Shown: in pieces, positions 1 to 64,000 of the stretch
How the letters are laid out: each line of letters starts with the position of its first letter
Position numbering within the stretch: the first letter of the stretch is position 1
DNA from: Leucobacter sp. cx-328
GTDB lineage: Bacteria > Actinomycetota > Actinomycetes > Actinomycetales > Microbacteriaceae
Length of the DNA stretch: 64,000 nt
Direction: 5' to 3'
Assembly (NCBI RefSeq): GCF_014530035.1
Contig: NZ_JACVMX010000003.1
Span: 124,001-188,000, forward strand
The notes under the pieces: model-generated
The model's input: only the letters and a program-made list of their open reading frames with translations
Told to the model about the DNA's origin: nothing
The model's database searches: none
Translations under genes and position numbers: made by a program

Positions 1-982
1 CGGCAATGTCAGCGCCGTAGGCGGCAAGTTCGGTCGCGAGTTCGGAGTAATCAATCGTGCCAAACTCAACGACCGCATAGCTACCATCAGCGGTGAGCTG
101 TGGCTCGCCTCTCTGACGCAGCTGGCCAGCCGCAAATGAGCCAACGCGGGCGGCGACACGCACCGGCTGTCGCTCCTGGAGCGACACCAGTGCCGAAATC
201 TGGTCGGGCACTAGCGCACGAAGATCTCGGTCATACGTCTGACGCGTCTGCTTGACCGCTGAGGTAATCCGCGAAAGCAGAAACACTCGCGGCTGGTCGC
301 GATCTAGGTCATAACCGAGCAAGTGCCAGCGACCTTCAAATCGGTGAATTGCGAGCGGAGCGACGTTCCTCATAAGGGGCGCGGATCGACCATGCAGTTG
401 ATATCCAAACCGCACGCTCTCCCCCGTGTCAATTGCGGCTAGCAGAGCCGGCGCCGCAGGCTCAGCTAGGCCGAAGCGCGGAACGATATGACCGTGCAGC
501 GCAGCATCGGGCGCACGCAATGCCTCAACTTTCAGCGTCGCGCGGCGGCTTACCGTATCAAGGCTTCCGCGACGCCACGACAGTGCTGCGAGGCGCAGGA
601 GCATAAGCTCGCGGTCGCTAAACGTCAGACCCTCTGGTACCTGAAGTTCTCGCTTGGAAACGCGGTAGCGGAGCATCTGGTTATTGCCAGGCTCCACAGG
701 TGACTCGATCACTTCGAGCGGGACTCCAATGTCCCGCAGCTTCGTCTTATCGCGTTCAAATTGTCGCTCAAGTGCCGCGAGTCGCTGCTTGCGGGTCTCC
801 CCCGCGGCAGGCTGCGCGTCGTACCCTTCGACGATCTCGAAGATTTCCTGTTTTGTGAGACCTCGTTCACTTGACAACAACGCAAGGACGAGATTGAAGA
901 GACGCTGTTCGGGCCGATTCCTTTTCAGAGGCCCGAACAGCGCGTCCCAGTCGTCGAGGTCATCCCACTCGACTTCCGCCAT
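1..982 (-). CDS. WYL-domain transcriptional regulator (PafC-like), C-terminus cut by the window edge
   Basis: About 327 codons are visible, reading from ATG at 982 to the window edge, so the C-terminal end is missing. The first ~85 residues look like the winged-helix region of PafB/PafC-type proteins. A WYL-type module lies near the middle, with RWHLLGYD where the family usually has RWYLxGYD. Proteins of this family act as DNA-binding regulators, and actinobacterial PafBC activates DNA-damage genes. The start lies 5 nt past the FKBP stop, and the two genes plus trmI point the same way, so they probably share a transcript. The family call is firm; the assignment to PafC rather than another WYL regulator is inferred from the neighbours. 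Confidence 0.8.
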   Translation of the reverse strand, partial: MAEVEWDDLDDWDALFGPLKRNRPEQRLFNLVLALLSSERGLTKQEIFEIVEGYDAQPAAGETRKQRLAALERQFERDKTKLRDIGVPLEVIESPVEPGNNQMLRYRVSKRELQVPEGLTFSDRELMLLRLAALSWRRGSLDTVSRRATLKVEALRAPDAALHGHIVPRFGLAEPAAPALLAAIDTGESVRFGYQLHGRSAPLMRNVAPLAIHRFEGRWHLLGYDLDRDQPRVFLLSRITSAVKQTRQTYDRDLRALVPDQISALVSLQERQPVRVAARVGSFAAGQLRQRGEPQLTADGSYAVVEFGTIDYSELATELAAYGADIA

Positions 983-987
983 GCAGA

Positions 988-1890
988 TTAACCTGCCGCG
1001 ACGATGTCCATGACGAAGATCTGTGCCTGGCCGCCAGCATCAGTGATGACGACAACCTGTGATCCGATCTTCTTACCAGTGAGTGCAGCACGGAGCGGGT
1101 CTTCGCCCGAGTCTGCGCCAAGGGGTGCCGTCATACCGCTGTCCCAGGTGTTCACGAATACCGACTGATCGGCCCAGTTCACGCCCATAGCGTTCACCTG
1201 CACGATGTCGGTGTCTTTCACGACGGGCCCGTCTCCAACGATGCGAACGGCTGACTTGGTGCCGGTAGGTGCCTTCGTTGGGGGAAGCACGATACCGGGC
1301 TGACCAGCTTCGTTCGTGACAACTGCGGGGAAACCGTTCGGCAGGCCCTTCGTGCGGCCCTCCGACTTCGGACCAAACGCATCAATGACATCGATGACAG
1401 CGATTGCGGGCGTACCCATGGTCATGCCGTACTGGGTCGCGGTCTGCGAACTCAAGGTCACCACCACGCGATCACCGGGCGCTGCGCAGCGAATACCTTC
1501 AGAGAAGGGCGACGCCTGCGCTTCGGTTACCGAAACAAGCTGCTGCGAGCTTCCGCCCGACTGCGCTTTACTGTCGTAGATCGTTTGGCCCGATCCGCCA
1601 TCAATGACGACCATGTTCACGGTGGCAATGTCACCCTCAGTGATCACGCGACTACGGTCAGCAGCCTTGTTCAAGATCGTGCGCTGCGTCAGCAGGTCCT
1701 GCTGCGGGTAGGCAAGGCTCACGGCGATCGGATCCCCGATGCCGCCCTGCACCGATACCGAGTCACTCGAGGAACCCGAAGTCAACATCGGCTTGCAGTT
1801 TGCCTCAGCTGAGTTAGCCGAGGTGCAGCCAGTCAGACCAGCGACCAGAAGGGCGGCCGCAGCAGTGGCCGGGACAATGCGACGAAGCAT
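988..1890 (-). CDS. FKBP-type peptidyl-prolyl cis-trans isomerase lipoprotein
   Basis: 300 aa. The N-terminus is a lipoprotein signal with lipobox LTGC (Cys22), so the protein should be lipid-anchored outside the membrane. The rest carries two FKBP-like segments typical of actinobacterial secreted FKBPs (for example GDIATVNMVVIDG near residue 95 and a second unit after residue 200), and would help extracellular proteins fold by prolyl isomerisation. It sits between trmI (upstream, 110 nt gap) and the WYL regulator, an arrangement common in Microbacteriaceae. Catalytic residues were not individually checked, so enzymatic activity is inferred from family resemblance. Confidence 0.8.
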   Translation of the reverse strand: MLRRIVPATAAAALLVAGLTGCTSANSAEANCKPMLTSGSSSDSVSVQGGIGDPIAVSLAYPQQDLLTQRTILNKAADRSRVITEGDIATVNMVVIDGGSGQTIYDSKAQSGGSSQQLVSVTEAQASPFSEGIRCAAPGDRVVVTLSSQTATQYGMTMGTPAIAVIDVIDAFGPKSEGRTKGLPNGFPAVVTNEAGQPGIVLPPTKAPTGTKSAVRIVGDGPVVKDTDIVQVNAMGVNWADQSVFVNTWDSGMTAPLGADSGEDPLRAALTGKKIGSQVVVITDAGGQAQIFVMDIVAAG

Positions 1891-2000
1891 GGAGAAACCT
1901 CTCGAGGGGACAGATCGGATAAACGATCGGGATGATTGTCATCCTAGTGCCACACAGGGCGGCGATTCCTGCAAGCTCGCCGCCCTGTGTGTACTGAGAA

Positions 2001-3821
2001 TTAACCTTCTGCGCGATCTGCTCGCTGGTCAGCGACCTTCTGCGCTTCGCGAGCCTTCTTGCGAAGAATCTTGTCGCTCTTCACGCGCTCGCCAACGGCT
2101 TCTGGGGTCCAGGTCTCCTCTGAGGTGGCGTCTCCCATGTCAGGCAGCCAGTTCGCAAGGTCGGCATCTGTGAAGTCACTCTTCGACGCACGGCGCTTGA
2201 GATCGGGAACCGTCGTGTTCGGCGCGAGGCGACGAGCAGTGACGAGGAAGCCGGTGTGCGCAACCATGCGGTGGTCGGGGCGGACTGCAAGGCCCTCAAC
2301 GTGCCAGCCGCGCACCATCGTCTCCGATGCCTGCGGGTGGGTGTACATGCCCGAGCGGCGCATCTCTTCAACGGTGCGCGACAGCTGGGTGACGGTTGCA
2401 ACGTAGCAAATGATTACGCCGCCAGGAGCGAGCGCATCAGCCGCGATGTCGACGCACTCCCAGGGAGCGAGCATGTCGAGCACAACGCGGTCAATTGAGC
2501 CGGGCTCAACCGCGTTGGGGAGCTCGTCCTGGAGGTCGCCGACCGTCACTGACCAGTTTGCAGGGTCCTCGCCAGTGAAGGCACGTACGTTCGCGCGAGC
2601 GATTTCAGCAAACTCGTCGCGACGCTCAAACGAACGCAGGGTGCCGGTCGAGCCGATACCGCGGAGCAGGTGCAGCGAGAGCGCACCAGAACCGACGCCA
2701 GCCTCGATGACGTTCGCACCAGGGAAGATATCTGCGAGCGAGAGAATCTGCGCCGCATCCTTCGGGTACACAATGGCTGCGCCGCGGGGCATCGACATCA
2801 CGAAGTCTGACAGCAGCGGGCGGAGCAGCAGGTACTCCTCGCCCGACGAGTTCGTCACCACTGATGCGTCGGGCTGACCGACAATCTTGGCGTGCGGCAG
2901 CGTGCCACGGTGGCTCTGGAACTCGCCATCCACCTCAAGGGTGAACGTGTTCATGCGCCCCTTGGGGCCGGTGAGCTGGACGCGGTCGCCGTACACAAAC
3001 GGGCCGCGCAGTGCGGGAGTTCCCACGTTTTCTGCTGCCGCGTCAGTCGCGCTGGGCTGATCGGTCATGTCTGTCTCCTCGATCGTGGATGTGAGATGTG
3101 AGTCCTGACCCGCCGAGTGGGCGGATCGGTACAGGGTAAAAGTCTTGCTGACGTCGTCTGCGTTTCTGACCGCGAGTCCGGAATCCCAGACTTCGTGGGC
3201 GGGCGCGTCTACGAGCGACACCATGTTTGGCAGGCCGATCGTCACGGCACCGGAGGCAGCTGCCGAGCGAACGCCCGTGCGCGAATCTTCGAAGGCGACG
3301 CAATCCTCGATCGTGACACCGAGCGCCTGCGCGCCGAGCAAATACGGCTCGGGGTGCGGCTTTTCATGCGTGACCTCGTCGCCAGCCACCACGGCAGCAA
3401 ATGTGCCAGCAGGCAGCAAGTCGATGACGGCATCTGCGATCGGCCGAACTGACATTGTGACCAGCGCTGCGGGAATCCCGAGGCCACCCAGCTCAGCGAG
3501 AAGCTCGCGAGCGCCGGGGCGCCACACCGCTGGTTCCGTCTGCATGCCCGCAACGACACCGTCAGCCCACTCGTCGACGATGGTGTCGACCGAGAGCGGT
3601 ACACCGAGTTCCTGGAAACGTCGTGCGGCATCCCGGAGGCCGGTGCCGACCAATTGTTCGGGCAAGTCAGCAGGCATTTCGATGCCATACCGAGCAAGCA
3701 TTGCAAGCTCAACTCGAAGCCACAACGGCTCAGAATCAATGATCGTGCCGTCCATGTCCCACAGAGTCGCCACGGGCAGCACGTGGTTCTGGCTGTTCAG
3801 CACAGAGAGATGGGCGTTCAT
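2001..3821 (-). CDS. trmI: HAD-family phosphatase in one frame with tRNA (adenine-58-N1)-methyltransferase TrmI
   Basis: A single 606-codon frame without a stop. Residues 1-230 are a HAD hydrolase of the beta-phosphoglucomutase type, with motif I DMDGT (Asp22, Asp24) and a later EDSRTG motif. From Met252 on it is a TrmI methyltransferase with the SAM site EAGVGSG at about 122-128 of that part, and it would make m1A58 in tRNA. Met252 (ATG ending at 3068) is preceded by GAGGAG with 6 nt spacing, an excellent ribosome site. TrmI is therefore very likely also, or only, made as a separate 355-aa protein from 2001-3068. A HAD gene upstream of trmI is usual; the absence of a stop between them is the odd feature. 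Whether a fusion protein is made cannot be decided from sequence. Confidence 0.85.
   Translation of the reverse strand: MNAHLSVLNSQNHVLPVATLWDMDGTIIDSEPLWLRVELAMLARYGIEMPADLPEQLVGTGLRDAARRFQELGVPLSVDTIVDEWADGVVAGMQTEPAVWRPGARELLAELGGLGIPAALVTMSVRPIADAVIDLLPAGTFAAVVAGDEVTHEKPHPEPYLLGAQALGVTIEDCVAFEDSRTGVRSAAASGAVTIGLPNMVSLVDAPAHEVWDSGLAVRNADDVSKTFTLYRSAHSAGQDSHLTSTIEETDMTDQPSATDAAAENVGTPALRGPFVYGDRVQLTGPKGRMNTFTLEVDGEFQSHRGTLPHAKIVGQPDASVVTNSSGEEYLLLRPLLSDFVMSMPRGAAIVYPKDAAQILSLADIFPGANVIEAGVGSGALSLHLLRGIGSTGTLRSFERRDEFAEIARANVRAFTGEDPANWSVTVGDLQDELPNAVEPGSIDRVVLDMLAPWECVDIAADALAPGGVIICYVATVTQLSRTVEEMRRSGMYTHPQASETMVRGWHVEGLAVRPDHRMVAHTGFLVTARRLAPNTTVPDLKRRASKSDFTDADLANWLPDMGDATSEETWTPEAVGERVKSDKILRKKAREAQKVADQRADRAEG
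3053..3068 (-). promoter_or_regulatory. Internal ribosome-binding site and ATG of trmI
   Basis: On the minus strand GAGGAG is followed by ACAGAC and then ATG at 3068. This supports independent translation of the methyltransferase part inside the longer HAD-TrmI frame. Confidence 0.7.
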
Positions 3822-3931
3822 TCACCCGAGTCTACCGGCCAATCTCCGGTACTCTGGTGGTCTGCAAGCGCGCCGAGGCCCTCGGGTCGACAATTCTGTA
3901 CCGCGCTGAAACCCTGTAGAGGAGATTCTTC

Positions 3932-5041
3932 GTGAGTATTCGCTCCGCATCCGGAGAAGACGCGCGCATTCTGATTGCCGCGTTCCAAGGGTGGAGCAAT
4001 GCCGGCGATGCGACAACCGAGGCCGTTGCTCACCTCACCGAAATGCTCGGAAATGAGGTCATTCACACGATCTCCGGCGAACAGTACTGTGACTTGCAAT
4101 TGAATCGGCCGCGCGTGAGTCGTGATGAAGACGGTAAGCGCATCATCAGCTGGCCAGACACCACGCTTTGGGGTCCGGTGCGCCGTCCCGAGATTGAGCA
4201 GCTCGCCGGAATTGCCGAGCTTGCCGAGCTGGAGGGCCTACCGGTGCCTGCGGGGGCTGTCGAAGCCGTCGCTGCGGATCGCGTGACCCGGCTCGACGGA
4301 ACGGCAGTGACTGATCTGTTCGTGCTGTCTGGCGTGGAGCCCACCCGTGACTGGTCTGCCTTTTCGGAGGAAATCGTCGATCTTGTCGACGTTTGGGACA
4401 TCGACGTCGTCGTGTTTCTTGGCGCCCTGTTCGCTGATGCACCTCACACACGTCCGATTGTCACGACCCTCAGCTCCGAAGATTCGGCGCTGCGCGAAGC
4501 ACTCGAAGCAGAAAAGGCCACGTACGAAGGGCCAGCTGGTGTCTTGACGGCGGTCGATCTCGCGCTCAATGCACGCGATGTTCCGACCGTCGCGCTCTGG
4601 GCGCAGGTGCCACACTACGTGCACAGCGCGCCTTCCCCCAAGGCAACGCTTGCGTTGCTCGACAAGCTCGAAGAGATTCTCGATATCTTCGTCCCTCGCG
4701 GTGATCTGCTCGATCAGGCCACCGACTGGGAGAACAACATCAACAACATTGCGAACGTCGATGAGGAGATGTCGCGGTATATCACCCGCCTCGAGGAGGC
4801 CCGCGATGAGCTGCACGCCGCTGACGGAGCGGGTGATGCGCTCGCCCTTGAGTTCGAGCGTTTTTTGGGCGCGGATCAACACCTCTTGAAGTCCGATAGC
4901 TCTGGCGTTAGCCCGCACACTCAGACGGACGCCGATTCTGATTCGAACGCGAGGAGCGTCGCGGATGATCGCGCAGATGAGCACGCAGAAGATGCCTCGG
5001 ACGTCGAGCCTCCCGAGGAAGGCCAAGCGTCTCAGAAGTAG
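3932..5041 (+). CDS. PAC2-family protein (proteasome assembly chaperone-like)
   Basis: 369 aa, GTG start at 3932 with AGAGGAG 7 nt upstream. The N-terminal ~260 residues match the PAC2 fold seen across actinobacteria (ILIAAFQGWSNAGDA at the N-terminus, later VPHYVHSAPSP), which is related to eukaryotic proteasome assembly chaperones. The bacterial function is not established. The last ~50 residues are a polar acidic tail rich in Asp, Ser and Glu, likely disordered. It is divergent from the HAD-trmI gene (110 nt between starts) and followed by a strong hairpin at 5062-5106. No catalytic motif is recognised. Confidence 0.85.
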   Translation: MSIRSASGEDARILIAAFQGWSNAGDATTEAVAHLTEMLGNEVIHTISGEQYCDLQLNRPRVSRDEDGKRIISWPDTTLWGPVRRPEIEQLAGIAELAELEGLPVPAGAVEAVAADRVTRLDGTAVTDLFVLSGVEPTRDWSAFSEEIVDLVDVWDIDVVVFLGALFADAPHTRPIVTTLSSEDSALREALEAEKATYEGPAGVLTAVDLALNARDVPTVALWAQVPHYVHSAPSPKATLALLDKLEEILDIFVPRGDLLDQATDWENNINNIANVDEEMSRYITRLEEARDELHAADGAGDALALEFERFLGADQHLLKSDSSGVSPHTQTDADSDSNARSVADDRADEHAEDASDVEPPEEGQASQK

Positions 5042-5061
5042 ACCTTTTGACACAGCACAGA

Positions 5062-5106
5062 CGAAGCGCCCACTCACCGGAACGAATTCCGCGAGTGGGC
5101 GCTTCG
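5062..5106. terminator. Hairpin between convergent PAC2 and wall-protein genes
   Basis: A 14-bp stem (CGAAGCGCCCACTC with its complement) lies between two genes that both end here, so it probably stops transcription from both sides. Confidence 0.7.
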
Positions 5107-5127
5107 CTGTGTACCACGTTTCGTGGC

Positions 5128-7464
5128 TTAGCCCTGCTGCTTTCGACGCGCGCCGAGTACCGTCGCACCGCCGCCAAGCGCCATCAGTGTTACCGCGCTC
5201 AGATACAACGCACTCATGTCGGTACCAGTGTCCGCTAGGCCAGCGGCATGCTTTGCTGACGCGCCTGTCGCGATGCCGGTGTTTGTTGCGCCGGTATTGG
5301 CGTCGGTCCCGCCCTTTCCGCCATTGCCCGTATCAGTATCGACAACCTCGCCAGCTATCGGACCGTTGTCTCCACCGAGTGCCTGGTAGCTCGCTTGCGC
5401 GGCTGCCAATTCAGCCGCTGCAGCCTCTGCTGCGAGTTGTGCGTCACTTAGCGCAGCTCCACTGCGCGCCAGCGCTACCTGCGAGTCCTCGTGCGCAGCC
5501 CGCGCAGCATTCAGCTGTGCCTGCGAGACATCAACGACGCCACCAGCTTCAGCGAGCGCGCGGTCTCGGGATGACGATGGGGCCTCAGCCAGGAGTGTTG
5601 CATTACTGCGGAACGCCGGCCCGGGCACAAGTTCACCGGCCTGGCTATTGAGCCAATCGAGCTCAGCCTCAATTGCTTCCAGTGCCGCCTCGGCTTCCTC
5701 AGCACGCGCCAGGACGTCAGGGAGTTGTGCGTTGAGGGCCTCAAGCTCTTGTACGAGCTGTGCGAGCATCACGCGCGCTTCCGCAAGCTCATTTTCCAGA
5801 CTATCTACCACTTCCGCTGCGGCAGACGCAGCCGCGATCGTTGCAGCGCCAGCGTCTCGTGCCAGCACTGCAGCAGCGAGCCGTTCTTCAAAGCGTTGAA
5901 GCATCTCGGGCCAAGCGGCGAGTGCATTTTCTGCCTCAACAAGTGACTCCGAGAGCTCAACCGCCGTCTGTGTGAGTGCAGCAAGCGTCTCTCCGTATGC
6001 ACGTGCGAGGACCAGCTCTTCACTGAGGAGCGCAATGCTCTCCTCAGCATCTGCAACCATGGCCGGAAGGCCTGCTTCGTAGGCAACAGCTTCGTCACGG
6101 CCAGCGTGCGCCAACTCGACGGCTGTTGTACTAGCGGCCAGTGCGTCTTCTGCTACGCCGAGAGCACCGTGTGCAGCATCCACGTTGTCACTGAGGTGTG
6201 CCCGCTGCAGAAGGATTGCATCGACGCCTTCCTGAGCGTTGTTGACTGCTTCCTGCGCTGCAGTCGCAGCCTCATCCGCTCGGTCCAATGCCCCCGCAGC
6301 AGCTTCCTCAGCGGCAACAGCGGCCGCAAGTGCGAGTTCAGCAGCCGCACGTTCCTCTAGTGTGGCCTCCGGGGCAAGCCCGTCAAGTGCTTCCTGCGCG
6401 GCATTCTTTGCATGGCTCGCTGCCCCAAGGGCATCACGGGCATTCTGCGCGATCGCGGTGGCCCCTGCTGCCGCATTCTCGAGTTCCTCGAACGCGGCAA
6501 GGAACCCCAGATCATCAGGGTCTGCGAGTTTTGCGTCAAGAGCGTTCTGAGCCGCAACAACTTCTTCGTTGGCCGTCTCGAGCTCAGTCTCGGCAGTTAC
6601 GAGAGCTGTCTGGGCAACGAGCACCTGCCGTTCTGCCTCCTGAATCATCGCGGCAGCAAGGCCCGGTGCAACGTTGATCAGATTGTTCAGCTCTTGGGTG
6701 TGCGCATCGAGTTCTCGAGCGATATCCTCAACATCGCGCGGCGCGTGAGTCTGAAGCTCGGCAATTTCTGTCTGATTCGAGATGATCGCAGCAACGAGCT
6801 CATCGTGAGAGGTCTGTGCTGCAGCCGCCGCACTCCTACCTCCTGCGAGACCTGAAGTAGCAGCCTCGATTTCAGCTTCTAGCGCGTCAATATCGACTAC
6901 TGCGGCTTCTGTGGCGGCGGCATCAGCAGCCTCGTGCGCGGTTGAGGTGGCGCTCTCAAGCCCCTCTACGGCGACACGTGCGTCGTCGACTGCCGCTTCC
7001 TTGAGATCAATCTGCTCTTGGAGGTTGCGCAAAGCGCTGCTCGCAGCCTCCTGTTCCGCCGCAGCTTTTTCGTGAATAGCGGTAGCAAAGTCAAGTTCGC
7101 TCACGGCCGCAATTGCGTCAAAGCTTTCAACTGCAGCCTCGTGCGCTACCTCCGCAGCGGCAAAGGCCACGCGCGCAGTCTCCGTCGCCGCAGAAGCTTC
7201 GCCGTGCTCAGTGATTGCTACTTGAAGCGTACGCTCGGCACTTGCGAGGGCCTGCTTGGCCTGTTCAAGACGCAACTTGGCCGCCTGATATGTTGCGTTC
7301 GTATCGGCGTTGTGACGCGCGGTCGCCGAATCAGGCGCCAATGTCGTCGCAGAAGAGAGGGCGGGAGCGACCGCCATACTCGCTACGACTGCTGCGGCAG
7401 CCACAGAGGTCGCGACAGTTCGTTTTTTCGTAAATGATGCACCGCTGAAATTCGACTCAGACAC
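5128..7464 (-). CDS. Wall-anchored Ala/Glu-rich coiled-coil surface protein with LAxTG motif
   Basis: 778 aa from GTG at 7464, chosen because GGGAG lies 6 nt upstream and the next residues form a signal peptide (KKRTVATSVAAAAVV and more). An in-frame ATG 33 codons upstream gives a non-secretory N-terminus. Nearly the whole mature protein is heptad-like Ala/Glu/Leu-rich coiled coil. The C-terminus has a Gly/Thr/Asn-rich linker, LADTG, a hydrophobic helix and ARRKQQG, which is a sorting signal of the LAxTG class handled by sortase E in actinobacteria. The protein should be a long rod bound to peptidoglycan, a stalk or adhesin by inference. No known domain is recognised in the coil. No sortase gene is in the window. 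Confidence 0.8.
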   Translation of the reverse strand: MSESNFSGASFTKKRTVATSVAAAAVVASMAVAPALSSATTLAPDSATARHNADTNATYQAAKLRLEQAKQALASAERTLQVAITEHGEASAATETARVAFAAAEVAHEAAVESFDAIAAVSELDFATAIHEKAAAEQEAASSALRNLQEQIDLKEAAVDDARVAVEGLESATSTAHEAADAAATEAAVVDIDALEAEIEAATSGLAGGRSAAAAAQTSHDELVAAIISNQTEIAELQTHAPRDVEDIARELDAHTQELNNLINVAPGLAAAMIQEAERQVLVAQTALVTAETELETANEEVVAAQNALDAKLADPDDLGFLAAFEELENAAAGATAIAQNARDALGAASHAKNAAQEALDGLAPEATLEERAAAELALAAAVAAEEAAAGALDRADEAATAAQEAVNNAQEGVDAILLQRAHLSDNVDAAHGALGVAEDALAASTTAVELAHAGRDEAVAYEAGLPAMVADAEESIALLSEELVLARAYGETLAALTQTAVELSESLVEAENALAAWPEMLQRFEERLAAAVLARDAGAATIAAASAAAEVVDSLENELAEARVMLAQLVQELEALNAQLPDVLARAEEAEAALEAIEAELDWLNSQAGELVPGPAFRSNATLLAEAPSSSRDRALAEAGGVVDVSQAQLNAARAAHEDSQVALARSGAALSDAQLAAEAAAAELAAAQASYQALGGDNGPIAGEVVDTDTGNGGKGGTDANTGATNTGIATGASAKHAAGLADTGTDMSALYLSAVTLMALGGGATVLGARRKQQG

Positions 7465-7585
7465 TAGATACTCCCTTGTATACAACCAAAAAGCGCACAG
7501 GTTACTATCACAAACCCGAGTTGGGTCTACGTGTAACCTATGCGCTAACTTGGTGCTGCACAAGAGTTAAGGCACAACTGTTGCC

Positions 7586-8833
7586 TTACAGTGTGACTCC
7601 CAGCAGCGCGAGTACCGCGTCAGCGAGCAATCCAGAATCATCAACGCCTCGGTCGAGCGCGGCATCGAGCGTGGCGAGCATCACGGGGGTGTCAAGGTCA
7701 TTTGCAAGCGCCGTGCGGAGCTGCTGAACGACGGTGGCCGACGACAACGGCTCGGCACATTCGCGCTCAAGACCGTCACGCCACGCATGCAAGCGGCGAT
7801 CTGCCTGTTCAAGATCAGCATCTTCCCATTCCCACTCCGAGCGGTAGTGGTGAGCAAGCAATCCAAGGCGGATCGCGCTAGGGTCAGCGCCAGCGTCAAG
7901 GAGCTTCGAAACAAACACGAGATTTCCGCGCGACTTCGACATCTTGTGGCCGCGATATGCGACGAGGCCAGCGTGACTGTAGAGGTGCGCAAGCGGGGTG
8001 TCCGTCACTGCAGTTGCGTGCGCCGCGGTGAACTCGTGGTGCGGGAAGACAAGATCTTCGCCGCCCCCCTGCACAGTGAAGGTGCCCCCAAGCGCTCTTG
8101 TTGCAATAACCGAGCATTCAATATGCCAGCCAGGACGGCCAGCGCCGACAACGGTGTCCCAGCTGGGCTCACCGTCACGTGCCGAGCGCCACAGCAGCGG
8201 GTCAAGCGCATCGCGCTTCGCGTAGCGGTCGGGGTCTCCCCCGCGGTCCGCACTAAACTTTGCCATGGTTTCACGGTCGTACGGAGCCACGTCGCCAAGC
8301 CGCCACTGCGAGCGCTCTTGAGCTCCCTGCACGTCGAAGTAGATGTCATCGCCGCCAAGCGAATCAGCCGTTGGGACGGTGTACGCAAACCCGCGAGCCA
8401 TAAGCTCGGCCACGGCCGCCGCAATCTCATCAATCTGCTCGGTCACTGCGACGTAGTGCGCAGGCGGAATCATCCCCATGCGGTACATGTCAGAACGGAA
8501 AAGCCCGATCTGGTCATCGGCAAGTTCACGCCAATCAACACCGGTTGCGTTCGCACGCTCCAAAAGCGGATCATCAACATCAGTGATGTTTTGCGCGTAA
8601 ACAGTTTCGATGCCAGCGTCGCGCCAGGCCCGCTGCATGATGTCGAACGTGAGGTAGGTGAAGGCGTGGCCGAGGTGCGTCGCGTCATAGGGCGTGATAC
8701 CGCACACATACAATGAAGCCTTGCCATCCTCGATCGCCGGATACTCGAGCCGCCCGGTCGCTGTGTTGAACAGCTTTGGGGTGACGCCCTCGCCGGGAAG
8801 ATCGGGGATCTCAGGCTGGGTCCAAGTGCGCAT
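7586..8833 (-). CDS. mshC: L-cysteine:1D-myo-inositol 2-amino-2-deoxy-alpha-D-glucopyranoside ligase MshC
   Basis: 415 aa. MshC joins cysteine to GlcN-inositol with ATP, the third step of mycothiol synthesis. It is a cysteinyl-tRNA synthetase paralogue: the class I HIGH-like motif is THLGHAF within the conserved CGITPYDATHLGHAF region, and the KMSKS loop is present (GHKMSKSRGN). The length fits MshC and is shorter than CysS. Its ATG shares one base with the uppP stop (TAATG), so it is translated together with uppP. The PAC2/mshC/uppP neighbourhood is the common one in this family. Confidence 0.95.
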   Translation of the reverse strand: MRTWTQPEIPDLPGEGVTPKLFNTATGRLEYPAIEDGKASLYVCGITPYDATHLGHAFTYLTFDIMQRAWRDAGIETVYAQNITDVDDPLLERANATGVDWRELADDQIGLFRSDMYRMGMIPPAHYVAVTEQIDEIAAAVAELMARGFAYTVPTADSLGGDDIYFDVQGAQERSQWRLGDVAPYDRETMAKFSADRGGDPDRYAKRDALDPLLWRSARDGEPSWDTVVGAGRPGWHIECSVIATRALGGTFTVQGGGEDLVFPHHEFTAAHATAVTDTPLAHLYSHAGLVAYRGHKMSKSRGNLVFVSKLLDAGADPSAIRLGLLAHHYRSEWEWEDADLEQADRRLHAWRDGLERECAEPLSSATVVQQLRTALANDLDTPVMLATLDAALDRGVDDSGLLADAVLALLGVTL

Positions 8834-9714
8834 TAACCAACTCCATTCGTTGCGAGCGCAGCTGCAGCCGCACTCGCTGCTGCTCCACCATCAGCATCGA
8901 GAACACCGGTGCCGAGGAGGATGAAGACAATGATGCCAAGTGCGATCCGGTAGATCACGAACGGCATGAAGCTCTTTTTCGAAATGTAACCCATGAAGAA
9001 CTTGATGACGAAGATTGCGATCACAAACGCAATCACTGTTGCGACGAGGGTCAGTGACATAGGCACTCCAGCGGTCGGTTCCTTGACTTCCTTCAGGAGC
9101 TTATAGAAGCCCGAGCCAAGAACTGCAGGGATCGCAAGCAGGAACGAGTAACGCGCAGCAGCCTCACGCTTGTATCCCATCAAGAGACCAGCGGTAATCG
9201 TGCCTCCCGAACGCGATACGCCGGGGATGAGCGCGAGTGCCTGCGCACAGCCGTACGCCAGGCCGTGTTGCCAAGTCATTTTCTCGAGCGGAAGCACCTT
9301 AGGGCTGTAACGGTCTGCAAAGCCAAGCAGCAGACCAAACACGATGAGCATCGTCGCGGTGAACCACAGCGATCGGAGCGTCGTATCGATCGCGCTTTCA
9401 AAGACGAGGCCGAGCAGTACGATCGGCAGCGAACCCAGAATGATCCACCAACCCATCAGCGCGTCGGGGTTCTTGCGCGGGAGTTTGCCCGTCAACGACT
9501 TCCACCAGTTGCCAATGATTCGCACGATGTCGCGCCAGAAGAACACAATGACCGCAGCCTCGGTGCCGATCTGCGTGATCGCGGTGAACGCTGCACCTGC
9601 ATCACCGATTCCGAGCAGCTCGCTTGCAATGCGCAGATGCGCACTGGAAGAGACCGGCAAGAACTCAGTGAGCCCTTGCAGAATGCCGAGCAGGATTGCG
9701 TCTACGAAACTCAT
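8833..9714 (-). CDS. uppP: Undecaprenyl-diphosphate phosphatase UppP (BacA)
   Basis: 293 aa from ATG at 9714, picked over an upstream in-frame start because GGAAACG precedes it and the protein then begins with the family sequence [19 protein letters not shown]. It is an integral membrane protein with several hydrophobic segments, the signature LPVSSSAHL near the N-terminus, and PGVSRSGGT further on. It recycles undecaprenyl pyrophosphate to the phosphate carrier for peptidoglycan and wall polymer synthesis, and can confer bacitracin tolerance. It is first in a two-gene unit with mshC (1-nt overlap). Confidence 0.95.
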
Positions 9715-9807
9715 CGTTTCCTTTCGTGGCCAGCGGCTCTGTGCTCCGCGCAAGTTCACTCACGCGGAGGGCCGCCGTCAAGAATAGCCGAGGGTTGCCC
9801 GTAATTC

Positions 9808-11118
9808 TTAGTACGTACGCAGCAAGTCGACCAATACGCGGTGACCAAAGTCGAGCGCATCGAGCGGCACACGCTCGTCTACGCCATGGAACATGCCGGG
9901 GAAATCAAGGTCTGCAGGCAGACGCAGCGGGACAAAACCGTACCCGGTGATGCCGAGACGCGACAGCGCCTTGTTATCTGTGCCAGCGGCTAACAAGTAC
10001 GGGAGCACCTTTGCCTCAGGATCGTGGCGCGAGAGGCTCGCGGTCATCGCCTCAACGAGCTCACCCGAGAAGGGAACCTCAAGGCCGATGTCGGAGTGCA
10101 GTGCTTCGACCTCGACGTGATCGCCAACGATCTCCTGGATCTTACGCATGACGGCCTCCTGCTCCCCCGGGATTGAGCGAACGTCGACGAGTGCATCAGC
10201 CGTGTCAGGAATCACATTGTGCTTGTAGCCAGCGTCGAGCACCGTTGGGTTTGCCGTATTGCGGAGACTTGCCTGAATAAAGCCACCCCCCTTACCGAGT
10301 CGCAGGACCAACTCGTCAGGGTTCACCTCTGCGGGATCTGCACCCACGATGCGGGAAAGCTCAGTGATGAGATCACGCGTGGTATCACACAGCGCGATCG
10401 GCCACTCGTGACGACCAAGCGCAGCAATCGCCTCAGCAAGGGTGGTGAGCGCATTGTCCTTCCAGTACCGCGAGCCGTGCGCAGCCGTTCCTCGTGCACG
10501 CAGACGAATCCAGTCGAGTGACTTCTCGCCTGTCTGGATCAGGTAGGCGCGCGTGCCTTCGACGTCTACTGAATAGCCACCGACTTCACTCACCGCGGTC
10601 GTAGCGCCAGCAAACAGTTCAGGGTGATTCTCCACGAGGTAGTGCGAGCCATACAGGCCGCCGTTCTCCTCATCAGCGAAGAATGCAAGGATGATTTCAC
10701 GTCGCGGCTTTTCACCTGCGCGCAAAATCTCTGCGATCGCGGTCAGCATCATCGCATCCATGTCTTTCATATCGACCGCGCCACGGCCCCACAGCATGCC
10801 GTCTTTAATGACCCCCTCGAACGGATCTACACTCCAGTTCTCAGGGTCTGCGGGCACAACGTCAAGATGCCCGTGCAGCACCATCGCGGGCAGCGAGGGG
10901 TCAGCACCGGCAATGCGAGCGACAACGCTCGCACGACCCGGAGCGGACTCGAAGACCTGCGGCTCCAGCCCGAGCTCACGCAGATAAGAAACTACGTAGT
11001 CAGCCGCTGGGCGCTCTGGCTCTGCGTCGCCACCACCACGGTTGGTCGTGTCAAAACGAATGAGGTCGCGGGCGATGCGCGCGGTCTCGGACAGGTGCTG
11101 TTCGGGCTGGTCGTTGCT
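9808..11118 (-). CDS. M20-family metallopeptidase / amidohydrolase
   Basis: 436 aa from ATG at 11118 (an in-frame start 11 codons upstream has no better support; ribosome site GGTGGA is weak). M20/ArgE-DapE fold: metal ligands HGHLDVVP and the Asp in WGRGAVDMKDM, catalytic Glu in ADEENGG, and a dimerisation domain in the middle. Proteins like this cleave dipeptides or N-acyl amino acids in the cytoplasm; the substrate cannot be told from sequence. It lies upstream of uppP-mshC on the same strand with a 93-nt gap. The 5' side abuts the tRNA-Leu repeat. Confidence 0.88.
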   Translation of the reverse strand, partial: SNDQPEQHLSETARIARDLIRFDTTNRGGGDAEPERPAADYVVSYLRELGLEPQVFESAPGRASVVARIAGADPSLPAMVLHGHLDVVPADPENWSVDPFEGVIKDGMLWGRGAVDMKDMDAMMLTAIAEILRAGEKPRREIILAFFADEENGGLYGSHYLVENHPELFAGATTAVSEVGGYSVDVEGTRAYLIQTGEKSLDWIRLRARGTAAHGSRYWKDNALTTLAEAIAALGRHEWPIALCDTTRDLITELSRIVGADPAEVNPDELVLRLGKGGGFIQASLRNTANPTVLDAGYKHNVIPDTADALVDVRSIPGEQEAVMRKIQEIVGDHVEVEALHSDIGLEVPFSGELVEAMTASLSRHDPEAKVLPYLLAAGTDNKALSRLGITGYGFVPLRLPADLDFPGMFHGVDERVPLDALDFGHRVLVDLLRTY

Positions 11119-11195
11119 CATGTCATCCACCGTAGTCGTAACCACCGACAATTCAAGGAAACGTGAAGACCTATGACATTAGTCTCTGGAAAAAC

Positions 11196-11233
11196 AAAGA
11201 AGCGGTGAGATCTTACGATCTCACCGCTTCTTT
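11196..11233 (-). terminator. Intrinsic terminator of tRNA-Leu copy 1
   Basis: A 17-bp perfect stem with a 4-nt loop starts 8 nt past the tRNA 3' end. On the minus strand it is followed by a T-rich run (TTTGTTTTT). Confidence 0.85.
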
Positions 11234-11240
11234 CTGTTCG

Positions 11241-11325
11241 TGCGCGGAGGGGGACTTGAACCCCCACGTCCTAATACGGACACTAGCACCTCAAGCTAGC
11301 GCGTCTGCCATTCCGCCACCCGCGC
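11241..11325 (-). tRNA. tRNA-Leu (anticodon GAG), copy 1
   Basis: Class II tRNA of 85 nt. The acceptor stem GCGCGGG pairs with TCCGCGC, the anticodon loop TTGAGGT gives GAG (reads CUC/CUU), there is a long variable arm typical of Leu, and the T-loop is GTTCAAGTC. CCA is not encoded. The sequence is identical to the copy at 12924-13008. Confidence 0.95.
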
Positions 11326-11466
11326 GAACCGTTTCACGCCGTCATCGGCTGAACAAGTAATAACTTACACGGGATCGGAATCATGCACCTAATCGAATGC
11401 GCTTTTCGGCGTTTCGCCACGCCAAGCGAACACGCAATTCCGAGGCAGGGACAGGGATCAGCCCTC

Positions 11467-12267
11467 CTAACTTGAAGCAGAAACCGTCGCACCAATCGTC
11501 TTACTAAGAATCAATCGTTCACAGAACGTCCACGTTGTTGTGGTCAGCAAATAGAGTGCAGCGGCCAGAGGAACGAAAGCGGCAAACAGTACCGTCAAGA
11601 ACGGCATAAACCCGAGCATCTTCGTCAACCCCGAGAGATCAGGCATCTGCGGAAGGCCATCAACCGGTGCGGGTCGCGCCGGTTGCGCCTGCGCAGCACG
11701 CTGCGCCGCAGGCTGTTGAACATATCGACGCGATAGCCACGTCACGCCGCCAATCAGCGCCATGATCGACACAAATACCGCCAGCGAACCAAACTCGAGA
11801 GACGTGCCGCCAAGCATTACAGAGAGTCGCGAGTCGAGCGGCACACCCAGAAAGGTGTGACTCAGGAGCTGATTCGCTTCGCCGTGAATCTCAGGTCGCA
11901 TAAATAACCCGTAAACCGCCATCAACACTGGCATCTGCAGCAGCATTGGCAAGCACCCGGCCATAGGCGAGGCCTTCTCGCGCTTATACAGTTCCATTGT
12001 CTTTCGCTGCAATTGCTCTGGGTTTTTCTTGTATCGCCGCTGCAGCTCCGCAAGTTCCGGCGCAAGGCGCTGCCGCATGACGGTTGCCTTCACCTGCGAG
12101 CGACCCACCGGAATCAATGCAGCACGTACCGCGAGCGTCAACAACACGATGGCAATGGCGGCACTTTCGGCGCCGGCGAGAGGCTCCAGTAGATCACTCA
12201 GGTGGGTAACGATCCAATACGCGCCCTCAATCAATAGACGGATTGGTAGAAAGTCATACAGGTTCAA
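11467..12267 (-). CDS. YidC/Oxa1-family membrane insertase, second-copy type
   Basis: 266 aa. It has the YidC core: five hydrophobic segments, a conserved Arg in the first core helix region (LTLAVRAALIPVGRSQ), a cytoplasmic coiled hairpin (ELQRRYKKNPEQLQRKTMEL) and the MAGCLPMLLQMPVLMAVYGLF segment. YidC inserts membrane proteins alone or with SecYEG. The housekeeping yidC of actinobacteria sits beside rnpA-rpmH near the origin, so this one, paired with a small membrane protein and bracketed by duplicated tRNA genes, is most likely an accessory paralogue. The gap to the upstream gene is 152 nt. Confidence 0.88.
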   Translation of the reverse strand: MNLYDFLPIRLLIEGAYWIVTHLSDLLEPLAGAESAAIAIVLLTLAVRAALIPVGRSQVKATVMRQRLAPELAELQRRYKKNPEQLQRKTMELYKREKASPMAGCLPMLLQMPVLMAVYGLFMRPEIHGEANQLLSHTFLGVPLDSRLSVMLGGTSLEFGSLAVFVSIMALIGGVTWLSRRYVQQPAAQRAAQAQPARPAPVDGLPQMPDLSGLTKMLGFMPFLTVLFAAFVPLAAALYLLTTTTWTFCERLILSKTIGATVSASS

Positions 12268-12419
12268 CAGTGTTCTCGTTTCTCAAGCGAAGTGTTTTGG
12301 TCTCCAAAACGCCTCGTCTGAGCGCGGGCACAACGAACGATAGAGGATATGCCACTGCACCATTCGTCGCGGTGACAGTACTCCCCTAGCTACGCCCAGT
12401 GGGCACGGTAGCAGCGGGC

Positions 12420-12737
12420 TCAGGCGAAAGCGTATGCAGCCACAGCAGGGGCTCGGACCACAACGGTGCCCGAAACTCCAGGAACGCCAGAGAATAGGCG
12501 CGTCGCAGCGCCAAAGACGGAAGGCACGGAGGGCGGATCATGCAGCAGCCAGCCGCACACGCGCAATATCCCGCGGCGAGCCCGCTTCGAGACGCCGGCG
12601 ATCACCAGTGCGCTCAGCAGAACAACGAGAATCGCCTGGCTCGGCGACTCTGGTGTCGCGGCGCCAAAACTGAGAACGAGGGCAAGCATGACAAACTGCA
12701 CGGCAATCCACAGTGACGCTGTCATCAAGTTACTCAC
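12420..12737 (-). CDS. Small membrane protein, DUF6412-like
   Basis: 105 aa from GTG at 12737, preferred because GAGG lies 4 nt upstream; an in-frame ATG at 12794 would add 19 polar residues. The protein has two hydrophobic segments (ASLWIAVQFVMLALVLSF and LVVLLSALVIAGV), then a basic stretch and a C-terminal region with VPSVFGAATR. From memory it resembles the DUF6412 family, which is found next to accessory yidC genes in actinobacteria. The function is unknown; a partner role with the adjacent YidC is inferred. GGTACC boxes at 12750 and 12784 form an imperfect inverted repeat upstream. Confidence 0.65.
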   Translation of the reverse strand: MSNLMTASLWIAVQFVMLALVLSFGAATPESPSQAILVVLLSALVIAGVSKRARRGILRVCGWLLHDPPSVPSVFGAATRLFSGVPGVSGTVVVRAPAVAAYAFA

Positions 12738-12878
12738 CCAACCTCGATCGGTACCGTAAGGGTAACTAATGAAGCTGAGTACGGGTACCTGCAAAGTTGC
12801 GGGAGAGACATTCCTGCCCCATTCCAGCGGTCAGATCTCGAGAGAGCCACGCGAGACATGCCTAAGAACCCAGAAAAC

Positions 12879-12916
12879 AAAGAAGCGGTGAGATCTTACG
12901 ATCTCACCGCTTCTTT
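12879..12916 (-). terminator. Intrinsic terminator of tRNA-Leu copy 2
   Basis: Same 17-bp stem and TTAC loop as copy 1, just past the tRNA 3' end, with a T-rich run on the minus strand. Confidence 0.85.
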
Positions 12917-12923
12917 ATGTTCG

Positions 12924-13008
12924 TGCGCGGAGGGGGACTTGAACCCCCACGTCCTAATACGGACACTAGCACCTCAAGCTAGCGCGTCTGCCATTCCGCC
13001 ACCCGCGC
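12924..13008 (-). tRNA. tRNA-Leu (anticodon GAG), copy 2
   Basis: Identical 85-nt tRNA to 11241-11325, with the same 5' flank and terminator, so both copies look functional. Confidence 0.95.
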
Positions 13009-13154
13009 GAACCGTTTCACACCGTCATCGGCTGAACAAGTAATAACTTACACGGAATCTCGCCCGCGCCACTAATTCGCTTGCACTCTCGCGCGCGTCG
13101 CCCCGAAAACAAGCGAATTTTGAGCGAAAACGGCCGCAAGGCACCGATCCGCGC

Positions 13155-13652
13155 TCACGACCCAGATCGCCCAATTGCTGCAAAAATCGCGCCAGTGACC
13201 GCTGCGAGATCGTTGGCGGCGAGTTCAACATCGAATCCGCGCTTTCCACCAGAGACCAACACGGTGGCATGCGAGCGTGCCGACTCGTCGAGCACGGTGG
13301 GAAGCTTGGTTCGCTGGCCCAGCGGGCTGATGCCACCGACGACATAACCGGTTTTGCGTTCGGCGACCTTCGGGTCGGCCATGACCGCCTTCTTGCCACC
13401 AATGGCCGCGGCGATTGCTTTAAGGTCAAGGAGACCAGAAACGGGCACGATTCCGACGACGAGGTCGCGCCCATCGACTTCAACGAGCAGCGTCTTGAAC
13501 ACGCGGGCTTCCTCAATACCGAGCGCAGAGGCCGCCTCAGCACCAAAATCGGTCACGGCAGGGTCGTGCACGTATTCGCGCGCCGCGAACGTGACGCCGG
13601 CACGAGTGAGCGCGAGGGTCGCAGGGGTGGAGCCGCCAGTCTTCTTTGCCAT
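13155..13652 (-). CDS. ybaK: YbaK-type aminoacyl-tRNA deacylase
   Basis: 165 aa from ATG at 13652 (an upstream in-frame start would add 14 residues with no family match). YbaK/ProX fold: the conserved Lys of the active site is in ARVFKTLL, and GKKAVMADPKVAERKTGYVVGGISPLGQ is characteristic of the Cys-tRNA(Pro) deacylase branch. It hydrolyses mischarged tRNA in trans, mainly Cys-tRNA(Pro). It is a single gene; its 5' end lies 78 nt from the end of the helicase gene on the same strand. Confidence 0.88.
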   Translation of the reverse strand: MAKKTGGSTPATLALTRAGVTFAAREYVHDPAVTDFGAEAASALGIEEARVFKTLLVEVDGRDLVVGIVPVSGLLDLKAIAAAIGGKKAVMADPKVAERKTGYVVGGISPLGQRTKLPTVLDESARSHATVLVSGGKRGFDVELAANDLAAVTGAIFAAIGRSGS

Positions 13653-13729
13653 GGCACTACCGTAGCGCGCACTCAGCGGCCGCTCCGCAACCAATGCCGT
13701 GGACGCCGTGTTCTCAGTGGATCAGTCGC

Positions 13730-15538
13730 CTACGGCCGCAATCGTCGCCGCAACAGCTCGATGCGCTTCTGAATCTGAGTCACCGACGCCTGACCAACCG
13801 TCGGCCCGCCACAAATGCGACGAAGCTCATTGTGAATGTCTTTGTGGGGCTCACCCGTTACGCGAGCGTACATACCCACCAGGCTGCTCAAGAGCTTGCG
13901 CTGCTCCCCCAATGTACGGTGCAGCGCTTCAGGGGCCTCAGCCTTCTCTGGCGCGTGCTCGTGCAACCCCTGGCGAACAGCGCTGCGCTTCGCCTGGCGC
14001 GATTGCCGTTGTTGCAGCAGTGCTTGCACTTCCTGCGGCTCGAGTAGTCCAGGGAACCCAAGAAACTCAAGCTCTTCCTCGGTCTCGACCTCGGCATAGC
14101 CGCCGAACTCTTTGCCGTCGAACACCGCACGATCAAAGTGCGCGTCAGACGCAAGCGCCTCGTATTTGAAGCCATCATCGATGAGTTCAGAAGACGCTTT
14201 GTCCTCACGCTCCGCCTCCGACATGAGTGCGGCTTCCGCATCCCACATCTCTTCCGCACTCTTTGGCCCCTCGAGTACGTGATTGCGTTCCTTCTCGAGT
14301 TCCGCCGCGAGGCGCATCAGAGGAGGCACGTTCGGAATAAAGACTGACGCAATTTCGCCTCGACGGCGCGATCGCACGAAGCGCCCAATTGCCTGCGCAA
14401 AGAACAGCGGTGTCGATGAGCTCGTCGCATAGACGCCCACGGCGAGCCGAGGAACGTCGACACCCTCAGACACCATGCGGACCGCGACCATCCAGCGCGA
14501 ATCTCCCTTGGAGTAGTCGTCGATGCGGGAGCTCGCCTCAGGGTCGTCCGACAGAATCAGCGCGACCGGCTGTTTCGAGATCTCACGCAGCATTGCCGCG
14601 TACGCCTTTGCTGAGGCATGGTCAGTCGCAATGACTAGGCCGCCTGCGTCTGGAACCTGCTGCCGCACCTCGGTGAGACGCCGATCCGCCGCGTTCAAGA
14701 CCTTGGCCATCCAGTCACCGGCCGGATCAAGCGCGGTTCGCCATGCCTGGTTGGTAACGTCCTTGGCATTGCCTTCGCCCAGGCGCGCTTCCATCTCTTC
14801 ACCCGCCGAGGTCTGCCAGCGCATCTTGCCCGCATAGACCATGAACACGACTGGGCGGACAATGCCGTCAGCGAGTGCGCGTCCGTAGCCGTAATCGTAG
14901 TCAGTGAGTGAAATCGTCGTACCGTCGGGCTGCGGCGCGTACTGAACGAACGGGATCCGTGCCTCGTCGGAACGGAACGGCGTACCGGTGAGCGAGAGCC
15001 TGCGGCGCGCGGTGCCATATGCCTCGCGGATCGCGTCACCCCAACTCAACGCATCGCCACCGTGATGCACCTCATCGAGAATGACGAGCGTGTCTGCGTT
15101 CTCTGTGAGGAGTTTGTGCTGGATTGGCTTCATTGCGACCTGAGCGTAGGTCACTGCAACACCGTGATAATGACGGCCATAGCCAAGACCGTCGTTGTTC
15201 GAATAATCAGGGTTGAGACGAATACCGGCACGCGCGGCAGCATCTGCCCACTGCGTTTTCAGGTGTTCTGTCGGAGCAACCACGATAATCTGGGTGACTG
15301 TGCGGTTCGCTCGTAGAATCGCAGCCAAGCGAAGCGCGAATGTCGTTTTACCTGCGCCCGGCGTTGCCGACGCGAGGAAGTCTTGGGGACCTGTTTCGAG
15401 GTAGCGGTTAATCGCTTCCTCCTGCCAGGCACGAAGCGTTCCCGCCGTACCGTGAGCTGCACGCTCTGGGTACGCCGGGGGCAGGTGCTCTGCGGCACTT
15501 GTTCCCGGAAGGTGAAATGCTTCCTGCTGATCGGTCAC
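13730..15538 (-). CDS. DEAD/DEAH-box superfamily 2 helicase
   Basis: 602 aa from GTG at 15538; the 54 extra in-frame codons upstream overlap the divergent SGNH gene and look non-coding. Motifs in order: GAGKT at about 61-65 (Walker A), DEVHHG (motif II), LTGTPFR (motif III), SEGVDVPRLAV and QAIGRFVRSRRRG (motifs V-VI). After the helicase core is a C-terminal region with an LLRRRL end. It is related to restriction-type and XPB-like SF2 helicases, widespread in actinobacteria as a stand-alone protein. Role in DNA or RNA remodelling is not known. It is divergent from the SGNH hydrolase. Confidence 0.85.
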   Translation of the reverse strand: MTDQQEAFHLPGTSAAEHLPPAYPERAAHGTAGTLRAWQEEAINRYLETGPQDFLASATPGAGKTTFALRLAAILRANRTVTQIIVVAPTEHLKTQWADAAARAGIRLNPDYSNNDGLGYGRHYHGVAVTYAQVAMKPIQHKLLTENADTLVILDEVHHGGDALSWGDAIREAYGTARRRLSLTGTPFRSDEARIPFVQYAPQPDGTTISLTDYDYGYGRALADGIVRPVVFMVYAGKMRWQTSAGEEMEARLGEGNAKDVTNQAWRTALDPAGDWMAKVLNAADRRLTEVRQQVPDAGGLVIATDHASAKAYAAMLREISKQPVALILSDDPEASSRIDDYSKGDSRWMVAVRMVSEGVDVPRLAVGVYATSSSTPLFFAQAIGRFVRSRRRGEIASVFIPNVPPLMRLAAELEKERNHVLEGPKSAEEMWDAEAALMSEAEREDKASSELIDDGFKYEALASDAHFDRAVFDGKEFGGYAEVETEEELEFLGFPGLLEPQEVQALLQQRQSRQAKRSAVRQGLHEHAPEKAEAPEALHRTLGEQRKLLSSLVGMYARVTGEPHKDIHNELRRICGGPTVGQASVTQIQKRIELLRRRLRP

Positions 15539-15620
15539 AGCCCAATAGACTACCGGTGAACCCCCGACACTGACTGCCGCGTTTCTCAGCAGGCCTGGAG
15601 TTTTGAAGGAGACGTCAGAT

Positions 15621-16442
15621 ATGGAACACCCAGCTGAACAGCACCGCGATAACACCGCTCTGCCGTGGACTCGGTATGTTGCAGTCGGCGATTCTTTCAC
15701 CGAGGGAGTTGGCGATCCAAGCCCCGATAGCCCGGGCGGGTTGCGGGGATGGGCGGATCGCTTTGCCGAGGTGCTCCACGAGAAGAATCCGGAGCTCGCC
15801 TACGCGAACCTCGCGGTGCGCGGAAAGCTGATTCAGCAGATCATGGATGAGCAGCTAGAGCAGGCGCTCGAGCTGCGTCCAGATTTGATCAGTGTGTGCG
15901 CTGGCGGCAATGACGTTATCCGCCCCGGCACCGATCCTGACGAAGTTGCTGAGAAGCTTGAGCGCCTCATTGCCAAACTCAAGTCGGGCGGCGCAACGGT
16001 CATCGTGTTCACGGGTGTTGATGTTTCGTTCCAGCCGGTATTCCGATCGATCCGCGGCAAGGTCGCCATCTTCAACGAGAACGTGCGCAAGGTTGCCCAG
16101 CGACAAGATGCGATTGTTGTTGATCAGTGGGCAATTGAGGAACTGCAAGATAGCCGATACTGGGCTGGTGACCGCCTGCACATGAACGCGCTCGGACATC
16201 ACACGATCGCGCGCGCGACGCTTGCCGCACTGAATGTGCCGAACGACCTTGAACCGCTCACTCCCCCGGCGCTTCCCGAACGCAGCTGGCGTGCGGCGCG
16301 CAAGGATGACGTGGTGTGGGCAAAGGAGCACCTGGTGCCCTGGGTCATTCGCCGGCTGAAACATGTTTCTTCCGGCGACAACATCGTCGCTAAGCGTCCC
16401 GAGCCTGGCATTCCGTTGGCTCCCCAACCACCGCAGGCGTGA
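15621..16442 (+). CDS. SGNH/GDSL-family hydrolase
   Basis: 273 aa from ATG at 15621, with AAGGAG 9 nt upstream. SGNH blocks: GDSFTEG (nucleophile Ser25) in block I, the Gly of LAVRGK, GGND in block III, and a DRLHMNALGH block V that supplies Asp and His. There is no signal peptide, so it is probably cytoplasmic. Members are esterases, lipases or acyl hydrolases, and the substrate is not predictable. The C-terminal ~60 residues after the core are basic and Pro-rich. Confidence 0.88.
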   Translation: MEHPAEQHRDNTALPWTRYVAVGDSFTEGVGDPSPDSPGGLRGWADRFAEVLHEKNPELAYANLAVRGKLIQQIMDEQLEQALELRPDLISVCAGGNDVIRPGTDPDEVAEKLERLIAKLKSGGATVIVFTGVDVSFQPVFRSIRGKVAIFNENVRKVAQRQDAIVVDQWAIEELQDSRYWAGDRLHMNALGHHTIARATLAALNVPNDLEPLTPPALPERSWRAARKDDVVWAKEHLVPWVIRRLKHVSSGDNIVAKRPEPGIPLAPQPPQA

Positions 16443-16502
16443 GACGCGGGCGCGCCGAGAATTTTCGGTGCATTTCCTGCGGGTGCGCGGTAGGTTGAAG
16501 AC

Positions 16503-16844
16503 ATGACGAACCTCACGAAGCAGCTCGCAGACGCCGTCACCAAAAATGGCGTGAGCGCAGCATACGGCGATCCCATTGATGTTGACGGCACGACGATCAT
16601 TCCGGTCGCGTGCGTCTCTTACGGCTTCGGCGCAGCTGAGGGCGATGCAGGCGACACTGATACCAAGGGTGAAGGCTCGGGCGGTGGCGGCGGCGGATCA
16701 TCGATTCCCGTCGGTGCCTACGTGACCCGCGACGGTTACACCCGTTTCGAGCCGAACATCATCGCGCTCCTCACGATCGGTGTTCCGTTCGTCTGGGTTG
16801 CAGGTCGCGCGCTCGCTCGCGTTATTCGCGCGTTGAAGAAGTAA
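16503..16844 (+). CDS. GerW/YtfJ-like small protein
   Basis: 113 aa. The layout follows the GerW (YtfJ) family: N-terminal amphipathic segment, a short beta region (GDPIDVDGTTIIPVACVSYGFG), a Gly-rich linker, a second beta part with PVGAYVTRDGYTRF and a C-terminal hydrophobic segment. In Bacillus the family protein is needed for spore germination, but homologues are widespread in non-sporulating actinobacteria with unknown role. Its 3' end overlaps the end of gluQRS on the other strand by 23 bp. Confidence 0.75.
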   Translation: MTNLTKQLADAVTKNGVSAAYGDPIDVDGTTIIPVACVSYGFGAAEGDAGDTDTKGEGSGGGGGGSSIPVGAYVTRDGYTRFEPNIIALLTIGVPFVWVAGRALARVIRALKK

Positions 16845-17778
16845 CTCCGGGCCAAGTCCAGGCCTCCCGCGGCAGCGTCTGCGGATCAAAGCGTTCAAGG
16901 AGCAGGTCAGTGGTGACCTGCTCCTTTTCGTTTGCCAAATCGAGTGAGACTGCGAGTGCACCGAGTACCTGGCCATCGGTAATTCCCTGCTCGCGCAACT
17001 GCGGCAGCGTTACCGCACCGTCGCGCTTTGCAAGGCGTTGTCCGGTCGGCCCGAGCACGAGTGGCACGTGGGCGTACTCCACCGCCGGCGGCGTCGGCAA
17101 GCCCAGAAGCTGTTGCAACAGAATCTGGCGAGGCGTCGAGGGCGCGAGGTCTGATCCGCGCACCACCTGATCGACCCCCATTGCGGCGTCATCAACGACA
17201 ACAGCGAGGTTGTAGGCGACAGTACCGTCCCCGCGCACGAGCACGAAATCGTCGATGTCACCCCGAACATCGCCCAGCATGACGTCGGTAAAGCTCAGCG
17301 AGGTCATCCCCTCCGGGGCGCGCAGTCGAAGTGCCGGGAACCTGGGAGCGATCGCAGCGCGTGCCACGGATCGTTCCGCATCCGACCGATCGCGACAGGT
17401 ACCGGGGTACGCGCCAGGCGGGGCGTGTGGCGCGCTTGGCGCCGAGAGAATGTCCTTACGTGTGCAGGTGCACTCGTACACCAGGCCGAGCGCCTGTAGC
17501 TTGGCGATCGCGGCGGCGTGATCCGCGCCCCTGTCGGTCTGCAACACGGCAGGACCGTCCCACTCGATGCCCAGACTCGCGAGGTCGGCGAGCTGCTGCT
17601 CCCCCGTTCCAGCATCACGGGCCCGGTCAAGATCTTCGATGCGCATGACAAACGCACGCCCGGTCGAGCGGGCGAAGAGCCACGCGAGGAGCGCCGTGCG
17701 GAGATTTCCGAGGTGCAGATCGCCAGATGGGCTCGGGGCGTATCTACCAGCACCACGGAGGGCATCGCTCATCGTCAT
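16822..17778 (-). CDS. gluQ: Glutamyl-Q tRNA(Asp) synthetase GluQRS
   Basis: 318 aa, the size of a truncated GltX lacking the anticodon-binding domain. It has YAPSPSGDLHLGNLRTA (HIGH-like), the zinc-site pattern CTC...YPGTC, and RLAKRDG in place of KMSKS. The enzyme activates glutamate and attaches it to queuosine at position 34 of tRNA(Asp). The annotated start may be the second ATG two codons in. It is convergent with the GerW-like gene, and a terminator-like hairpin for that gene lies inside this coding region at 16897-16926. Confidence 0.9.
   Translation of the reverse strand: MTMSDALRGAGRYAPSPSGDLHLGNLRTALLAWLFARSTGRAFVMRIEDLDRARDAGTGEQQLADLASLGIEWDGPAVLQTDRGADHAAAIAKLQALGLVYECTCTRKDILSAPSAPHAPPGAYPGTCRDRSDAERSVARAAIAPRFPALRLRAPEGMTSLSFTDVMLGDVRGDIDDFVLVRGDGTVAYNLAVVVDDAAMGVDQVVRGSDLAPSTPRQILLQQLLGLPTPPAVEYAHVPLVLGPTGQRLAKRDGAVTLPQLREQGITDGQVLGALAVSLDLANEKEQVTTDLLLERFDPQTLPREAWTWPGVTSSTRE
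16897..16928 (+). terminator. Terminator-like hairpin embedded in gluQRS
   Basis: A 13-bp perfect stem with a GTGG loop, ending in CTTTTC on the plus strand, 52 nt past the GerW-like stop. The same bases code for part of GluQRS on the minus strand. Confidence 0.55.
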
Positions 17779-17864
17779 GTTCCCAGTTTCTCACGGCACC
17801 GCGTCGCAGCGAGTGCGGTGCGCCCTGCGTCGATAGGCTGCAAGCAACCAATGAGGGGGAAATA

Positions 17865-19208
17865 GTGGATCCACAGGCACTGCACACTGCACTCGGCAAT
17901 CGATTCGTGACCGAGGGCGAGGCCATCATCACACACGCGCTGGATTCCTCACGTGCCGCATTTACCGGGACTCCCCTCGGCGTCGTGTTCGCGGAGTCAA
18001 CCGCAGACGTCTCGACCGCGCTCGCATGGGCGAACGCGCACGCGGTTCCCGTCAGTGTGCGCGGCACTGGTACCGGTCTCACCGGTGGCGCAGTGGCGTA
18101 CGATGGCGGACTCATTATCTCGCTCGAGCGGATGACGCAGATCATTGAGATCGATCCGGCTAACCGCATTGCAGTGGTTGAAGCCGGGGTGATTAATGCG
18201 GATCTCACCTCAGCGTGTTCCGAGCACGGACTGTTCTTCCCGCCCGACCCCGCGAGCTCCCGAATCAGCACCATCGGCGGCAACATCGCCACCAACGCCG
18301 GCGGCCTGCGCTGCGTCGCTCATGGCGTCACGAGTGACTGGATCGCGGGCCTCACAGTTGTACTTGCGGACGGACGCATTATGCAGACCGGCGCACGCAC
18401 CCGAAAGAACGTCGTCGGCTATGACCTCACGAGTCTGTTCACTGGCTCCGAAGGCACACTCGGCATCGTCACGGAAGCAACCGTGCGCCTGAAGCCACTG
18501 CCAGAGGGTGTACCTGTCACGTTCTGGGCAGACTTCGACTCCGTCGGCGAGGCTGGCGATGCCGTCGTAGCCATTGTGAACAGTACCGCCGGCCCAGAGG
18601 TGCTTGAACTCATGGATGCGTTCAGCGTCGAAATCATTGAGTCTTTCAACCCCACCGGGATCCGCGTCCCCAAAGGCGCGCTCCTCGTCGGCCAGACCGC
18701 AGGCTCTGACGCCCTCGCGGCCGCAGAACTCATTTGCACAATCGCCAAGGCCTCAGGCGCCGTCGATGCAGGAATCGCCGCAACGGACGCCCTCATCGAG
18801 GCGCGACGCCTCTCCAACCCAGCGCTCAACGCACGCGGCCTGAAAATCTCCTGCGACGTCGGCGTCCCCGTCTCCTCCCTCGCAGAGATGTTCCGCGGTG
18901 TCGAAGCGCTCGCCGCAGCACATGGAATTCGGGTGTCGAGCGTCGCGCACGCTGGTGACGGCAATCTGCACTGTACGGTGGAGTCCCCCGACACCCCAGC
19001 TGGCATCGCCGCCGCAGATGCGCTCATTGACGACATCACGCGCCTCGCCCTGTCGTTCCACGGCACCATCACGGGCGAGCACGGCATCGGGTCGGTGAAG
19101 CAGCACGAGGTGTCGTGGCAGCTCGACGAGGTCGCCCGAGACGTGCAGTTCGCCATCAAGGGTGCGCTCGATCCGCGCAATATTCTGACGCCTGGCCGCG
19201 GCATCTAA
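17865..19208 (+). CDS. FAD-binding oxidoreductase, GlcD / D-lactate dehydrogenase family
   Basis: 447 aa from GTG at 17865, with GAGGGGG 5 nt upstream; the in-frame extension to 17727 runs over the gluQRS start and is rejected. PCMH-type FAD domain (RGTGTGLTGGAV and GNIATNAGG), then a FAD-oxidase C-terminal domain with HAGDGNLHC and TGEHGIG. Members oxidise 2-hydroxy acids such as glycolate or D-lactate and pass electrons to the chain; the exact substrate is not clear. No GlcE/GlcF subunits are adjacent, so it acts as a single-subunit enzyme or with distant partners. pdxY follows 61 nt downstream. Confidence 0.88.
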   Translation: MDPQALHTALGNRFVTEGEAIITHALDSSRAAFTGTPLGVVFAESTADVSTALAWANAHAVPVSVRGTGTGLTGGAVAYDGGLIISLERMTQIIEIDPANRIAVVEAGVINADLTSACSEHGLFFPPDPASSRISTIGGNIATNAGGLRCVAHGVTSDWIAGLTVVLADGRIMQTGARTRKNVVGYDLTSLFTGSEGTLGIVTEATVRLKPLPEGVPVTFWADFDSVGEAGDAVVAIVNSTAGPEVLELMDAFSVEIIESFNPTGIRVPKGALLVGQTAGSDALAAAELICTIAKASGAVDAGIAATDALIEARRLSNPALNARGLKISCDVGVPVSSLAEMFRGVEALAAAHGIRVSSVAHAGDGNLHCTVESPDTPAGIAAADALIDDITRLALSFHGTITGEHGIGSVKQHEVSWQLDEVARDVQFAIKGALDPRNILTPGRGI

Positions 19209-19269
19209 ATTGGTTCACCGGAACGCACGCGCAGTGGTCCACGCTGAGACCCGGTGGGAAAATCGAGCC

Positions 19270-20121
19270 ATGCGAATGCTCTCAATTCAGTCCGCCGTCT
19301 CGTACGGTCACGTTGGCAATTCGGCAGCGGTCTTCCCCCTGCAGCGCATCGGCGTTGAGGTCATGCCCGTTTCGACCGTGTGCTTCTCGAATCACACCGG
19401 GTACGGCTCATGGGGCGGCCCGATGCTTACCGGCGACAACGTGCGCGACATCGTCGCGGGAATCGAAGATCGTGGCGGCCTCGCGGGAGTTTCTGCGGTC
19501 CTTTCGGGCTACCAGGGCGGCGACGATATCGGCGACGCAATTCTCGACGCCGTTACCCGCGTCAAGAAGCACAGCCCCGAGGCGATCTACGCGTGCGATC
19601 CCGTACTGGGCAACGCCGTTTCGGGATGCCACGTTGCGCCAGAAGTGCAGGCGCTCATTCGTGATCGCGTCGTCCCCCACGCCGATCTCATCACGCCGAA
19701 TCAGTTCGAGCTCGGCTTCCTGACTGGCACTTCGCCTGACACGCTTGAGTCGACCCTCGCATCGATCGATGCTGCAATGGCCATTGGCCCCAAGTATGTA
19801 CTCGTCACCAGCGTCACCTACCCTGAGCAGGCGGCCGATTCGATCTCGATGATCGCGGCAACCGGTGAGGGCGCCTGGATGATCACGACCCCCCGCCTGC
19901 CCTTCAAGGCAAACGGCTCTGGCGACGTCACCGCAGCGCTCTTCACCGCACACTTTGCACGCACCGGCGACGCTGCAGATGCGCTCGCGCGCACCGCTTC
20001 TAGCGTTTACACCTTGCTGGAGAACACCCTCAACTCGGGTGAGCGCGAACTGCAGCTCATCGAGTCGCAGGAGGCATATGCGAACCCGAGCATGCAGTTC
20101 GCGGTGGAACAGATCCGCTAA
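19270..20121 (+). CDS. pdxY: Pyridoxal kinase PdxY
   Basis: 283 aa from ATG at 19270; a second ATG two codons later is also possible. Ribokinase-like fold of the PdxY/PdxK type: SYGHVGNSAAVFPLQ at the N-terminus, HTGYGSWGG, and the ATP and catalytic motif KANGSGDVTAALF near the C-terminus (catalytic Asp). It phosphorylates pyridoxal to PLP in the B6 salvage pathway. It ends 4 nt inside the convergent fluC gene. Confidence 0.92.
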   Translation: MRMLSIQSAVSYGHVGNSAAVFPLQRIGVEVMPVSTVCFSNHTGYGSWGGPMLTGDNVRDIVAGIEDRGGLAGVSAVLSGYQGGDDIGDAILDAVTRVKKHSPEAIYACDPVLGNAVSGCHVAPEVQALIRDRVVPHADLITPNQFELGFLTGTSPDTLESTLASIDAAMAIGPKYVLVTSVTYPEQAADSISMIAATGEGAWMITTPRLPFKANGSGDVTAALFTAHFARTGDAADALARTASSVYTLLENTLNSGERELQLIESQEAYANPSMQFAVEQIR

Positions 20122-20492
20122 ATACCCGCGCGGCCGAGAACGATCCCCGCGATCGCACACGCGACGGCTGCAACCATCATGCCAACACCGTTCGCGAGCG
20201 CCGCACCATATCGGCGCTCGCGAATGAGGTGTACCGTGTTGAGACTCGCGGTACTGAAGGTCGTGTAGCCGCCGAGCACACCAGTTCCCAACAGGAGCAT
20301 CAGTGGCGCCGACGACGCGAGACCCACGAGCAATCCGAGCAAGAACGACCCAGTGAGGTTCACGATCGTGATACCCACTGGATAGTGGGCGCGGATCCGT
20401 CCCTGCACAAGCGTGTCAACAACATGGCGAAGCACCGCACCGATGCCGCCGCCAAGGGCGACACTGCCGAAGGCGAGGAGTGCACTAGGCAT
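20118..20492 (-). CDS. crcB: Fluoride channel subunit FluC/CrcB, second of pair
   Basis: 124 aa from ATG at 20490-20492, which overlaps the stop of the upstream crcB by 3 bp (ATGCCTAG arrangement); an N-terminal extension was rejected. Four hydrophobic helices with the family motifs GAVLRH, NLTGSF and GTGVLGGYTTFST. Fluc channels export fluoride. Two tandem genes suggest a heterodimeric channel, as in several Gram-positive bacteria. No fluoride riboswitch was recognised upstream of the pair. Confidence 0.9.
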   Translation of the reverse strand: MPSALLAFGSVALGGGIGAVLRHVVDTLVQGRIRAHYPVGITIVNLTGSFLLGLLVGLASSAPLMLLLGTGVLGGYTTFSTASLNTVHLIRERRYGAALANGVGMMVAAVACAIAGIVLGRAGI

Positions 20493-20922
20493 GATCCGCC
20501 CCAATCTCAGCCTCGGGCTGGCCGCGGCCAATCGCGTCACCGGCAATCATTCCGAGCAGGCTAGCGAGCGCGCCACCGACGAGGGTCGTGCTGGCGTAGA
20601 TCGCGGCGAGGGTCCAGTTCTGCGCGAGGACGAACTCGCCCAGCTCAACGGCGAGCAGGCTGTAGGTGGTGAACCCGCCGAGCACACCAGTGCCGAGGAA
20701 GAGGCGCGCGTTCCGGCGGCCGCCAACGTCTGTACCGCGCGCGCCCAGCCAGAAGGTCATAAGGCCGAGCAAGAACGCGCCCGCGAGGTTTGCCGTGAGC
20801 GTCGCGACGGGGATTCCGTCACTCGCTGGAATCACGAGCGAGAGCGCATAGCGTGCCACAGCGCCAAGCGCACCACCGAGCGCAACAAGTGCGATTTCCC
20901 GCAGCGGCAGGGCCTGTTTCAT
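20485..20922 (-). CDS. crcB: Fluoride channel subunit FluC/CrcB, first of pair
   Basis: 145 aa. Four transmembrane helices with GAVARYALS, NLAGAFLLG and GTGVLGGFTTYS, the last being the signature around the pore Phe/Ser-Thr track. It is translationally coupled to the second crcB gene. Its 5' end is 33 nt from the stop of the secreted protein gene upstream on the same strand, so the pair may be transcribed with it. Confidence 0.9.
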   Translation of the reverse strand: MKQALPLREIALVALGGALGAVARYALSLVIPASDGIPVATLTANLAGAFLLGLMTFWLGARGTDVGGRRNARLFLGTGVLGGFTTYSLLAVELGEFVLAQNWTLAAIYASTTLVGGALASLLGMIAGDAIGRGQPEAEIGADHA

Positions 20923-20954
20923 AGCCCAATTCTATGTGCCGGGTCTACTGAGTC

Positions 20955-21485
20955 CTACCGAATGTAGACGTCGAGATGGTTGCCGAAGGTGCCGCGATCG
21001 TAGATCTTGCCCTTGAAACCGAACGGCGTATCAACGACCGTTCCCTTCGCCGCGTCACCGGCAAGCACGATATACCCGTCGGCATCTGCTACGTACCCGC
21101 CAGCGTTCACATGTCGACCCGGCACTTCAAGACCTTCACCCGGCAACACCTGCTGGCTGTAGTAAGTGAAGCGATAGCCACCCCAGTTCACGACGCCACT
21201 GAACAGGAACTGCTCGAGCGTATACAGCGCCCCGTTCGGCTGCGCTGCAGATTCAACGTCTTTCACCGAGGGAATGCGCAGATCGAGCATCTTCTCGGGC
21301 CCCTCGGCGACGACGAATGCCTGGACCTGGCTCCCCGCAGTGAGGTCAAATTCTGAGGGAGCCGATGCGTCCGCATGCGTTACTGGCGCAAGCGCGGCAG
21401 AGCCGAGCAGCAGCCCCGAAAACGCGACGGCGGCGACAGCCTTACCGCGCGAAAGACGGGGTGCGGTTCCAGATGTCGTAGGCAT
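20955..21485 (-). CDS. Secreted protein of unknown function
   Basis: 176 aa from ATG at 21485; the in-frame extension to 21614 lacks secretory features. An N-terminal signal (KAVAAVAFSGLLLGSAALAPVTHA) is followed by a mature part of ~140 residues without cysteine. The C-terminal half has a pattern of Gly-rich beta strands (GGYVADADGYIVLAG, TPFGFKGKIYDRGTFG, LDVYIR) that recalls small beta-barrel domains of secreted wall-associated proteins. I do not recognise the family. It is divergent from the ABC importer genes with 128 nt between starts. Confidence 0.6.
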   Translation of the reverse strand: MPTTSGTAPRLSRGKAVAAVAFSGLLLGSAALAPVTHADASAPSEFDLTAGSQVQAFVVAEGPEKMLDLRIPSVKDVESAAQPNGALYTLEQFLFSGVVNWGGYRFTYYSQQVLPGEGLEVPGRHVNAGGYVADADGYIVLAGDAAKGTVVDTPFGFKGKIYDRGTFGNHLDVYIR

Positions 21486-21613
21486 AATGCGAAAAATTCT
21501 ACCCGGGAACGCTGGGTGTTCAACGAGGTAGAAATATCTATTTCTCTTATTGCAATTAAGACACCCACATGAAATGATCATTTCACACCATCTAAGGAGC
21601 AAAGGAGCTCTCA

Positions 21614-22564
21614 ATGAAACTGAAGTCGTTTACCCCGCTCATCGCAGCAGCAGGTATCGCTTTCGCCATCTCGCTGACCGGTTGCACCAACGCAGCTGAG
21701 CAGTCGGCCGGCACTGAAGGTGAAACCGCTGAGCAGTCGACCGGTTCTGGACTTCCCACCGAGCAGATCACCGCGCTCACCGCAAACCCCGAGCTGGTGA
21801 AGCTCCTCCCGGCAAACATTGCCGAGGCAGGCGTGCTGCGCGTTGCGACCGACCCTACGTACGCGCCCTTCGAGGTCTACGCAGACGACAACAAGACCGT
21901 TGTCGGCCTGGACGCAGATCTCGCAACCTCGCTCGGACAGCTACTCGACCTCAAGATTGAGTTTGTCCCCGCCGGCTTCGACGCGATCATTCCCGGCCTG
22001 AGCTCGGGAAAGTATGACATGGCCATGTCGGCGTTCTCGGTCACTGATGAGCGCAAGGCAAACGCTGACTTCGTGATCTACCACCAGTCAGGCAGTGGCG
22101 TCGCGGTGCCGACCGGCAACCCCGACAAGCTGTCGATGGATCCGCTGTCACTGTGCGGTAAGACCATCGGTGCAGAGAAGGGCACCACCCAGGGCATGGA
22201 GATGCTCCCCGAGTTCAGTACCACTTGCACCGACGCAGGCAAGGAAGCCATCGACATCAAGCTCTTCCCCGGCACAGACAAGGCGATCACCGCACTGTCC
22301 TCTGGCCGCGTTGCCGGAGTTGTTTCGGGTGCGACCGGTCTTGGCTACCAGGCAAAGATCACCGGCGCATTCGACCTCGCAGAGGGTGGCGACTACGCAT
22401 CGAAGCCCACCGGCCTCGTGCTCCCCAAGGGCTCGGATCTCACCCCCGCTATCACCGCAGCAATGCAGGAGCTCGTCACCACCGACGCATACACCGAGGC
22501 ATTCGCAAAGTGGGGCATCAACGAAAGCAACTACGTCACCCCTGACGAAGTTCCCGTTTCGTAA
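21614..22564 (+). CDS. Amino-acid ABC transporter substrate-binding lipoprotein (SBP family 3)
   Basis: 316 aa. Lipoprotein signal with lipobox LTGC at about residue 22, then a low-complexity linker and a periplasmic-type binding fold: LRVATDPTYAPFEV near residue 77 and AGFDAIIPGLSSGKYDM, AMSAFSVTDERK further on. Such proteins bind polar or basic amino acids at the outer face and deliver them to the permease. It is the first gene of a three-gene import operon; AAGGAG lies upstream. The ligand cannot be fixed from sequence alone. Confidence 0.92.
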   Translation: MKLKSFTPLIAAAGIAFAISLTGCTNAAEQSAGTEGETAEQSTGSGLPTEQITALTANPELVKLLPANIAEAGVLRVATDPTYAPFEVYADDNKTVVGLDADLATSLGQLLDLKIEFVPAGFDAIIPGLSSGKYDMAMSAFSVTDERKANADFVIYHQSGSGVAVPTGNPDKLSMDPLSLCGKTIGAEKGTTQGMEMLPEFSTTCTDAGKEAIDIKLFPGTDKAITALSSGRVAGVVSGATGLGYQAKITGAFDLAEGGDYASKPTGLVLPKGSDLTPAITAAMQELVTTDAYTEAFAKWGINESNYVTPDEVPVS

Positions 22565-22604
22565 TTTCCCCGCTCGATCGTAAGCACAGAGGTACAAGAT
22601 CACG

Positions 22605-23558
22605 ATGAGTACATTGGTGGATCCGATGAACGCAACAACTATATCCAAAGCTCCTCCCACAGAGGACTACCCGATTGCCCAGAAGAAGCACCCCTGGCGG
22701 TGGATCTCTGGCGGCATCATCCTGTTCTTGATCGGGATGCTGGTGTACTCGGCGATTACGAACCCCCGGTTCCGCTGGGATGTCATCGGCCTATACTTCC
22801 GCGATGTGTCCATCGCGGAAGGCATCAAGCTCACCCTGTTCCTCACGATTGTGTGCATGGTTGTCGGCGTCCTGCTCGGCATTGTGCTCGCGGTCATGCG
22901 ACTTTCGGTCAATCCGGTTATCAGGGGGGCAGCTGGCCTCTACGTATTCTTCTTCCGAGGCACTCCGGTCCTCGTGCAGCTGCTCCTCTGGTACAACCTC
23001 GCCGCGCTCTACCCGGACATCACGTTTGGCATTCCTGGCATACACCTCGATGCCAACCAGATCGTCACGCCACTCATGGCGGCGATCCTCGGCCTCGGTC
23101 TTAATGAGGCCGCCTACATGTCCGAGATCGTTCGTGCCGGCATTCTCTCGGTTGATCAGGGTCAGTCCGAAGCCTCGGGCGCACTTGGTCTCAACCGCCT
23201 GCAGACCATGATCAAAGTCGTGCTCCCCCAGGCCATGCGTGTCATCATCCCGCCGACAGGCAACGAGACCATCGGCATGCTCAAGCAGACCTCACTCGTC
23301 AGTGTGCTCGCCGTTTCCGAGCTGCTGTACACCACCCAGGTGATCTACACCAAGAACTTCCAGGTCATCCCAATGCTCATCGTCGCGAGCATTTGGTACA
23401 TCATCATGACCACCGTATTTACACTCGGCCAAGCATGGCTCGAAAACCGGTATTCCCGCGGGGCAACCCGTACCGTCCAGGTCAGCTGGACCCAGCGAAT
23501 CCGTAACGCTATGCGCGTCCACGCACCCGAAAGCAACCCGAAGGGTCTCAAGTCATGA
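22605..23558 (+). CDS. Amino-acid ABC transporter permease
   Basis: 317 aa, with a ~45-residue N-terminal cytoplasmic part followed by a first membrane helix and the HisMQ-type permease core. The EAA loop that contacts the ATPase is [21 protein letters not shown] single permease gene implies a homodimeric channel, as in many polar amino-acid importers. It lies 40 nt after the binding protein and overlaps the ATPase start by 4 bp (ATGA), so the three are co-translated. Confidence 0.92.
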
Positions 23559-24325
23559 CCAACCCAGATCTCATGGTGCGCGCTGCAAACGTGCACAAGC
23601 ACTTCGGTTCCCTCCAGGTACTCAAGGGCGTCGACCTCGAGGTCGGCCGAGGAGAGGTCGTCTGCCTCATCGGCGCATCGGGGTCGGGCAAGAGCACGCT
23701 TCTGCGCTGCATCAACCATCTCGAGAAGCTCGATGGCGGCCGCATTTGGGTTGACGACAACGTCGTTGGCTACGAGCTCCGCAACAAGACGCTGCATGAA
23801 AAGAACTACAGCGAGATCTGCAAGGACCGCACCCAGACTGGCATGGTCTTCCAACAGTTCAACCTCTTTGGTCACATGACCGTTCTGGAGAACATCATGT
23901 TGGCCCCGAAGACAGTGCTGCGCAAGCGCACAGCTGAGATCAAACCTCGCGCATTGGCACTCCTCGAACAGGTTGGCCTTGCAGACAAGGCCAAGGCATA
24001 CCCGCGCCAACTCTCTGGTGGGCAGCAACAGCGCGTCGCGATCGCGCGAGCACTTTGCATGGATCCCAAGCTCATGCTCTTTGATGAGCCGACCAGCGCT
24101 CTCGACCCCGAGCTCGTCGGTGAAGTGCTCAAGGTCATGCGTGACCTTGCAGCCTCGGGCATGACGATGATCGTCGTCACCCACGAAATGGGCTTCGCAC
24201 GTGAGGTCGCAGATCGCGTGGTCTTCATGCACGGCGGCCAGATCGTGGAGCAGGGACCCGCAGCCGACGTACTCGGAAACCCACAACACGAGCGCACCAA
24301 AGCGTTCTTGGCCGCGGTGCACTAG
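23555..24325 (+). CDS. Amino-acid ABC transporter ATP-binding protein
   Basis: 256 aa of the GlnQ/HisP type. Walker A GASGSGKS at 40-47, signature LSGGQQQR, Walker [15 protein letters not shown] and switch His in VTHEMG. An insert around [19 protein letters not shown] is seen in several actinobacterial and proteobacterial polar amino-acid importers. It powers uptake through the adjacent permease at the inner face of the membrane. It is the last gene of the operon; the cyanophycinase follows after 168 nt. Confidence 0.94.
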
Positions 24326-24493
24326 ACCTGAGGCCTATGCGACCAGCGGCACGTTCCACTCGCGCGCTGCCCCACTCGCTTGGGTCGCACATTCGCGACA
24401 ATTCGCCACCAACTGTCCCTGGTCTCTTGGCCAAGGCTGAGCCGCGGCATGCCCGCGCGCGGCCAAACTCAATGAAGAGAATGGAAGAATCAC

Positions 24494-26443
24494 GTGGATC
24501 ACCTCAAAATCCGACGCACTCTCGGCGTCACGGCTGTGGTTGCGTCACTCGCGGCAAGCAGCCTGGCCTTCGGCGCAGCCACTGCGCTTGCGAACGATAC
24601 CGCTCCAGCCACCCCGGCGTCCGTCGACACCGGCAAGAAAGGCACCGTCGTCATGATTGGCGGCGCAATCAGCCCGAGTGATGACTCCGGTAACACGGAA
24701 GCGATCATGACAGAGATCGTACGACTCGCGCAGGAGCACGCAGGCCCAGGCAAGAAGCCACTCATCGCTGTTTCAACTGCGGCGTCCACGCCCGCAGCAA
24801 ACGCCATCGAGGCAGCAGACGAGGATGAAGACAACGCATCCATCAACGGCATGGCGTACTACAAGCAGTGGTTCGCAGACTATGGCGCTGATGTCTACCC
24901 GATACCGGTTGACGTGAACCCTGGCCTCGACTACGACGGCGACCCGTACAGCGCCGATAACGCGCGCGACCAAGCTGTTGCAAACGAGATCGCGAAGGCT
25001 GACGGCGTCTTCTTCGGCGGCGGCGACCAGACCAATTATGTTCGTGCGTTCATGGACTGCACCGGGCCGAGTGCCGAAGCCGAAGCGATCCATGCCTACA
25101 CGAGCTGCACCGATACCGTTGCGATGACGGCAATTCGCTCCGTTGTCGATAGCGGCGGGGTCACCGGCGGTACGAGCGCCGGCCTTGCGATTCAGCAGGG
25201 CAAGGACATGATTTCTGGCGGATCTCTTTACCAGTCGTGGTCAGAAGGCCCTCGCCCAGGCTGGTTTACCGGCGATGACCCCGTGATCGGCGATCCGCTC
25301 ACCTATGTCCCGTCGGGTGGTTTTGGCTTCTTCGATGAGGGCACGATGGACTCTCACTTCGCACGTCGCGATCGCCAGCCCCGTGTGATCCGCCTCGCGC
25401 TTGATCGTGGTCACGAGCTGGCATTCGGCGTCGAGGAAAAGACCGCGCTCATCGTCGATCGCGCGACCCGTCAGGGCCGCGTCATCGGTGCGCTCGGGGC
25501 GACCATGCTCGACGTGAGCAATGCGTCATCGGACGGTCAAAACGTGACCGGCGTTCGCTACTCGTACTTCCAGGACGGCTCAACCATTGACTTCGCGACC
25601 CGCGAGATCACCCTGCCCGGCGAGATCAAAACCGGTCCCGGCACGGAGACGATCCCTGCAGGATGGTCGCAGGAAGACATCTGGGGTTCGGCCGACTGCA
25701 ATGACGGCATCTTCGGCACCACGAACGTTATTGAGACGCTCCTCCCGTCGACCGAGTCGACGCTCTCTGGCACTACCTGCGACGCAGGCGATGGCAAGCC
25801 CCGGTTTGTCACCACCTTCAACCGCACCGCGAACACTCAGTGGACCACTGAAGGCAGCTTCACCGGTCTGGAAATGACGATCGCGAACCAGGCTTCGTTC
25901 GAACTTTCAGCAGCGTCCAATCTGGATAAGGTCATCGCTGGCAAGGAGACCGCCCTGAAGTTCACCATCACGAACACCGGTGGCACGGGCTTCATCAACA
26001 TCGCCGCCAACGGCGCGGCTGCGGCTTCCGCTCGGGCCGTCGCACCAGTACTGCTCCCCGGCGAGTCTGTCACTGTCACCGCACCCATCAGCGCGAAGCT
26101 TGGCGCTCAGGAATTCGTACCGAGCGTGAGCGCTACCCCGAGCACGCTCGACGGTGTTCCCCTCGGTATCGACGCAACCATCGCTTCGAGTGAGGTATTC
26201 ACCGTAACTGGAGTCCCCGCGAATCCCGTCGCTCCGGTTGAACCCGGGACCAAGCCTGACCCGAATGCCGGTACCGGCGGCGTCGCGACGGGCGGATCAG
26301 GCACCATCGCCAAGAATGGCGCACTCGCAAATACCGGCTCTCATGCAACCGCTGGCATGGCCTTCGGCGTCGCGGGCCTCGCACTCGTAGTCGCTGGCGC
26401 AGCTGCGACGCTCTTCGGTCGTCGCGCTCGCGTACAGCGATAA
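24494..26443 (+). CDS. Wall-anchored cyanophycinase-like S51 peptidase
   Basis: 649 aa from GTG at 24494. Signal peptide first (VVASLAASSLAFGAATALA), then a peptidase S51/cyanophycinase domain at about 45-370: VVMIGGAIS, FFGGGDQTNYVRAF and the nucleophile elbow GGTSAGLA (catalytic Ser). Residues ~440-575 look like an Ig-type stalk (FTITNTGGTGFINI). The end has a Pro/Gly linker, LANTG, a hydrophobic helix and GRRARVQR, an LAxTG sorting signal for sortase E. Cyanophycinase cuts beta-Asp-Arg storage polymer into dipeptides. The presence of the amino-acid importer just upstream suggests surface digestion coupled to uptake, which is an inference. No upstream terminator is evident in the 168-nt gap. 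Confidence 0.82.
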   Translation: MDHLKIRRTLGVTAVVASLAASSLAFGAATALANDTAPATPASVDTGKKGTVVMIGGAISPSDDSGNTEAIMTEIVRLAQEHAGPGKKPLIAVSTAASTPAANAIEAADEDEDNASINGMAYYKQWFADYGADVYPIPVDVNPGLDYDGDPYSADNARDQAVANEIAKADGVFFGGGDQTNYVRAFMDCTGPSAEAEAIHAYTSCTDTVAMTAIRSVVDSGGVTGGTSAGLAIQQGKDMISGGSLYQSWSEGPRPGWFTGDDPVIGDPLTYVPSGGFGFFDEGTMDSHFARRDRQPRVIRLALDRGHELAFGVEEKTALIVDRATRQGRVIGALGATMLDVSNASSDGQNVTGVRYSYFQDGSTIDFATREITLPGEIKTGPGTETIPAGWSQEDIWGSADCNDGIFGTTNVIETLLPSTESTLSGTTCDAGDGKPRFVTTFNRTANTQWTTEGSFTGLEMTIANQASFELSAASNLDKVIAGKETALKFTITNTGGTGFINIAANGAAAASARAVAPVLLPGESVTVTAPISAKLGAQEFVPSVSATPSTLDGVPLGIDATIASSEVFTVTGVPANPVAPVEPGTKPDPNAGTGGVATGGSGTIAKNGALANTGSHATAGMAFGVAGLALVVAGAAATLFGRRARVQR

Positions 26444-26454
26444 GTCTGCTGCAA

Positions 26455-26504
26455 CGTTAGGGGGCTGGGTTCTACATTTCGGTGTGGAACCCAGCCCCCT
26501 AACG
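26455..26504. terminator. Strong bidirectional terminator between convergent genes
   Basis: An 18-bp perfect stem (CGTTAGGGGGCTGGGTTC with its complement) around a 14-nt loop, between the cyanophycinase stop and the rhodanese stop. Confidence 0.75.
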
Positions 26505-26519
26505 TGTGTACGCACTTCC

Positions 26520-26927
26520 CTACTCGGCGATCACCGGGATTCCAGTGAGAACGGCGGCTGCGTCGAGACTACCAAGATCTGTCACCTGCTCAATGCCTGC
26601 CGCTTGCAGGAGCTTGACGGCCTGGCTTGAGCGGCTCCCAGAGCGGCAGTACACGTAATACTCCTGCTCCGGATCGAGTGATGCCGCTTGCGCAGCCACT
26701 TCGCCCGCGTTGAAGTCAAGCACCGTTGCACCGGTGAGGTGCCCGCTCGCAAACTCCTGAGGGGTACGCACATCAAGTATCACTGCGTCAGCCGGCACCT
26801 CGATGGTCTGTGCACTGGAATTTGGTGCTGCGACATCACCTGCGGCTGGAGCGCACCCGGTGAGCCCAACAGCAAGAGCAATGGCGGCGAGTGGGAAGGT
26901 GAGCGTGGTGAGCATCTTACGAAACAT
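26520..26927 (-). CDS. Rhodanese-domain lipoprotein
   Basis: 135 aa from ATG at 26927, with AAGGA 7 nt upstream; longer in-frame starts overlap DUF4395 and lack support. Lipobox LTGC at about residue 25, then one rhodanese domain with VILDVRTPQEFASGHLTGA and the active-site loop YCRSGSRS (catalytic Cys). It should sit on the outside of the membrane and transfer sulfane sulfur. Its start overlaps the end of DUF4395 by 11 bp, and the pair is preceded by a CsoR/CstR-like box at 27584-27599. This fits a sulfide or persulfide response unit, by inference. Confidence 0.88.
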   Translation of the reverse strand: MFRKMLTTLTFPLAAIALAVGLTGCAPAAGDVAAPNSSAQTIEVPADAVILDVRTPQEFASGHLTGATVLDFNAGEVAAQAASLDPEQEYYVYCRSGSRSSQAVKLLQAAGIEQVTDLGSLDAAAVLTGIPVIAE

Positions 26928-27519
26928 CGGTCGTCCTTTCGATCGGGGAAATGTGAGTGCCGGAAGCAGGCGCTGCGCAGGTGCCGCCCGCGCAGTACAT
27001 CGGTGGGCGTCTCGAAAAAAGCGCCTGCAGCTTACATCCCACGCAAATACCAAACGCGACTTCAAGAAACAGGAAGCTCAGGCAAAGGCCACACAACACG
27101 AGTGTGACCCACAGCGGAGCTTGAAAAAGCCCCGTGGCCGCGCAGGCGACAACGCCCATCCCATATCCCATCCACCACGCAAAGAGCTTCTGCGGAGCGC
27201 CAACCCACTCTGGGGTTTGTCGCCGAACAAACAGTGCACCAAGCACAAGGGAGGGTGCCCATTTCTCGCCCGCCGTCACACGAATGAACATGTCAATAAT
27301 GAACAACGCCCCGAAAGGCTTCAACGGGTCCGCTGAGCCTGTAGTTGTGGCGACAACGTACAGCACCAGGCCAGGCAGAAACAATAGCCCAGCACCAGCC
27401 CGGGCTACACGCTCATTGATCACGGGAATTTTGTAGCCAGGAACCCACGTACCAACCCGGAGAGCACCCTGCTGTACAGGGTCCAAGCTGAGCGAGATAT
27501 CGCGGTGCGAATGAGTCAT
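26917..27519 (-). CDS. DUF4395-family membrane protein
   Basis: 200 aa with about four hydrophobic segments, the family entry VPGYKIPVINERVARAGAG, and conserved cysteines in FGICVGCKLQ and at the C-terminal end (MYCAGGTCAAP). DUF4395 genes are repeatedly found with rhodanese and thioredoxin-like genes, so a role in sulfur or redox handling at the membrane is likely but unproven. Here it is first gene of the unit and overlaps the rhodanese gene. The CsoR/CstR-type operator lies 65 nt upstream. Confidence 0.85.
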   Translation of the reverse strand: MTHSHRDISLSLDPVQQGALRVGTWVPGYKIPVINERVARAGAGLLFLPGLVLYVVATTTGSADPLKPFGALFIIDMFIRVTAGEKWAPSLVLGALFVRRQTPEWVGAPQKLFAWWMGYGMGVVACAATGLFQAPLWVTLVLCGLCLSFLFLEVAFGICVGCKLQALFSRRPPMYCAGGTCAAPASGTHISPIERTTDVS

Positions 27520-27583
27520 AACTGACCTTACGTCTGGTGTGCAAGATTTGCAGGCGTGAGAGCGCCAACACCATCACCTTACT

Positions 27584-27599
27584 ATACCCCCAGGGGTAT
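27584..27599. promoter_or_regulatory. CsoR/CstR-family type operator palindrome
   Basis: ATACCCCCAGGGGTAT, a perfect 7-2-7 inverted repeat, 65 nt upstream of the DUF4395 start. G/C-rich palindromes of the ATACCCC-GGGGTAT kind are bound by CsoR-family repressors (copper or persulfide sensors). The downstream rhodanese favours the sulfur-sensing branch. No csoR/cstR gene is in the window. Confidence 0.65.
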
Positions 27600-27686
27600 T
27601 TGGCAACAGGGGGGGCAACGTGCTTGAGGAGCCGCCCGAAATGCGGCCACCTCACCACCCAGCGCGATCAGCATACAGCGCGTGGC

Positions 27687-28190
27687 CTATGCAGCCACAA
27701 GCGCCGATTGCAGGAGCACATGGACAGCTGCATCAATCGTCACCAAACGTACTTCACTCACGTCTGACTTCACTTGCGAAAGCGTGTGCACCGCAATCTT
27801 GATGGCATCTTCAATAGGCCAGCGATAGATTCCGGAGCTGAGGAGCGGGAACGCCACGCTTTGCGCCCCCAGTTCGCTCGCCACTTCCATCGAGCGGCGA
27901 TAGCAGGACGCCAGCAGTTCAGGGTCATTCTGCCCGCGGCCATAATTGGGCCCCGGGGTGTGAATAACCCACTTCGCCGGAAGATCACCGGCGGTCGTAA
28001 ACCCAGCATCACCCGTCGCGAGCCCGTCCGGGAAGCGAGCAATGCACTCTTCCAGAATCGAACGCCCTCCAGCCCGGTGGATAGCGCCGTCAACTCCTCC
28101 ACCACCACGCATTCGGTAGTTCGCTGCATTGACAATCGCATCAACGTGCTGTTCAGTGATGCTCCCCAGAACTGCGGTAACAGTCGTCAT
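27687..28190 (-). CDS. Macrodomain protein (O-acetyl-ADP-ribose deacetylase-like)
   Basis: 167 aa, a single macrodomain of the YmdB/MacroD type: GSITEQHVDAIVNAANYRMRGGGGVDGAIH at the N-terminus, HTPGPNYGRG, and FPLLSSGIYRWP for phosphate binding. These enzymes remove ADP-ribose or deacetylate O-acetyl-ADP-ribose. A single gene lying between the DUF4395 operator region and the left junction of the integrative element; 28191-28239 upstream has no other gene. Confidence 0.92.
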   Translation of the reverse strand: MTTVTAVLGSITEQHVDAIVNAANYRMRGGGGVDGAIHRAGGRSILEECIARFPDGLATGDAGFTTAGDLPAKWVIHTPGPNYGRGQNDPELLASCYRRSMEVASELGAQSVAFPLLSSGIYRWPIEDAIKIAVHTLSQVKSDVSEVRLVTIDAAVHVLLQSALVAA

Positions 28191-28225
28191 CCACTCACCC
28201 TAGAGTTACCCACTGACAATTCAAG

Positions 28226-28705
28226 GTGCCGAAAAACCAAAAGGCTCCGATCAATCGATCGGAGCCTTTCTTGGTGGCACTGTTTTCCTGCTATGCAAAA
28301 CAATTAGAACGCCTCACTGCATACTTTGCCTCAGAACCCTCAGATAACCCCGGTGGGGCCACTTCTACTGGCGACAATCAGCGTAAAACCCGTCAGCAGC
28401 GCTTCATCTCCAAGAAAGCCACCCAGGAGATCATCGCTGCCTACACTGCCGGAGAATCGACTGTCACTATCGCAGAACGTCTTGGCTGGCGTAGAAACAC
28501 CATCAGCGGTGTCCTGAAGCGAAACGGTGTCACCATCCGCAGCTCCACACCTGACGCTGCAACGGTTCGCCAGATGATCCAGCACTACACCAACGGCGAA
28601 TCACTGGCCGCCATCGGCATGCGATACAGTCTCTCCCCGGGCACTGTTGGCTCACACCTCAAGAAGCAGGGTGTGACGCTACGACCACGGCCTGGGTATC
28701 TGTAG
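28226..28705 (+). CDS. Double helix-turn-helix protein; separated 3' part of the recombinase gene
   Basis: Open frame with two successive HTH units of about 45 residues (AAYTAGESTVTIAERLGWRR and HYTNGESLAAIGMRYSLSPG), similar to the homeodomain-like HTH parts of resolvases. The only ATG (28226) lies in chromosomal DNA left of the element and runs through a terminator, so its first 16 codons are probably chimeric; GTG at 28274 is inside the element. Joining the element ends at TGGTGG puts this frame exactly in phase with the recombinase (ATG GTG GCA CTG), so it is best read as the recombinase C-terminus detached by integration. It may or may not be made as a free protein here. Confidence 0.6.
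   Translation: MPKNQKAPINRSEPFLVALFSCYAKQLERLTAYFASEPSDNPGGATSTGDNQRKTRQQRFISKKATQEIIAAYTAGESTVTIAERLGWRRNTISGVLKRNGVTIRSSTPDAATVRQMIQHYTNGESLAAIGMRYSLSPGTVGSHLKKQGVTLRPRPGYL
28240..28269 (-). terminator. Probable tRNA-Ala terminator, displaced by the integrative element
   Basis: A 13-bp perfect stem (AAAGGCTCCGATC with its complement, AATC loop), followed on the minus strand by TTGGTTTTT. No minus-strand gene now ends next to it. If the element is removed at TGGTGG it lies 2 nt after the CCA of tRNA-Ala, just as the tRNA-Leu copies are followed by similar hairpins. Confidence 0.65.
28272..28277. other. Left attachment core TGGTGG
   Basis: Six bases shared with the right end; the frame of the HTH gene passes through as (T)TG GTG G. 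Flanking bases differ on both sides between the two copies. Confidence 0.6.
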
Positions 28706-28738
28706 GGCAGCTAACGGCGGAGGGTGGGGATCTGCGAC

Positions 28739-28984
28739 TCAGTCGCGCAGTTCTTCTAGTTCCGCATGAATCGCTACTGCTGCTTCTTTCAGGTCCGCGA
28801 TCGTCATGCCCGACACCTTGACGTATTTGTAGACAAAGTCCGGGGCGTAGTGATTAAACTCCTTGCGTCCATTCGGCATCTGCGGCAGATGCTCAGGGAA
28901 TGAAAAGAATTCAGGGCGTCCCCGACTGACATCATCGCCCAGCGGCTTTGTGGTCGCACCAGACACCAACCCTGTCGGGGTCAC
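28739..28984 (-). CDS. Small protein of unknown function in the element
   Basis: 81 aa from GTG at 28984, with AAGGGG just upstream. No domain recognised. The sequence has an aromatic middle (KEFNHYAPDFVYKYVKVSG) and an Ala/Glu-rich helical end (LKEAAVAIHAELEEL). It starts 36 nt after the prepilin stop on the same strand, so they may share a transcript. It could also be the tail of a larger lost gene. Confidence 0.45.
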   Translation of the reverse strand: MTPTGLVSGATTKPLGDDVSRGRPEFFSFPEHLPQMPNGRKEFNHYAPDFVYKYVKVSGMTIADLKEAAVAIHAELEELRD

Positions 28985-29020
28985 CGCGCCCCTTGAGGGG
29001 TCACGGCAACCCCATCAGGC

Positions 29021-30268
29021 TTAATTTAAGAGACAGCGAACCCCGATACCGTCGCCGCGACCGCTGTAGCCATCACCGGGGTCGACGTAACTCGGATCGA
29101 AGCCCGCGCTGAAGGCGGTGCCTGGATAGGCCGGGTCGGCAGAAGCCGACCACAAGTAACCCGCGACGCCCTGGCCGTCGAAGCCGTCAACCCAGCCGCC
29201 CGAGAACGACCCTCTAAACGGGCCGGAGGGTTGCCACTTGGCTATGTTGGCTTCGCCGCCCCCTGCGTAGTTGCCAGTACCGCCAAAGGCAATGTCGAGA
29301 TCTCCAAAGTCGTTACCTGAACCTCCACCGCCACTCGGCAGCCCCCAATTCGCTGGACAGATGGAATGCTGAGCGTTGCCGGTGGTGAGGGAGGCTAGCG
29401 TTTCTCCGGCAGTTGCTGCTGCGAAGTTGTAGAGATAGCCATAGTTGCCTGGGTCGTTATCGACGGGGCCGTAGGCACGTGGGAGGTCGTATTCTGCGTT
29501 ACCGCCGGTTGTGAGCTGTGGCAACGTAAAGTTGCTCGCCACATTGCTGTCGGCTGGGGTGAGGGTAATGGAGCTACTGGTCGAGCCGAGCTTGAGGTTG
29601 GTCAGCATCCAGCACTTACCGTCAGCGAGTTTGGCTATTTCGTATGTTCTTGTTGTGCCACCGCGGTTGTCAGTGACGGTACGGACAGCGTCGTTGTTAC
29701 TCCCCGTGAATGTTGGCAAAGCTTGGCACTGAGCTGAGGTGACGTTTTGGATTGGTGAGTTGGCGGCGATTTCAGTACCGCCTCCACCTCCGCCGCCAGC
29801 AATGGTGTGACCGGAACAAGCACCGCTCTGGATGGTGCCACTCTCCGTAATATGGAAGGCCTTGCCGTCCTTGGAGGCAGTGGCGCAGAAACCTTGGCCT
29901 GAGCTGGTTTGAGAGTACTGAATAGAGTCAGGAAGGCCAGCTGGCTCTGAGCTTGGGTAGGAGCCAGTTTCTGCTTGAGTTATACCGACCTTCTTGGCAG
30001 TGGTGTTGAGGTCTGCCTTGAGGGCAGACTCCTTGGCGTTGGCGGTAATGCCGTTGTAGGCAACGAGCGTAATGGCAGCGAGGATCGCAATGACCACCAC
30101 CACGATGAGCAGTTCCACGATGGTGAAACCACGACGAGAAGAGCCCTGGCGAAGGTGAGAGAGGCCTTGCAGGGGCTGTTGGCCGAGGCTGAAGCCGTGC
30201 CCTGCTGCTCGGAGTTGCCTGGTTGGTGATTCATTGGCGTAGTGTGCCTGTGGGGATGTTCCTCTCAT
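29021..30268 (-). CDS. Type IV prepilin-like protein with Fibrobacter-type paralogous domain
   Basis: 415 aa. A class III prepilin signal: RRG|FTIVELLIVVVVI with cleavage expected after Gly47 and Glu at mature position +5, then the N-terminal pilin helix. The leader of ~46 residues is long, so the true start may be later. After a Gly-rich linker the C-terminal ~200 residues match the repeated-paralogue domain known from Fibrobacter (GKCWMLTNLKL, YGYLYNFAAA, ICPANWGLPS, GVRCLLN). No other pilus gene (peptidase, ATPase, platform) is in the window. It would need host machinery elsewhere. It is cargo of the integrative element. Confidence 0.75.
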   Translation of the reverse strand: MRGTSPQAHYANESPTRQLRAAGHGFSLGQQPLQGLSHLRQGSSRRGFTIVELLIVVVVIAILAAITLVAYNGITANAKESALKADLNTTAKKVGITQAETGSYPSSEPAGLPDSIQYSQTSSGQGFCATASKDGKAFHITESGTIQSGACSGHTIAGGGGGGGTEIAANSPIQNVTSAQCQALPTFTGSNNDAVRTVTDNRGGTTRTYEIAKLADGKCWMLTNLKLGSTSSSITLTPADSNVASNFTLPQLTTGGNAEYDLPRAYGPVDNDPGNYGYLYNFAAATAGETLASLTTGNAQHSICPANWGLPSGGGGSGNDFGDLDIAFGGTGNYAGGGEANIAKWQPSGPFRGSFSGGWVDGFDGQGVAGYLWSASADPAYPGTAFSAGFDPSYVDPGDGYSGRGDGIGVRCLLN

Positions 30269-30756
30269 GCATGGGGATCCTGCTTATGTATTTTCTGCGC
30301 CTCATTGTGCGGGATTCGAGGGAATCGGTCAAGCGAAACAGAGGTCAGTAGACGCAAGGCCCTACGCGGCAATCGAGCGTCTGCATTGGCTCCACCTCAA
30401 GACATCTCCGTAGACATTCCGCTCTCCCCGGGGTTCCACCCCTTGCGGCGGGAACCCGCCAGTGTTCCCGCAGAAGGTGGCTGTGACTCCTTGCTATGCA
30501 TCGGAAGCCCCTCCCGGGCCAACCACGAGGCCGAGAGGCGCGCCTGGACGGGCATGCTGCCGAGATAGGAGCTTGGGCATCGGCTTTCGAGCGTTCGTAG
30601 TTTGCTGTAGAGGCTTGCACAGTCGCCGCTGGGCGGCACTCGTTGGTACTGCGCTCTGAGTACATTTTGTGTTCTTCGAGGGAGCAGTGGACAGCCCTCG
30701 CCGTGCCGCCAAAGAATGCACTGGACTCTTTCGTCAAAAGAAGCGTCAATGGTGTC
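30269..30756. other. Non-coding stretch between prepilin and recombinase
   Basis: About 490 bp. The open frames here are shadows or upstream extension of the recombinase. It should hold the promoters of both divergent genes, but I could not pick a convincing -35/-10 pair or operator. Confidence 0.5.
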
Positions 30757-31896
30757 ATGACTCTGTCTCAGTACACCCCAGGCCCAGCAGTTGCTGCGCC
30801 GCCCGTGACCGACCCGTTCGCGGCGTTCACAGAATCCTTTACGCCAAAGCGTGCTGTCTCGTACCTCCGGGTCTCCACTCGCGAGCAAGCAGAACGTGGT
30901 GGCAGAGAAGAAGGCTTCTCTATCCCGGCCCAGCGAGATGCCAACAAGAAGAAGGCCACCGCCATGGGAGCCATGGTCGTCAAGGAGTTCGTGGAACGCG
31001 GCGTTTCTGGCACCTCCACCAACCGCCCAGCTCTCCAGGCCATGCTGCGCTACCTGGAAGAAGAACCCGGCAGCATTGACTACGTCATTGTGCACAAGGT
31101 GGATCGTCTGGCACGCAACCGGGCCGACGATGTCACCCTCAATGCTCGCTTTGACGAGCTCGGCATCCGGCTCGTTTCCACCAGCGAGAACATTGACCAA
31201 ACTCCGGGCGGCATGCTGCTGCACGGCATTATGTCCAGCATTGCCGAGTTCTACTCCCGCAACCTCGCCAACGAAGTACTCAAGGGCATGACCGAGAAAG
31301 TCAAAGCCGGAGGCCACGTCAGCCGTGCTCCAATTGGCTACCGCAACATCCGCACACTGGAGGGTAGCACTGAGACTCGCACCGTCGCGGTTGACGAGCA
31401 GCGAGCAGAGCATGTCCGGTGGGCCTTCTCCGCCTACGCCGAGGACGGCTGGACGATTGCCACCCTGGTTGACGAACTCAACCGGCGCGGCCTCACCACC
31501 GTGCCAACCCCGAAACTCCCGGAGAAGCCCATGGGGATCCGGCAGGTGCACCATATGCTCACCAATCCGTTCTACACCGGCGTAGTGCCGTTTAAGGGGG
31601 CAACGTACCCCGGCAGCCACGAGCCCCTGGTGGACAGCGAGACCTTTGCCAAAGTGCAGACCATCTTGGGGTCACGCCTGACCGGGGAGCGTTCCCGCAA
31701 ACACGACCACTACCTGAAATCCAGTGTCGTCTGCGGCGGTTGCGGGTCGCGCCTCATTGTGCAACACAGCCGTTCTGGTGGTAACGGTGAGGTGTATGAG
31801 TACTACTCCTGTGGCGGACGGCACAACAAACGCACCAACTGCAACTTCCGGTCAATCCAGATCCCGCACCTGGAAGACCTCATTGCGGATCTGTAA
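30757..31896 (+). CDS. Large serine recombinase, truncated by an in-frame stop
   Basis: 379 aa from ATG at 30757 to TAA at 31894. The resolvase domain begins KRAVSYLRVSTREQ with nucleophile Ser40, followed by the recombinase domain (about 185-300) and a zinc ribbon with VVCGGCGSR and YYSCGGRHNKRTNC. The stop falls right after the ribbon (HLEDLIADL*), where related proteins enter the coiled coil; the frame continues for another ~240 codons, so this looks like a TAC-to-TAA type change. The long coiled-coil part is needed for integrase control in this family, so the copy is probably inactive. Start choice: a TTG extension to 30643 exists but looks non-coding. Confidence 0.82.
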   Translation: MTLSQYTPGPAVAAPPVTDPFAAFTESFTPKRAVSYLRVSTREQAERGGREEGFSIPAQRDANKKKATAMGAMVVKEFVERGVSGTSTNRPALQAMLRYLEEEPGSIDYVIVHKVDRLARNRADDVTLNARFDELGIRLVSTSENIDQTPGGMLLHGIMSSIAEFYSRNLANEVLKGMTEKVKAGGHVSRAPIGYRNIRTLEGSTETRTVAVDEQRAEHVRWAFSAYAEDGWTIATLVDELNRRGLTTVPTPKLPEKPMGIRQVHHMLTNPFYTGVVPFKGATYPGSHEPLVDSETFAKVQTILGSRLTGERSRKHDHYLKSSVVCGGCGSRLIVQHSRSGGNGEVYEYYSCGGRHNKRTNCNFRSIQIPHLEDLIADL

Positions 31897-32488
31897 CGGC
31901 GCATCTCGCTCGACCCGCTCCTCCGGCTCCAGATGGAAGCCTTGTTGCGAGCATCCCTCAGGGAGATGCGACGCTCCGAGCACGACGAACGGAAACAGCT
32001 GGAAAAGACGAAGCTGCAACTGGAGCGCAAACAGCAGAAGCTGCTTGAGGCACATTACAACGACGCCATCCCGGTAGACCTGCTCAGCCGCGAACAGAAG
32101 AAGCTCGACACCGAACTGACCAAGGTCAAGCGGGAACTGGCAGGCCACCAGGCCAGTGCTGACAAGGGTGAGCAGATACTCTCCCTGGCGCTTGACCTCT
32201 GCGAAGACATGTTCCAGAAGTACCGCCGGGCACCGGAGCACATCCGGCGGCTCCTCAACCAGCTGCTCTTTGAGGGAATCCGGGTCGTCTTTGACGGAGA
32301 AGGCGGCGACTGGGCGGTCGAGGCCGACTACACGCCGGAGTTTATGTTCCTGACTTCTGGCAGCATCCGGACTGCCGCACGTGAGTACGTCGAGAAGACA
32401 AACAAGCCCACCCAGAAGGGTGAGCTTGCGAGTGATACCGGTGACGAGGTGGTTATTAACCTGGTCAAAGGTTCTAATAAGAGCTTGA

Positions 32489-32494
32489 TGGTGG
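32489..32494. other. Right attachment core TGGTGG
   Basis: Complement of the last six tRNA-Ala bases (CCACCA). The recombinase frame crosses as ATG GTG G, the same phase as at the left end. Confidence 0.6.
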
Positions 32495-32564
32495 ATCTAA
32501 GGGGATTCGAACCCCTGACCCCCTGCATGCCATGCAGGTGCGCTACCAACTGCGCCATAGACCC
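32489..32564 (-). tRNA. tRNA-Ala (anticodon GGC)
   Basis: 76 nt including encoded CCA. The acceptor stem GGGTCTA/TAGATCC has the G3:U70 pair that marks alanine tRNAs. The anticodon stem CCTGC/GCAGG encloses ATGGCAT, giving GGC. The T-loop is GGTTCGAATCC. It is the target of the integrative element at its 3' end and stays intact. It lies 37 nt past the rsfS stop. Confidence 0.93.
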
Positions 32565-32600
32565 AAGTGAAGTCGGACGAATACTCGCCCGACGACTCTC

Positions 32601-33002
32601 TTACTCTACCTCGAGACGAGCCTCGTGAGCCAATCGCGCACGCTCGAGCGTGTCGTTGACCTCAATGCTCGGGCAATCTCCCCAGAGGCGCTCGAGCTGG
32701 TAAAACTCGCGGTCCTCGTGATGGAACACGTGAACGAGCAAATCGCCAAAGTCAAGCAGAACCCAACGTCCACCCGAGCGGCCCTCACGGCGAACCGTGC
32801 GAATGCCAGACCTATTCAGTTCGTCCTCGATGTTGTCAGAGATAGCCTGAACGTTGCGCTCGACCGAGCCACTCACAATCAGGAACGCGTCAGCGTAACC
32901 GAACTGTTCGGCTACGTTCAAGGCAACCTGATCGGTTGCGCCCTTCGCGTCGGCGGCGAGGACCGCGGTCTCAATGATGGACTCAAGCGGCTGCGTCTCC
33001 AC
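32601..33002 (-). CDS. rsfS: Ribosome silencing factor RsfS
   Basis: 133 aa, single DUF143/RsfS domain: AADAKGATDQVALNV, DAFLIVSGSVERNVQAISDNIE, and the end motif GRWVLLDFGDLLVHVFHHEDREFYQLERLWGD. It binds ribosomal protein L14 and blocks subunit joining when nutrients run low. It sits downstream of nadD as usual in actinobacteria, with one unknown gene between them (36 nt gap). Confidence 0.95.
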   Translation of the reverse strand: METQPLESIIETAVLAADAKGATDQVALNVAEQFGYADAFLIVSGSVERNVQAISDNIEDELNRSGIRTVRREGRSGGRWVLLDFGDLLVHVFHHEDREFYQLERLWGDCPSIEVNDTLERARLAHEARLEVE

Positions 33003-33038
33003 TACGGTGACCCTTTCGAAGAAGTGTTTCTGATGGAA

Positions 33039-34412
33039 TCAGAATGCGCCGCTGTTTACGGCCCAAACAATAATACCGCCAACGACTACGACCAGTCCGC
33101 CACCCGAGAGCGCAAGGACCATCGGGAGCTTGCTCTTCTCACGTGTCGGAGCGGCAACGACAGGCGCCTCGCGAACGGTCTGCGCACTCACAGCAGCACG
33201 CGCGGAAACCGGAGCGACACCGTGGTCTGCCGTTGCGTTGAGCGAATCTTCGACTACCTCGGCGACAAACGGATCGTACTCAGCGGAGTGCTGCAGTGAT
33301 GCATGAGTGCCGGTTTCACCGAGCGACTTTGGAAGATGAATTGCGCCGGTGACAAAAAGTTCACCAGTCATACCCAATGGGCCAGTCAGCGAGTCGGTGT
33401 CCTCGGGATGCGAGGGAAGGATAAGTGCGGAAGTGTTACTCGGACTCGCAGCACCTTCCTGCGCAACAGCACGTGAAATCAACGACTCGAAATCGCCCTG
33501 TGCCGACGAATTCCCACCCACGCGCGATGCGGGGTCGTCGATGACGGGGTGCCACTCCTCAGGCGGACGAATGTCAGGGAACGTGTACGCAGGCGCATCA
33601 TCCGATGCAGACGACTCGTCTCCACTCACCTCTTCGCCAAGCACAGGAGCGACGGCGGTAACGGGAAGCTCTTCAATAGCTTCCGCTGCTTCGATCTGCT
33701 CCTCGACGTCGTCTGTGACCTGAGTATCGGGGACGTCAGCTTCTGCTTCGGCCGCTGCATCAGTATCAGCGTCGGTCTCTACCGCGGTCTCGTCAGACTT
33801 CTTGCCGCGACGCCACAGGGAGCCGAAGCCACGCTTGGACTTCGTATCTTGCTCGTTCTCGTCTGACTCCTCAGCACCGTCAGCCGAGTCTGCATCTTCA
33901 ACCGAAGCTGCATTTTCAGCCACCTCAGGAGTCTCAGCAGTAGGCTCTTCAGCTTGCTTCAGCTCCGCAAAGGTGTACGGCGCGGTCTCAGGGAACGCGT
34001 TATCATCAATCGCCGGTTCCTCGGCGAAAAGATCTGCAGCTCCAGGAGCCACAATCTCTGCCTCGGGCTCAGCGTCGCCAGATTCGACAGCTTCTACCGC
34101 CTCCACTGCAGGTACAAGTACCTCTGCAGCGAAGTTCTCGGTAGCAACTTCTTCCTGCAATGCAGCAACAGCCTCTTCTCGAAGCTGTCGCATCTCGCGA
34201 CGCGAACGCGGCGTGCCGTCCTCATGGACTGGCGAAATATCTATTTTTTCGAGGACAACCTCTGGAATCGATGCCGTGATCGGCGCCGGCTCCTCAGTGG
34301 TCTCCTCGGCCGGCTCTACCGGCTGTTCACTTGCGGCACTATTCTGTGCGCGCTCCGCCTCTTCGCGGGCACGCAGCTCGCGACGCGTTAGCGGTCGTTC
34401 CTGCTCACTCAT
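33039..34412 (-). CDS. Acidic, low-complexity protein with one C-terminal membrane helix
   Basis: 457 aa from ATG at 34412, overlapping the nadD stop by 4 bp (ATGA). The N-terminus has two short basic motifs of the same shape ([15 protein letters not shown] and [13 protein letters not shown]), then ~300 residues rich in Glu, Ala, Asp and Pro with no fold. It ends in a hydrophobic helix ([22 protein letters not shown]). It likely anchors in the membrane by its tail with a long disordered cytoplasmic part. Family not recognised; its location between nadD and rsfS is shared in related genomes to my knowledge. Confidence 0.7.
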
Positions 34413-35008
34413 GATTCCAATGCTCCCTCGGCGTATAGCCCATGCTTTGCAATGTACTGCACGACGCCGTCTGGCACGAGGTACCACACGGGAAATCCTC
34501 GTCCAACACGCTCTCGACAATCCGTCGATGAGATCGCAAGCGCCGGAATCTCCAGAGTACTTACGTTTTCATGGGAGAGCCCAGACAGTTCAAGTTCATG
34601 GCCGGGGCGAGTCACCGCAATAAAATGCGAGAGGCCCCAAAGGCGGTCTACGTCTTTCCAACCGACGATCTGCTTGATAGCGTCGGCACCCGTGATGAAG
34701 AAGAGTTCTGCATCGGGCATTTGCTCACGGAGGTCCGCGAGCGTGTCGACCGTGTAGGTGGGGCCGAGTCGATCAATATCAACTCGGCTCACCTTAAAGC
34801 GCGGATTCGAGGCGGTCGCAATTACCGTCATCAAATAACGGTGCTCCCCCTCGGAAACGTTACTCTTTTGCCACGGCCGACCAGTCGGCACGAAGATGAC
34901 CTCATCGAGGTCAAAACTCTGTGCCACCTCACTGGCTGCGACGAGGTGGCCGTGGTGAATGGGATCGAACGTGCCGCCCATCACCCCGACCCTGCGTCGG
35001 TTCACCAC
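34409..35008 (-). CDS. nadD: Nicotinate-nucleotide adenylyltransferase NadD
   Basis: 199 aa. Nucleotidyltransferase fold with [12 protein letters not shown] at the N-terminus and [13 protein letters not shown] for ATP binding near the C-terminus. It makes deamido-NAD from nicotinate mononucleotide and ATP. It overlaps the next gene by 4 bp. A small membrane protein precedes it with 2 nt between, so the three are one transcript, probably with rsfS. Confidence 0.95.
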
Positions 35009-35010
35009 GA

Positions 35011-35220
35011 TTAGTGCTGCGACTCGCCGCCGTGCTCACGTGCGTATGCCTCTGCCTTCTCCGAGTGACGGTTTGCAACGTCACGGAAGGAGAAAACAAC
35101 GAGACCCATAACGGCAAAGAGAGCCCCGACGATAACGCCGTAAGCAACCGCCGGAATCGGCAGTTCGTTCACGATGTGCGCGCCCTCAGAGGCTGCGAGA
35201 ACGGTTGCTGCAAGTGACAT
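35011..35220 (-). CDS. Small single-helix membrane protein
   Basis: 69 aa with one clear transmembrane helix ([19 protein letters not shown]) and a short basic/polar cytoplasmic tail ending in [12 protein letters not shown]. It lies 2 nt upstream of nadD. AAGGGG is upstream of its ATG. Similar short membrane proteins occur at this place in related genomes, function unknown. Confidence 0.75.
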
Positions 35221-35281
35221 GAAAACCCCTTGTGTGGAAACTCAAGAAACAGATGTTCAAATATAAGTGTAGCGGTAGCCG

Positions 35282-36541
35282 CTAGCGGATTTGGCCAGCG
35301 CCGCGTACGAGCCACTTCGTGCTCGTGAGCTCCGGCAGTCCCATCGGGCCCCGTGCGTGCATCTTCTGGGTTGAAATTCCGACCTCTGCACCGAAGCCGA
35401 ACTCTCCGCCATCAGTGAAGCGAGAAGAGGCATTCACCATGACTACCGCTGCATCAATCTCGGCAAGGAATCGATCCGCACTCGAGATATCGTTCGTGAC
35501 AATCACCTCGGTGTGACGGGTCGAGTATCGCTCGATGTGATCAATGGCTTCGTCCAGCGAGTCGACCACGCGAACACCCATGGTGAGGCTGTGATGCTCT
35601 GTCTCCCAAGTTGTGTCGCTAGCCGCGCTAACGGTGTCATTCGCGGCAAGCGCGCGGTCGTCACCAAGGAGGTTCACACCGCTCTCTGCGAGCGACGCAA
35701 GGATCCGTGGAAGCATGCGCTCAGCCGCGTCACGGTGCACGAGGAGGGTCTCAGCCGCGTTGCAGACGCTCGGACGGTGGGTCTTTGCGTTGCGTACGAT
35801 TTCGACAGCCATGTCTTCGTCAGCGGACGCGTCAACATAGACATGCACAACACCGGCACCTGTTTCGATGACAGGGACAGTCGACTCCTGCACGACGGTC
35901 GAAATGAGACCTGCGCTACCGCGCGGGATGAGTACGTCAATGAACCCACGGGCGCGCATAAGACGGTTCGCGCCCTCACGGCCGAATTCATCAATGGTCT
36001 GGACCACGTCACCGTCGAGACCCGATGCAGTAATTGCCTGCTGAATGAGGCGTACGAGGACCTCATTAGAGGATGCGGCGGCGGATCCGCCACGAAGTAC
36101 CGCACCGTTACCGCTCTTGAGCGCGATCGCAGCGATATCAACCGTGACGTTCGGGCGTGCCTCGTAGATCGCGCCTACGACGCCGAACGGAACACGGACC
36201 TGCGAAATACGGATGCCGTTTGCAAGCGTGCTGCCGCGCACGATCTCCCCAACCGGGTCAGGGAGCGCGATGATCTCGCGCACCGCTGCTGCGAGACCCA
36301 TCAGACGATCTTCGTCGAGACGGAGGCGGTCGAGCAGGCCATCACCGATGCCCTGCTCACGTCCACGATCGAGATCCTTGGCGTTCTCTGCCACGATCTC
36401 TGGGATGTTCGCCTCAATGGTCTGTGCAATCGCTTCTAGAGCGCGATTCTTCTCATCGGTAGTCGCGGTGCCGAGGCGGCGCGACGCGGTCTTAGCGCGC
36501 TGCAAGCGCGCGAGAAACAGATCTGAGGTAGCCATGACCAC
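35282..36541 (-). CDS. proA: Glutamate-5-semialdehyde dehydrogenase ProA
   Basis: 419 aa of the aldehyde dehydrogenase superfamily. It carries KSGNGAVLRGGSAA, the active-site Cys region KTHRPSVCNAAETLLVH and the family ending FGFGAEVGISTQKMHARGPMGLPELTS. It reduces gamma-glutamyl phosphate with NADPH, the second step of proline synthesis. It follows proB with a 58-nt gap on the same strand. Confidence 0.96.
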   Translation of the reverse strand: MVMATSDLFLARLQRAKTASRRLGTATTDEKNRALEAIAQTIEANIPEIVAENAKDLDRGREQGIGDGLLDRLRLDEDRLMGLAAAVREIIALPDPVGEIVRGSTLANGIRISQVRVPFGVVGAIYEARPNVTVDIAAIALKSGNGAVLRGGSAAASSNEVLVRLIQQAITASGLDGDVVQTIDEFGREGANRLMRARGFIDVLIPRGSAGLISTVVQESTVPVIETGAGVVHVYVDASADEDMAVEIVRNAKTHRPSVCNAAETLLVHRDAAERMLPRILASLAESGVNLLGDDRALAANDTVSAASDTTWETEHHSLTMGVRVVDSLDEAIDHIERYSTRHTEVIVTNDISSADRFLAEIDAAVVMVNASSRFTDGGEFGFGAEVGISTQKMHARGPMGLPELTSTKWLVRGAGQIR

Positions 36542-36599
36542 ATTCTAGGACACAGATGTGTCGGTCACAGCTACCTCAGAGCTATAGATTGCCTACGAG

Positions 36600-37382
36600 T
36601 TAGGCGGATGCGGGACGGGCGTCGAACCAGGTTCCGCGATCCGCACCCTCAAGGACGGAATCAAACAGTCGCGCCTCAGTCAACAGCACCTCAGCGCCAG
36701 CATCTGCCGCGAGGCGAGCCGCCTGAACCTTGGTCGCAGCACCACCGGTGCCCCAACCTGAGCGGCTCTCACCAATCTCAATACCTTCAAGCGGATCGCG
36801 GAAACCAACTCGCGAAATGCGCTTGGCGCCCGGATTCTCGGGCGGCGCGGTGTACAGCGCATCGACATCTGACAGCAGCACGAGCAGATCGGCGCCAATG
36901 AGGCGAGCAACAAGTGCGGCGAGCCGATCATTATCGCCGAAGCGGATCTCGTGGGTCGCGACGGTATCGTTCTCGTTGATGATCGGGAGGATTCCAAGCT
37001 CAAGCAGACGCTCAAGCGCACGCTTCGCATTGCCGCGGTGCGTCGGGTTCTCCATATCGTTCGCGGTCAAAAGCACTTGTCCACCAACGATCTCATGGCT
37101 CGTGAACGCGCGCTGATAGCGGTTGACCAGAACGTTCTGGCCAACCGCTGCCGCGGCCTGCTGAGTTGCGAGATCATCGGGGCGTGCGTCCAAGTTCAAG
37201 AACGGAACACCCGTTGCAATCGCGCCACTCGACACCAGCACAACCTGCGCTCCAGCCGAGTGAAGCTTTGCGAGCGAATCAACGAGGAGTGGGATCTGTG
37301 CGGCGTTATCGCCGCTTACCGAGGAGGAGCCAACCTTGACAATGACTCGCTTCGCGGCGAAGATCTTCTCGCTCAGATTCAC
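36600..37382 (-). CDS. proB: Glutamate 5-kinase ProB, short form without PUA domain
   Basis: 260 aa from GTG at 37382, overlapping the obgE stop by 4 bp. Amino-acid kinase fold: VKVGSSSVSG at the N-terminus, VSSGAIATGVP, and the substrate region INENDTVATHEIRFGDND. The C-terminal PUA domain seen in E. coli ProB is absent. It phosphorylates glutamate for proline synthesis with ProA next to it. Confidence 0.95.
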   Translation of the reverse strand: MNLSEKIFAAKRVIVKVGSSSVSGDNAAQIPLLVDSLAKLHSAGAQVVLVSSGAIATGVPFLNLDARPDDLATQQAAAAVGQNVLVNRYQRAFTSHEIVGGQVLLTANDMENPTHRGNAKRALERLLELGILPIINENDTVATHEIRFGDNDRLAALVARLIGADLLVLLSDVDALYTAPPENPGAKRISRVGFRDPLEGIEIGESRSGWGTGGAATKVQAARLAADAGAEVLLTEARLFDSVLEGADRGTWFDARPASA

Positions 37383-38899
37383 TCTTCTTCCTTCCAGAGC
37401 CCTGCCTCGCGCTCGCGCTCGAGCTCGGCACGCGCTTCTGCCTTCGCATCCATCATCTTGTAGTAGTCAGCGCGGCGCTCGTTGTTGGTACGGCGCGAGC
37501 TGCGATCGATGCGATCGTCAGAGCCACGAGCACCAACCTGCACCTCGGCTGCACTCGTGATCGAGGGCTCCCAGTCGAAGACGACACCCGAGCCTGGGCC
37601 AATCACGACGGTTGAGCCAGAGACAGCACCAGCCTTGACCAGCGCGTCCTCGAGGCCTGCCTTCTGCAGGCGGTCTGCGAGGTATCCCACAGCTTCGTCG
37701 TTTGCGAAGTCGGTCTGCTCGACCCAGCGCTCGGGACGCTCGCCAAGAATACGGAAGATCGTGCCGTGCGTGCCACCTTCGGTGCGAACCGTGAAGGATG
37801 CCTGACGGCCGCCTCGGCTACGCTGCTTGGGCTCAAGAACAATGCGCTCGCGCACTTCTGCAGCAGCAGCAATCTCAGCGGCGCGTGCTTCCTCGACAAG
37901 GCCAGCCAATGCGAAGGACAACTCGCGCAGACCCTCGTGGCTCGCGGTCGAAATCTCAAAGACGCGGTAGCCCTGCTTCTCGAGGTCACCACGCACGAAC
38001 TGTGCGAGCTCACGAGCCTCAGGGACGTCGATCTTGTTTAGAGCGATCAACTGCGGACGCTCATTCAGCGGCTTCTGACCTTCTGGTACCGGGTAAGCCT
38101 CAAGCTCTGCCTTGATGACCTCGAGGTCAGACAGCGGATCTCGGCCCGGCTCAAGCGTTGCGCAGTCAAGGACATGCAGCAGCGCGCTGCAGCGCTCGAC
38201 GTGACGGAGGAAGTCAAGGCCGAGGCCCTTACCCTCGCTCGCGCCTTCGATGAGGCCGGGAACGTCTGCAACGGTGTAGCGGTGCTCACCAGCAACGACC
38301 ACACCGAGGTTTGGGTGGAGCGTCGTGAAGGGGTAATCGGCAATCTTCGGCTTTGCAGCACTCATTGCCGCGATCAGACTCGACTTACCAGCGGACGGGT
38401 AGCCAACGAACGCAACATCGGCGATCGTCTTCAGCTCGAGAGTAAGCGAAAGCGCCTTACCCTTCGTGCCGAGCAACGAAAAGCCTGGCGCCTTTCGCTT
38501 CGGGCTCGCGAGTCCCCAGTTGCCCAGGCCACCGATACCACCGCGGGCGGCGAGATACCGCATGCCAGCCTCGGTGAAGTCGGCGAGGGTCTCCCCCTTA
38601 GAACTCTTGATGACGGTTCCAACGGGAACGCTCAGCAACATTTCCGTGCCGTTCGTACCATCGCGGTAGTCGCCGGCACCGTAGCCGCCGTTTTCAGACA
38701 TGAGGTGTGGGCGTCGATGGAAATCGATCAGCGTCGTGCTTTGCGGGTCAGCAACGAATACGATGTCACCACCGTTTCCGCCTGCGCCACCGTCTGGGCC
38801 AGCGAGAGGCTTAAACTTCTCACGCTTTACCGAGACACAGCCGTCGCCACCGCGTCCTGCCTGCAGATGCACCTGCACCTGATCAACGAACGTCACCAT
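37379..38899 (-). CDS. obgE: Obg GTPase (ribosome assembly)
   Basis: 506 aa. Gly-rich Obg fold at 1-158 (QVHLQAGRGGDGCVSVKREK), then the G domain with GYPSAGKSS, the switch TTLHP and DVPGLIEGAS, NKID; then an OCT domain at about 350-435 and a charged tail rich in Arg/Glu. Obg binds the 50S subunit and links growth to GTP and ppGpp levels. It sits after rplU-rpmA and overlaps proB. Confidence 0.96.
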   Translation of the reverse strand: MVTFVDQVQVHLQAGRGGDGCVSVKREKFKPLAGPDGGAGGNGGDIVFVADPQSTTLIDFHRRPHLMSENGGYGAGDYRDGTNGTEMLLSVPVGTVIKSSKGETLADFTEAGMRYLAARGGIGGLGNWGLASPKRKAPGFSLLGTKGKALSLTLELKTIADVAFVGYPSAGKSSLIAAMSAAKPKIADYPFTTLHPNLGVVVAGEHRYTVADVPGLIEGASEGKGLGLDFLRHVERCSALLHVLDCATLEPGRDPLSDLEVIKAELEAYPVPEGQKPLNERPQLIALNKIDVPEARELAQFVRGDLEKQGYRVFEISTASHEGLRELSFALAGLVEEARAAEIAAAAEVRERIVLEPKQRSRGGRQASFTVRTEGGTHGTIFRILGERPERWVEQTDFANDEAVGYLADRLQKAGLEDALVKAGAVSGSTVVIGPGSGVVFDWEPSITSAAEVQVGARGSDDRIDRSSRRTNNERRADYYKMMDAKAEARAELEREREAGLWKEEE

Positions 38900-38959
38900 G
38901 ACTTTTCCACCCTCTCACCTGCGGCCAATTACACCTCCAAGTGTATGGCCGTAAAACAA

Positions 38960-38987
38960 CAAGAGGCGAGCCGAAGCCCGCCTCTTG
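38960..38987 (-). terminator. Terminator after rplU-rpmA
   Basis: A 9-bp stem CAAGAGGCG/CGCCTCTTG followed by TTGTTGTTTT on the minus strand, between rpmA and obgE. Confidence 0.65.
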
Positions 38988-39002
38988 CGAAAACCCGCGA
39001 AC

Positions 39003-39257
39003 TTACGCTGCGGTGACGATGTTGACGACCTTGCGGCCGCCCTTTGCGCCGAATTCAACCTCGCCTGCAGCAAGTGCGAACAGCGTGTCATCCTTGCCAC
39101 GGCCGACGTTTACGCCGGGGTGGAACTTGGTGCCGCGCTGGCGAACGATAATCTCGCCTGCGTTCACGTCCTGGCCACCGAAGCGCTTTACGCCGAGGCG
39201 CTGTGCGTTCGAGTCGCGGCCGTTCTTGCTAGAGCCTACGCCCTTCTTTGATGCCAT
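39003..39257 (-). CDS. rpmA: 50S ribosomal protein L27
   Basis: 84 aa: [22 protein letters not shown] and [15 protein letters not shown] are invariant L27 features. The N-terminus begins directly without the cleaved extension seen in Firmicutes. It reaches the peptidyl transfer centre of the ribosome. It follows rplU with 34 nt between and is closed by a terminator. Confidence 0.97.
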
Positions 39258-39291
39258 GAGTCTCTACTCCTTAGGTAGCAGCCGAAGCTGG

Positions 39292-39600
39292 TTACTTGAT
39301 GCCGGTGACCTTGAGGCGGGTCAGGTCCTGACGGTGACCCTGGCGGCTCTTGTAACCGGTCTTGTTCTTGTAGCGCTGAATGACGATCTTCGGGCCGCGG
39401 AGGTCGCCGAGAACCTCAGCAGTAACCTTCACCTTTGCAAGCTTCGCTGCATCGGTGGTCACGGTCTCGCCGTCGACGAGGAGAACTGCGGGAAGCTGAA
39501 CCTTACCCTTTGCGTCACCTGCCATACGGTTAACGGTGATGATCGAACCGATTTCGACCTTCTCCTGCCGGCCGCCTGCGCGCACAACTGCGTAAACCAC
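39292..39600 (-). CDS. rplU: 50S ribosomal protein L21
   Basis: 102 aa: [17 protein letters not shown] at the N-terminus and [14 protein letters not shown] near the C-terminus are typical of L21. It binds 23S rRNA. First gene of the rplU-rpmA unit; 188 nt separate it from the RNase E/G gene upstream, where I see no clear leader structure. Confidence 0.97.
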
Positions 39601-39788
39601 TTGTCACCCTTTTCCTAGGATCGTCTTTCAAAGTCAGTCGCAATTGGTCTGCAACCGAAACACTGTCGCCGATGCACATAAAAGCATCTAGCACAACGAT
39701 CAATATTAACTTGAACTTCTATTTTCGGTCAAATATGTGCCAGCGTGTCGAGCCCGGATTCGACCACTCTCCGGACTTGATGGGACTG

Positions 39789-42254
39789 TTAGTCCCGCTC
39801 GGAAGCCTTTTCTTGCACGCGCACATCGAGCGCATCAAAAATGAGCTGCTGCGGATCTACCGCGACGTCTTTCGCCACCTGAGGTGCCGATTCTTCCGTT
39901 GCCGGTCCAGCGGGCTGGGTCGCGCGAGTCGCGCGAGCCGATCCGCCTGCCGGCTGCGAAGCCCGGCGACGAGCTCGCGACGTTCCGACCGCGGGAGCGT
40001 CCGGAAGAGCGTCGAGAACGCTATCAAGCAGGTTCGCTGCAGGGCTCGGATCGGCAGCTGCGGGTGCAGCGCCGCTGCGGCGAGCCTTCCCACTTACTAC
40101 CTTGCCGCTCTTCTTTTCCTCTGCGACGACTGGCTTCGATACCGCGTGCGCGGTCTCGTCAGCCTGCGAAACAGGAAGGGTCGAAGCGGCTACCTGAGCC
40201 AGCATGTTCTTAGCACCATCGGTGATGGCGTGAGCTTTCGCGTCGGCAGCAACAGGCTGCGACTGGCTTTCAGCCTGTGCATTGCCGTTGTCATTCTTAT
40301 TGCCGCCGTTATTACTTGAGTTACCGCCGCCACTGTTATTGCGGTTTCGCTTCGACGAACGAGGGGCCTCGTTACGATGCTTCGAGACGGGATCGTGGTG
40401 CACCACGACGCCACGACCCGCGCACACATCACAGGGCTCGCTGAACGACTCGAGCAGACCAAGGCCAAGCTTCTTACGAGTCATCTGAACAAGACCAAGC
40501 GAGGTAACCTCGGCCACCTGATGCTTGGTGCGATCGCGACCAAGGCATTCGACGAGGCGACGAAGCACGAGATCACGGTTCGATTCGAGAACCATGTCGA
40601 TGAAGTCAATCACGATGATGCCACCAACATCGCGCAGACGCAGCTGACGAACGATTTCCTCAGCGGCCTCAAGGTTGTTCTTGGTGACGGTTTCTTCGAG
40701 GTTGCCACCAGAGCCAACGAACTTGCCAGTGTTGACGTCAACGACCGTCATTGCCTCAGTGCGGTCAATGACGAGCGAACCACCCGAGGGCAGCCAGACC
40801 TTCCGGTCGAGCGCCTTCGAGATCTGTTCCGTCACACGGAACTTATCAAAGACATCGCGCTCACCCTCGTAGCGCTCAACGCGCTGCAGCAGGTCAGGAG
40901 CAACCTGCTCAAGGTAGTTTGAAATTGTCGCGTGAGTGTCGTTGCCCGAAATCACCATGCGCTGGAAATCTTCGTTAAAGACGTCGCGCACGATCTTAAT
41001 GAGCATGTCAGGTTCAGAGTGCAGCAGTGCGGGACCGCCGCCCTTCGCCATGCGCGACTGAATATGCTCCCACTGGCGTGCGAGATGCTGAACGTCGCGA
41101 GTGAGCTGCTCTTCTGTCGCACCCTCCGCAGCGGTACGCACAATGACGCCAGCGCCGGTCGGGAGCACTTCCTTCAGAATCTTTTTCAGGCGTGCACGCT
41201 CGGTATCAGGAAGCTTGCGTGAAATGCCGTTCATCGCACCGCCGGGAACGTACACGAGGAAGCGACCCGGAAGCGAAATCTGGCTGGTCAGGCGCGCACC
41301 CTTGTGCCCCACCGGGTCCTTCGTAACCTGTACGAGAACACGATCGCCGGGCTTCAGAGCATTCTCGATCTTGCGAGCAGTGTTGCCACCTTCGAACGCA
41401 GACCAGTCAACTTCACCCGAGTAGAGCACAGCATTGCGGCCGCGTCCAATATCAACGAACGCAGCTTCCATGCTCGGGAGCACGTTCTGCACGCGGCCAA
41501 TGTAGACGTTGCCGATCAGCGAGTTTTCGCTCGAACGAGCAACGTAGTGCTCAACGAGAACGCTGTCTTCGAGCACACCGATCTGGATACGATCGGCCGA
41601 ACTGCGCACGATCATCTCGCGGTCCACTGCCTCGCGGCGCGCAAGGAACTCGGACTCGGTGATGACGGTACGGCGGCGACCAGCATCACGACCGTCGCGA
41701 CGTCGCTGCTTCTTCGCTTCGAGTCGAGTCGAACCCTTCACGCGCTGCGGTTCGGTCACCACGGGCGCCGCCTGGCGACGCTGGGGCTCTACCCCAGTTG
41801 CCGCCTGAGGCGCTGCTGCACGACGCTCACGACGTTCACGACGAGCGGGCTGGTCAACCTCGCGGTCATGCTGGCGGAGCGCCTGGTGCTGCTCCTCGAA
41901 GATATCGTCAAGCTGACGGAAGTTGCCACGACGGGGGCGCGGATCAATCGGCGGCACATCAGGCGCAAGGAAGATCAGTCGCGTGGTCGCACGGAACTGA
42001 TCCTCGGGCGACAACGAGGCGAGGGGCAACACGAGCGGCAAACCGTCCGAGCCCTTCACAGCCTCAGGCTCTGCAACCTTTTCCTCATCTTCTGCAGGCA
42101 GTGCAGCTTCAGGGGTTCGTGCGCCTTCAGTTGAAACATTTGCCGCTTCAGCGGGCTCTTCAACTACGGCTACCTCGGTAGCCTCGACAGTTTCTACGGA
42201 TTCTTCTCCCGATTCGCCCATTTCTGGGGTCTCGGTATCTGTGTTCGTCACCAT
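39789..42254 (-). CDS. rne: Ribonuclease E/G
   Basis: 821 aa from ATG at 42254 (GGAG nearby); the in-frame extension to 42431 is not family-like. A ~230-residue acidic then basic N-terminal extension, typical of actinobacterial RNase E, precedes the S1 domain (SLIGNVYIGRVQNVLPSMEAAFVDIG). The DNase-like catalytic part has MTVVDVNTGKFVG and IIVIDFIDM (metal Asp residues) and a zinc-link CDVCAGRG. The C-terminus is Asn/Gly-rich and Ala/Pro-rich, a likely scaffold region. It cuts mRNA and rRNA precursors. It is upstream of rplU. Confidence 0.94.
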   Translation of the reverse strand: MVTNTDTETPEMGESGEESVETVEATEVAVVEEPAEAANVSTEGARTPEAALPAEDEEKVAEPEAVKGSDGLPLVLPLASLSPEDQFRATTRLIFLAPDVPPIDPRPRRGNFRQLDDIFEEQHQALRQHDREVDQPARRERRERRAAAPQAATGVEPQRRQAAPVVTEPQRVKGSTRLEAKKQRRRDGRDAGRRRTVITESEFLARREAVDREMIVRSSADRIQIGVLEDSVLVEHYVARSSENSLIGNVYIGRVQNVLPSMEAAFVDIGRGRNAVLYSGEVDWSAFEGGNTARKIENALKPGDRVLVQVTKDPVGHKGARLTSQISLPGRFLVYVPGGAMNGISRKLPDTERARLKKILKEVLPTGAGVIVRTAAEGATEEQLTRDVQHLARQWEHIQSRMAKGGGPALLHSEPDMLIKIVRDVFNEDFQRMVISGNDTHATISNYLEQVAPDLLQRVERYEGERDVFDKFRVTEQISKALDRKVWLPSGGSLVIDRTEAMTVVDVNTGKFVGSGGNLEETVTKNNLEAAEEIVRQLRLRDVGGIIVIDFIDMVLESNRDLVLRRLVECLGRDRTKHQVAEVTSLGLVQMTRKKLGLGLLESFSEPCDVCAGRGVVVHHDPVSKHRNEAPRSSKRNRNNSGGGNSSNNGGNKNDNGNAQAESQSQPVAADAKAHAITDGAKNMLAQVAASTLPVSQADETAHAVSKPVVAEEKKSGKVVSGKARRSGAAPAAADPSPAANLLDSVLDALPDAPAVGTSRARRRASQPAGGSARATRATQPAGPATEESAPQVAKDVAVDPQQLIFDALDVRVQEKASERD

Positions 42255-42502
42255 TCCTGGTGCTCTCCATTCACTGCCCCAAATACGGGATCTGGAGCAA
42301 AAACTCTTGGCGCTCGCGCGCCTTAACAACTCGTACTCTTCCGCGTACCGGCAGACCGTCGCCCGTGCGACTGGCATTGCTTTCCGGCGGTGCAAGACTC
42401 TTGTGGGTAACACGACTATGCGTTGCCACAACCTCCATTATTACATGCGACTTGCTACATAGTCTCGTCTGACGTTCAGTGTCGTGGGTTTAGAATCGGG
42501 GC

Positions 42503-43111
42503 ATGACTGAGGTGACACAGACCCCAAACCGTTCCCGTGTGTTTCCGATTGCAACGATTGTGTTCGGATTTATCGGGCTTTTCGCGGCTTTTGAACTGAT
42601 CACCGAGTACATCAAGAAGATCCAAGAACCGGGCTACATTCCGAACTGTAACGTCAGCGTCCTCGTGACTTGCGGCCCGAACATGGATTCCTGGCAGGGT
42701 TCCATCTTCGGCTTCAGCAACACGATCATCGGCGTTGGCGCGTTCATGGCACCGATTATCGTCGGCTTCGCGATTCTCGCTGGCGCCCGATTCGCGAACT
42801 GGTTCTGGATTCTCTACCGCATCGGACTCGCGCTCGGTCTTATCTTTGTCGGCTGGCTTGCCTACCAGAGCATCTACAGCCTCGGCACACTGTGCCCGTG
42901 GTGCATGGTTGTGTGGGCTGCCACCATCCCGCTTTTCTGGACAACACTGTTCCAGCCAGAGGCGGCAGGATACGTCAATGTTTCCGACCGCACTCAGCAG
43001 CGCTTCGTCAACATGCGCTCTTGGGTATGGGTTGCGATTGCACTCTGCTACATCATCATTGCTGCGGCGGCGCAGTTCCGTCTCGACTGGTTCGCTGAGT
43101 TCACGCGCTAA
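42503..43111 (+). CDS. Vitamin K epoxide reductase (VKOR) family membrane protein
   Basis: 202 aa with four or five transmembrane helices, an outer-loop cysteine pair (CNVSVLVTC) and the active-site motif LCPWCM near residue 133. Bacterial VKOR reoxidises DsbA-like thioredoxins with quinone, so that secreted proteins can form disulfides; actinobacteria often use it instead of DsbB. No thioredoxin domain is fused. A single gene with terminator 43120-43166. Confidence 0.93.
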   Translation: MTEVTQTPNRSRVFPIATIVFGFIGLFAAFELITEYIKKIQEPGYIPNCNVSVLVTCGPNMDSWQGSIFGFSNTIIGVGAFMAPIIVGFAILAGARFANWFWILYRIGLALGLIFVGWLAYQSIYSLGTLCPWCMVVWAATIPLFWTTLFQPEAAGYVNVSDRTQQRFVNMRSWVWVAIALCYIIIAAAAQFRLDWFAEFTR

Positions 43112-43119
43112 CCACGTCA

Positions 43120-43166
43120 CCAATACAGGTCTGGTTCGCAGTCAGTGCGGACCAGACCTGTATTGG
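43120..43166. terminator. Bidirectional terminator between VKOR and coaE
   Basis: A 16-bp perfect stem (CCAATACAGGTCTGGT with its complement) around a 15-nt loop between convergent genes. Confidence 0.75.
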
Positions 43167-43190
43167 TATCTGCACGTAAGAGTGCGCGGA

Positions 43191-43811
43191 TCACTCCCCC
43201 AGCGACTGCCAGATCGTGTCGACCTGGGCGCGGGTCGAGTCGAGCGACTGGGCAGTGTCGATGATGACATCAGCGACCGCACGACGTTCCTCATCAGTCG
43301 CCTGGCTTGCGATACGACGCTGCGCTTCCTCCTCAGTCAGTCCCCTGAGTTCGCGCAATCGTTTGCGCCGCACCTCAGCAGGTGCATCCGCAACCACAAT
43401 GACATCCCACTGCCGCGGCATCCCGTCTCGGGAGAGTCCGTGACCAGACTCGACAAGCAGCGGAATCTCATAGACGATGACGGCGCGCGGATCCGCTGCA
43501 CGAGCCGCAGCAATTCGTCCGGCGGCGATCCGGCGCACCTCGGGATGGACAATGCCGTTCAGTTTCGCGAGCGCCTCAGGATCGCCGAAGACACGTGCGC
43601 CAAGCGCAGCGCGGTTGAGTTCCCCCGATGCGGCATCGAGCATCTCGGAGCCGAAGGTCTCCGTAATGGCCGTGAGACCGGGTGTTCCAGGATTGACGGC
43701 TTCGCGAGCGAGCTGATCCGCGTCAATGACAACCGCACCGAGCTCAGCGAAGCGCGTCCGAATCGTCGATTTGCCGGAGGCAATGCCGCCCGTGAGTGCA
43801 ATGAGTGTCAT
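43191..43811 (-). CDS. coaE: Dephospho-CoA kinase CoaE
   Basis: 206 aa. P-loop GGIASGKST at the N-terminus, then DADQLAREAVNPG and the lid and CoA-binding parts (VYEIPLLVESG). It adds the 3' phosphate in the last step of CoA synthesis. Some actinobacterial CoaE proteins carry a C-terminal UPF0157 domain, absent here. It is downstream of rpsA but separated by a terminator. Confidence 0.95.
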   Translation of the reverse strand: MTLIALTGGIASGKSTIRTRFAELGAVVIDADQLAREAVNPGTPGLTAITETFGSEMLDAASGELNRAALGARVFGDPEALAKLNGIVHPEVRRIAAGRIAAARAADPRAVIVYEIPLLVESGHGLSRDGMPRQWDVIVVADAPAEVRRKRLRELRGLTEEEAQRRIASQATDEERRAVADVIIDTAQSLDSTRAQVDTIWQSLGE

Positions 43812-43826
43812 GTCTCCATCAAACCA

Positions 43827-43858
43827 GAAAGCCCGGCTCCAAAAGGAACCGGGCTTTC
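43827..43858 (-). terminator. Terminator of rpsA
   Basis: Stem GAAAGCCCGG...CCGGGCTTTC with a short AAAA loop, 27 nt past the rpsA stop. T-rich only in the 3' arm, so strength is uncertain. Confidence 0.65.
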
Positions 43859-43884
43859 ATAAGTAGCTATCGAGCTAGAAGGAC

Positions 43885-45327
43885 TTAGTTGCCTTCGAGC
43901 TGAGCCTTGAGTGCAGCGAGTGCCTCATCGTCAGCGAGTGCGCCGGTAGCGTTCGAGTCGCTCGAGAAGCTCGAAGCGGGTGCCTCAACTGCGGGAGCTG
44001 CTGCTGCCTCAGCGATCGAAGCTGCAACCTGCTTCTTGTGTGCTTCCCAACGCTCCTGAGCAGAAGCGTATTCCTTCTCCCAGTTCTCGCGCTGGCTCTC
44101 GAAGCCTTCCTTCCACTCCTGAGTCTCAGGGTCGAAGCCTTCGGGGTACTTGTACTCGCCGTTCTCGTCGTACTCGGTGGTCATACCGTAGAGTGCGGGA
44201 TCGAACTCGGTGCCCTCGGGGTCAACGCCCTCGTTAGCCTGCTTGAGGCTGAGCGAGATGCGGCGACGCTCGAGATCGATATCGATGATCTTGACGAAGA
44301 CTTCCTGGCCGGCCTGTACAACCTGCTCAGCGAGCTCAACGTGCTGACCCGAGAGCTCCGAGATGTGCACGAGGCCCTCGATGCCGTCTGCAACGCGAAC
44401 GAACGCGCCGAAGGGTACGAGCTTGGTGACGACGCCCGGTGCAATCTGACCGATTGCGTGGGTGCGTGCGAATACCTGCCAGGGGTCTTCCTGCGTAGCC
44501 TTGAGCGACAGCGAAACGCGCTCGCGGTCGAGCTCAACCGAAAGAACCTCAACGGTTACTTCCTGGCCAACCTCAACGACGTCCGAAGCGTGCTCGATGT
44601 GCTTCCACGAGAGCTCCGAAACGTGCACGAGGCCGTCGACGCCACCGAGGTCCACGAATGCACCGAAGTTGACGATCGACGAGATGACACCCTTGCGAAC
44701 CTGGCCGGGCTTGAGCTCTGCAAGGAACGACGAACGGGTAGCCGACTGGGTCTCCTCGAGGAGTGCGCGACGCGAAAGCACAACGTTGTTGCGGTTCTTG
44801 TCGAGCTCGAGGATCTTTGCCTCGATCTCCTGGCCGAGGTACGGCGTGAGATCGCGGACGCGGCGGAGCTCGATGAGCGACGCGGGGAGGAAGCCACGGA
44901 GTCCGATGTCAACGATGAGGCCGCCCTTGACAACCTCGATGACGGTACCGGTAACAACGCCGTCGCTTTCCTTGATGCGCTCGACATCGCCCCAAGCACG
45001 CTCGTACTGAGCACGCTTCTTCGAGAGGATCAGGCGGCCTTCCTTGTCCTCCTTCTGGAGAACGAGTGCCTCAACCGAGTCGCCGACCTTGACGACCTCA
45101 TCGGGGTCAACGTCGTGCTTGATGGACAGCTCGCGCGAGGGAATGACGCCCTCGGTCTTGAAGCCTACGTCGAGGAGAACCTCGTCGCGGTCAATCTTTA
45201 CAACGGTGCCTTCGATGAGGTCGCCGTCGTTGAAAGACTTGATGGTCAGTTCGACCGCTGCAAGGAAGTCCTCGGCCGAGCCGATGTCGTTGATTGCGAC
45301 CTTGCTGGTGGTCGTTGAGTTAGTCAT
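43885..45327 (-). CDS. rpsA: 30S ribosomal protein S1
   Basis: 480 aa from ATG at 45327, with GGAG 9 nt upstream. Four S1 RNA-binding domains, at about 35-105, 120-190, 205-275 and 290-360 (for example GVISSIVNFGAFVDLGGVDGLVHVSELSW). A C-terminal tail rich in Glu/Ala has no fold. S1 helps mRNA reach the ribosome. Four domains rather than six is normal in actinobacteria. coaE lies downstream beyond a terminator; ruvB lies upstream. Confidence 0.96.
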   Translation of the reverse strand: MTNSTTTSKVAINDIGSAEDFLAAVELTIKSFNDGDLIEGTVVKIDRDEVLLDVGFKTEGVIPSRELSIKHDVDPDEVVKVGDSVEALVLQKEDKEGRLILSKKRAQYERAWGDVERIKESDGVVTGTVIEVVKGGLIVDIGLRGFLPASLIELRRVRDLTPYLGQEIEAKILELDKNRNNVVLSRRALLEETQSATRSSFLAELKPGQVRKGVISSIVNFGAFVDLGGVDGLVHVSELSWKHIEHASDVVEVGQEVTVEVLSVELDRERVSLSLKATQEDPWQVFARTHAIGQIAPGVVTKLVPFGAFVRVADGIEGLVHISELSGQHVELAEQVVQAGQEVFVKIIDIDLERRRISLSLKQANEGVDPEGTEFDPALYGMTTEYDENGEYKYPEGFDPETQEWKEGFESQRENWEKEYASAQERWEAHKKQVAASIAEAAAAPAVEAPASSFSSDSNATGALADDEALAALKAQLEGN

Positions 45328-45497
45328 GAAATTGGTCTCCAGAATGGACAGGAAATCAGGCGGACACACACTAACTCGCGTTAGTGAGACCCAAGGGCCC
45401 CCGAGGCATGGTCCGCGTGGACAGGTTTCGCCACAAATGTGACACTCAACCCTATCCCGAATCTAGAACTTTTGCCAGCAGCAGCCAACGCGGCGAG

Positions 45498-46502
45498 TTA
45501 TGCGGCTGGCGGCACCATTCCCAAGTGTTCCCAGCCGAGGCGCGTGGCGATCCGCCCACGCGGCGAACGAGCGATGAGTCCGGCGCGCATGAGGAACGGT
45601 TCGACGACCGCCTCAATCGTCTCCGACTCTTCCCCGACCGATGCTGCGAGGGTCGAGAGACCGACTGGACCGCCGCCAAAGCGCTCAATAATCACGCTGA
45701 GAACCTCACGGTCGAGACGGTCAAGACCATTCTCGTCGACGTCGTACAGCGAGAGCGCCGCACGAACCGCGAGCACGTCGGCTTCCACCTCGTGCACGAG
45801 GCAGTAATCACGCACGCGACGCAGCAGACGGTTCGCGATACGGGGCGTTCCACGAGAACGGCCCGCGATCTCAACGACGCCAGCATCAGCAAGTGGGAAC
45901 CCGAGAAGGCGAGCCGCGCGCGCGACCACCCGCTCAAGTTCGGTATGCGCGTAGTACTCAAGGTGCGCAGTAAAGCCAAAGCGGTCTCGCAGCGGGTTGG
46001 GGAGCAATCCGGCTCGGGTGGTTGCACCAACGAGCGTGAACGGTGCCAGCTCAAGTGGCACGGAGGTCGCACCAGCGCCCTTGCCCACCATGATGTCAAC
46101 CTTGAAGTCCTCCATCGCGAGATACAGCATCTCTTCGGCGCTTCGCGCCATGCGATGGATCTCATCAATAAACAACACTTCGCCGGGCGACAGTGAAGAC
46201 AGTACTGCAGCAAGGTCACCAGCATGCTGAATCGCGGGCCCGGACGTCTGCTGCAACGGCACCTCAAGCTCTGCCGCGACGATCATTGAGAGCGTAGTCT
46301 TGCCGAGCCCGGGAGGGCCAGCAAGCAGAATGTGGTCGGGCGTACGTCCGTCAATGGCCGCCGCTCCGAGCAGGAGCCCGAGCTGATCTCGAACCTTCTC
46401 CTGACCAACGAATTCAGCGAGGGACCCAGGGCGCAGCGCACCCTCGTAGGTGAGTTCGGCGGATCGACCCTGCGGGGACAGTTCGCCATTGTCGACGCTC
46501 AT
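45498..46502 (-). CDS. ruvB: Holliday junction helicase motor RuvB
   Basis: 334 aa. AAA+ protein with [11 protein letters not shown] (Walker A), LFIDEIHRM (Walker B), the sensor region LVGATTRAG, and a C-terminal winged helix ([15 protein letters not shown]). It pumps DNA through RuvA-bound junctions in recombination repair. Its GTG/ATG start overlaps the ruvA stop by 4 bp. The usual yajC-secDF genes do not follow it. Confidence 0.96.
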
Positions 46503-47116
46503 CGACCAACTCCACGGTTGTTCTGCAGAAGCGCGAGCGCTGCACGCAACAGACCCGCGTGACTCGCGGGAGCGCCAGCGTCGAGCGCATCCTGTGCAGC
46601 CTGTTGTGCGTCAGACTCGCGCCAGCCGAGACCAACAAGCCCCTCCGCCACCGCAGCAACAACGGCCTCGTTGGGATCCGCGCTCTCGGCAGCGTCGTGA
46701 CGCAACTCGATCTGCAAGCCGTCAAGCTTGCCCGCGAGCGACACAACGATGAGCTTCGCGGTCTTCGGACCGACACCAGAAACCTTCTTGAAAGGCTTCT
46801 CATCTTCGCGTTTGACCGCCTCAACAAGTTCGGTCGGGGCGAGCGCGGAAAGCACTCCAAGCGCCATGCGTGGACCGACACCCGAAACGCTCAGAAGACG
46901 CGTGAAGAGCTCAAGCTCGACATCATCTTGGAAGCCAAACAGCGTGAGTGAATCTTCGCGCACAATAAGCGAGGTAACGAGCGAGAGATGGTCGCCGACA
47001 GCCACGCTTGGACCACGGCCTACAGGTACCTCGACTCGGTAGCCCAAGCCACCAACACCAATAACGACCCAGCCGGCTCCCTGCGAGAGGACCGGTCCAT
47101 TAATCGAAGAAATCAC
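46499..47116 (-). CDS. ruvA: Holliday junction DNA-binding protein RuvA
   Basis: 205 aa. Domain I OB fold ([28 protein letters not shown]), helix-hairpin-helix domain II ([30 protein letters not shown]) and the flexible RuvB-binding domain III ([19 protein letters not shown]). It holds four-way junctions open for RuvB. ruvC, normally just upstream, is not here: leuA with its terminator lies there instead. Confidence 0.96.
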
Positions 47117-47135
47117 AGTGCCAACCCTAAACGCA

Positions 47136-47173
47136 CGAATGGTCGGAGTGACTCACGCCACTCCGACCATTCG
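47136..47173 (-). terminator. Terminator of leuA
   Basis: A 15-bp perfect stem (CGAATGGTCGGAGTG with its complement, 8-nt loop) between the leuA stop and ruvA. Confidence 0.7.
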
Positions 47174-47190
47174 AACAAATGTACGACTAC

Positions 47191-48951
<1,761 letters not shown>

Positions 48952-48986
48952 CTACGTTCGCTTGTTTGTTCCGCCAAACACAAACA

Positions 48987-49026
48987 CCGCGACGAGGAAG
49001 GCCAGAAGGATTAGGCCTCGTCGCGG
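48987..49026 (-). terminator. leuA attenuator hairpin
   Basis: An 11-bp perfect stem (CCGCGACGAGG with its complement) followed on the minus strand by TGTTTGTGTTTG. The 5' arm overlaps the last codons of the leader peptide, the classic layout for a ribosome-controlled attenuator. Confidence 0.8.
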
Positions 49027-49055
49027 CAACTAAGGAGAAGCGTGCCGAACAGCAT
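49011..49055 (-). CDS. leuL: leuA leader peptide
   Basis: 14 codons, MLFGTLLLSCRDEA, with four Leu codons, three in a row (CTT CTC CTT), placed just before the attenuator stem. When leucine is scarce the ribosome would stall on these codons and let transcription reach leuA. TATAGT lies only 7 nt upstream of the ATG, which suggests a leaderless transcript starting at the ATG. Assignment is from sequence layout. Confidence 0.8.
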   Translation of the reverse strand: MLFGTLLLSCRDEA

Positions 49056-49062
49056 GTTTTTC

Positions 49063-49068
49063 ACTATA
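49063..49068 (-). promoter_or_regulatory. -10 box (TATAGT) of the leuA leader
   Basis: TATAGT 7 nt upstream of the leader ATG, as expected for a transcript that starts at or next to the start codon. No clear -35 was picked. Confidence 0.5.
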
Positions 49069-49088
49069 GCACCAGATAACCTAGCCAC

Positions 49089-50888
49089 ATGCCATGGACA
49101 CGCTTTGTACTAACCCCTGTACTGCTGCTGGCAGCATCTTCTGCCGCAATATTTGGCGGATCAGCACCGGCTTCGGCCGATGTTGACGACTTCTCGTACA
49201 GCAGCTGGTCTGTGGACTACCGCATTACGCAAGATGACGACGGCCGTGCACTCACCCACGTAACCGAGACCCTCGTGGCCCAGTTTCCCGAGGTCGATCA
49301 AAACCGCGGAATTGTTCGCGGTCTGCCCATGAGGTACGAAAAGGCGGCAATCGATCCACGAGATTTCACTGTTACCGATGAGCATGGTGCAGCAGTCCCC
49401 TTCGACACCGAGGTGGACGAAGATGGAGATTTCATCGCGGTCCTCACCGGGAACAATGACTACGTCCACGGCAGCCAGACCTACATCATCGATTACACGC
49501 TGAGCGACACCATCCTCGCGCGCGACGACGGCACTGCAGATGAGTTCTATTGGGACCTCGTCGACTTCGAACACCGCCAGCAGATTGACGCATTCCAGGC
49601 GTCAATCACCGTAGATCCCACAATTGCATCTGCACTCAATGGCAACACTGCCTGCTACGTCGGGGTCGGCGAGTCAACACAACGATGTGACATCTCGCAC
49701 TCAGGCGCTACGTTCAGCGTCACACCTGTCCCACTTGCCGCGCACGAGGGCGTCACGGTAGCAATCGGGTTCGCGCCGGGTACCTTCACCCAGCCACCCG
49801 TGCGCCTCCCCAACGCACTCCTCGACACGGTGCCGTTCGTGACCGGCGGCCTGGCCGCGCTCTTGAGCCTTGGCTCGATGTTCGTGGGGATGCGATATGT
49901 TCGCAAACGGCGGGTCGATCGCGGCACCATCATTGCGCAATACGATGTTCCCCGGAACCTCCCGCCACTGCTCGCGGCCAAGATCGCAGGGCGCACCAGC
50001 TCCACCGTGCCCGCCGAGTTTGTACACCTCGCGGTGAACGGCGCGATCCGCATCGAAGATGACCCAAAGAAACCGGGCTCTCGCTCGGCCCGGCCGACCC
50101 TGCGCCTGGTGAGTCACGAGGCAGCGGTAGATGCGCTCGACGGCGCGACACTGAACAAGCTCTTCGGGAGCGCGGCTCCCGGCGCCAGCAAGGCGCTCCC
50201 GAAGAAGGACGAGAAGTTCGGCGCGAGCATGCAGAAGCTCACCGAGGCAGGGAGTAAGCAGGCTCACTCGCGCGGCTACTTCGAGAAACGTCAAGTGCCG
50301 CTCGCCCGAATGCTTGCCTTCATCAGCATGCCAATTGCCGCGGTCCACATTGTGCTCACGATTATGGCGATGGTGCAGCGCGACTCCGGCGCGTCGGTAC
50401 TGTTCTTCATCCTCGCAATCGCAGCCATTGTCGGCATTATTTATGGCTTGGTGCCACACGAGATGCACACACGGCACGGGGCCGAAGCGCGCGAATACCT
50501 GCTTGGCGTGAAGGAGTTCATTTCTGTCGCAGAGGCGGATCGCATTCGGGTATTGCAGTCACCTACCGGCGCCGAACGCCGTGAGATCGACCAGGCGATG
50601 GTGGTTGACCTCTACGAGAAACTCCTCCCCTACGCCATGTTGTTCGGTCTTGAGAAGCAGTGGACGAAGACCTTGCAGACGAAGTATGCCGAGACGCCGG
50701 GGTACTCGCCGCTCTGGTATCCCGCGCTGATGATGCACGGCGGGATCGATCGCTTCGCGAGCGAGATCTCACGCTTCACCGACAACATGAGTTCCTCGGT
50801 GAGCTACACCTCAAGCAGCTCGGGCGGATCGAGCGGCGGTGGCTTCGCCGGCGGCGGTGGCGGAGGCGGGTTCAGCGGCGGTCGCTAG
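49089..50888 (+). CDS. DUF2207 membrane protein
   Basis: 599 aa. Signal peptide (LLLAASSAAIFGGSAPASA), then the extracellular DUF2207 domain at about 35-235 (SVDYRITQDDDGRALTHVTETL, NRGIVRGLPMRYE), a membrane helix near 260, a cytoplasmic part, two more helices near 410-455 and a Ser/Gly-rich tail ending GGGGGGGFSGGR. The family is common in actinobacteria and its function is unknown. It is divergent from leuA with only 33 nt between the leader ATG and this ATG. Confidence 0.88.
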   Translation: MPWTRFVLTPVLLLAASSAAIFGGSAPASADVDDFSYSSWSVDYRITQDDDGRALTHVTETLVAQFPEVDQNRGIVRGLPMRYEKAAIDPRDFTVTDEHGAAVPFDTEVDEDGDFIAVLTGNNDYVHGSQTYIIDYTLSDTILARDDGTADEFYWDLVDFEHRQQIDAFQASITVDPTIASALNGNTACYVGVGESTQRCDISHSGATFSVTPVPLAAHEGVTVAIGFAPGTFTQPPVRLPNALLDTVPFVTGGLAALLSLGSMFVGMRYVRKRRVDRGTIIAQYDVPRNLPPLLAAKIAGRTSSTVPAEFVHLAVNGAIRIEDDPKKPGSRSARPTLRLVSHEAAVDALDGATLNKLFGSAAPGASKALPKKDEKFGASMQKLTEAGSKQAHSRGYFEKRQVPLARMLAFISMPIAAVHIVLTIMAMVQRDSGASVLFFILAIAAIVGIIYGLVPHEMHTRHGAEAREYLLGVKEFISVAEADRIRVLQSPTGAERREIDQAMVVDLYEKLLPYAMLFGLEKQWTKTLQTKYAETPGYSPLWYPALMMHGGIDRFASEISRFTDNMSSSVSYTSSSSGGSSGGGFAGGGGGGGFSGGR

Positions 50889-50924
50889 CTGTCGGCAGCC
50901 CGAGGCACGCTCCCTCGCCATGCA

Positions 50925-51010
50925 CACGCGAAAAAGGCCCGTTCTCTCGAAACAGACAGTTGCAGCTGTGAATAGCTGCACATCTCGAGAGAACGGGCCT
51001 TTTTCGCGTG
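50925..51010. terminator. Very long bidirectional terminator
   Basis: A 26-bp perfect stem from CACGCGAAAAAGG inward, with A-runs and T-runs on each side, and a second small hairpin (TGCAGCTGTGAATAGCTGCA) in the loop. It lies between the convergent DUF2207 and DUF5684 genes. Confidence 0.8.
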
Positions 51011-51050
51011 GTTGATCGCCGCCACTGGGCCGCGCAACCGCGTTACTGCG

Positions 51051-51422
51051 CTACTGCGCGTTGCGGTCGTACTTCGCCTGGCCGAAACCGATGATGAAGA
51101 AACCGATGGTGGAGAAGATCCAAATCAGGAACACCGAGAACGCCGTGCTCTTGCCGAACTTAGTTCCCACGCGGAGGCACACCATGATGTTGAAGATGAA
51201 ACCGATGATCGGAACGATGTAGAGCAGCGAAAGCCAACCTGAGTAGCCGGCAATCTTCACGAGGAAGACGATGTTCACAATCGGGATAATCGCGAGGATA
51301 CCCGCGTACCCGGCCTTGGTGAAGACCTTCCACATCGCAACGACGACGAGGATGTACCAGGCCACAGAAATTACTCCGAGACCACCCTGCATCAATGCGG
51401 CAAACTGCTCACTTACGTCCAC
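51051..51422 (-). CDS. DUF5684-family small membrane protein
   Basis: 123 aa with four hydrophobic segments and the family pattern VAMWKVFTKAGYAGILAIIPIVNIVFLVKIAG. Function unknown; related proteins include signal peptidase neighbours. It lies 46 nt upstream-side of era's stop on the same strand, in a region without other genes. Start ATG at 51422 with GAGGAG nearby on the minus strand. Confidence 0.85.
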   Translation of the reverse strand: MDVSEQFAALMQGGLGVISVAWYILVVVAMWKVFTKAGYAGILAIIPIVNIVFLVKIAGYSGWLSLLYIVPIIGFIFNIMVCLRVGTKFGKSTAFSVFLIWIFSTIGFFIIGFGQAKYDRNAQ

Positions 51423-51468
51423 TTCGGTCTCCTCTTAGAGGTCGGTTTGTGCCAGCGATGTACCGGCT

Positions 51469-52413
51469 TTAGAAACCGAGCTTACCGAGTGCCTTCGGGT
51501 CGCGCTGCCATTCCTTCAATACCTTTACGCGGATCGAGAGGTACACGCGACGACCGAGCAGCTCCTCGATGCCCTTGCGCGCGGTCTCGCCAATTGATTT
51601 CAGGCGCTGGCCACCCTTGCCAATAACGATGCCCTTCTGGCTGTCGCGCTCGACGTAGACGGAAGCGTAGATCTCGATAAGTCCGTCTTCGCGCTCTTCA
51701 CGGTCATCGACCGATGCTGCGAGCGAGTGCGGCAATTCCTCACGGGCGCCCGCGAGGGCAGCCTCACGAATGAGCTCCGCGATCCGCTCGTCTTCACTCT
51801 CATCGGTGATCGTCTCGTTCTCGTACAGCGCGGGCGATTCTGGCATGAGCTCGAGGAGCACCTCAGAGAGGATATCGAGCTGCTGGTCTTCCGTCGACGA
51901 GATCGGCACGACCGCGTCCCACTCGCGCATTGCGCCGAGCTTGGTGAGCTGGTCGATGATTTCGGTCTGCGATGCGCTATCGATCTTGGTCAGGATCGCC
52001 ACCTTCTTCGCGCGCGGGAAATCGTTGAGGCGCTCGTCAATAAAGCGATCGCCTGGGCCGATCTTCTCGTTCGCGGGAACGCAGAATCCGATCACGTCGA
52101 CGTCACCGAGCGTGGTCTCTACGAGCGCGTTCAGGCGCTCACCGAGGAGCGTACGCGGGCGGTGAATACCCGGGGTATCGACGATGATGAGCTGGCCATC
52201 GGGACGGTGCACAATACCGCGGATGACTCGACGCGTCGTCTGCGGCTTCTCGCTCGTGATCACGATCTTCTCACCAACGAGTGCGTTAGTCAGGGTTGAC
52301 TTGCCGACGTTGGGGCGACCGACGAACGAGACAAACCCTGCACGGAATGGCTTCTCAGCGCCCTCCGTGGGCTCGGTCACGTCACCAGCAGGCTGCGAAA
52401 CTTCTTCGCTCAT
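51469..52413 (-). CDS. era: GTPase Era
   Basis: 314 aa. G domain with GRPNVGKSTLTN, DTPGIH and TKID, then a KH domain at the C-terminus with VYVERDSQKGIVIGKGGQRLK. The first ~20 residues are an acidic extension. Era binds the 3' end of 16S rRNA in 30S assembly. It lies 5 nt after the CNNM stop. Confidence 0.96.
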   Translation of the reverse strand: MSEEVSQPAGDVTEPTEGAEKPFRAGFVSFVGRPNVGKSTLTNALVGEKIVITSEKPQTTRRVIRGIVHRPDGQLIIVDTPGIHRPRTLLGERLNALVETTLGDVDVIGFCVPANEKIGPGDRFIDERLNDFPRAKKVAILTKIDSASQTEIIDQLTKLGAMREWDAVVPISSTEDQQLDILSEVLLELMPESPALYENETITDESEDERIAELIREAALAGAREELPHSLAASVDDREEREDGLIEIYASVYVERDSQKGIVIGKGGQRLKSIGETARKGIEELLGRRVYLSIRVKVLKEWQRDPKALGKLGF

Positions 52414-52418
52414 GATGA

Positions 52419-53720
52419 TTACTCTTCCTCTTGCTGTGCTGACGACGCTTCGTCGTCATTGAATTTTTGGGCGCGGATCGTCACGAGCCGCTGTCTGCGA
52501 CGTTCGACCTCGACGGCCTCAAGTCTGATGTCTTCGACGATCGCAAAGTCGCCTGGTTCTGGAAGCTTGCCCACGAGCATGGTGAGCAAACCGCCGACCG
52601 TATCAACGTCTTCGACGTCGAGTTCTGCCTCGAACAGGTCTGCGAGGCGGTCGATCGGCAAGCGTGCACTCACGAGGTAGGTCTCGTCACCTTCTTCGAC
52701 GATGTCGACAGTCTCACGGTCATGCTCATCACTAATCTCACCAAAGAGTTCCTCAATGAGGTCTTCCAAGGTCACGAGCCCAGAAATGCCGCCGTACTCA
52801 TCCACAACGAACGCGAGATGGTTGGACTCGGCCTGCATCTGCCGTAGGAGACGATCCGCGCGTTGCAGCTCAGGGACGAACACCGGCGCCTTCGTGATAC
52901 GAGTTACGGGCGATGCTTCTGCTTCATCTGGTCGACGCAACACGAACTTGCTTGCGTCGCGCAAATGCACCACGCCCACAATGTCATCGGTGTCCCCACC
53001 GACGACCGGGAGCCGCGAATGACGTGAACTCAACTGCGCCTCAAGCGCCTCGCGCACGCTCTGATCGGCGCTCACCGTCACCATGTCGATGCGCGGCACC
53101 ATGACCTCGCGAACGTAGGTGTCGTTCAATTCAACGATCGAGTGGATGAGATCGCGGTCGTCATCTTCGAGCACGGCCTGTTCCGCAGCCTGATCGACGA
53201 CCGAGAGGAGCTGCTGCTCATCTCGAATGCGAGCGGCCCCGTCGCGTCCGGGGGCTACACGGTGACCAAACCTCATCAGGCCGTTCGACAAGGGACCCAA
53301 CAGGACGCGGATCGCGTGCACGGTCGGTGCGGTGAAACGAATTACGCCGTCAGGGTGGTGGGTGCCGACAGTGCGGGGACTTGAGCCGACGAGCACGAAC
53401 GTGACCGCAGTCATGACGATCGTCGCGAGGACGAGCTCGAGCCACAGTTCGTCAAGCATGTACGCGAGCACGAGTGTAATGAGCACGGCCGAGAGTACCT
53501 CAGCGAATACACGCGCAAAGGAGAGCGCGTTGACGTGACTCTCTTCGTTCTCAGCAATCGCGCGGATCGACTTACTTGAACGACCCCCCTCGTCTGCGAG
53601 CGCAAGTAGTTCAGCCCGCGAGCGCACCGAGAGTGCCGCATCGGTTGCGGCGAGCAGCCCACCGATCGCGGCAAGCAGCAGCGCCGCGATGATGAGTAGG
53701 GCAGCTAAGCCAGCGCTCAA
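52419..53720 (-). CDS. CNNM / CorC-HlyC-type transporter protein
   Basis: 433 aa from TTG at 53720, overlapping the ybeY stop by 4 bp (TTGA). N-terminal DUF21 membrane domain with about four helices (residues 1-130), a CBS pair at about 200-315 (YVREVMVPRIDMVTVSADQSV, LVTLEDLIEELFGEI) and a CorC_HlyC domain at the end. Members export or sense divalent cations such as Mg2+. Placement between ybeY and era is usual in actinobacteria. Confidence 0.92.
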   Translation of the reverse strand: MSAGLAALLIIAALLLAAIGGLLAATDAALSVRSRAELLALADEGGRSSKSIRAIAENEESHVNALSFARVFAEVLSAVLITLVLAYMLDELWLELVLATIVMTAVTFVLVGSSPRTVGTHHPDGVIRFTAPTVHAIRVLLGPLSNGLMRFGHRVAPGRDGAARIRDEQQLLSVVDQAAEQAVLEDDDRDLIHSIVELNDTYVREVMVPRIDMVTVSADQSVREALEAQLSSRHSRLPVVGGDTDDIVGVVHLRDASKFVLRRPDEAEASPVTRITKAPVFVPELQRADRLLRQMQAESNHLAFVVDEYGGISGLVTLEDLIEELFGEISDEHDRETVDIVEEGDETYLVSARLPIDRLADLFEAELDVEDVDTVGGLLTMLVGKLPEPGDFAIVEDIRLEAVEVERRRQRLVTIRAQKFNDDEASSAQQEEE

Positions 53721-54178
53721 AGTGAACGCTCTCGCGCGTGAAACGCGGTCACAATGTCGCGCTGGATGCCGAACATCTCGGCTTCCTCGGGCGGGGTTGC
53801 GTGATCAAATCCGAGCAGGTGCAGCATGCCGTGCGTGGTAAGAATGATGATTTCCTGCGCGAGGTCGTGACCCGCTGCGTCGGCCTGACGATCCGCCACC
53901 TGGGGGCAGATAACGATGTCGCCGAGAATACCCGCGGGGGTCTTCGCATCGAGACGTCCGGGGCGCAGCTCGTCCATCGGGAAGCTCAGCACGTCAGTCG
54001 CACCGGGTTCGCCCATCCACTGCTCGTGGAGGTCAGACATCGCGGGCTCGTCGACGAGCATGATTGCGACGTCGGTGTCGGCGTGCACATGCATCGCGTC
54101 GAGCGCAAAAAGCGCGAGGCGCTGCAGCTGCTCTTCAGAAATTTCGAATGCTGATTCGTTATTGATCTCTACGCTCAT
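53717..54178 (-). CDS. ybeY: Endoribonuclease YbeY
   Basis: 153 aa with the metal site HGMLHLLGFDH (three His) near the C-terminus, and TDVLSFPMDE. It processes the 16S rRNA 3' end and takes part in ribosome quality control. Overlaps phoH by 4 bp (ATGA) and CNNM by 4 bp (TTGA). Confidence 0.95.
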   Translation of the reverse strand: MSVEINNESAFEISEEQLQRLALFALDAMHVHADTDVAIMLVDEPAMSDLHEQWMGEPGATDVLSFPMDELRPGRLDAKTPAGILGDIVICPQVADRQADAAGHDLAQEIIILTTHGMLHLLGFDHATPPEEAEMFGIQRDIVTAFHARERSL

Positions 54179-55191
54179 GAGGCGTCTCCTTGGTTCTTCT
54201 GCTCATCGTAATCCTGGTATGCGTCGACGATGCGACCGACCAGGCTATGACGAACGATGTCGTCTGCGGTGAGCTCCGCAAAATGAATGTCCTCTACGTC
54301 GCCGAGGATGCGTTGCACAACACCGAGCCCGCTCCGACCCTTTGGTCGATCAACCTGAGTGAGGTCGCCTGTGATGACCATCTTCGAGCCATAGCCGAGA
54401 CGGGTCAGGAACATCTTCATCTGCTCGGGCGTCGTGTTCTGCGCTTCGTCAAGAATGACGAATGCTTCGTTGAGGGTGCGACCGCGCATGTAGGCAAGCG
54501 GCGCGACCTCGATGGTGCCGTTTGCAAGCATACGACCGACGAGATCTTGATCCATCATCGCGCTCACCGCATCGAACAACGGGCGCAGGTACGGGTCGAT
54601 CTTTTCCTCAAGACCACCGGGCAGGAAGCCAAGGCTCTCCCCCGCTTCGACCGCGGGACGGGTGAGCATGATCTTCGAGACCTCGCGGCGTTGCAGGGCC
54701 TGCACAGCCTTCGCCATCGCCAAGTAGGTCTTGCCTGTGCCAGCGGGTCCGATGCCGAACACAATCGTGTTGTCATCAATCGCGTCGACGTAACTGCGCT
54801 GACCGTCGGTCTGGGCACGCACGGCATTGCCTCGCACCTGCACGATCGGCTCACTGAGACGCGGGGCGGCGGATCCAGCCTGCCCTTTGTTCACCAAATG
54901 GGTGATCGCGCGTACATCGTGCGCTGACACCTGGCCGCTCTTGCGAGCAAGATCGAGCACCTCAAGCACGACTGCTTCTGCGGCACGCACGTGTGCGACG
55001 CCTCCGCGCAAGGTCATCACCTCATCGCGAACGTGGAAACGTACGCCTGGGTGAAGTTCTTCGAGATCACGAACAAGCTGGTCTCGGTGCCCGAGAAACG
55101 AACTCAGTTCGACACCCGAGAGCGTGATGGTGCGTGTCAGCTCGCGAGAATTGACGGACGCGGAAGTGGGACTGGTTGTTTCAGGCTCCAA
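54175..55191 (-). CDS. PhoH-family ATPase
   Basis: 338 aa from TTG at 55191, which lies inside the end of hinT with AAGGAG 10 nt upstream; the in-frame ATG at 55293 would run far into hinT. PhoH domain with GPAGTGKTYLAMA (Walker A) and FVILDEAQNTTPEQMK (Walker B). The N-terminal part is KH-like. It is an ATPase thought to act on RNA together with YbeY, which follows it with a 4-bp overlap. Confidence 0.9.
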   Translation of the reverse strand: MEPETTSPTSASVNSRELTRTITLSGVELSSFLGHRDQLVRDLEELHPGVRFHVRDEVMTLRGGVAHVRAAEAVVLEVLDLARKSGQVSAHDVRAITHLVNKGQAGSAAPRLSEPIVQVRGNAVRAQTDGQRSYVDAIDDNTIVFGIGPAGTGKTYLAMAKAVQALQRREVSKIMLTRPAVEAGESLGFLPGGLEEKIDPYLRPLFDAVSAMMDQDLVGRMLANGTIEVAPLAYMRGRTLNEAFVILDEAQNTTPEQMKMFLTRLGYGSKMVITGDLTQVDRPKGRSGLGVVQRILGDVEDIHFAELTADDIVRHSLVGRIVDAYQDYDEQKNQGDAS

Positions 55192-55531
55192 CGAGCGAGT
55201 TCTCCTTGAGGTCTCCTGCGAGCACGTGAGCGTGCACATGGAATACGGTCTGGCCGACAGTTTCACCCGAGTTGAAGAGCAGACGGAAGTCACCGTTGCC
55301 GTGCTTCTCTGCGAGCTGCTTCGCTACCGCAACCATCTCGGCGAGGGTTTCGGGGTCACCAGCGGCAAGTTCGACGACGTTCTCATACTCGGTTGATTTG
55401 GGGATCACGAGAATGTGAACGGGCGCCTGAGGCGCAATATCTGGGAACGCGATCACGCGCTCGGTCTCGGCGAGAATCTCGACCGGGATTTCTCCAGAAA
55501 CGATCTTGGCGAAAATGGTGTCCTGAGCCAT
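55181..55531 (-). CDS. hinT: HIT-family purine nucleoside phosphoramidase HinT
   Basis: 116 aa with the histidine triad HVHAHVLAG near the C-terminus and FAKIVSGEIPVEIL at the N-terminus. It hydrolyses AMP-amine bonds. Overlaps phoH. It is the first gene of the hinT-phoH-ybeY-CNNM-era run. Confidence 0.94.
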   Translation of the reverse strand: MAQDTIFAKIVSGEIPVEILAETERVIAFPDIAPQAPVHILVIPKSTEYENVVELAAGDPETLAEMVAVAKQLAEKHGNGDFRLLFNSGETVGQTVFHVHAHVLAGDLKENSLVGA

Positions 55532-55579
55532 ATCACCAGTCTACCCGGCCAGAGCCGATGCGAAAGAGCCGTAAACGCA

Positions 55580-55622
55580 GTTCGCCCCTGGCAGACAGCA
55601 AATGCTCGAGCCAGGGGCGAAC
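55580..55622 (-). terminator. Terminator after the amino-acid permease
   Basis: A 13-bp perfect stem (GTTCGCCCCTGGC with its complement), 22 nt past the permease stop. No strong T-run, so strength is uncertain. Confidence 0.6.
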
Positions 55623-55644
55623 GACGCGGTGACGAAACGCCGCG

Positions 55645-57120
55645 TTAGGCTTCGCCTGCTGCGGGCACCTCAGCCTGCAACTTTTCTGCGTCTCGCTTCT
55701 TCAGCTTCTTCCGCACAAGCGGCCAGAAGAGTACGAGTACCACGGTCGCGATGAGGCTCGTCCACACCTGGGTTCGGCCAGCCTCAGTCGTGAGCATGAT
55801 GATCAGGATCGCGATGATCGCGAGGATGAGGACAATGTTTAGCCAGGGGTGCAGCCACATCTTCAGCTTCAGGCCCTTGACCTCTTCAGGACTCATCTTC
55901 TGGCGCAGGCGCATCTGCGTCACTGCAATGAAGACGTAGACAAAGAGCGCAACGAGGCCAGCCGAGTTCATGATGAACGAGAAGACGCCCGAGTCAGGCG
56001 CTGCGAAGTTCACGATCGTTGCCGCGACCGCGCCACTCGTGGAGGCAATCAGAGCCCAGACAGGCACACCGTTGCGGGAACGCTTCGAAATCAGCTTCGG
56101 CGCAAAGCCCTGATCTGCGAGAGCAGCGAACATGCGTGAGGCCGAGTACAGGCCAGAGTTCAGCACCGAGATCACCGCGGTGAAGATGATGAGCTGCATG
56201 ATCATCGCTGCGCCGGGAACGCCCAGCAGCGAGAACACCTGCGTGAACGGAGCCACTGCGACGCTCACGGGTTCGGGGAGTTCATCCCAGGGAATGACCA
56301 TCGTAATGATGAGCACTGCACCTACGAAGAAGAGCAAGATTCGCCAAATGATGGTGTGCGTTGCCTGACGGATGCCCTTCGCTGGGTCTTCCGATTCAGC
56401 GGCTGCCATAACCGCAATCTCAGTGCCGAAGTACGAGAAGATGACGAGTGCTACACCAGTGAAGACCACGCCGAAACCGTTCGGTGCGAAGCCGCCATGC
56501 TCCCAAAGATTCGGTACAGAGAACGTTGCGTTCGGCCAGAGTCCGAGCGCAAAGAGTAGACCAGCGCCCAAGAACACCACAATCGCAACGACCTTGATGC
56601 TTGCGAGCCAGAACTCAACCTCACCGAAGGTACGAACGGAAATGAGGTTGGTACCGACGAAGATCGCGATAAGAATGAGCGACCATGCCCATCCCGGCAG
56701 GAAGGTGAACCAGCCGTTGAGGGTTTCACCACCGAGTACGGCCTCATATGCAAGGACGCCGACCCAGAAGTACCAGTACAGCCAGCCGACGAGATATGCC
56801 GCCCAGTTACCAAGACCGACACGTGCGTACTCCATGAACGAGCCGATGGTGGGCCGCGCCGCCGCCATCTCTCCGAGCATGCGCATCGCCAGGAAGACCA
56901 GAAGCCCGCCAATGAGGTAGGACAGCACCGCTGCCGGTCCAACCGCACGAATCACGTTGCCAGAGCCCACGAACAAGCTCGCGCCAATGATGCCGCCAAG
57001 CGTGATCATTGTCACGTGACGTGATGCCAGCTTCTTGTGCTGGGCGGGAGGCGGTGTCGAGGCGTTCGGTATCTCTTTTGCTCCGTTGTTTAATGCACCG
57101 TTTGAGTTGTTGTCACTCAC
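55645..57120 (-). CDS. APC-family amino-acid permease
   Basis: 491 aa with 12 hydrophobic segments and the amino-acid permease entry TLGGIIGASLFVGSGNVI. Closest in feel to GabP/AroP/CycA-type permeases (GGLLVFLAMRMLGEMAAARPTIGSF). It carries amino acids with protons into the cell; the substrate is uncertain. The N-terminal ~30 residues are polar. A 20-bp palindrome lies 154 nt upstream, at the end of rsmE. Confidence 0.92.
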   Translation of the reverse strand: MSDNNSNGALNNGAKEIPNASTPPPAQHKKLASRHVTMITLGGIIGASLFVGSGNVIRAVGPAAVLSYLIGGLLVFLAMRMLGEMAAARPTIGSFMEYARVGLGNWAAYLVGWLYWYFWVGVLAYEAVLGGETLNGWFTFLPGWAWSLILIAIFVGTNLISVRTFGEVEFWLASIKVVAIVVFLGAGLLFALGLWPNATFSVPNLWEHGGFAPNGFGVVFTGVALVIFSYFGTEIAVMAAAESEDPAKGIRQATHTIIWRILLFFVGAVLIITMVIPWDELPEPVSVAVAPFTQVFSLLGVPGAAMIMQLIIFTAVISVLNSGLYSASRMFAALADQGFAPKLISKRSRNGVPVWALIASTSGAVAATIVNFAAPDSGVFSFIMNSAGLVALFVYVFIAVTQMRLRQKMSPEEVKGLKLKMWLHPWLNIVLILAIIAILIIMLTTEAGRTQVWTSLIATVVLVLFWPLVRKKLKKRDAEKLQAEVPAAGEA

Positions 57121-57273
57121 TTGTAAAAACCTCTATATACCTATGTTCAACGCACATATTCTGGGATCGCTCGTAGCGCACCCCATGCGTGAGGACGATG
57201 GTATACCCAGGTGACTTATATCGCAAAAGCCAGAACAAGGCCAGAGTGGAATTGATCCCGTTTAGTGGAACAA

Positions 57274-57293
57274 ATAAGTGCATATGCACTTAT
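57274..57293. promoter_or_regulatory. 20-bp perfect palindrome, possible operator
   Basis: ATAAGTGCATATGCACTTAT, immediately past the rsmE stop and upstream of the permease. It is typical in size for a GntR or TetR-type operator. It is too A/T-poor at its end to be a terminator. Confidence 0.5.
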
Positions 57294-58061
57294 CTACCAG
57301 CGGTGTAGTCCCACATTCAGCACAGCAAGTGCGGCCGGACCAGCAGATGATGTGCGAAGTACCGTATTTCCGAGCACGAGCACACGCGCACCTGCAACCT
57401 CAAGCTCGTCAATCTCGCTGTCAGAAAGCCCACCCTCTGGGCCGACAACGAGCTTCACCTCACGGGTCTCACGGTCGAGACCGTCAGCAACCCATGTACT
57501 CAGGGCGCGCTCACCACGCGGGTGCAGCACCACCACTTCGATCTCGGGATCCGCAGCCGCAAGGCACAGATCACGCGTCGTCGTCAACGGACCAACTGCC
57601 GGGATCCAGGCACGAAGCGACTGCTTCGATGCTTCACGCGTGATGCGCTGCCACTTGGCAATGCCCTTCGCTGACTTCTCCGCACCGCCTGCGCCGTCCC
57701 AGCGCGACACTGAACGTGCAGCCTGCCAGGGAAGAAACCCGTCAACGCCGAATTCCGTCGACTGCTCGACGGCGCGCTCATCTCGGTCGCCCTTCGCAAG
57801 CGCTTGCACGAGCGTGAGTCGAATCTCTGGCGCGGCGGCCTGCGTCACATCGAGCAGGCGAACCGAGAACCGGTCCTTGCCAACGACGGTCGCCTCCGCG
57901 TTTGCCAGCGCGCCCGCACCGTTGCCGATGAGGATCTGCTCGCCCTGCCGTAGGCGACTGACGCGAACTGCATGCCGGGCTTCGTCACCAGTAATTTCGA
58001 TGACGGCGCCGGGAACGAACTCAGCTGCGGTCAGATCCTCGCGGTAATAGAGATTCGCCAC
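57294..58061 (-). CDS. rsmE: 16S rRNA (uracil-1498-N3)-methyltransferase RsmE
   Basis: 255 aa. N-terminal PUA-like part and a SPOUT domain with VVGPEGGLSDSEID and LGNTVLRTSSAGPAAL for the knotted SAM site. It methylates U1498 of 16S rRNA. It follows dnaJ with a 5-nt gap, a common pairing. Confidence 0.95.
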   Translation of the reverse strand: MANLYYREDLTAAEFVPGAVIEITGDEARHAVRVSRLRQGEQILIGNGAGALANAEATVVGKDRFSVRLLDVTQAAAPEIRLTLVQALAKGDRDERAVEQSTEFGVDGFLPWQAARSVSRWDGAGGAEKSAKGIAKWQRITREASKQSLRAWIPAVGPLTTTRDLCLAAADPEIEVVVLHPRGERALSTWVADGLDRETREVKLVVGPEGGLSDSEIDELEVAGARVLVLGNTVLRTSSAGPAALAVLNVGLHRW

Positions 58062-58066
58062 GGTGT

Positions 58067-59176
58067 TTAGTTCTTGAAAAAGCGATCGCGGATCTTGCCA
58101 AAGAAGCCCTGATGGAACTCACCAAAGTGGGGATCTTCATCCTTGCGCAGTGCCGCGAGCTGGCGCACGAGATCTTTCTCACGCTTGCTGAGCTTCGCGG
58201 GGGTCACGACCTGCACAGCAACCTTGAGGTCGCCGCGGTTCGTGGTCTGGAGGCCCTGGATGCCGCGGCCGCGCACGGTGATGATGTCACCCGACTGGAC
58301 GCCAGCGGGAACCTCAATCTCAACCTTGTCACCGTCAAGCGAATCGAGCGAGACCTCAGCGCCGAGCACCGCGTCGGTCATTGCCACCTGCAGCGTACTG
58401 AGCAGGTCATCGCCATCGCGGCTGAAGATATCGTGGTGGGTCACACGGAATTCAATGAAGAGATCGCCGTTGGGGCCACCACCTGGGCCAACCTCGCCAC
58501 CACCACGCATCTGCATACGGGTGCCAGTCTCAATGCCCGAGGGAATGTCGAGCGGCAACTCGCGACGCTCACGCACACGGCCCTTACCTGCGCACGAAGT
58601 GCAGGGGTGCTCAATGATCGTGCCATAGCCCGAGCAGCTGCCACAGGGGTGCATCGTCACAACATTGCCGAAGAGCGAACGAACCTGGCGCTGCACCTGT
58701 CCCTGACCATGGCAGACGTCACAGGTGACGGGGCTCGTGTCTGGCTGGCAGCCACTACCATCACACGTGTTGCAGAGCACGGCGGTGTTAATGGTGATGT
58801 CTCGCTTCGCACCGAAGACAACCTCTTCGAGGGGAACGTCAATGCGAATGAGGGCGTCCTCGCCGCGCTCGGCGCGCGAGCGGGGGCCCTGTGATCCGCC
58901 GCCGAAGCCGCCACCAAAGAAGGTCTCGAAGATATCGCCGAAACCGCCACCGGAGCCACCGAAGCCGGGCTGATCGCCACCACGATCGTAGCGCGCACGC
59001 TGCTCTGCGTCGCTGAGCACGTCGTATGCGTGAGTGACGTCTTTGAAGCGCTCTGCGGCGTCCTCAGACGGGTTCACATCGGGGTGGAGCTGACGCGCAA
59101 GCTTGCGGTACGCCTTCTTGATCTCTTCTGGGGTCGCTTCGCGGGAAACTCCGAGGACCTCGTAGTGATCTGCCAC
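58067..59176 (-). CDS. dnaJ: Chaperone DnaJ (DnaJ2 type)
   Basis: 369 aa. J domain with HPD (residues ~32-34), a Gly/Phe-rich part ([20 protein letters not shown]), four CxxCxGxG zinc motifs ([32 protein letters not shown]) and the C-terminal client domain. Works with DnaK. It is the paralogue linked to hrcA rather than to dnaK-grpE. 55 nt downstream of hrcA and within the CIRCE-controlled unit. Confidence 0.96.
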
Positions 59177-59231
59177 TCTGATTGCTCCTTAGTGGTTGCG
59201 GTTGAAAACTGATGAAAAACGGCGAAGGCGG

Positions 59232-60269
59232 CTAGTGCGCTTCGTCAAGGATCTGATTAAGGTACCGCGCAACAGCGCGCACGCTCGATATATTGCCCGC
59301 GTAGTCCATACGGACGGGACCGAGCACGCCGAGGCGCGCCGCGTTGTCTCCTACTGAGGCATAGTTCGTAGCGATGATCGACGCTTCGGGCAGGCCATAC
59401 AGCGCGTTCTCACGCCCGATCGAAGCGGCAACGTCACGCTGATCGTGCACGAGTTCTTCGAACAATCGCAACAGGGTGACCTGCTCCTCGATCGCCTCGA
59501 GCACGGTCGTCAAGGTACCGGAGTACTCCCCGGGTCGAGTGAGGTTTGCCGTGCCGGCCACAGCAATCTTGTCGCTGCGATTCGCCTTGAGTTGCCCGAG
59601 AACGATGTCGAGCACGCGCCCGATGAGCTCGTTTTCGAGCGGATCGACCCACTCATTCGCATTCGCAGCGAGTGCGGTCAGCGCGCGTTCAGCAGAGTCA
59701 AGGTCGAGACCGATGATCGCCTGCGCGATCCGCCCTCTGAGACCATTGACCCACGCCTCGGTTACCTGCGCCGAAGGCAATTTCGCGACCTGCTGCTCAA
59801 CTACACCTGAACCCAAGATGAGCACACACAGCACGCGATCTTCACCAACGGCAACGAGATCGATGTGACGCACGACCGTGCTGCGCAGTGACGGGTACTG
59901 CGCAACGGCCACCTGGTTCGTGAGCTGTGCGAGCAGTCGAACCGTGCGGCTCATGGCATCGTCAAGATCATTCGACTCACCGAGGAACCGCTCGATCGCA
60001 GTGCGCTGCGCCCCCGTGAGCGGGCGCGCACGAGCAAGAGTGTCGACATAGAGCCGGTAGCCCTTGTCAGTCGGCACCCGGCCCGAGGAGGTGTGTGTCT
60101 GCGCGATCAGCTCCTGGTCTTCGAGCGAAGCCATGTCATTACGAATGGTTGCGGCCGATACCCCGAAGCTGTGCCGATCAACGATGGACTTCGAACCAAC
60201 CGGCTCACTCGTCGCAACGTAGTCACTCACGATCGCGTGCAGGACAGCGAGACCGCGTTCGGTAACCAT
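59232..60269 (-). CDS. hrcA: Heat-inducible transcription repressor HrcA
   Basis: 345 aa from ATG at 60269, with AGGGAG upstream; the in-frame start 9 codons earlier is weaker. N-terminal winged helix (SAATIRNDMASLEDQELIAQTHTSSGRVPTDKGYRLYVD), then the dimerisation and GAF-like part. It represses heat-shock genes at CIRCE. A perfect CIRCE lies 15-39 nt upstream, so it controls itself and dnaJ. Confidence 0.95.
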   Translation of the reverse strand: MVTERGLAVLHAIVSDYVATSEPVGSKSIVDRHSFGVSAATIRNDMASLEDQELIAQTHTSSGRVPTDKGYRLYVDTLARARPLTGAQRTAIERFLGESNDLDDAMSRTVRLLAQLTNQVAVAQYPSLRSTVVRHIDLVAVGEDRVLCVLILGSGVVEQQVAKLPSAQVTEAWVNGLRGRIAQAIIGLDLDSAERALTALAANANEWVDPLENELIGRVLDIVLGQLKANRSDKIAVAGTANLTRPGEYSGTLTTVLEAIEEQVTLLRLFEELVHDQRDVAASIGRENALYGLPEASIIATNYASVGDNAARLGVLGPVRMDYAGNISSVRAVARYLNQILDEAH

Positions 60270-60283
60270 CGCGACTCCCTTCC

Positions 60284-60308
60284 TGGCACTCAACACCTTC
60301 GAGTGCCA
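60284..60308 (-). promoter_or_regulatory. CIRCE element upstream of hrcA-dnaJ
   Basis: TGGCACTC-N9-GAGTGCCA, a perfect 8-bp inverted repeat with 9-nt spacer and the consensus core GCACTC-N9-GAGTGC. Confidence 0.92.
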
Positions 60309-60336
60309 AGTCTAGCGCAGCAAGCCTCAGAAATAC

Positions 60337-61575
60337 TTAGCTCAGCAGAGCGCCGACTACGCGATCAGCGAGCAGCCGCCCCTTGAGCGTCGGTACGATT
60401 CGGGGCGCGGATCCGCCACCTCCCAGGGCAGTGCGACCCTCGATGAGGCCGTCAGCGATCAGTCCGGCAACCGCTCCGCGTTCGCTCTCAGCAAGAGCCG
60501 AGATCGGGAGACCGTCAGCAATGCGAGTCTGCAGGAGCACCTGCTCCTCGTGCCGAGCCTCGTCGTCGAGCAGTTCACGCTCGAGCGCGGGCGAGACGCC
60601 CTGTGCGATTCGATCGGCATACGCGCGGGGGTGCTTGACGTTCCACCAGCGCGTGCCACCAATGTGGCTGTGCGCGCCTGGGCCGGCAGCCCACCAGTCT
60701 TCACCGGTCCAGTATGAGAGGTTGTGGCGTGAACGATAGTCTTCGCTGCGCGCCCAGTTACTCACCTCGTACCAGTCGTAGCCAGCCGCCGCGAGCTTCG
60801 CGTCTGCAAGCTCGTACATCTCAGCGTGCAGGTCGTCGTCGGTCTCCGGGTACTCGCCGCGCTTGATCTGCGCGGCAAGCTTCGTGCCAGGCTCGACGAT
60901 CAGGGCGTAGGCCGAGAGATGATCGGGCGCCATCGCGAGTGCAGCATCGAGCGTGGTCTCCCACTCTTCGATGGTCTCGCCAGGCGAACCGTAGATGAGA
61001 TCAAGACTGACCTGCAGGCCAACCTCGCGCGCCCAGCCAACCACCTGCGGCACGCGCTCCGGCGAGTGGGTACGATCAAGCACGCTCAACACCTTGGGCA
61101 CAGCCGACTGCATACCAAAGCTGACACGGGTGAAGCCGTTGTCTGCAAGGTGTTGCAGATACGCGCGATCAACAGAATCGGGGTTCGCTTCGGTCGTCAC
61201 CTCAGCGCCCTCCGCAATACCCCACTCATCACGAATACGGTTGAGCATCAGCACGAGGTCGGCAGCGGGAAGCAGCGTCGGGGTACCGCCGCCGAAGAAG
61301 ACGGTCGACACCTGGCGCTCGGGAAGACCCGAGTCACGCATCACCTTGGCGCCAAAGCTCAGTTCAGTTGCCGCCTCAGACGCGTAGTGCGACTGATTCG
61401 TCGTGCCGAGCTCGCTCGCGGTGTAGGTGTTGAAGTCGCAGTATCCGCAGCGCACACGGCAGTATGGGACGTGGACATACACGCCAAACTTCCGATCCTC
61501 TGCGCCAGGAAGCACAGAGGCCGGAAGGGCACCGTCAGCGGGAGCAGGCTCGCCGGGCGGGAAGGTGCTTGGCAC
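60337..61575 (-). CDS. hemW: Radical SAM protein HemW
   Basis: 412 aa from GTG at 61575. Radical SAM cluster motif YCRVRCGYC and the TIM-barrel motif FFGGGTPTLL; C-terminal HemN-type domain. HemW acts as a haem chaperone and was long annotated as oxygen-independent coproporphyrinogen oxidase. It lacks the extra Cys of true HemN (four-residue CxxxCxxC motif only). It precedes hrcA (28 nt before the CIRCE) and follows the DUF1990 gene by 2 nt. Confidence 0.94.
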   Translation of the reverse strand: MPSTFPPGEPAPADGALPASVLPGAEDRKFGVYVHVPYCRVRCGYCDFNTYTASELGTTNQSHYASEAATELSFGAKVMRDSGLPERQVSTVFFGGGTPTLLPAADLVLMLNRIRDEWGIAEGAEVTTEANPDSVDRAYLQHLADNGFTRVSFGMQSAVPKVLSVLDRTHSPERVPQVVGWAREVGLQVSLDLIYGSPGETIEEWETTLDAALAMAPDHLSAYALIVEPGTKLAAQIKRGEYPETDDDLHAEMYELADAKLAAAGYDWYEVSNWARSEDYRSRHNLSYWTGEDWWAAGPGAHSHIGGTRWWNVKHPRAYADRIAQGVSPALERELLDDEARHEEQVLLQTRIADGLPISALAESERGAVAGLIADGLIEGRTALGGGGSAPRIVPTLKGRLLADRVVGALLS

Positions 61576-61577
61576 GG

Positions 61578-62360
61578 TTAGCGATCCGCCGAATCGTCAG
61601 CGGGCAGCTCGATAATGATCGGCTCGGCAGCGGCGCCAGTCTCGGCAGTGGCATCGTCAGCTCCGGAATCAGCCTCGGCATCATCGTTCGGCAGCGAGTT
61701 CACCGGCGCAGCGCCAGGTTGCAGCGCTTCAAGGATGCGCTTTGCCGCATCAACGACGTTGCGCTGATCGCCACGCGCCTTGAGGCCGAGGAATCCGTTC
61801 TGCGAGGAGTAGAAGAAACCACGAACGCCGGCCCAGACCGTGCCGTCTTCCTTCAGCTCCACAACTGCGAAGTGCTCGCCGTAGGGGCCGCCCTCTGCAG
61901 AACGATCACCCCATGCGAAGCCGATGCGGTTCGTCTCGACGAGTGTGTAGACCACGAGTATCTCGCGATCAAGATCGCCGATACGCAGGCGTGCAGTGGT
62001 GCCAGCCGTAATGAACGGCTCACCGTCAGGGCCGAACAATTCTTCGGTGTTGCCACTGGGCAGAGGCGAGCCCTCGGCATCGAACGCGACACCAACATAG
62101 TTGCTACCTTCGCCACGATCGACATCGTCGACCGCGCAGCCCGCACCGCGGTGCGCACCCCAGGTCATCAGCCAGCTTGACGCCAGAATGAATCGCTCTT
62201 CGCCGCTTCCAAGCTGTGCCGTCTCCTCATATGAGGTGCTGCCAGCCGGCGGAAAGCGGAGCAGATCGCTCGCCCGCGAGGCACCGACGGCTGCATAGCC
62301 AACGGGCATCTCGCGATGGGTCGAGCGCCGCGGAAGTTCTTCCTTCGGCGCCGGGGTCAC
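61578..62360 (-). CDS. DUF1990-family protein
   Basis: 260 aa from GTG at 62360, overlapping the lepA stop by 4 bp (GTGA). A single domain of the DUF1990 family at about 10-200 ([60 protein letters not shown]), then an acidic Ala/Asp tail. Function unknown; the lepA-DUF1990-hemW order is common in actinobacteria. Confidence 0.88.
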
Positions 62361-64000
62361 TTCTTCGCGTCCTTCGTCTCGACGTCGCCCGACAGCGCTG
62401 CGATGAAGGCCTCCTGCGGCACTTCAACACGGCCAACCATCTTCATACGCTTCTTGCCTTCCTTCTGCTTTTCGAGCAGCTTGCGTTTACGGCTAATATC
62501 GCCGCCGTAGCACTTGGCAAGGACGTCCTTACGAATGGCGCGGATCGTCTCACGAGCAATAATGCGCGAGCCAACCGCAGCCTGGATGGGCACCTCGAAC
62601 TGCTGGCGCGGGATGAGCTTGCGCAGGCGCTCAGCCATCATCGTTCCGTAGTGGTAGGCATTGTCGCGGTGGACGATCGCGCTGAACGCATCGACCTTGT
62701 CACCCTGGAGGAGGATGTCAACCTTGACGAGGTCGGCTTCCTGCTCACCCATGGGTTCGTAGTCGAGCGACGCGTAGCCCTGGGTACGGCTCTTGAGGTG
62801 GTCGAAGAAGTCGAACACGATTTCACCGAGGGGAATGCTGTAGCGAAGCTCAACACGCTCGCCGAGGTATTCCATGCCCATGAGGCTGCCACGGCGGCTC
62901 TGGCAGAGCTCCATGACGGTGCCGACGTAATCCTTCGGAGTGAGGATCGCGACGCGTACGACGGGCTCACGCACCGAGCGAATCTTGCCCTCGGGGTACT
63001 CGCTCGGGTTCGTCACGGTCGTCTCCGAGCCGTCTTCACTCGTCACCTGGTACACCACGCTAGGCGCGGTCGCGATGAGATCAAGGTCGAACTCACGGCG
63101 CAGGCGCTCCGAGATGATTTCGAGGTGCAATAGGCCAAGGAAGCCACAGCGGAAGCCGAAGCCAAGTGCGACCGAGGTCTCTGGCTCGTACTGAAGCGCC
63201 GCGTCAGAAAGCTTGAGCTTGTCGAGCGCCTCGCGGAGCACCGGGTAGTCCGAGCCGTCAATCGGGTACAGACCCGAGAAGACCATGGGCTTCGGGTCGG
63301 TGTAGCCGGGCAGTGCCTCTTCAGCACCGTGGAACTTGGTGGTGACGGTATCGCCGACCTTCGACTGGCGAACGTCCTTTACACCGGTGATGAGGTAGCC
63401 CACCTCGCCGACACCGAGACCCTTGGTCGGGGTCGGGCCGGGAGCCGAGACGCCAATCTCGAGCGCTTCGTGCTCAGTCTTGGTCGACATCATAAGGACC
63501 TTCTCACGCGGGGTGAGCTTGCCGTCAACCATACGGACGTAAGTAACCACGCCACGGTAGGGATCGTAGACCGAGTCAAAGATCATTGCGCGGGCGGGGC
63601 CGTCAGCGTTACCGACGGGCGCGGGAACGCGCTCAATGACACTGTTGAGCAGCTCTTCAACACCCATGCCGGTCTTGCCCGACACCTTGAGAATGTCATC
63701 GGGGTTGCCGCCGATGAGATCCGCGATCTCAGCAGCTACGCGCTCAGGGTCTGCAGCTGGGAGGTCGATCTTGTTCAAGACCGGGATGATCTCGAGATCG
63801 TTCTCCATCGCGAGGTAGAGGTTCGCGAGCGTCTGCGCCTCGATGCCCTGTGCGGCGTCAACGAGCAAGATCGCACCCTCACACGCTGCCAGTGAGCGAG
63901 ATACCTCGTAGCTGAAGTCAACGTGACCCGGGGTATCGATCATGTTCAGTGCATAGTCACCACCGTCGTGGTTCCAATGCATACGGACAGCCTGCGACTT
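62357..64000 (-). CDS. lepA: Elongation factor 4 (LepA), N-terminus cut by the window edge
   Basis: 548 codons visible, from the right edge to the stop at 62357. The frame stays open past 64000, so the first ~70 residues including the P-loop are missing. Seen are [28 protein letters not shown], and the LepA C-terminal domain ([28 protein letters not shown]). EF4 acts on stalled ribosomes. It overlaps the DUF1990 start by 4 bp. Confidence 0.96.

Follow-up and report, generated by a model that had tools for sequence, protein, structure and literature searches.

Within the 64,000-nucleotide stretch of Leucobacter sp. cx-328 DNA that was analysed here (the window), an element of 4217 bp occupies positions 28278-32494, between a tRNA-Ala gene and the terminator of that gene. 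The target gene, tRNA-Ala(GGC), lies on the minus strand (32489..32564) and is intact after integration; the recombinase frame of the element reads this tRNA antisense. The intrinsic terminator of the tRNA-Ala gene is a 14-pair hairpin (28239..28270, minus strand), which in G594, a genome of the same genus that has the empty site, is located directly 3' of the tRNA, and which in the window now lies 4.2 kb from the tRNA-Ala gene, with the element in between. Besides a serine recombinase gene and a double helix-turn-helix (HTH) frame, the element carries two cargo frames on the minus strand. The first (29021..30268) encodes a type IV pilin-like protein with an N-terminal methylation motif and a weak Fib_succ_major-like region that falls under the Pfam cut-off, and the second (28739..28984) is an ORF of 81 aa with no Pfam match.

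Element ends and empty site

A first-pass annotation, made from the sequence before this analysis, had placed the element ends at a shared TGGTGG, and this core is indeed present at both ends, at 28272..28277 (attL, plus strand) and 32489..32494 (attR, plus strand). The longer string TTGGTGG by itself is no evidence of element ends, because the window contains 13 copies where 5.9 are expected. Both ends were defined by the empty site in G594, in which the left flank of the window (to 28277) and the right flank (from 32489) are contiguous, with no element between them. The left-flank alignment, at 83% identity over 1290 aligned positions, stops at 28277, and the right-flank alignment, at 94% over 910 positions, begins at 32489; a 512-base query from the right flank matched G594 at 96% identity. 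These breaks in the alignment indicated that the predicted element ends are real.

A second, weaker empty site was found for another element of the same genome, which is associated with tRNA-Gln and the core GCTGG and for which the left-flank match covers only 53 nt. At least two elements of the recombinase-HTH family are present in this genome. With its insertion at the 3' end of a tRNA gene that remains whole, and with an empty site in a relative, the window element has the marks of tRNA targeting, and it belongs, as a small and decayed copy, to a widespread family of mobile elements that insert in tRNA genes.

Recombinase gene and double-HTH frame

The open part of the recombinase gene (30757..31896, plus strand) comprises 379 codons and a TAA, and encodes the Resolvase (E 2.7e-33), Recombinase (E 4.3e-14) and Zn-ribbon (E 7.2e-10) domains of a large serine recombinase. 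Tyrosine-type integration was considered and rejected, as the Pfam matches include no domain of that type (no Phage_integr_3) and are those of a serine recombinase. The recombinase frame is not intact. An in-frame TAA at 31894-31896, 379 codons downstream of the ATG at 30757, separates the open part from a continuation of the frame to the core (31897..32488, plus strand), which has matches in the relatives L034, L035, L036 and L037. Four relatives from genome contigs have no stop at the position of this TAA and their frame continues, and intact recombinase relatives exist. Past the core, the frame of the window passes through the antisense tRNA-Ala (32489-32564) to 32628 and reads DLRGFEPLTPC, as the first-pass annotation had described. 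The same annotation had proposed that recombinase and HTH become one gene of ~721 codons. This does not apply to the window copy, since the TAA interrupts the recombinase frame; the copy is therefore decayed and unable to make a protein of that length, and the fusion is valid as a layout of the family, not as an expressible protein here.

The double-HTH frame (28274..28705, plus strand) is equally placed in relatives and is probably the segment of the recombinase gene for the C-terminus, severed from the rest by integration. It contains a first HTH at 28427..28525 (plus strand; Pfam HTH_38, E 5e-7) and a second at 28571..28696 (plus strand; Pfam HTH_58, E 1e-6). The right frame, ATG GTG G, and the left frame, TTG GTG GCA, are identical in phase, as had been noted. 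It had also been claimed that the HTH frame has no good start of its own, and after the core GTG (28274) no ATG, GTG or TTG was found until the ATG at 28574, which in the window lies beyond the first HTH.

Purifying selection acts on the HTH frame, as dN/dS is 0.16-0.35 across 9 pairs, including 0.16-0.29 in the four pairs whose dS is below 1. Comparison of the window HTH with two G051 copies gave dN/dS of 0.28 and 0.22, at near-saturated dS.

Related recombinases and HTH frames

The first-pass annotation had anticipated integrated relatives that end in an antisense-tRNA peptide, and 70 of 87 distinct related recombinases were found to open into an antisense tRNA. In another 10, the window included, the tRNA is in place and the frame stops short of it; two have an antisense-tRNA-like end without a called tRNA, four have no antisense-tRNA end, and one is cut short. 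Across this census of 87, the tRNAs at the recombinase ends represent 12 isotypes.

The double-HTH frames are found on the strand of the recombinase but at the other end of the element. In 41 genomes, a search with an HTH profile that itself contained the window and G073 sequences yielded, with weaker matches excluded, 20 matches at E<=1e-8 on contigs that also bear a recombinase match. All but one of these 20 were on the same strand as every recombinase on the contig, and the exception was contig G073:C24, which has one recombinase per strand. Twenty-five HTH-recombinase pairs were selected for same strand, HTH upstream and a distance of at most 100 kb, and their orientation is therefore no test.

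Weaker HTH matches on recombinase contigs occur on either strand. Matches on the opposite strand are present on contig 6 of G325 (E 0.003), in G658 (E 1.1e-4), in G725 (E 2.7e-4, 125 kb away) and in G704 (E 1.3e-6), where the match lies beside another on the expected strand.

Relatives with a recombinase that ends in the double HTH had likewise been predicted, and this was borne out in part. In-frame joints between a recombinase tail and an HTH are present in G489, G495, G371a, G070 and contig 11 of G051, but all five are partial or decayed (G051 contig 11 contains stops), and an intact full-length fused gene was not found, as none of the 87 related recombinases continues in frame into an HTH. 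In G433 the recombinase and HTH are adjacent, ~85 bp apart and out of frame.

Searches of plasmids, phages and IMG/VR revealed no free copy in the family. HTH or HTH-plus-tail queries of these three collections returned no fused recombinase-HTH gene, the recombinase query had no plasmid match at E<=1e-60, and a single-sequence recombinase query had no match in IMG/VR. With a recombinase profile, 42 loci were recovered from IMG/VR; all 42 were viewed at their C-termini, two being without a readable frame, and in the five closest loci (L208-L212) no HTH relatives were matched. Distant recombinases, at roughly 27-32% identity, were found in 441 plasmid records and 531 phage records. The Microbacterium plasmids H70 and H71 proved to be false leads.

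Phase and arms of attP

Recombinase and HTH could be anchored at a core in 20 of the 25 pairs (the five without an anchor are G000C5, G404, G467, G567 and G433a), and in 19 of the 20 the two frames are in the same phase, G574 being out of phase. An attP inside the integrase frame, with in-phase parts at both ends, is thus found in 19 anchored pairs and in the window. Anchoring was done by hand, automatic scoring of cores being unreliable, and cores of at least 7 nt were therefore counted separately. Only these eight are less biased, because the other 12 anchors are hand-picked cores of only 4-6 nt. Seven of the eight are in phase, with a chance of 0.0026 if they are independent, and two of them share one recombinase; in G489 and G371a the core owes its length to a recombinase tail that is already joined there.

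Most elements tested have inverted-repeat arms that flank the core, one in the 3' end of the recombinase and the other in the 5' end of the HTH. In 18 anchored pairs and the window (G282a and G574 were omitted), the summed inverted-repeat run was 140, compared to a mean of 76.4 and a maximum of 90 in 500 shuffles of the left arm. The arms reached p<=0.02 individually in 13 of these 19 elements, while p was above 0.1 in five (G329, G371a, G371b, G495 and the window). For the attP of the window, no exact inverted-repeat run was seen at the permitted spacing (p 0.99). As judged from sequence, the inverted-repeat arms tend to be the two halves of a predicted attP.

The arm on the recombinase side also carries a T-loop-like motif. 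A match to GGTTCGAA at 6/8 or better was present in 56 of 76 distinct arms, compared to a mean of 9.3 and a maximum of 19 in 300 shuffles, and in 52 of the 56 the gap between core and motif is 11-13 nt. The window has GGTTCTAA at 32470..32477 (plus strand), a 7/8 match with a gap of 11 (row L043 of the motif scan) that places the motif 11 nt before the tRNA end. At the level of nucleotide similarity, the recombinase-side arm is a mimic of the T-loop motif, with a core gap equal to that in the tRNA.

Interpretation and alternative explanations

The window most likely holds a decayed integrative element in which the serine recombinase gene contains attP between its integrase and double-HTH parts, so that integration sheds the HTH. 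The first-pass proposal that attP lies in one recombinase-HTH frame, and that the HTH is replaced by an antisense-tRNA tail, stands for the layout of the family but not for the window copy with its TAA. In the proposed mechanism, the circle would bear one full-length gene, encoding recombinase and double HTH, whose product would perform integration. Integration would then remove the HTH and leave a serine integrase of canonical form whose tail is arbitrary, being read from the antisense tRNA, and loss of the HTH may alter site binding or activity so that one direction is favoured. The recombinase may recognise its many tRNA targets by their T-loop box, and where neighbouring elements are joined, chimaeric recombinase-HTH frames could result. 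With slightly more doubt than belief, we suggest that these enzymes are a broad group of bacterial self-splitting serine integrases, in which T-loop motifs copied in attP would guide targeting, the full-length protein would integrate, shedding of the HTH would lock direction, and joints with neighbours would create chimaeric genes of full length that re-activate and re-specify the recombinase.

The split might instead be without consequence, the HTH being accessory and the truncated recombinase acting equally well in either direction, aided by a distinct directionality factor. In the relative L034, residues 8-499 of 580 are covered by the phrog_95 integrase profile, and the integrated part retains this region; what is shed therefore resembles an extension of a canonical serine integrase. 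Serine integrases are not known to carry an HTH tail. However, the purifying selection on the HTH indicates that the complete enzyme matters, or at the least the HTH product, and we regard a split without consequence as rather unlikely. Equally doubtful is the possibility that the truncated recombinase is inactive in excision and the element locked in place unless another copy, or a joint of recombinase and HTH, provides the full-length enzyme. This is the logic described for archaeal suicidal integrases in the portions of PMC8371274 drawn on here, and it is consistent with joined junctions, none of them intact, and with the additional family element in the genome of the window. In the archaeal case, however, the cut parts the enzyme, which has a C-terminal catalytic domain, whereas here the catalytic part stays in the N-terminal half.

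It is less probable still that the HTH is a separate gene, encoding a repressor or directionality factor, that is transcribed from a host or internal source and that, in an integrated element, has its translation start at the core GTG or just after it. Many elements keep a regulator beside attL. Most cores carry an in-phase GTG, which in the window is preceded by GGAG, and in 17 of 20 elements the stretch from core to HTH contains a start codon of one kind or another (ATG in 5). Yet different families have no HTH start in common, and in only two of the 20 elements is a start in this stretch accompanied by a Shine-Dalgarno-like site; before the core GTG, neither GGAG nor another Shine-Dalgarno-like site was seen in any of 12 others examined, all taken from the 20 anchored pairs. 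The DNA upstream is host sequence that differs at every site, in the window a terminator hairpin lies upstream of the HTH frame and the flanking gene points away, and nothing would keep a separate gene in phase with the recombinase. That an unrelated HTH ORF lies near a short repeat by chance is hardly credible, for although TTGGTGG is common in the window, the empty site and the conservation of position, phase and attP arms across many genomes argue against it.

Comparison with known systems

The Resolvase, Recombinase and Zn-ribbon domains of the window recombinase are common to canonical large serine integrases (PHROG 95; TP901-1, A118), which are not known to have a double-HTH tail past the core and in which attP lies outside the gene. 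If the shed HTH of the window family sets direction, then the structure of the gene itself would encode direction, which would not depend on a directionality factor alone. The T-loop motif offers a testable rule for the choice of tRNA sites by serine integrases, which would be useful in target prediction. Databases hold recombinases with GFEP-type antisense-tRNA peptide ends. Gene splitting would explain such ends, and enzymes mined from integrated copies should be viewed with caution, as they may be without their true C-terminus.

The integrase of the Myxococcus phage Mx8 is of the tyrosine type. The Islander paper names Mx8 in a tyrosine-integrase context. According to the excerpted text of PMC6070905, attP of Mx8 lies within int, which on integration acquires a new 3' end and an altered specificity. 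Mx8 is thus, like the window family, a bacterial case with attP inside the integrase coding sequence, whereas neither a serine integrase nor loss of an HTH domain is described for it in that excerpted text (PMC6070905). In archaeal suicidal (SSV-type) integrases, e.g. those of SSV1, pTN3 and pT26-2, attP lies in the integrase gene and integration splits this gene into N- and C-terminal parts, as in the window family (PMC8371274, in part). The archaeal enzymes are tyrosine recombinases with the catalytic domain in the part that is cut off, whereas those of the window family are bacterial serine recombinases in which the catalytic and core DNA-binding regions are retained and an extra double HTH is lost. 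Serine recombinases in tRNA genes, called rare in 2011, include those of Mycobacterium AICEs (tRNA-Leu) and the Ralstonia phage phiRSM1 (tRNA-Ser), and the sections of that source used here say nothing of a split gene (PMC3218068). These share with the window family a serine recombinase and a tRNA target, but in the window family tRNAs of 12 isotypes are found at the recombinase ends. Many actinobacterial serine recombinases appear to combine tRNA targeting with the splitting of their own gene.

Boundaries of the element and its split reading frame

The window element is bordered on the right by tRNA-Ala(GGC) (32489-32564, minus strand) and on the left by the terminator of the tRNA-Ala(GGC) gene (28239-28270, minus strand). 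The first-pass annotation had described TGGTGG as common to both ends, and this core was present at 28272-28277 (left) and 32489-32494 (right). TTGGTGG occurred 13 times in the window versus 5.9 expected, and the repeat by itself is no proof of element ends. Genome G594 belongs to the same genus and has a right flank with 96% identity over 512 bases; in it, the window's left flank (to 28277; 83% over 1290 aligned positions) and right flank (from 32489) were contiguous. By this alignment the G594 site is an empty target site (attB), and because it defines both ends, the element was sized at 4217 bp. The only sizeable cargo was a type IV pilin-like protein (29021-30268, minus strand) with a weak Fib_succ_major-like region.

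The recombinase frame, with Resolvase, Recombinase and Zn-ribbon domains, began at ATG 30757 and met a TAA (31894-31896) after 379 codons. Beyond the TAA it continued, homologous to relatives, up to the core, and crossed the antisense tRNA-Ala to 32628, as previously claimed. Four relatives found by a genome_contigs scan were all open at the position of the TAA and all had an antisense tRNA at the frame end. It had been proposed that recombinase and double helix-turn-helix (HTH) frame form one ~721-codon gene in the circle, split by integration at its own attachment site; the overlooked TAA cuts that gene in the window copy, which is decayed. The HTH frame (28226-28705; Pfam HTH_38 and HTH_58) has its first GTG in host DNA, ahead of the terminator. 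Its reported lack of a good start of its own was confirmed, as no ATG, GTG or TTG occurred from the core GTG (28274) until ATG 28574, which falls beyond the first HTH.

tRNA targets of related recombinases

At E<=1e-60, 40 of 396 genomes searched within the order carried a related recombinase, as did 28 of 394 within the class at E<=1e-90. Taken from these searches and further fetched copies, 87 distinct recombinases were sorted by the end of their frame, and 70 opened into antisense tRNA. In ten, the window included, the tRNA was in place but the frame ended before it; two had an antisense-tRNA-like end with no tRNA called, four were without one and one was too short. Isotypes in the first two classes were Ala (34), Val (10), Leu (10), Arg (9), His (4), Ile (3), Lys (3), Pro (2), Ser (2) and Gln, Glu and Met (1 each).

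The window's own genome, G000, held further loci of the family (G000:C7:358968-383526, G000:C5:596578-616736 and G000:C8:167966; L111-L114, L042, L165). One element lay at tRNA-Gln and one at tRNA-His, the latter with a recombinase frame ending before the tRNA. A remnant HTH with a stop lay about 12 kb from a tRNA-Pro, with no accompanying recombinase detectable.

Position, phase and selection of the HTH frame

A profile (A1) made from five left-end HTH frames, the window's among them, matched 38 of 41 genomes (E<=0.01), which had been picked mostly for having a related recombinase. Among 20 matches at E<=1e-8 on a contig shared with a recombinase, 19 had the strand of every recombinase on that contig; the exception was G073:C24, where both strands carry recombinases. 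In the class-level search, seven contigs (G940, G816, G925, G937, G744, G704, G621) likewise had an HTH upstream and in the same orientation, leaving out weaker matches, which occur on either strand.

The claim that HTH and recombinase share a phase was borne out in relatives. From 25 chosen pairs the core could be anchored in 20, 12 of them by only 4-6 nt, and 19 of the 20 were in phase. The recombinase frame was stop-free from matched start to core in 19 of the 20 (exception G312). With cores of at least 7 nt, 7 of 8 pairs were in phase (chance 0.0026 if independent; G282a and G282b have one recombinase in common), the cores of G489 and G371a being long because a recombinase tail is already joined there. 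In the G000 tRNA-Gln element, the HTH lay 23.5 kb from the recombinase; its anchor, GCTGG, was backed by a contiguous site in G594 with a left-flank match of just 53 nt at 92%. The out-of-phase exception, G574, had an extra ~85 bp between two cores, and in G433 this stretch separated the recombinase from the HTH. It includes a terminator-like hairpin and lies between two TGGGGTG cores beside recombinase and HTH (L132 1960-2070 in G433; L127/L128 in G574), as if it were a captured tRNA 3' flank.

Homologous left-end frames gave dN/dS of 0.16-0.35 (nine pairs; 0.16-0.29 for the four pairs whose dS was below 1), and the window's frame gave about 0.28 and 0.22 against the two G051 copies at near-saturated dS. 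By these ratios the HTH frame is coding sequence in use. An ATG, GTG or TTG lay between core and HTH in 17 of 20 elements and an ATG in 5, with an ATG position common to G391 and G312 only and early ATGs in G333 and G051C20. Only 2 of the 20 combined a start in this interval with a Shine-Dalgarno-like site, and no such site preceded the core GTG in the 12 elements tested; the GGAG before the window's core GTG derives from the terminator. A joined reading frame best explains this pattern of start codons and selection, but some families may translate the HTH separately.

attP arms and the T-loop motif

In 19 elements (18 anchored pairs and the window), inverted repeats at similar distances on either side of the core were sought between the 3' end of the recombinase and the 5' end of the HTH. 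The best exact runs summed to 140; shuffling the left arms 500 times gave a mean of 76.4 and at most 90. Single elements gave p<=0.02 in 13 of 19, for example ATTGCAGTAAG (G541), GTTCGAATAA (G301) and CGGGGCAAGGTT (G489), 0.066 in G051C20, and above 0.1 in five (G329, G371a, G371b, G495 and the window). The window has an 8-bp GTTCTAAT copy in both arms, at unequal distance and outside the distance limit of the test. The two arms look like halves of one attP.

In the attB half of the window, TTCGAACC begins 11 nt past the core and is the T-loop motif GGTTCGAA in antisense. Of 76 recombinase-side arms, 56 matched GGTTCGAA at six or more of its eight positions, against a mean of 9.3 and a maximum of 19 in 300 shuffles, and 52 of these had a gap to the tRNA end of 11-13 nt; the window arm has GGTTCTAA (32470-32477, gap 11). 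Arms of some subfamilies carried other motifs, such as TGTTCCCG. The recombinase may thus read the T-loop box, which, if true, would open many tRNA genes to one recombinase family.

Joined junctions and tail variants

Recombinase and HTH sequences were found joined in several relatives. In G489, the tail of another recombinase (...SYVEV) directly joins ARQCSNLAP...HTH. In G371a and G495, the HTH part follows ...GEGLYSDAVV, the peptide that ends the G371 recombinase before the tRNA. On G070 contig 5, ...SSDVECSRKELLV joins GLSSSHANEL...HTH, where an integrated relative instead reads SSDVACSRKTLWV-GPAGIEPTT, and on G051 contig 11 a decayed recombinase is followed by the HTH in frame, with stops present. 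None of these junctions held a complete intact fused gene, and they appear to be joints formed between adjacent elements.

Two other arrangements were observed. On G073:C24, at about 118.1 kb (L039 5130-5200), a left-end HTH frame joins a sense-oriented sequence resembling a 3' fragment of tRNA-Pro, at a palindrome (CAGCCCGGGCTG); the standard orientation does not account for it. On G952:C6, two left-end HTH frames (L280 and L304) lie 4.4 kb apart, each opening via a core-like VEV motif, and the class-level search (E<=1e-90) gave no recombinase match on that contig.

Among IMG/VR recombinases, L221, L215 and L224 shared a conserved short tail, whereas L225 was alike up to GGCGGGA and then antisense-tRNA-like; L223, L239 and L228 contrasted with L227 in the same way. 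No tRNA was called for L225 or L227, where the fetched DNA extends no further than the stop, and no HTH was noticed among these recombinases. The C-terminal swap looks the same as in the window's family, and the two kinds of tail appear to mark the free and the integrated state of related serine recombinases.

Proposed mechanism and comparison with known integrases

Comparative analysis establishes the split frame, its phase, the tRNA target, selection on the HTH and, in most tested elements, paired attP arms. The circle would carry a full-length enzyme and the chromosome a truncated one, with a consequence for direction. The truncated recombinase may still be active, because the part covered by the phrog_95 integrase profile (residues 8-499 of 580 in relative L034) is retained. 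The shed HTH might favour integration, might repress expression, or might do neither.

In the literature searched (titles and abstract starts, from a library with few subscription papers), no serine integrase split at attP was described; related work includes PMC12884075, PMC10654092 and PMC9203015. In published accounts, tRNA genes are not known as serine integrase targets (PMC4383910), serine-type cases in tRNA are rare (PMC3218068), and suicidal integrases are exclusive to archaea (PMC8371274). The integrases of Mx8, also treated in PMC6070905, and SSV reach across attP (PMC4383910).
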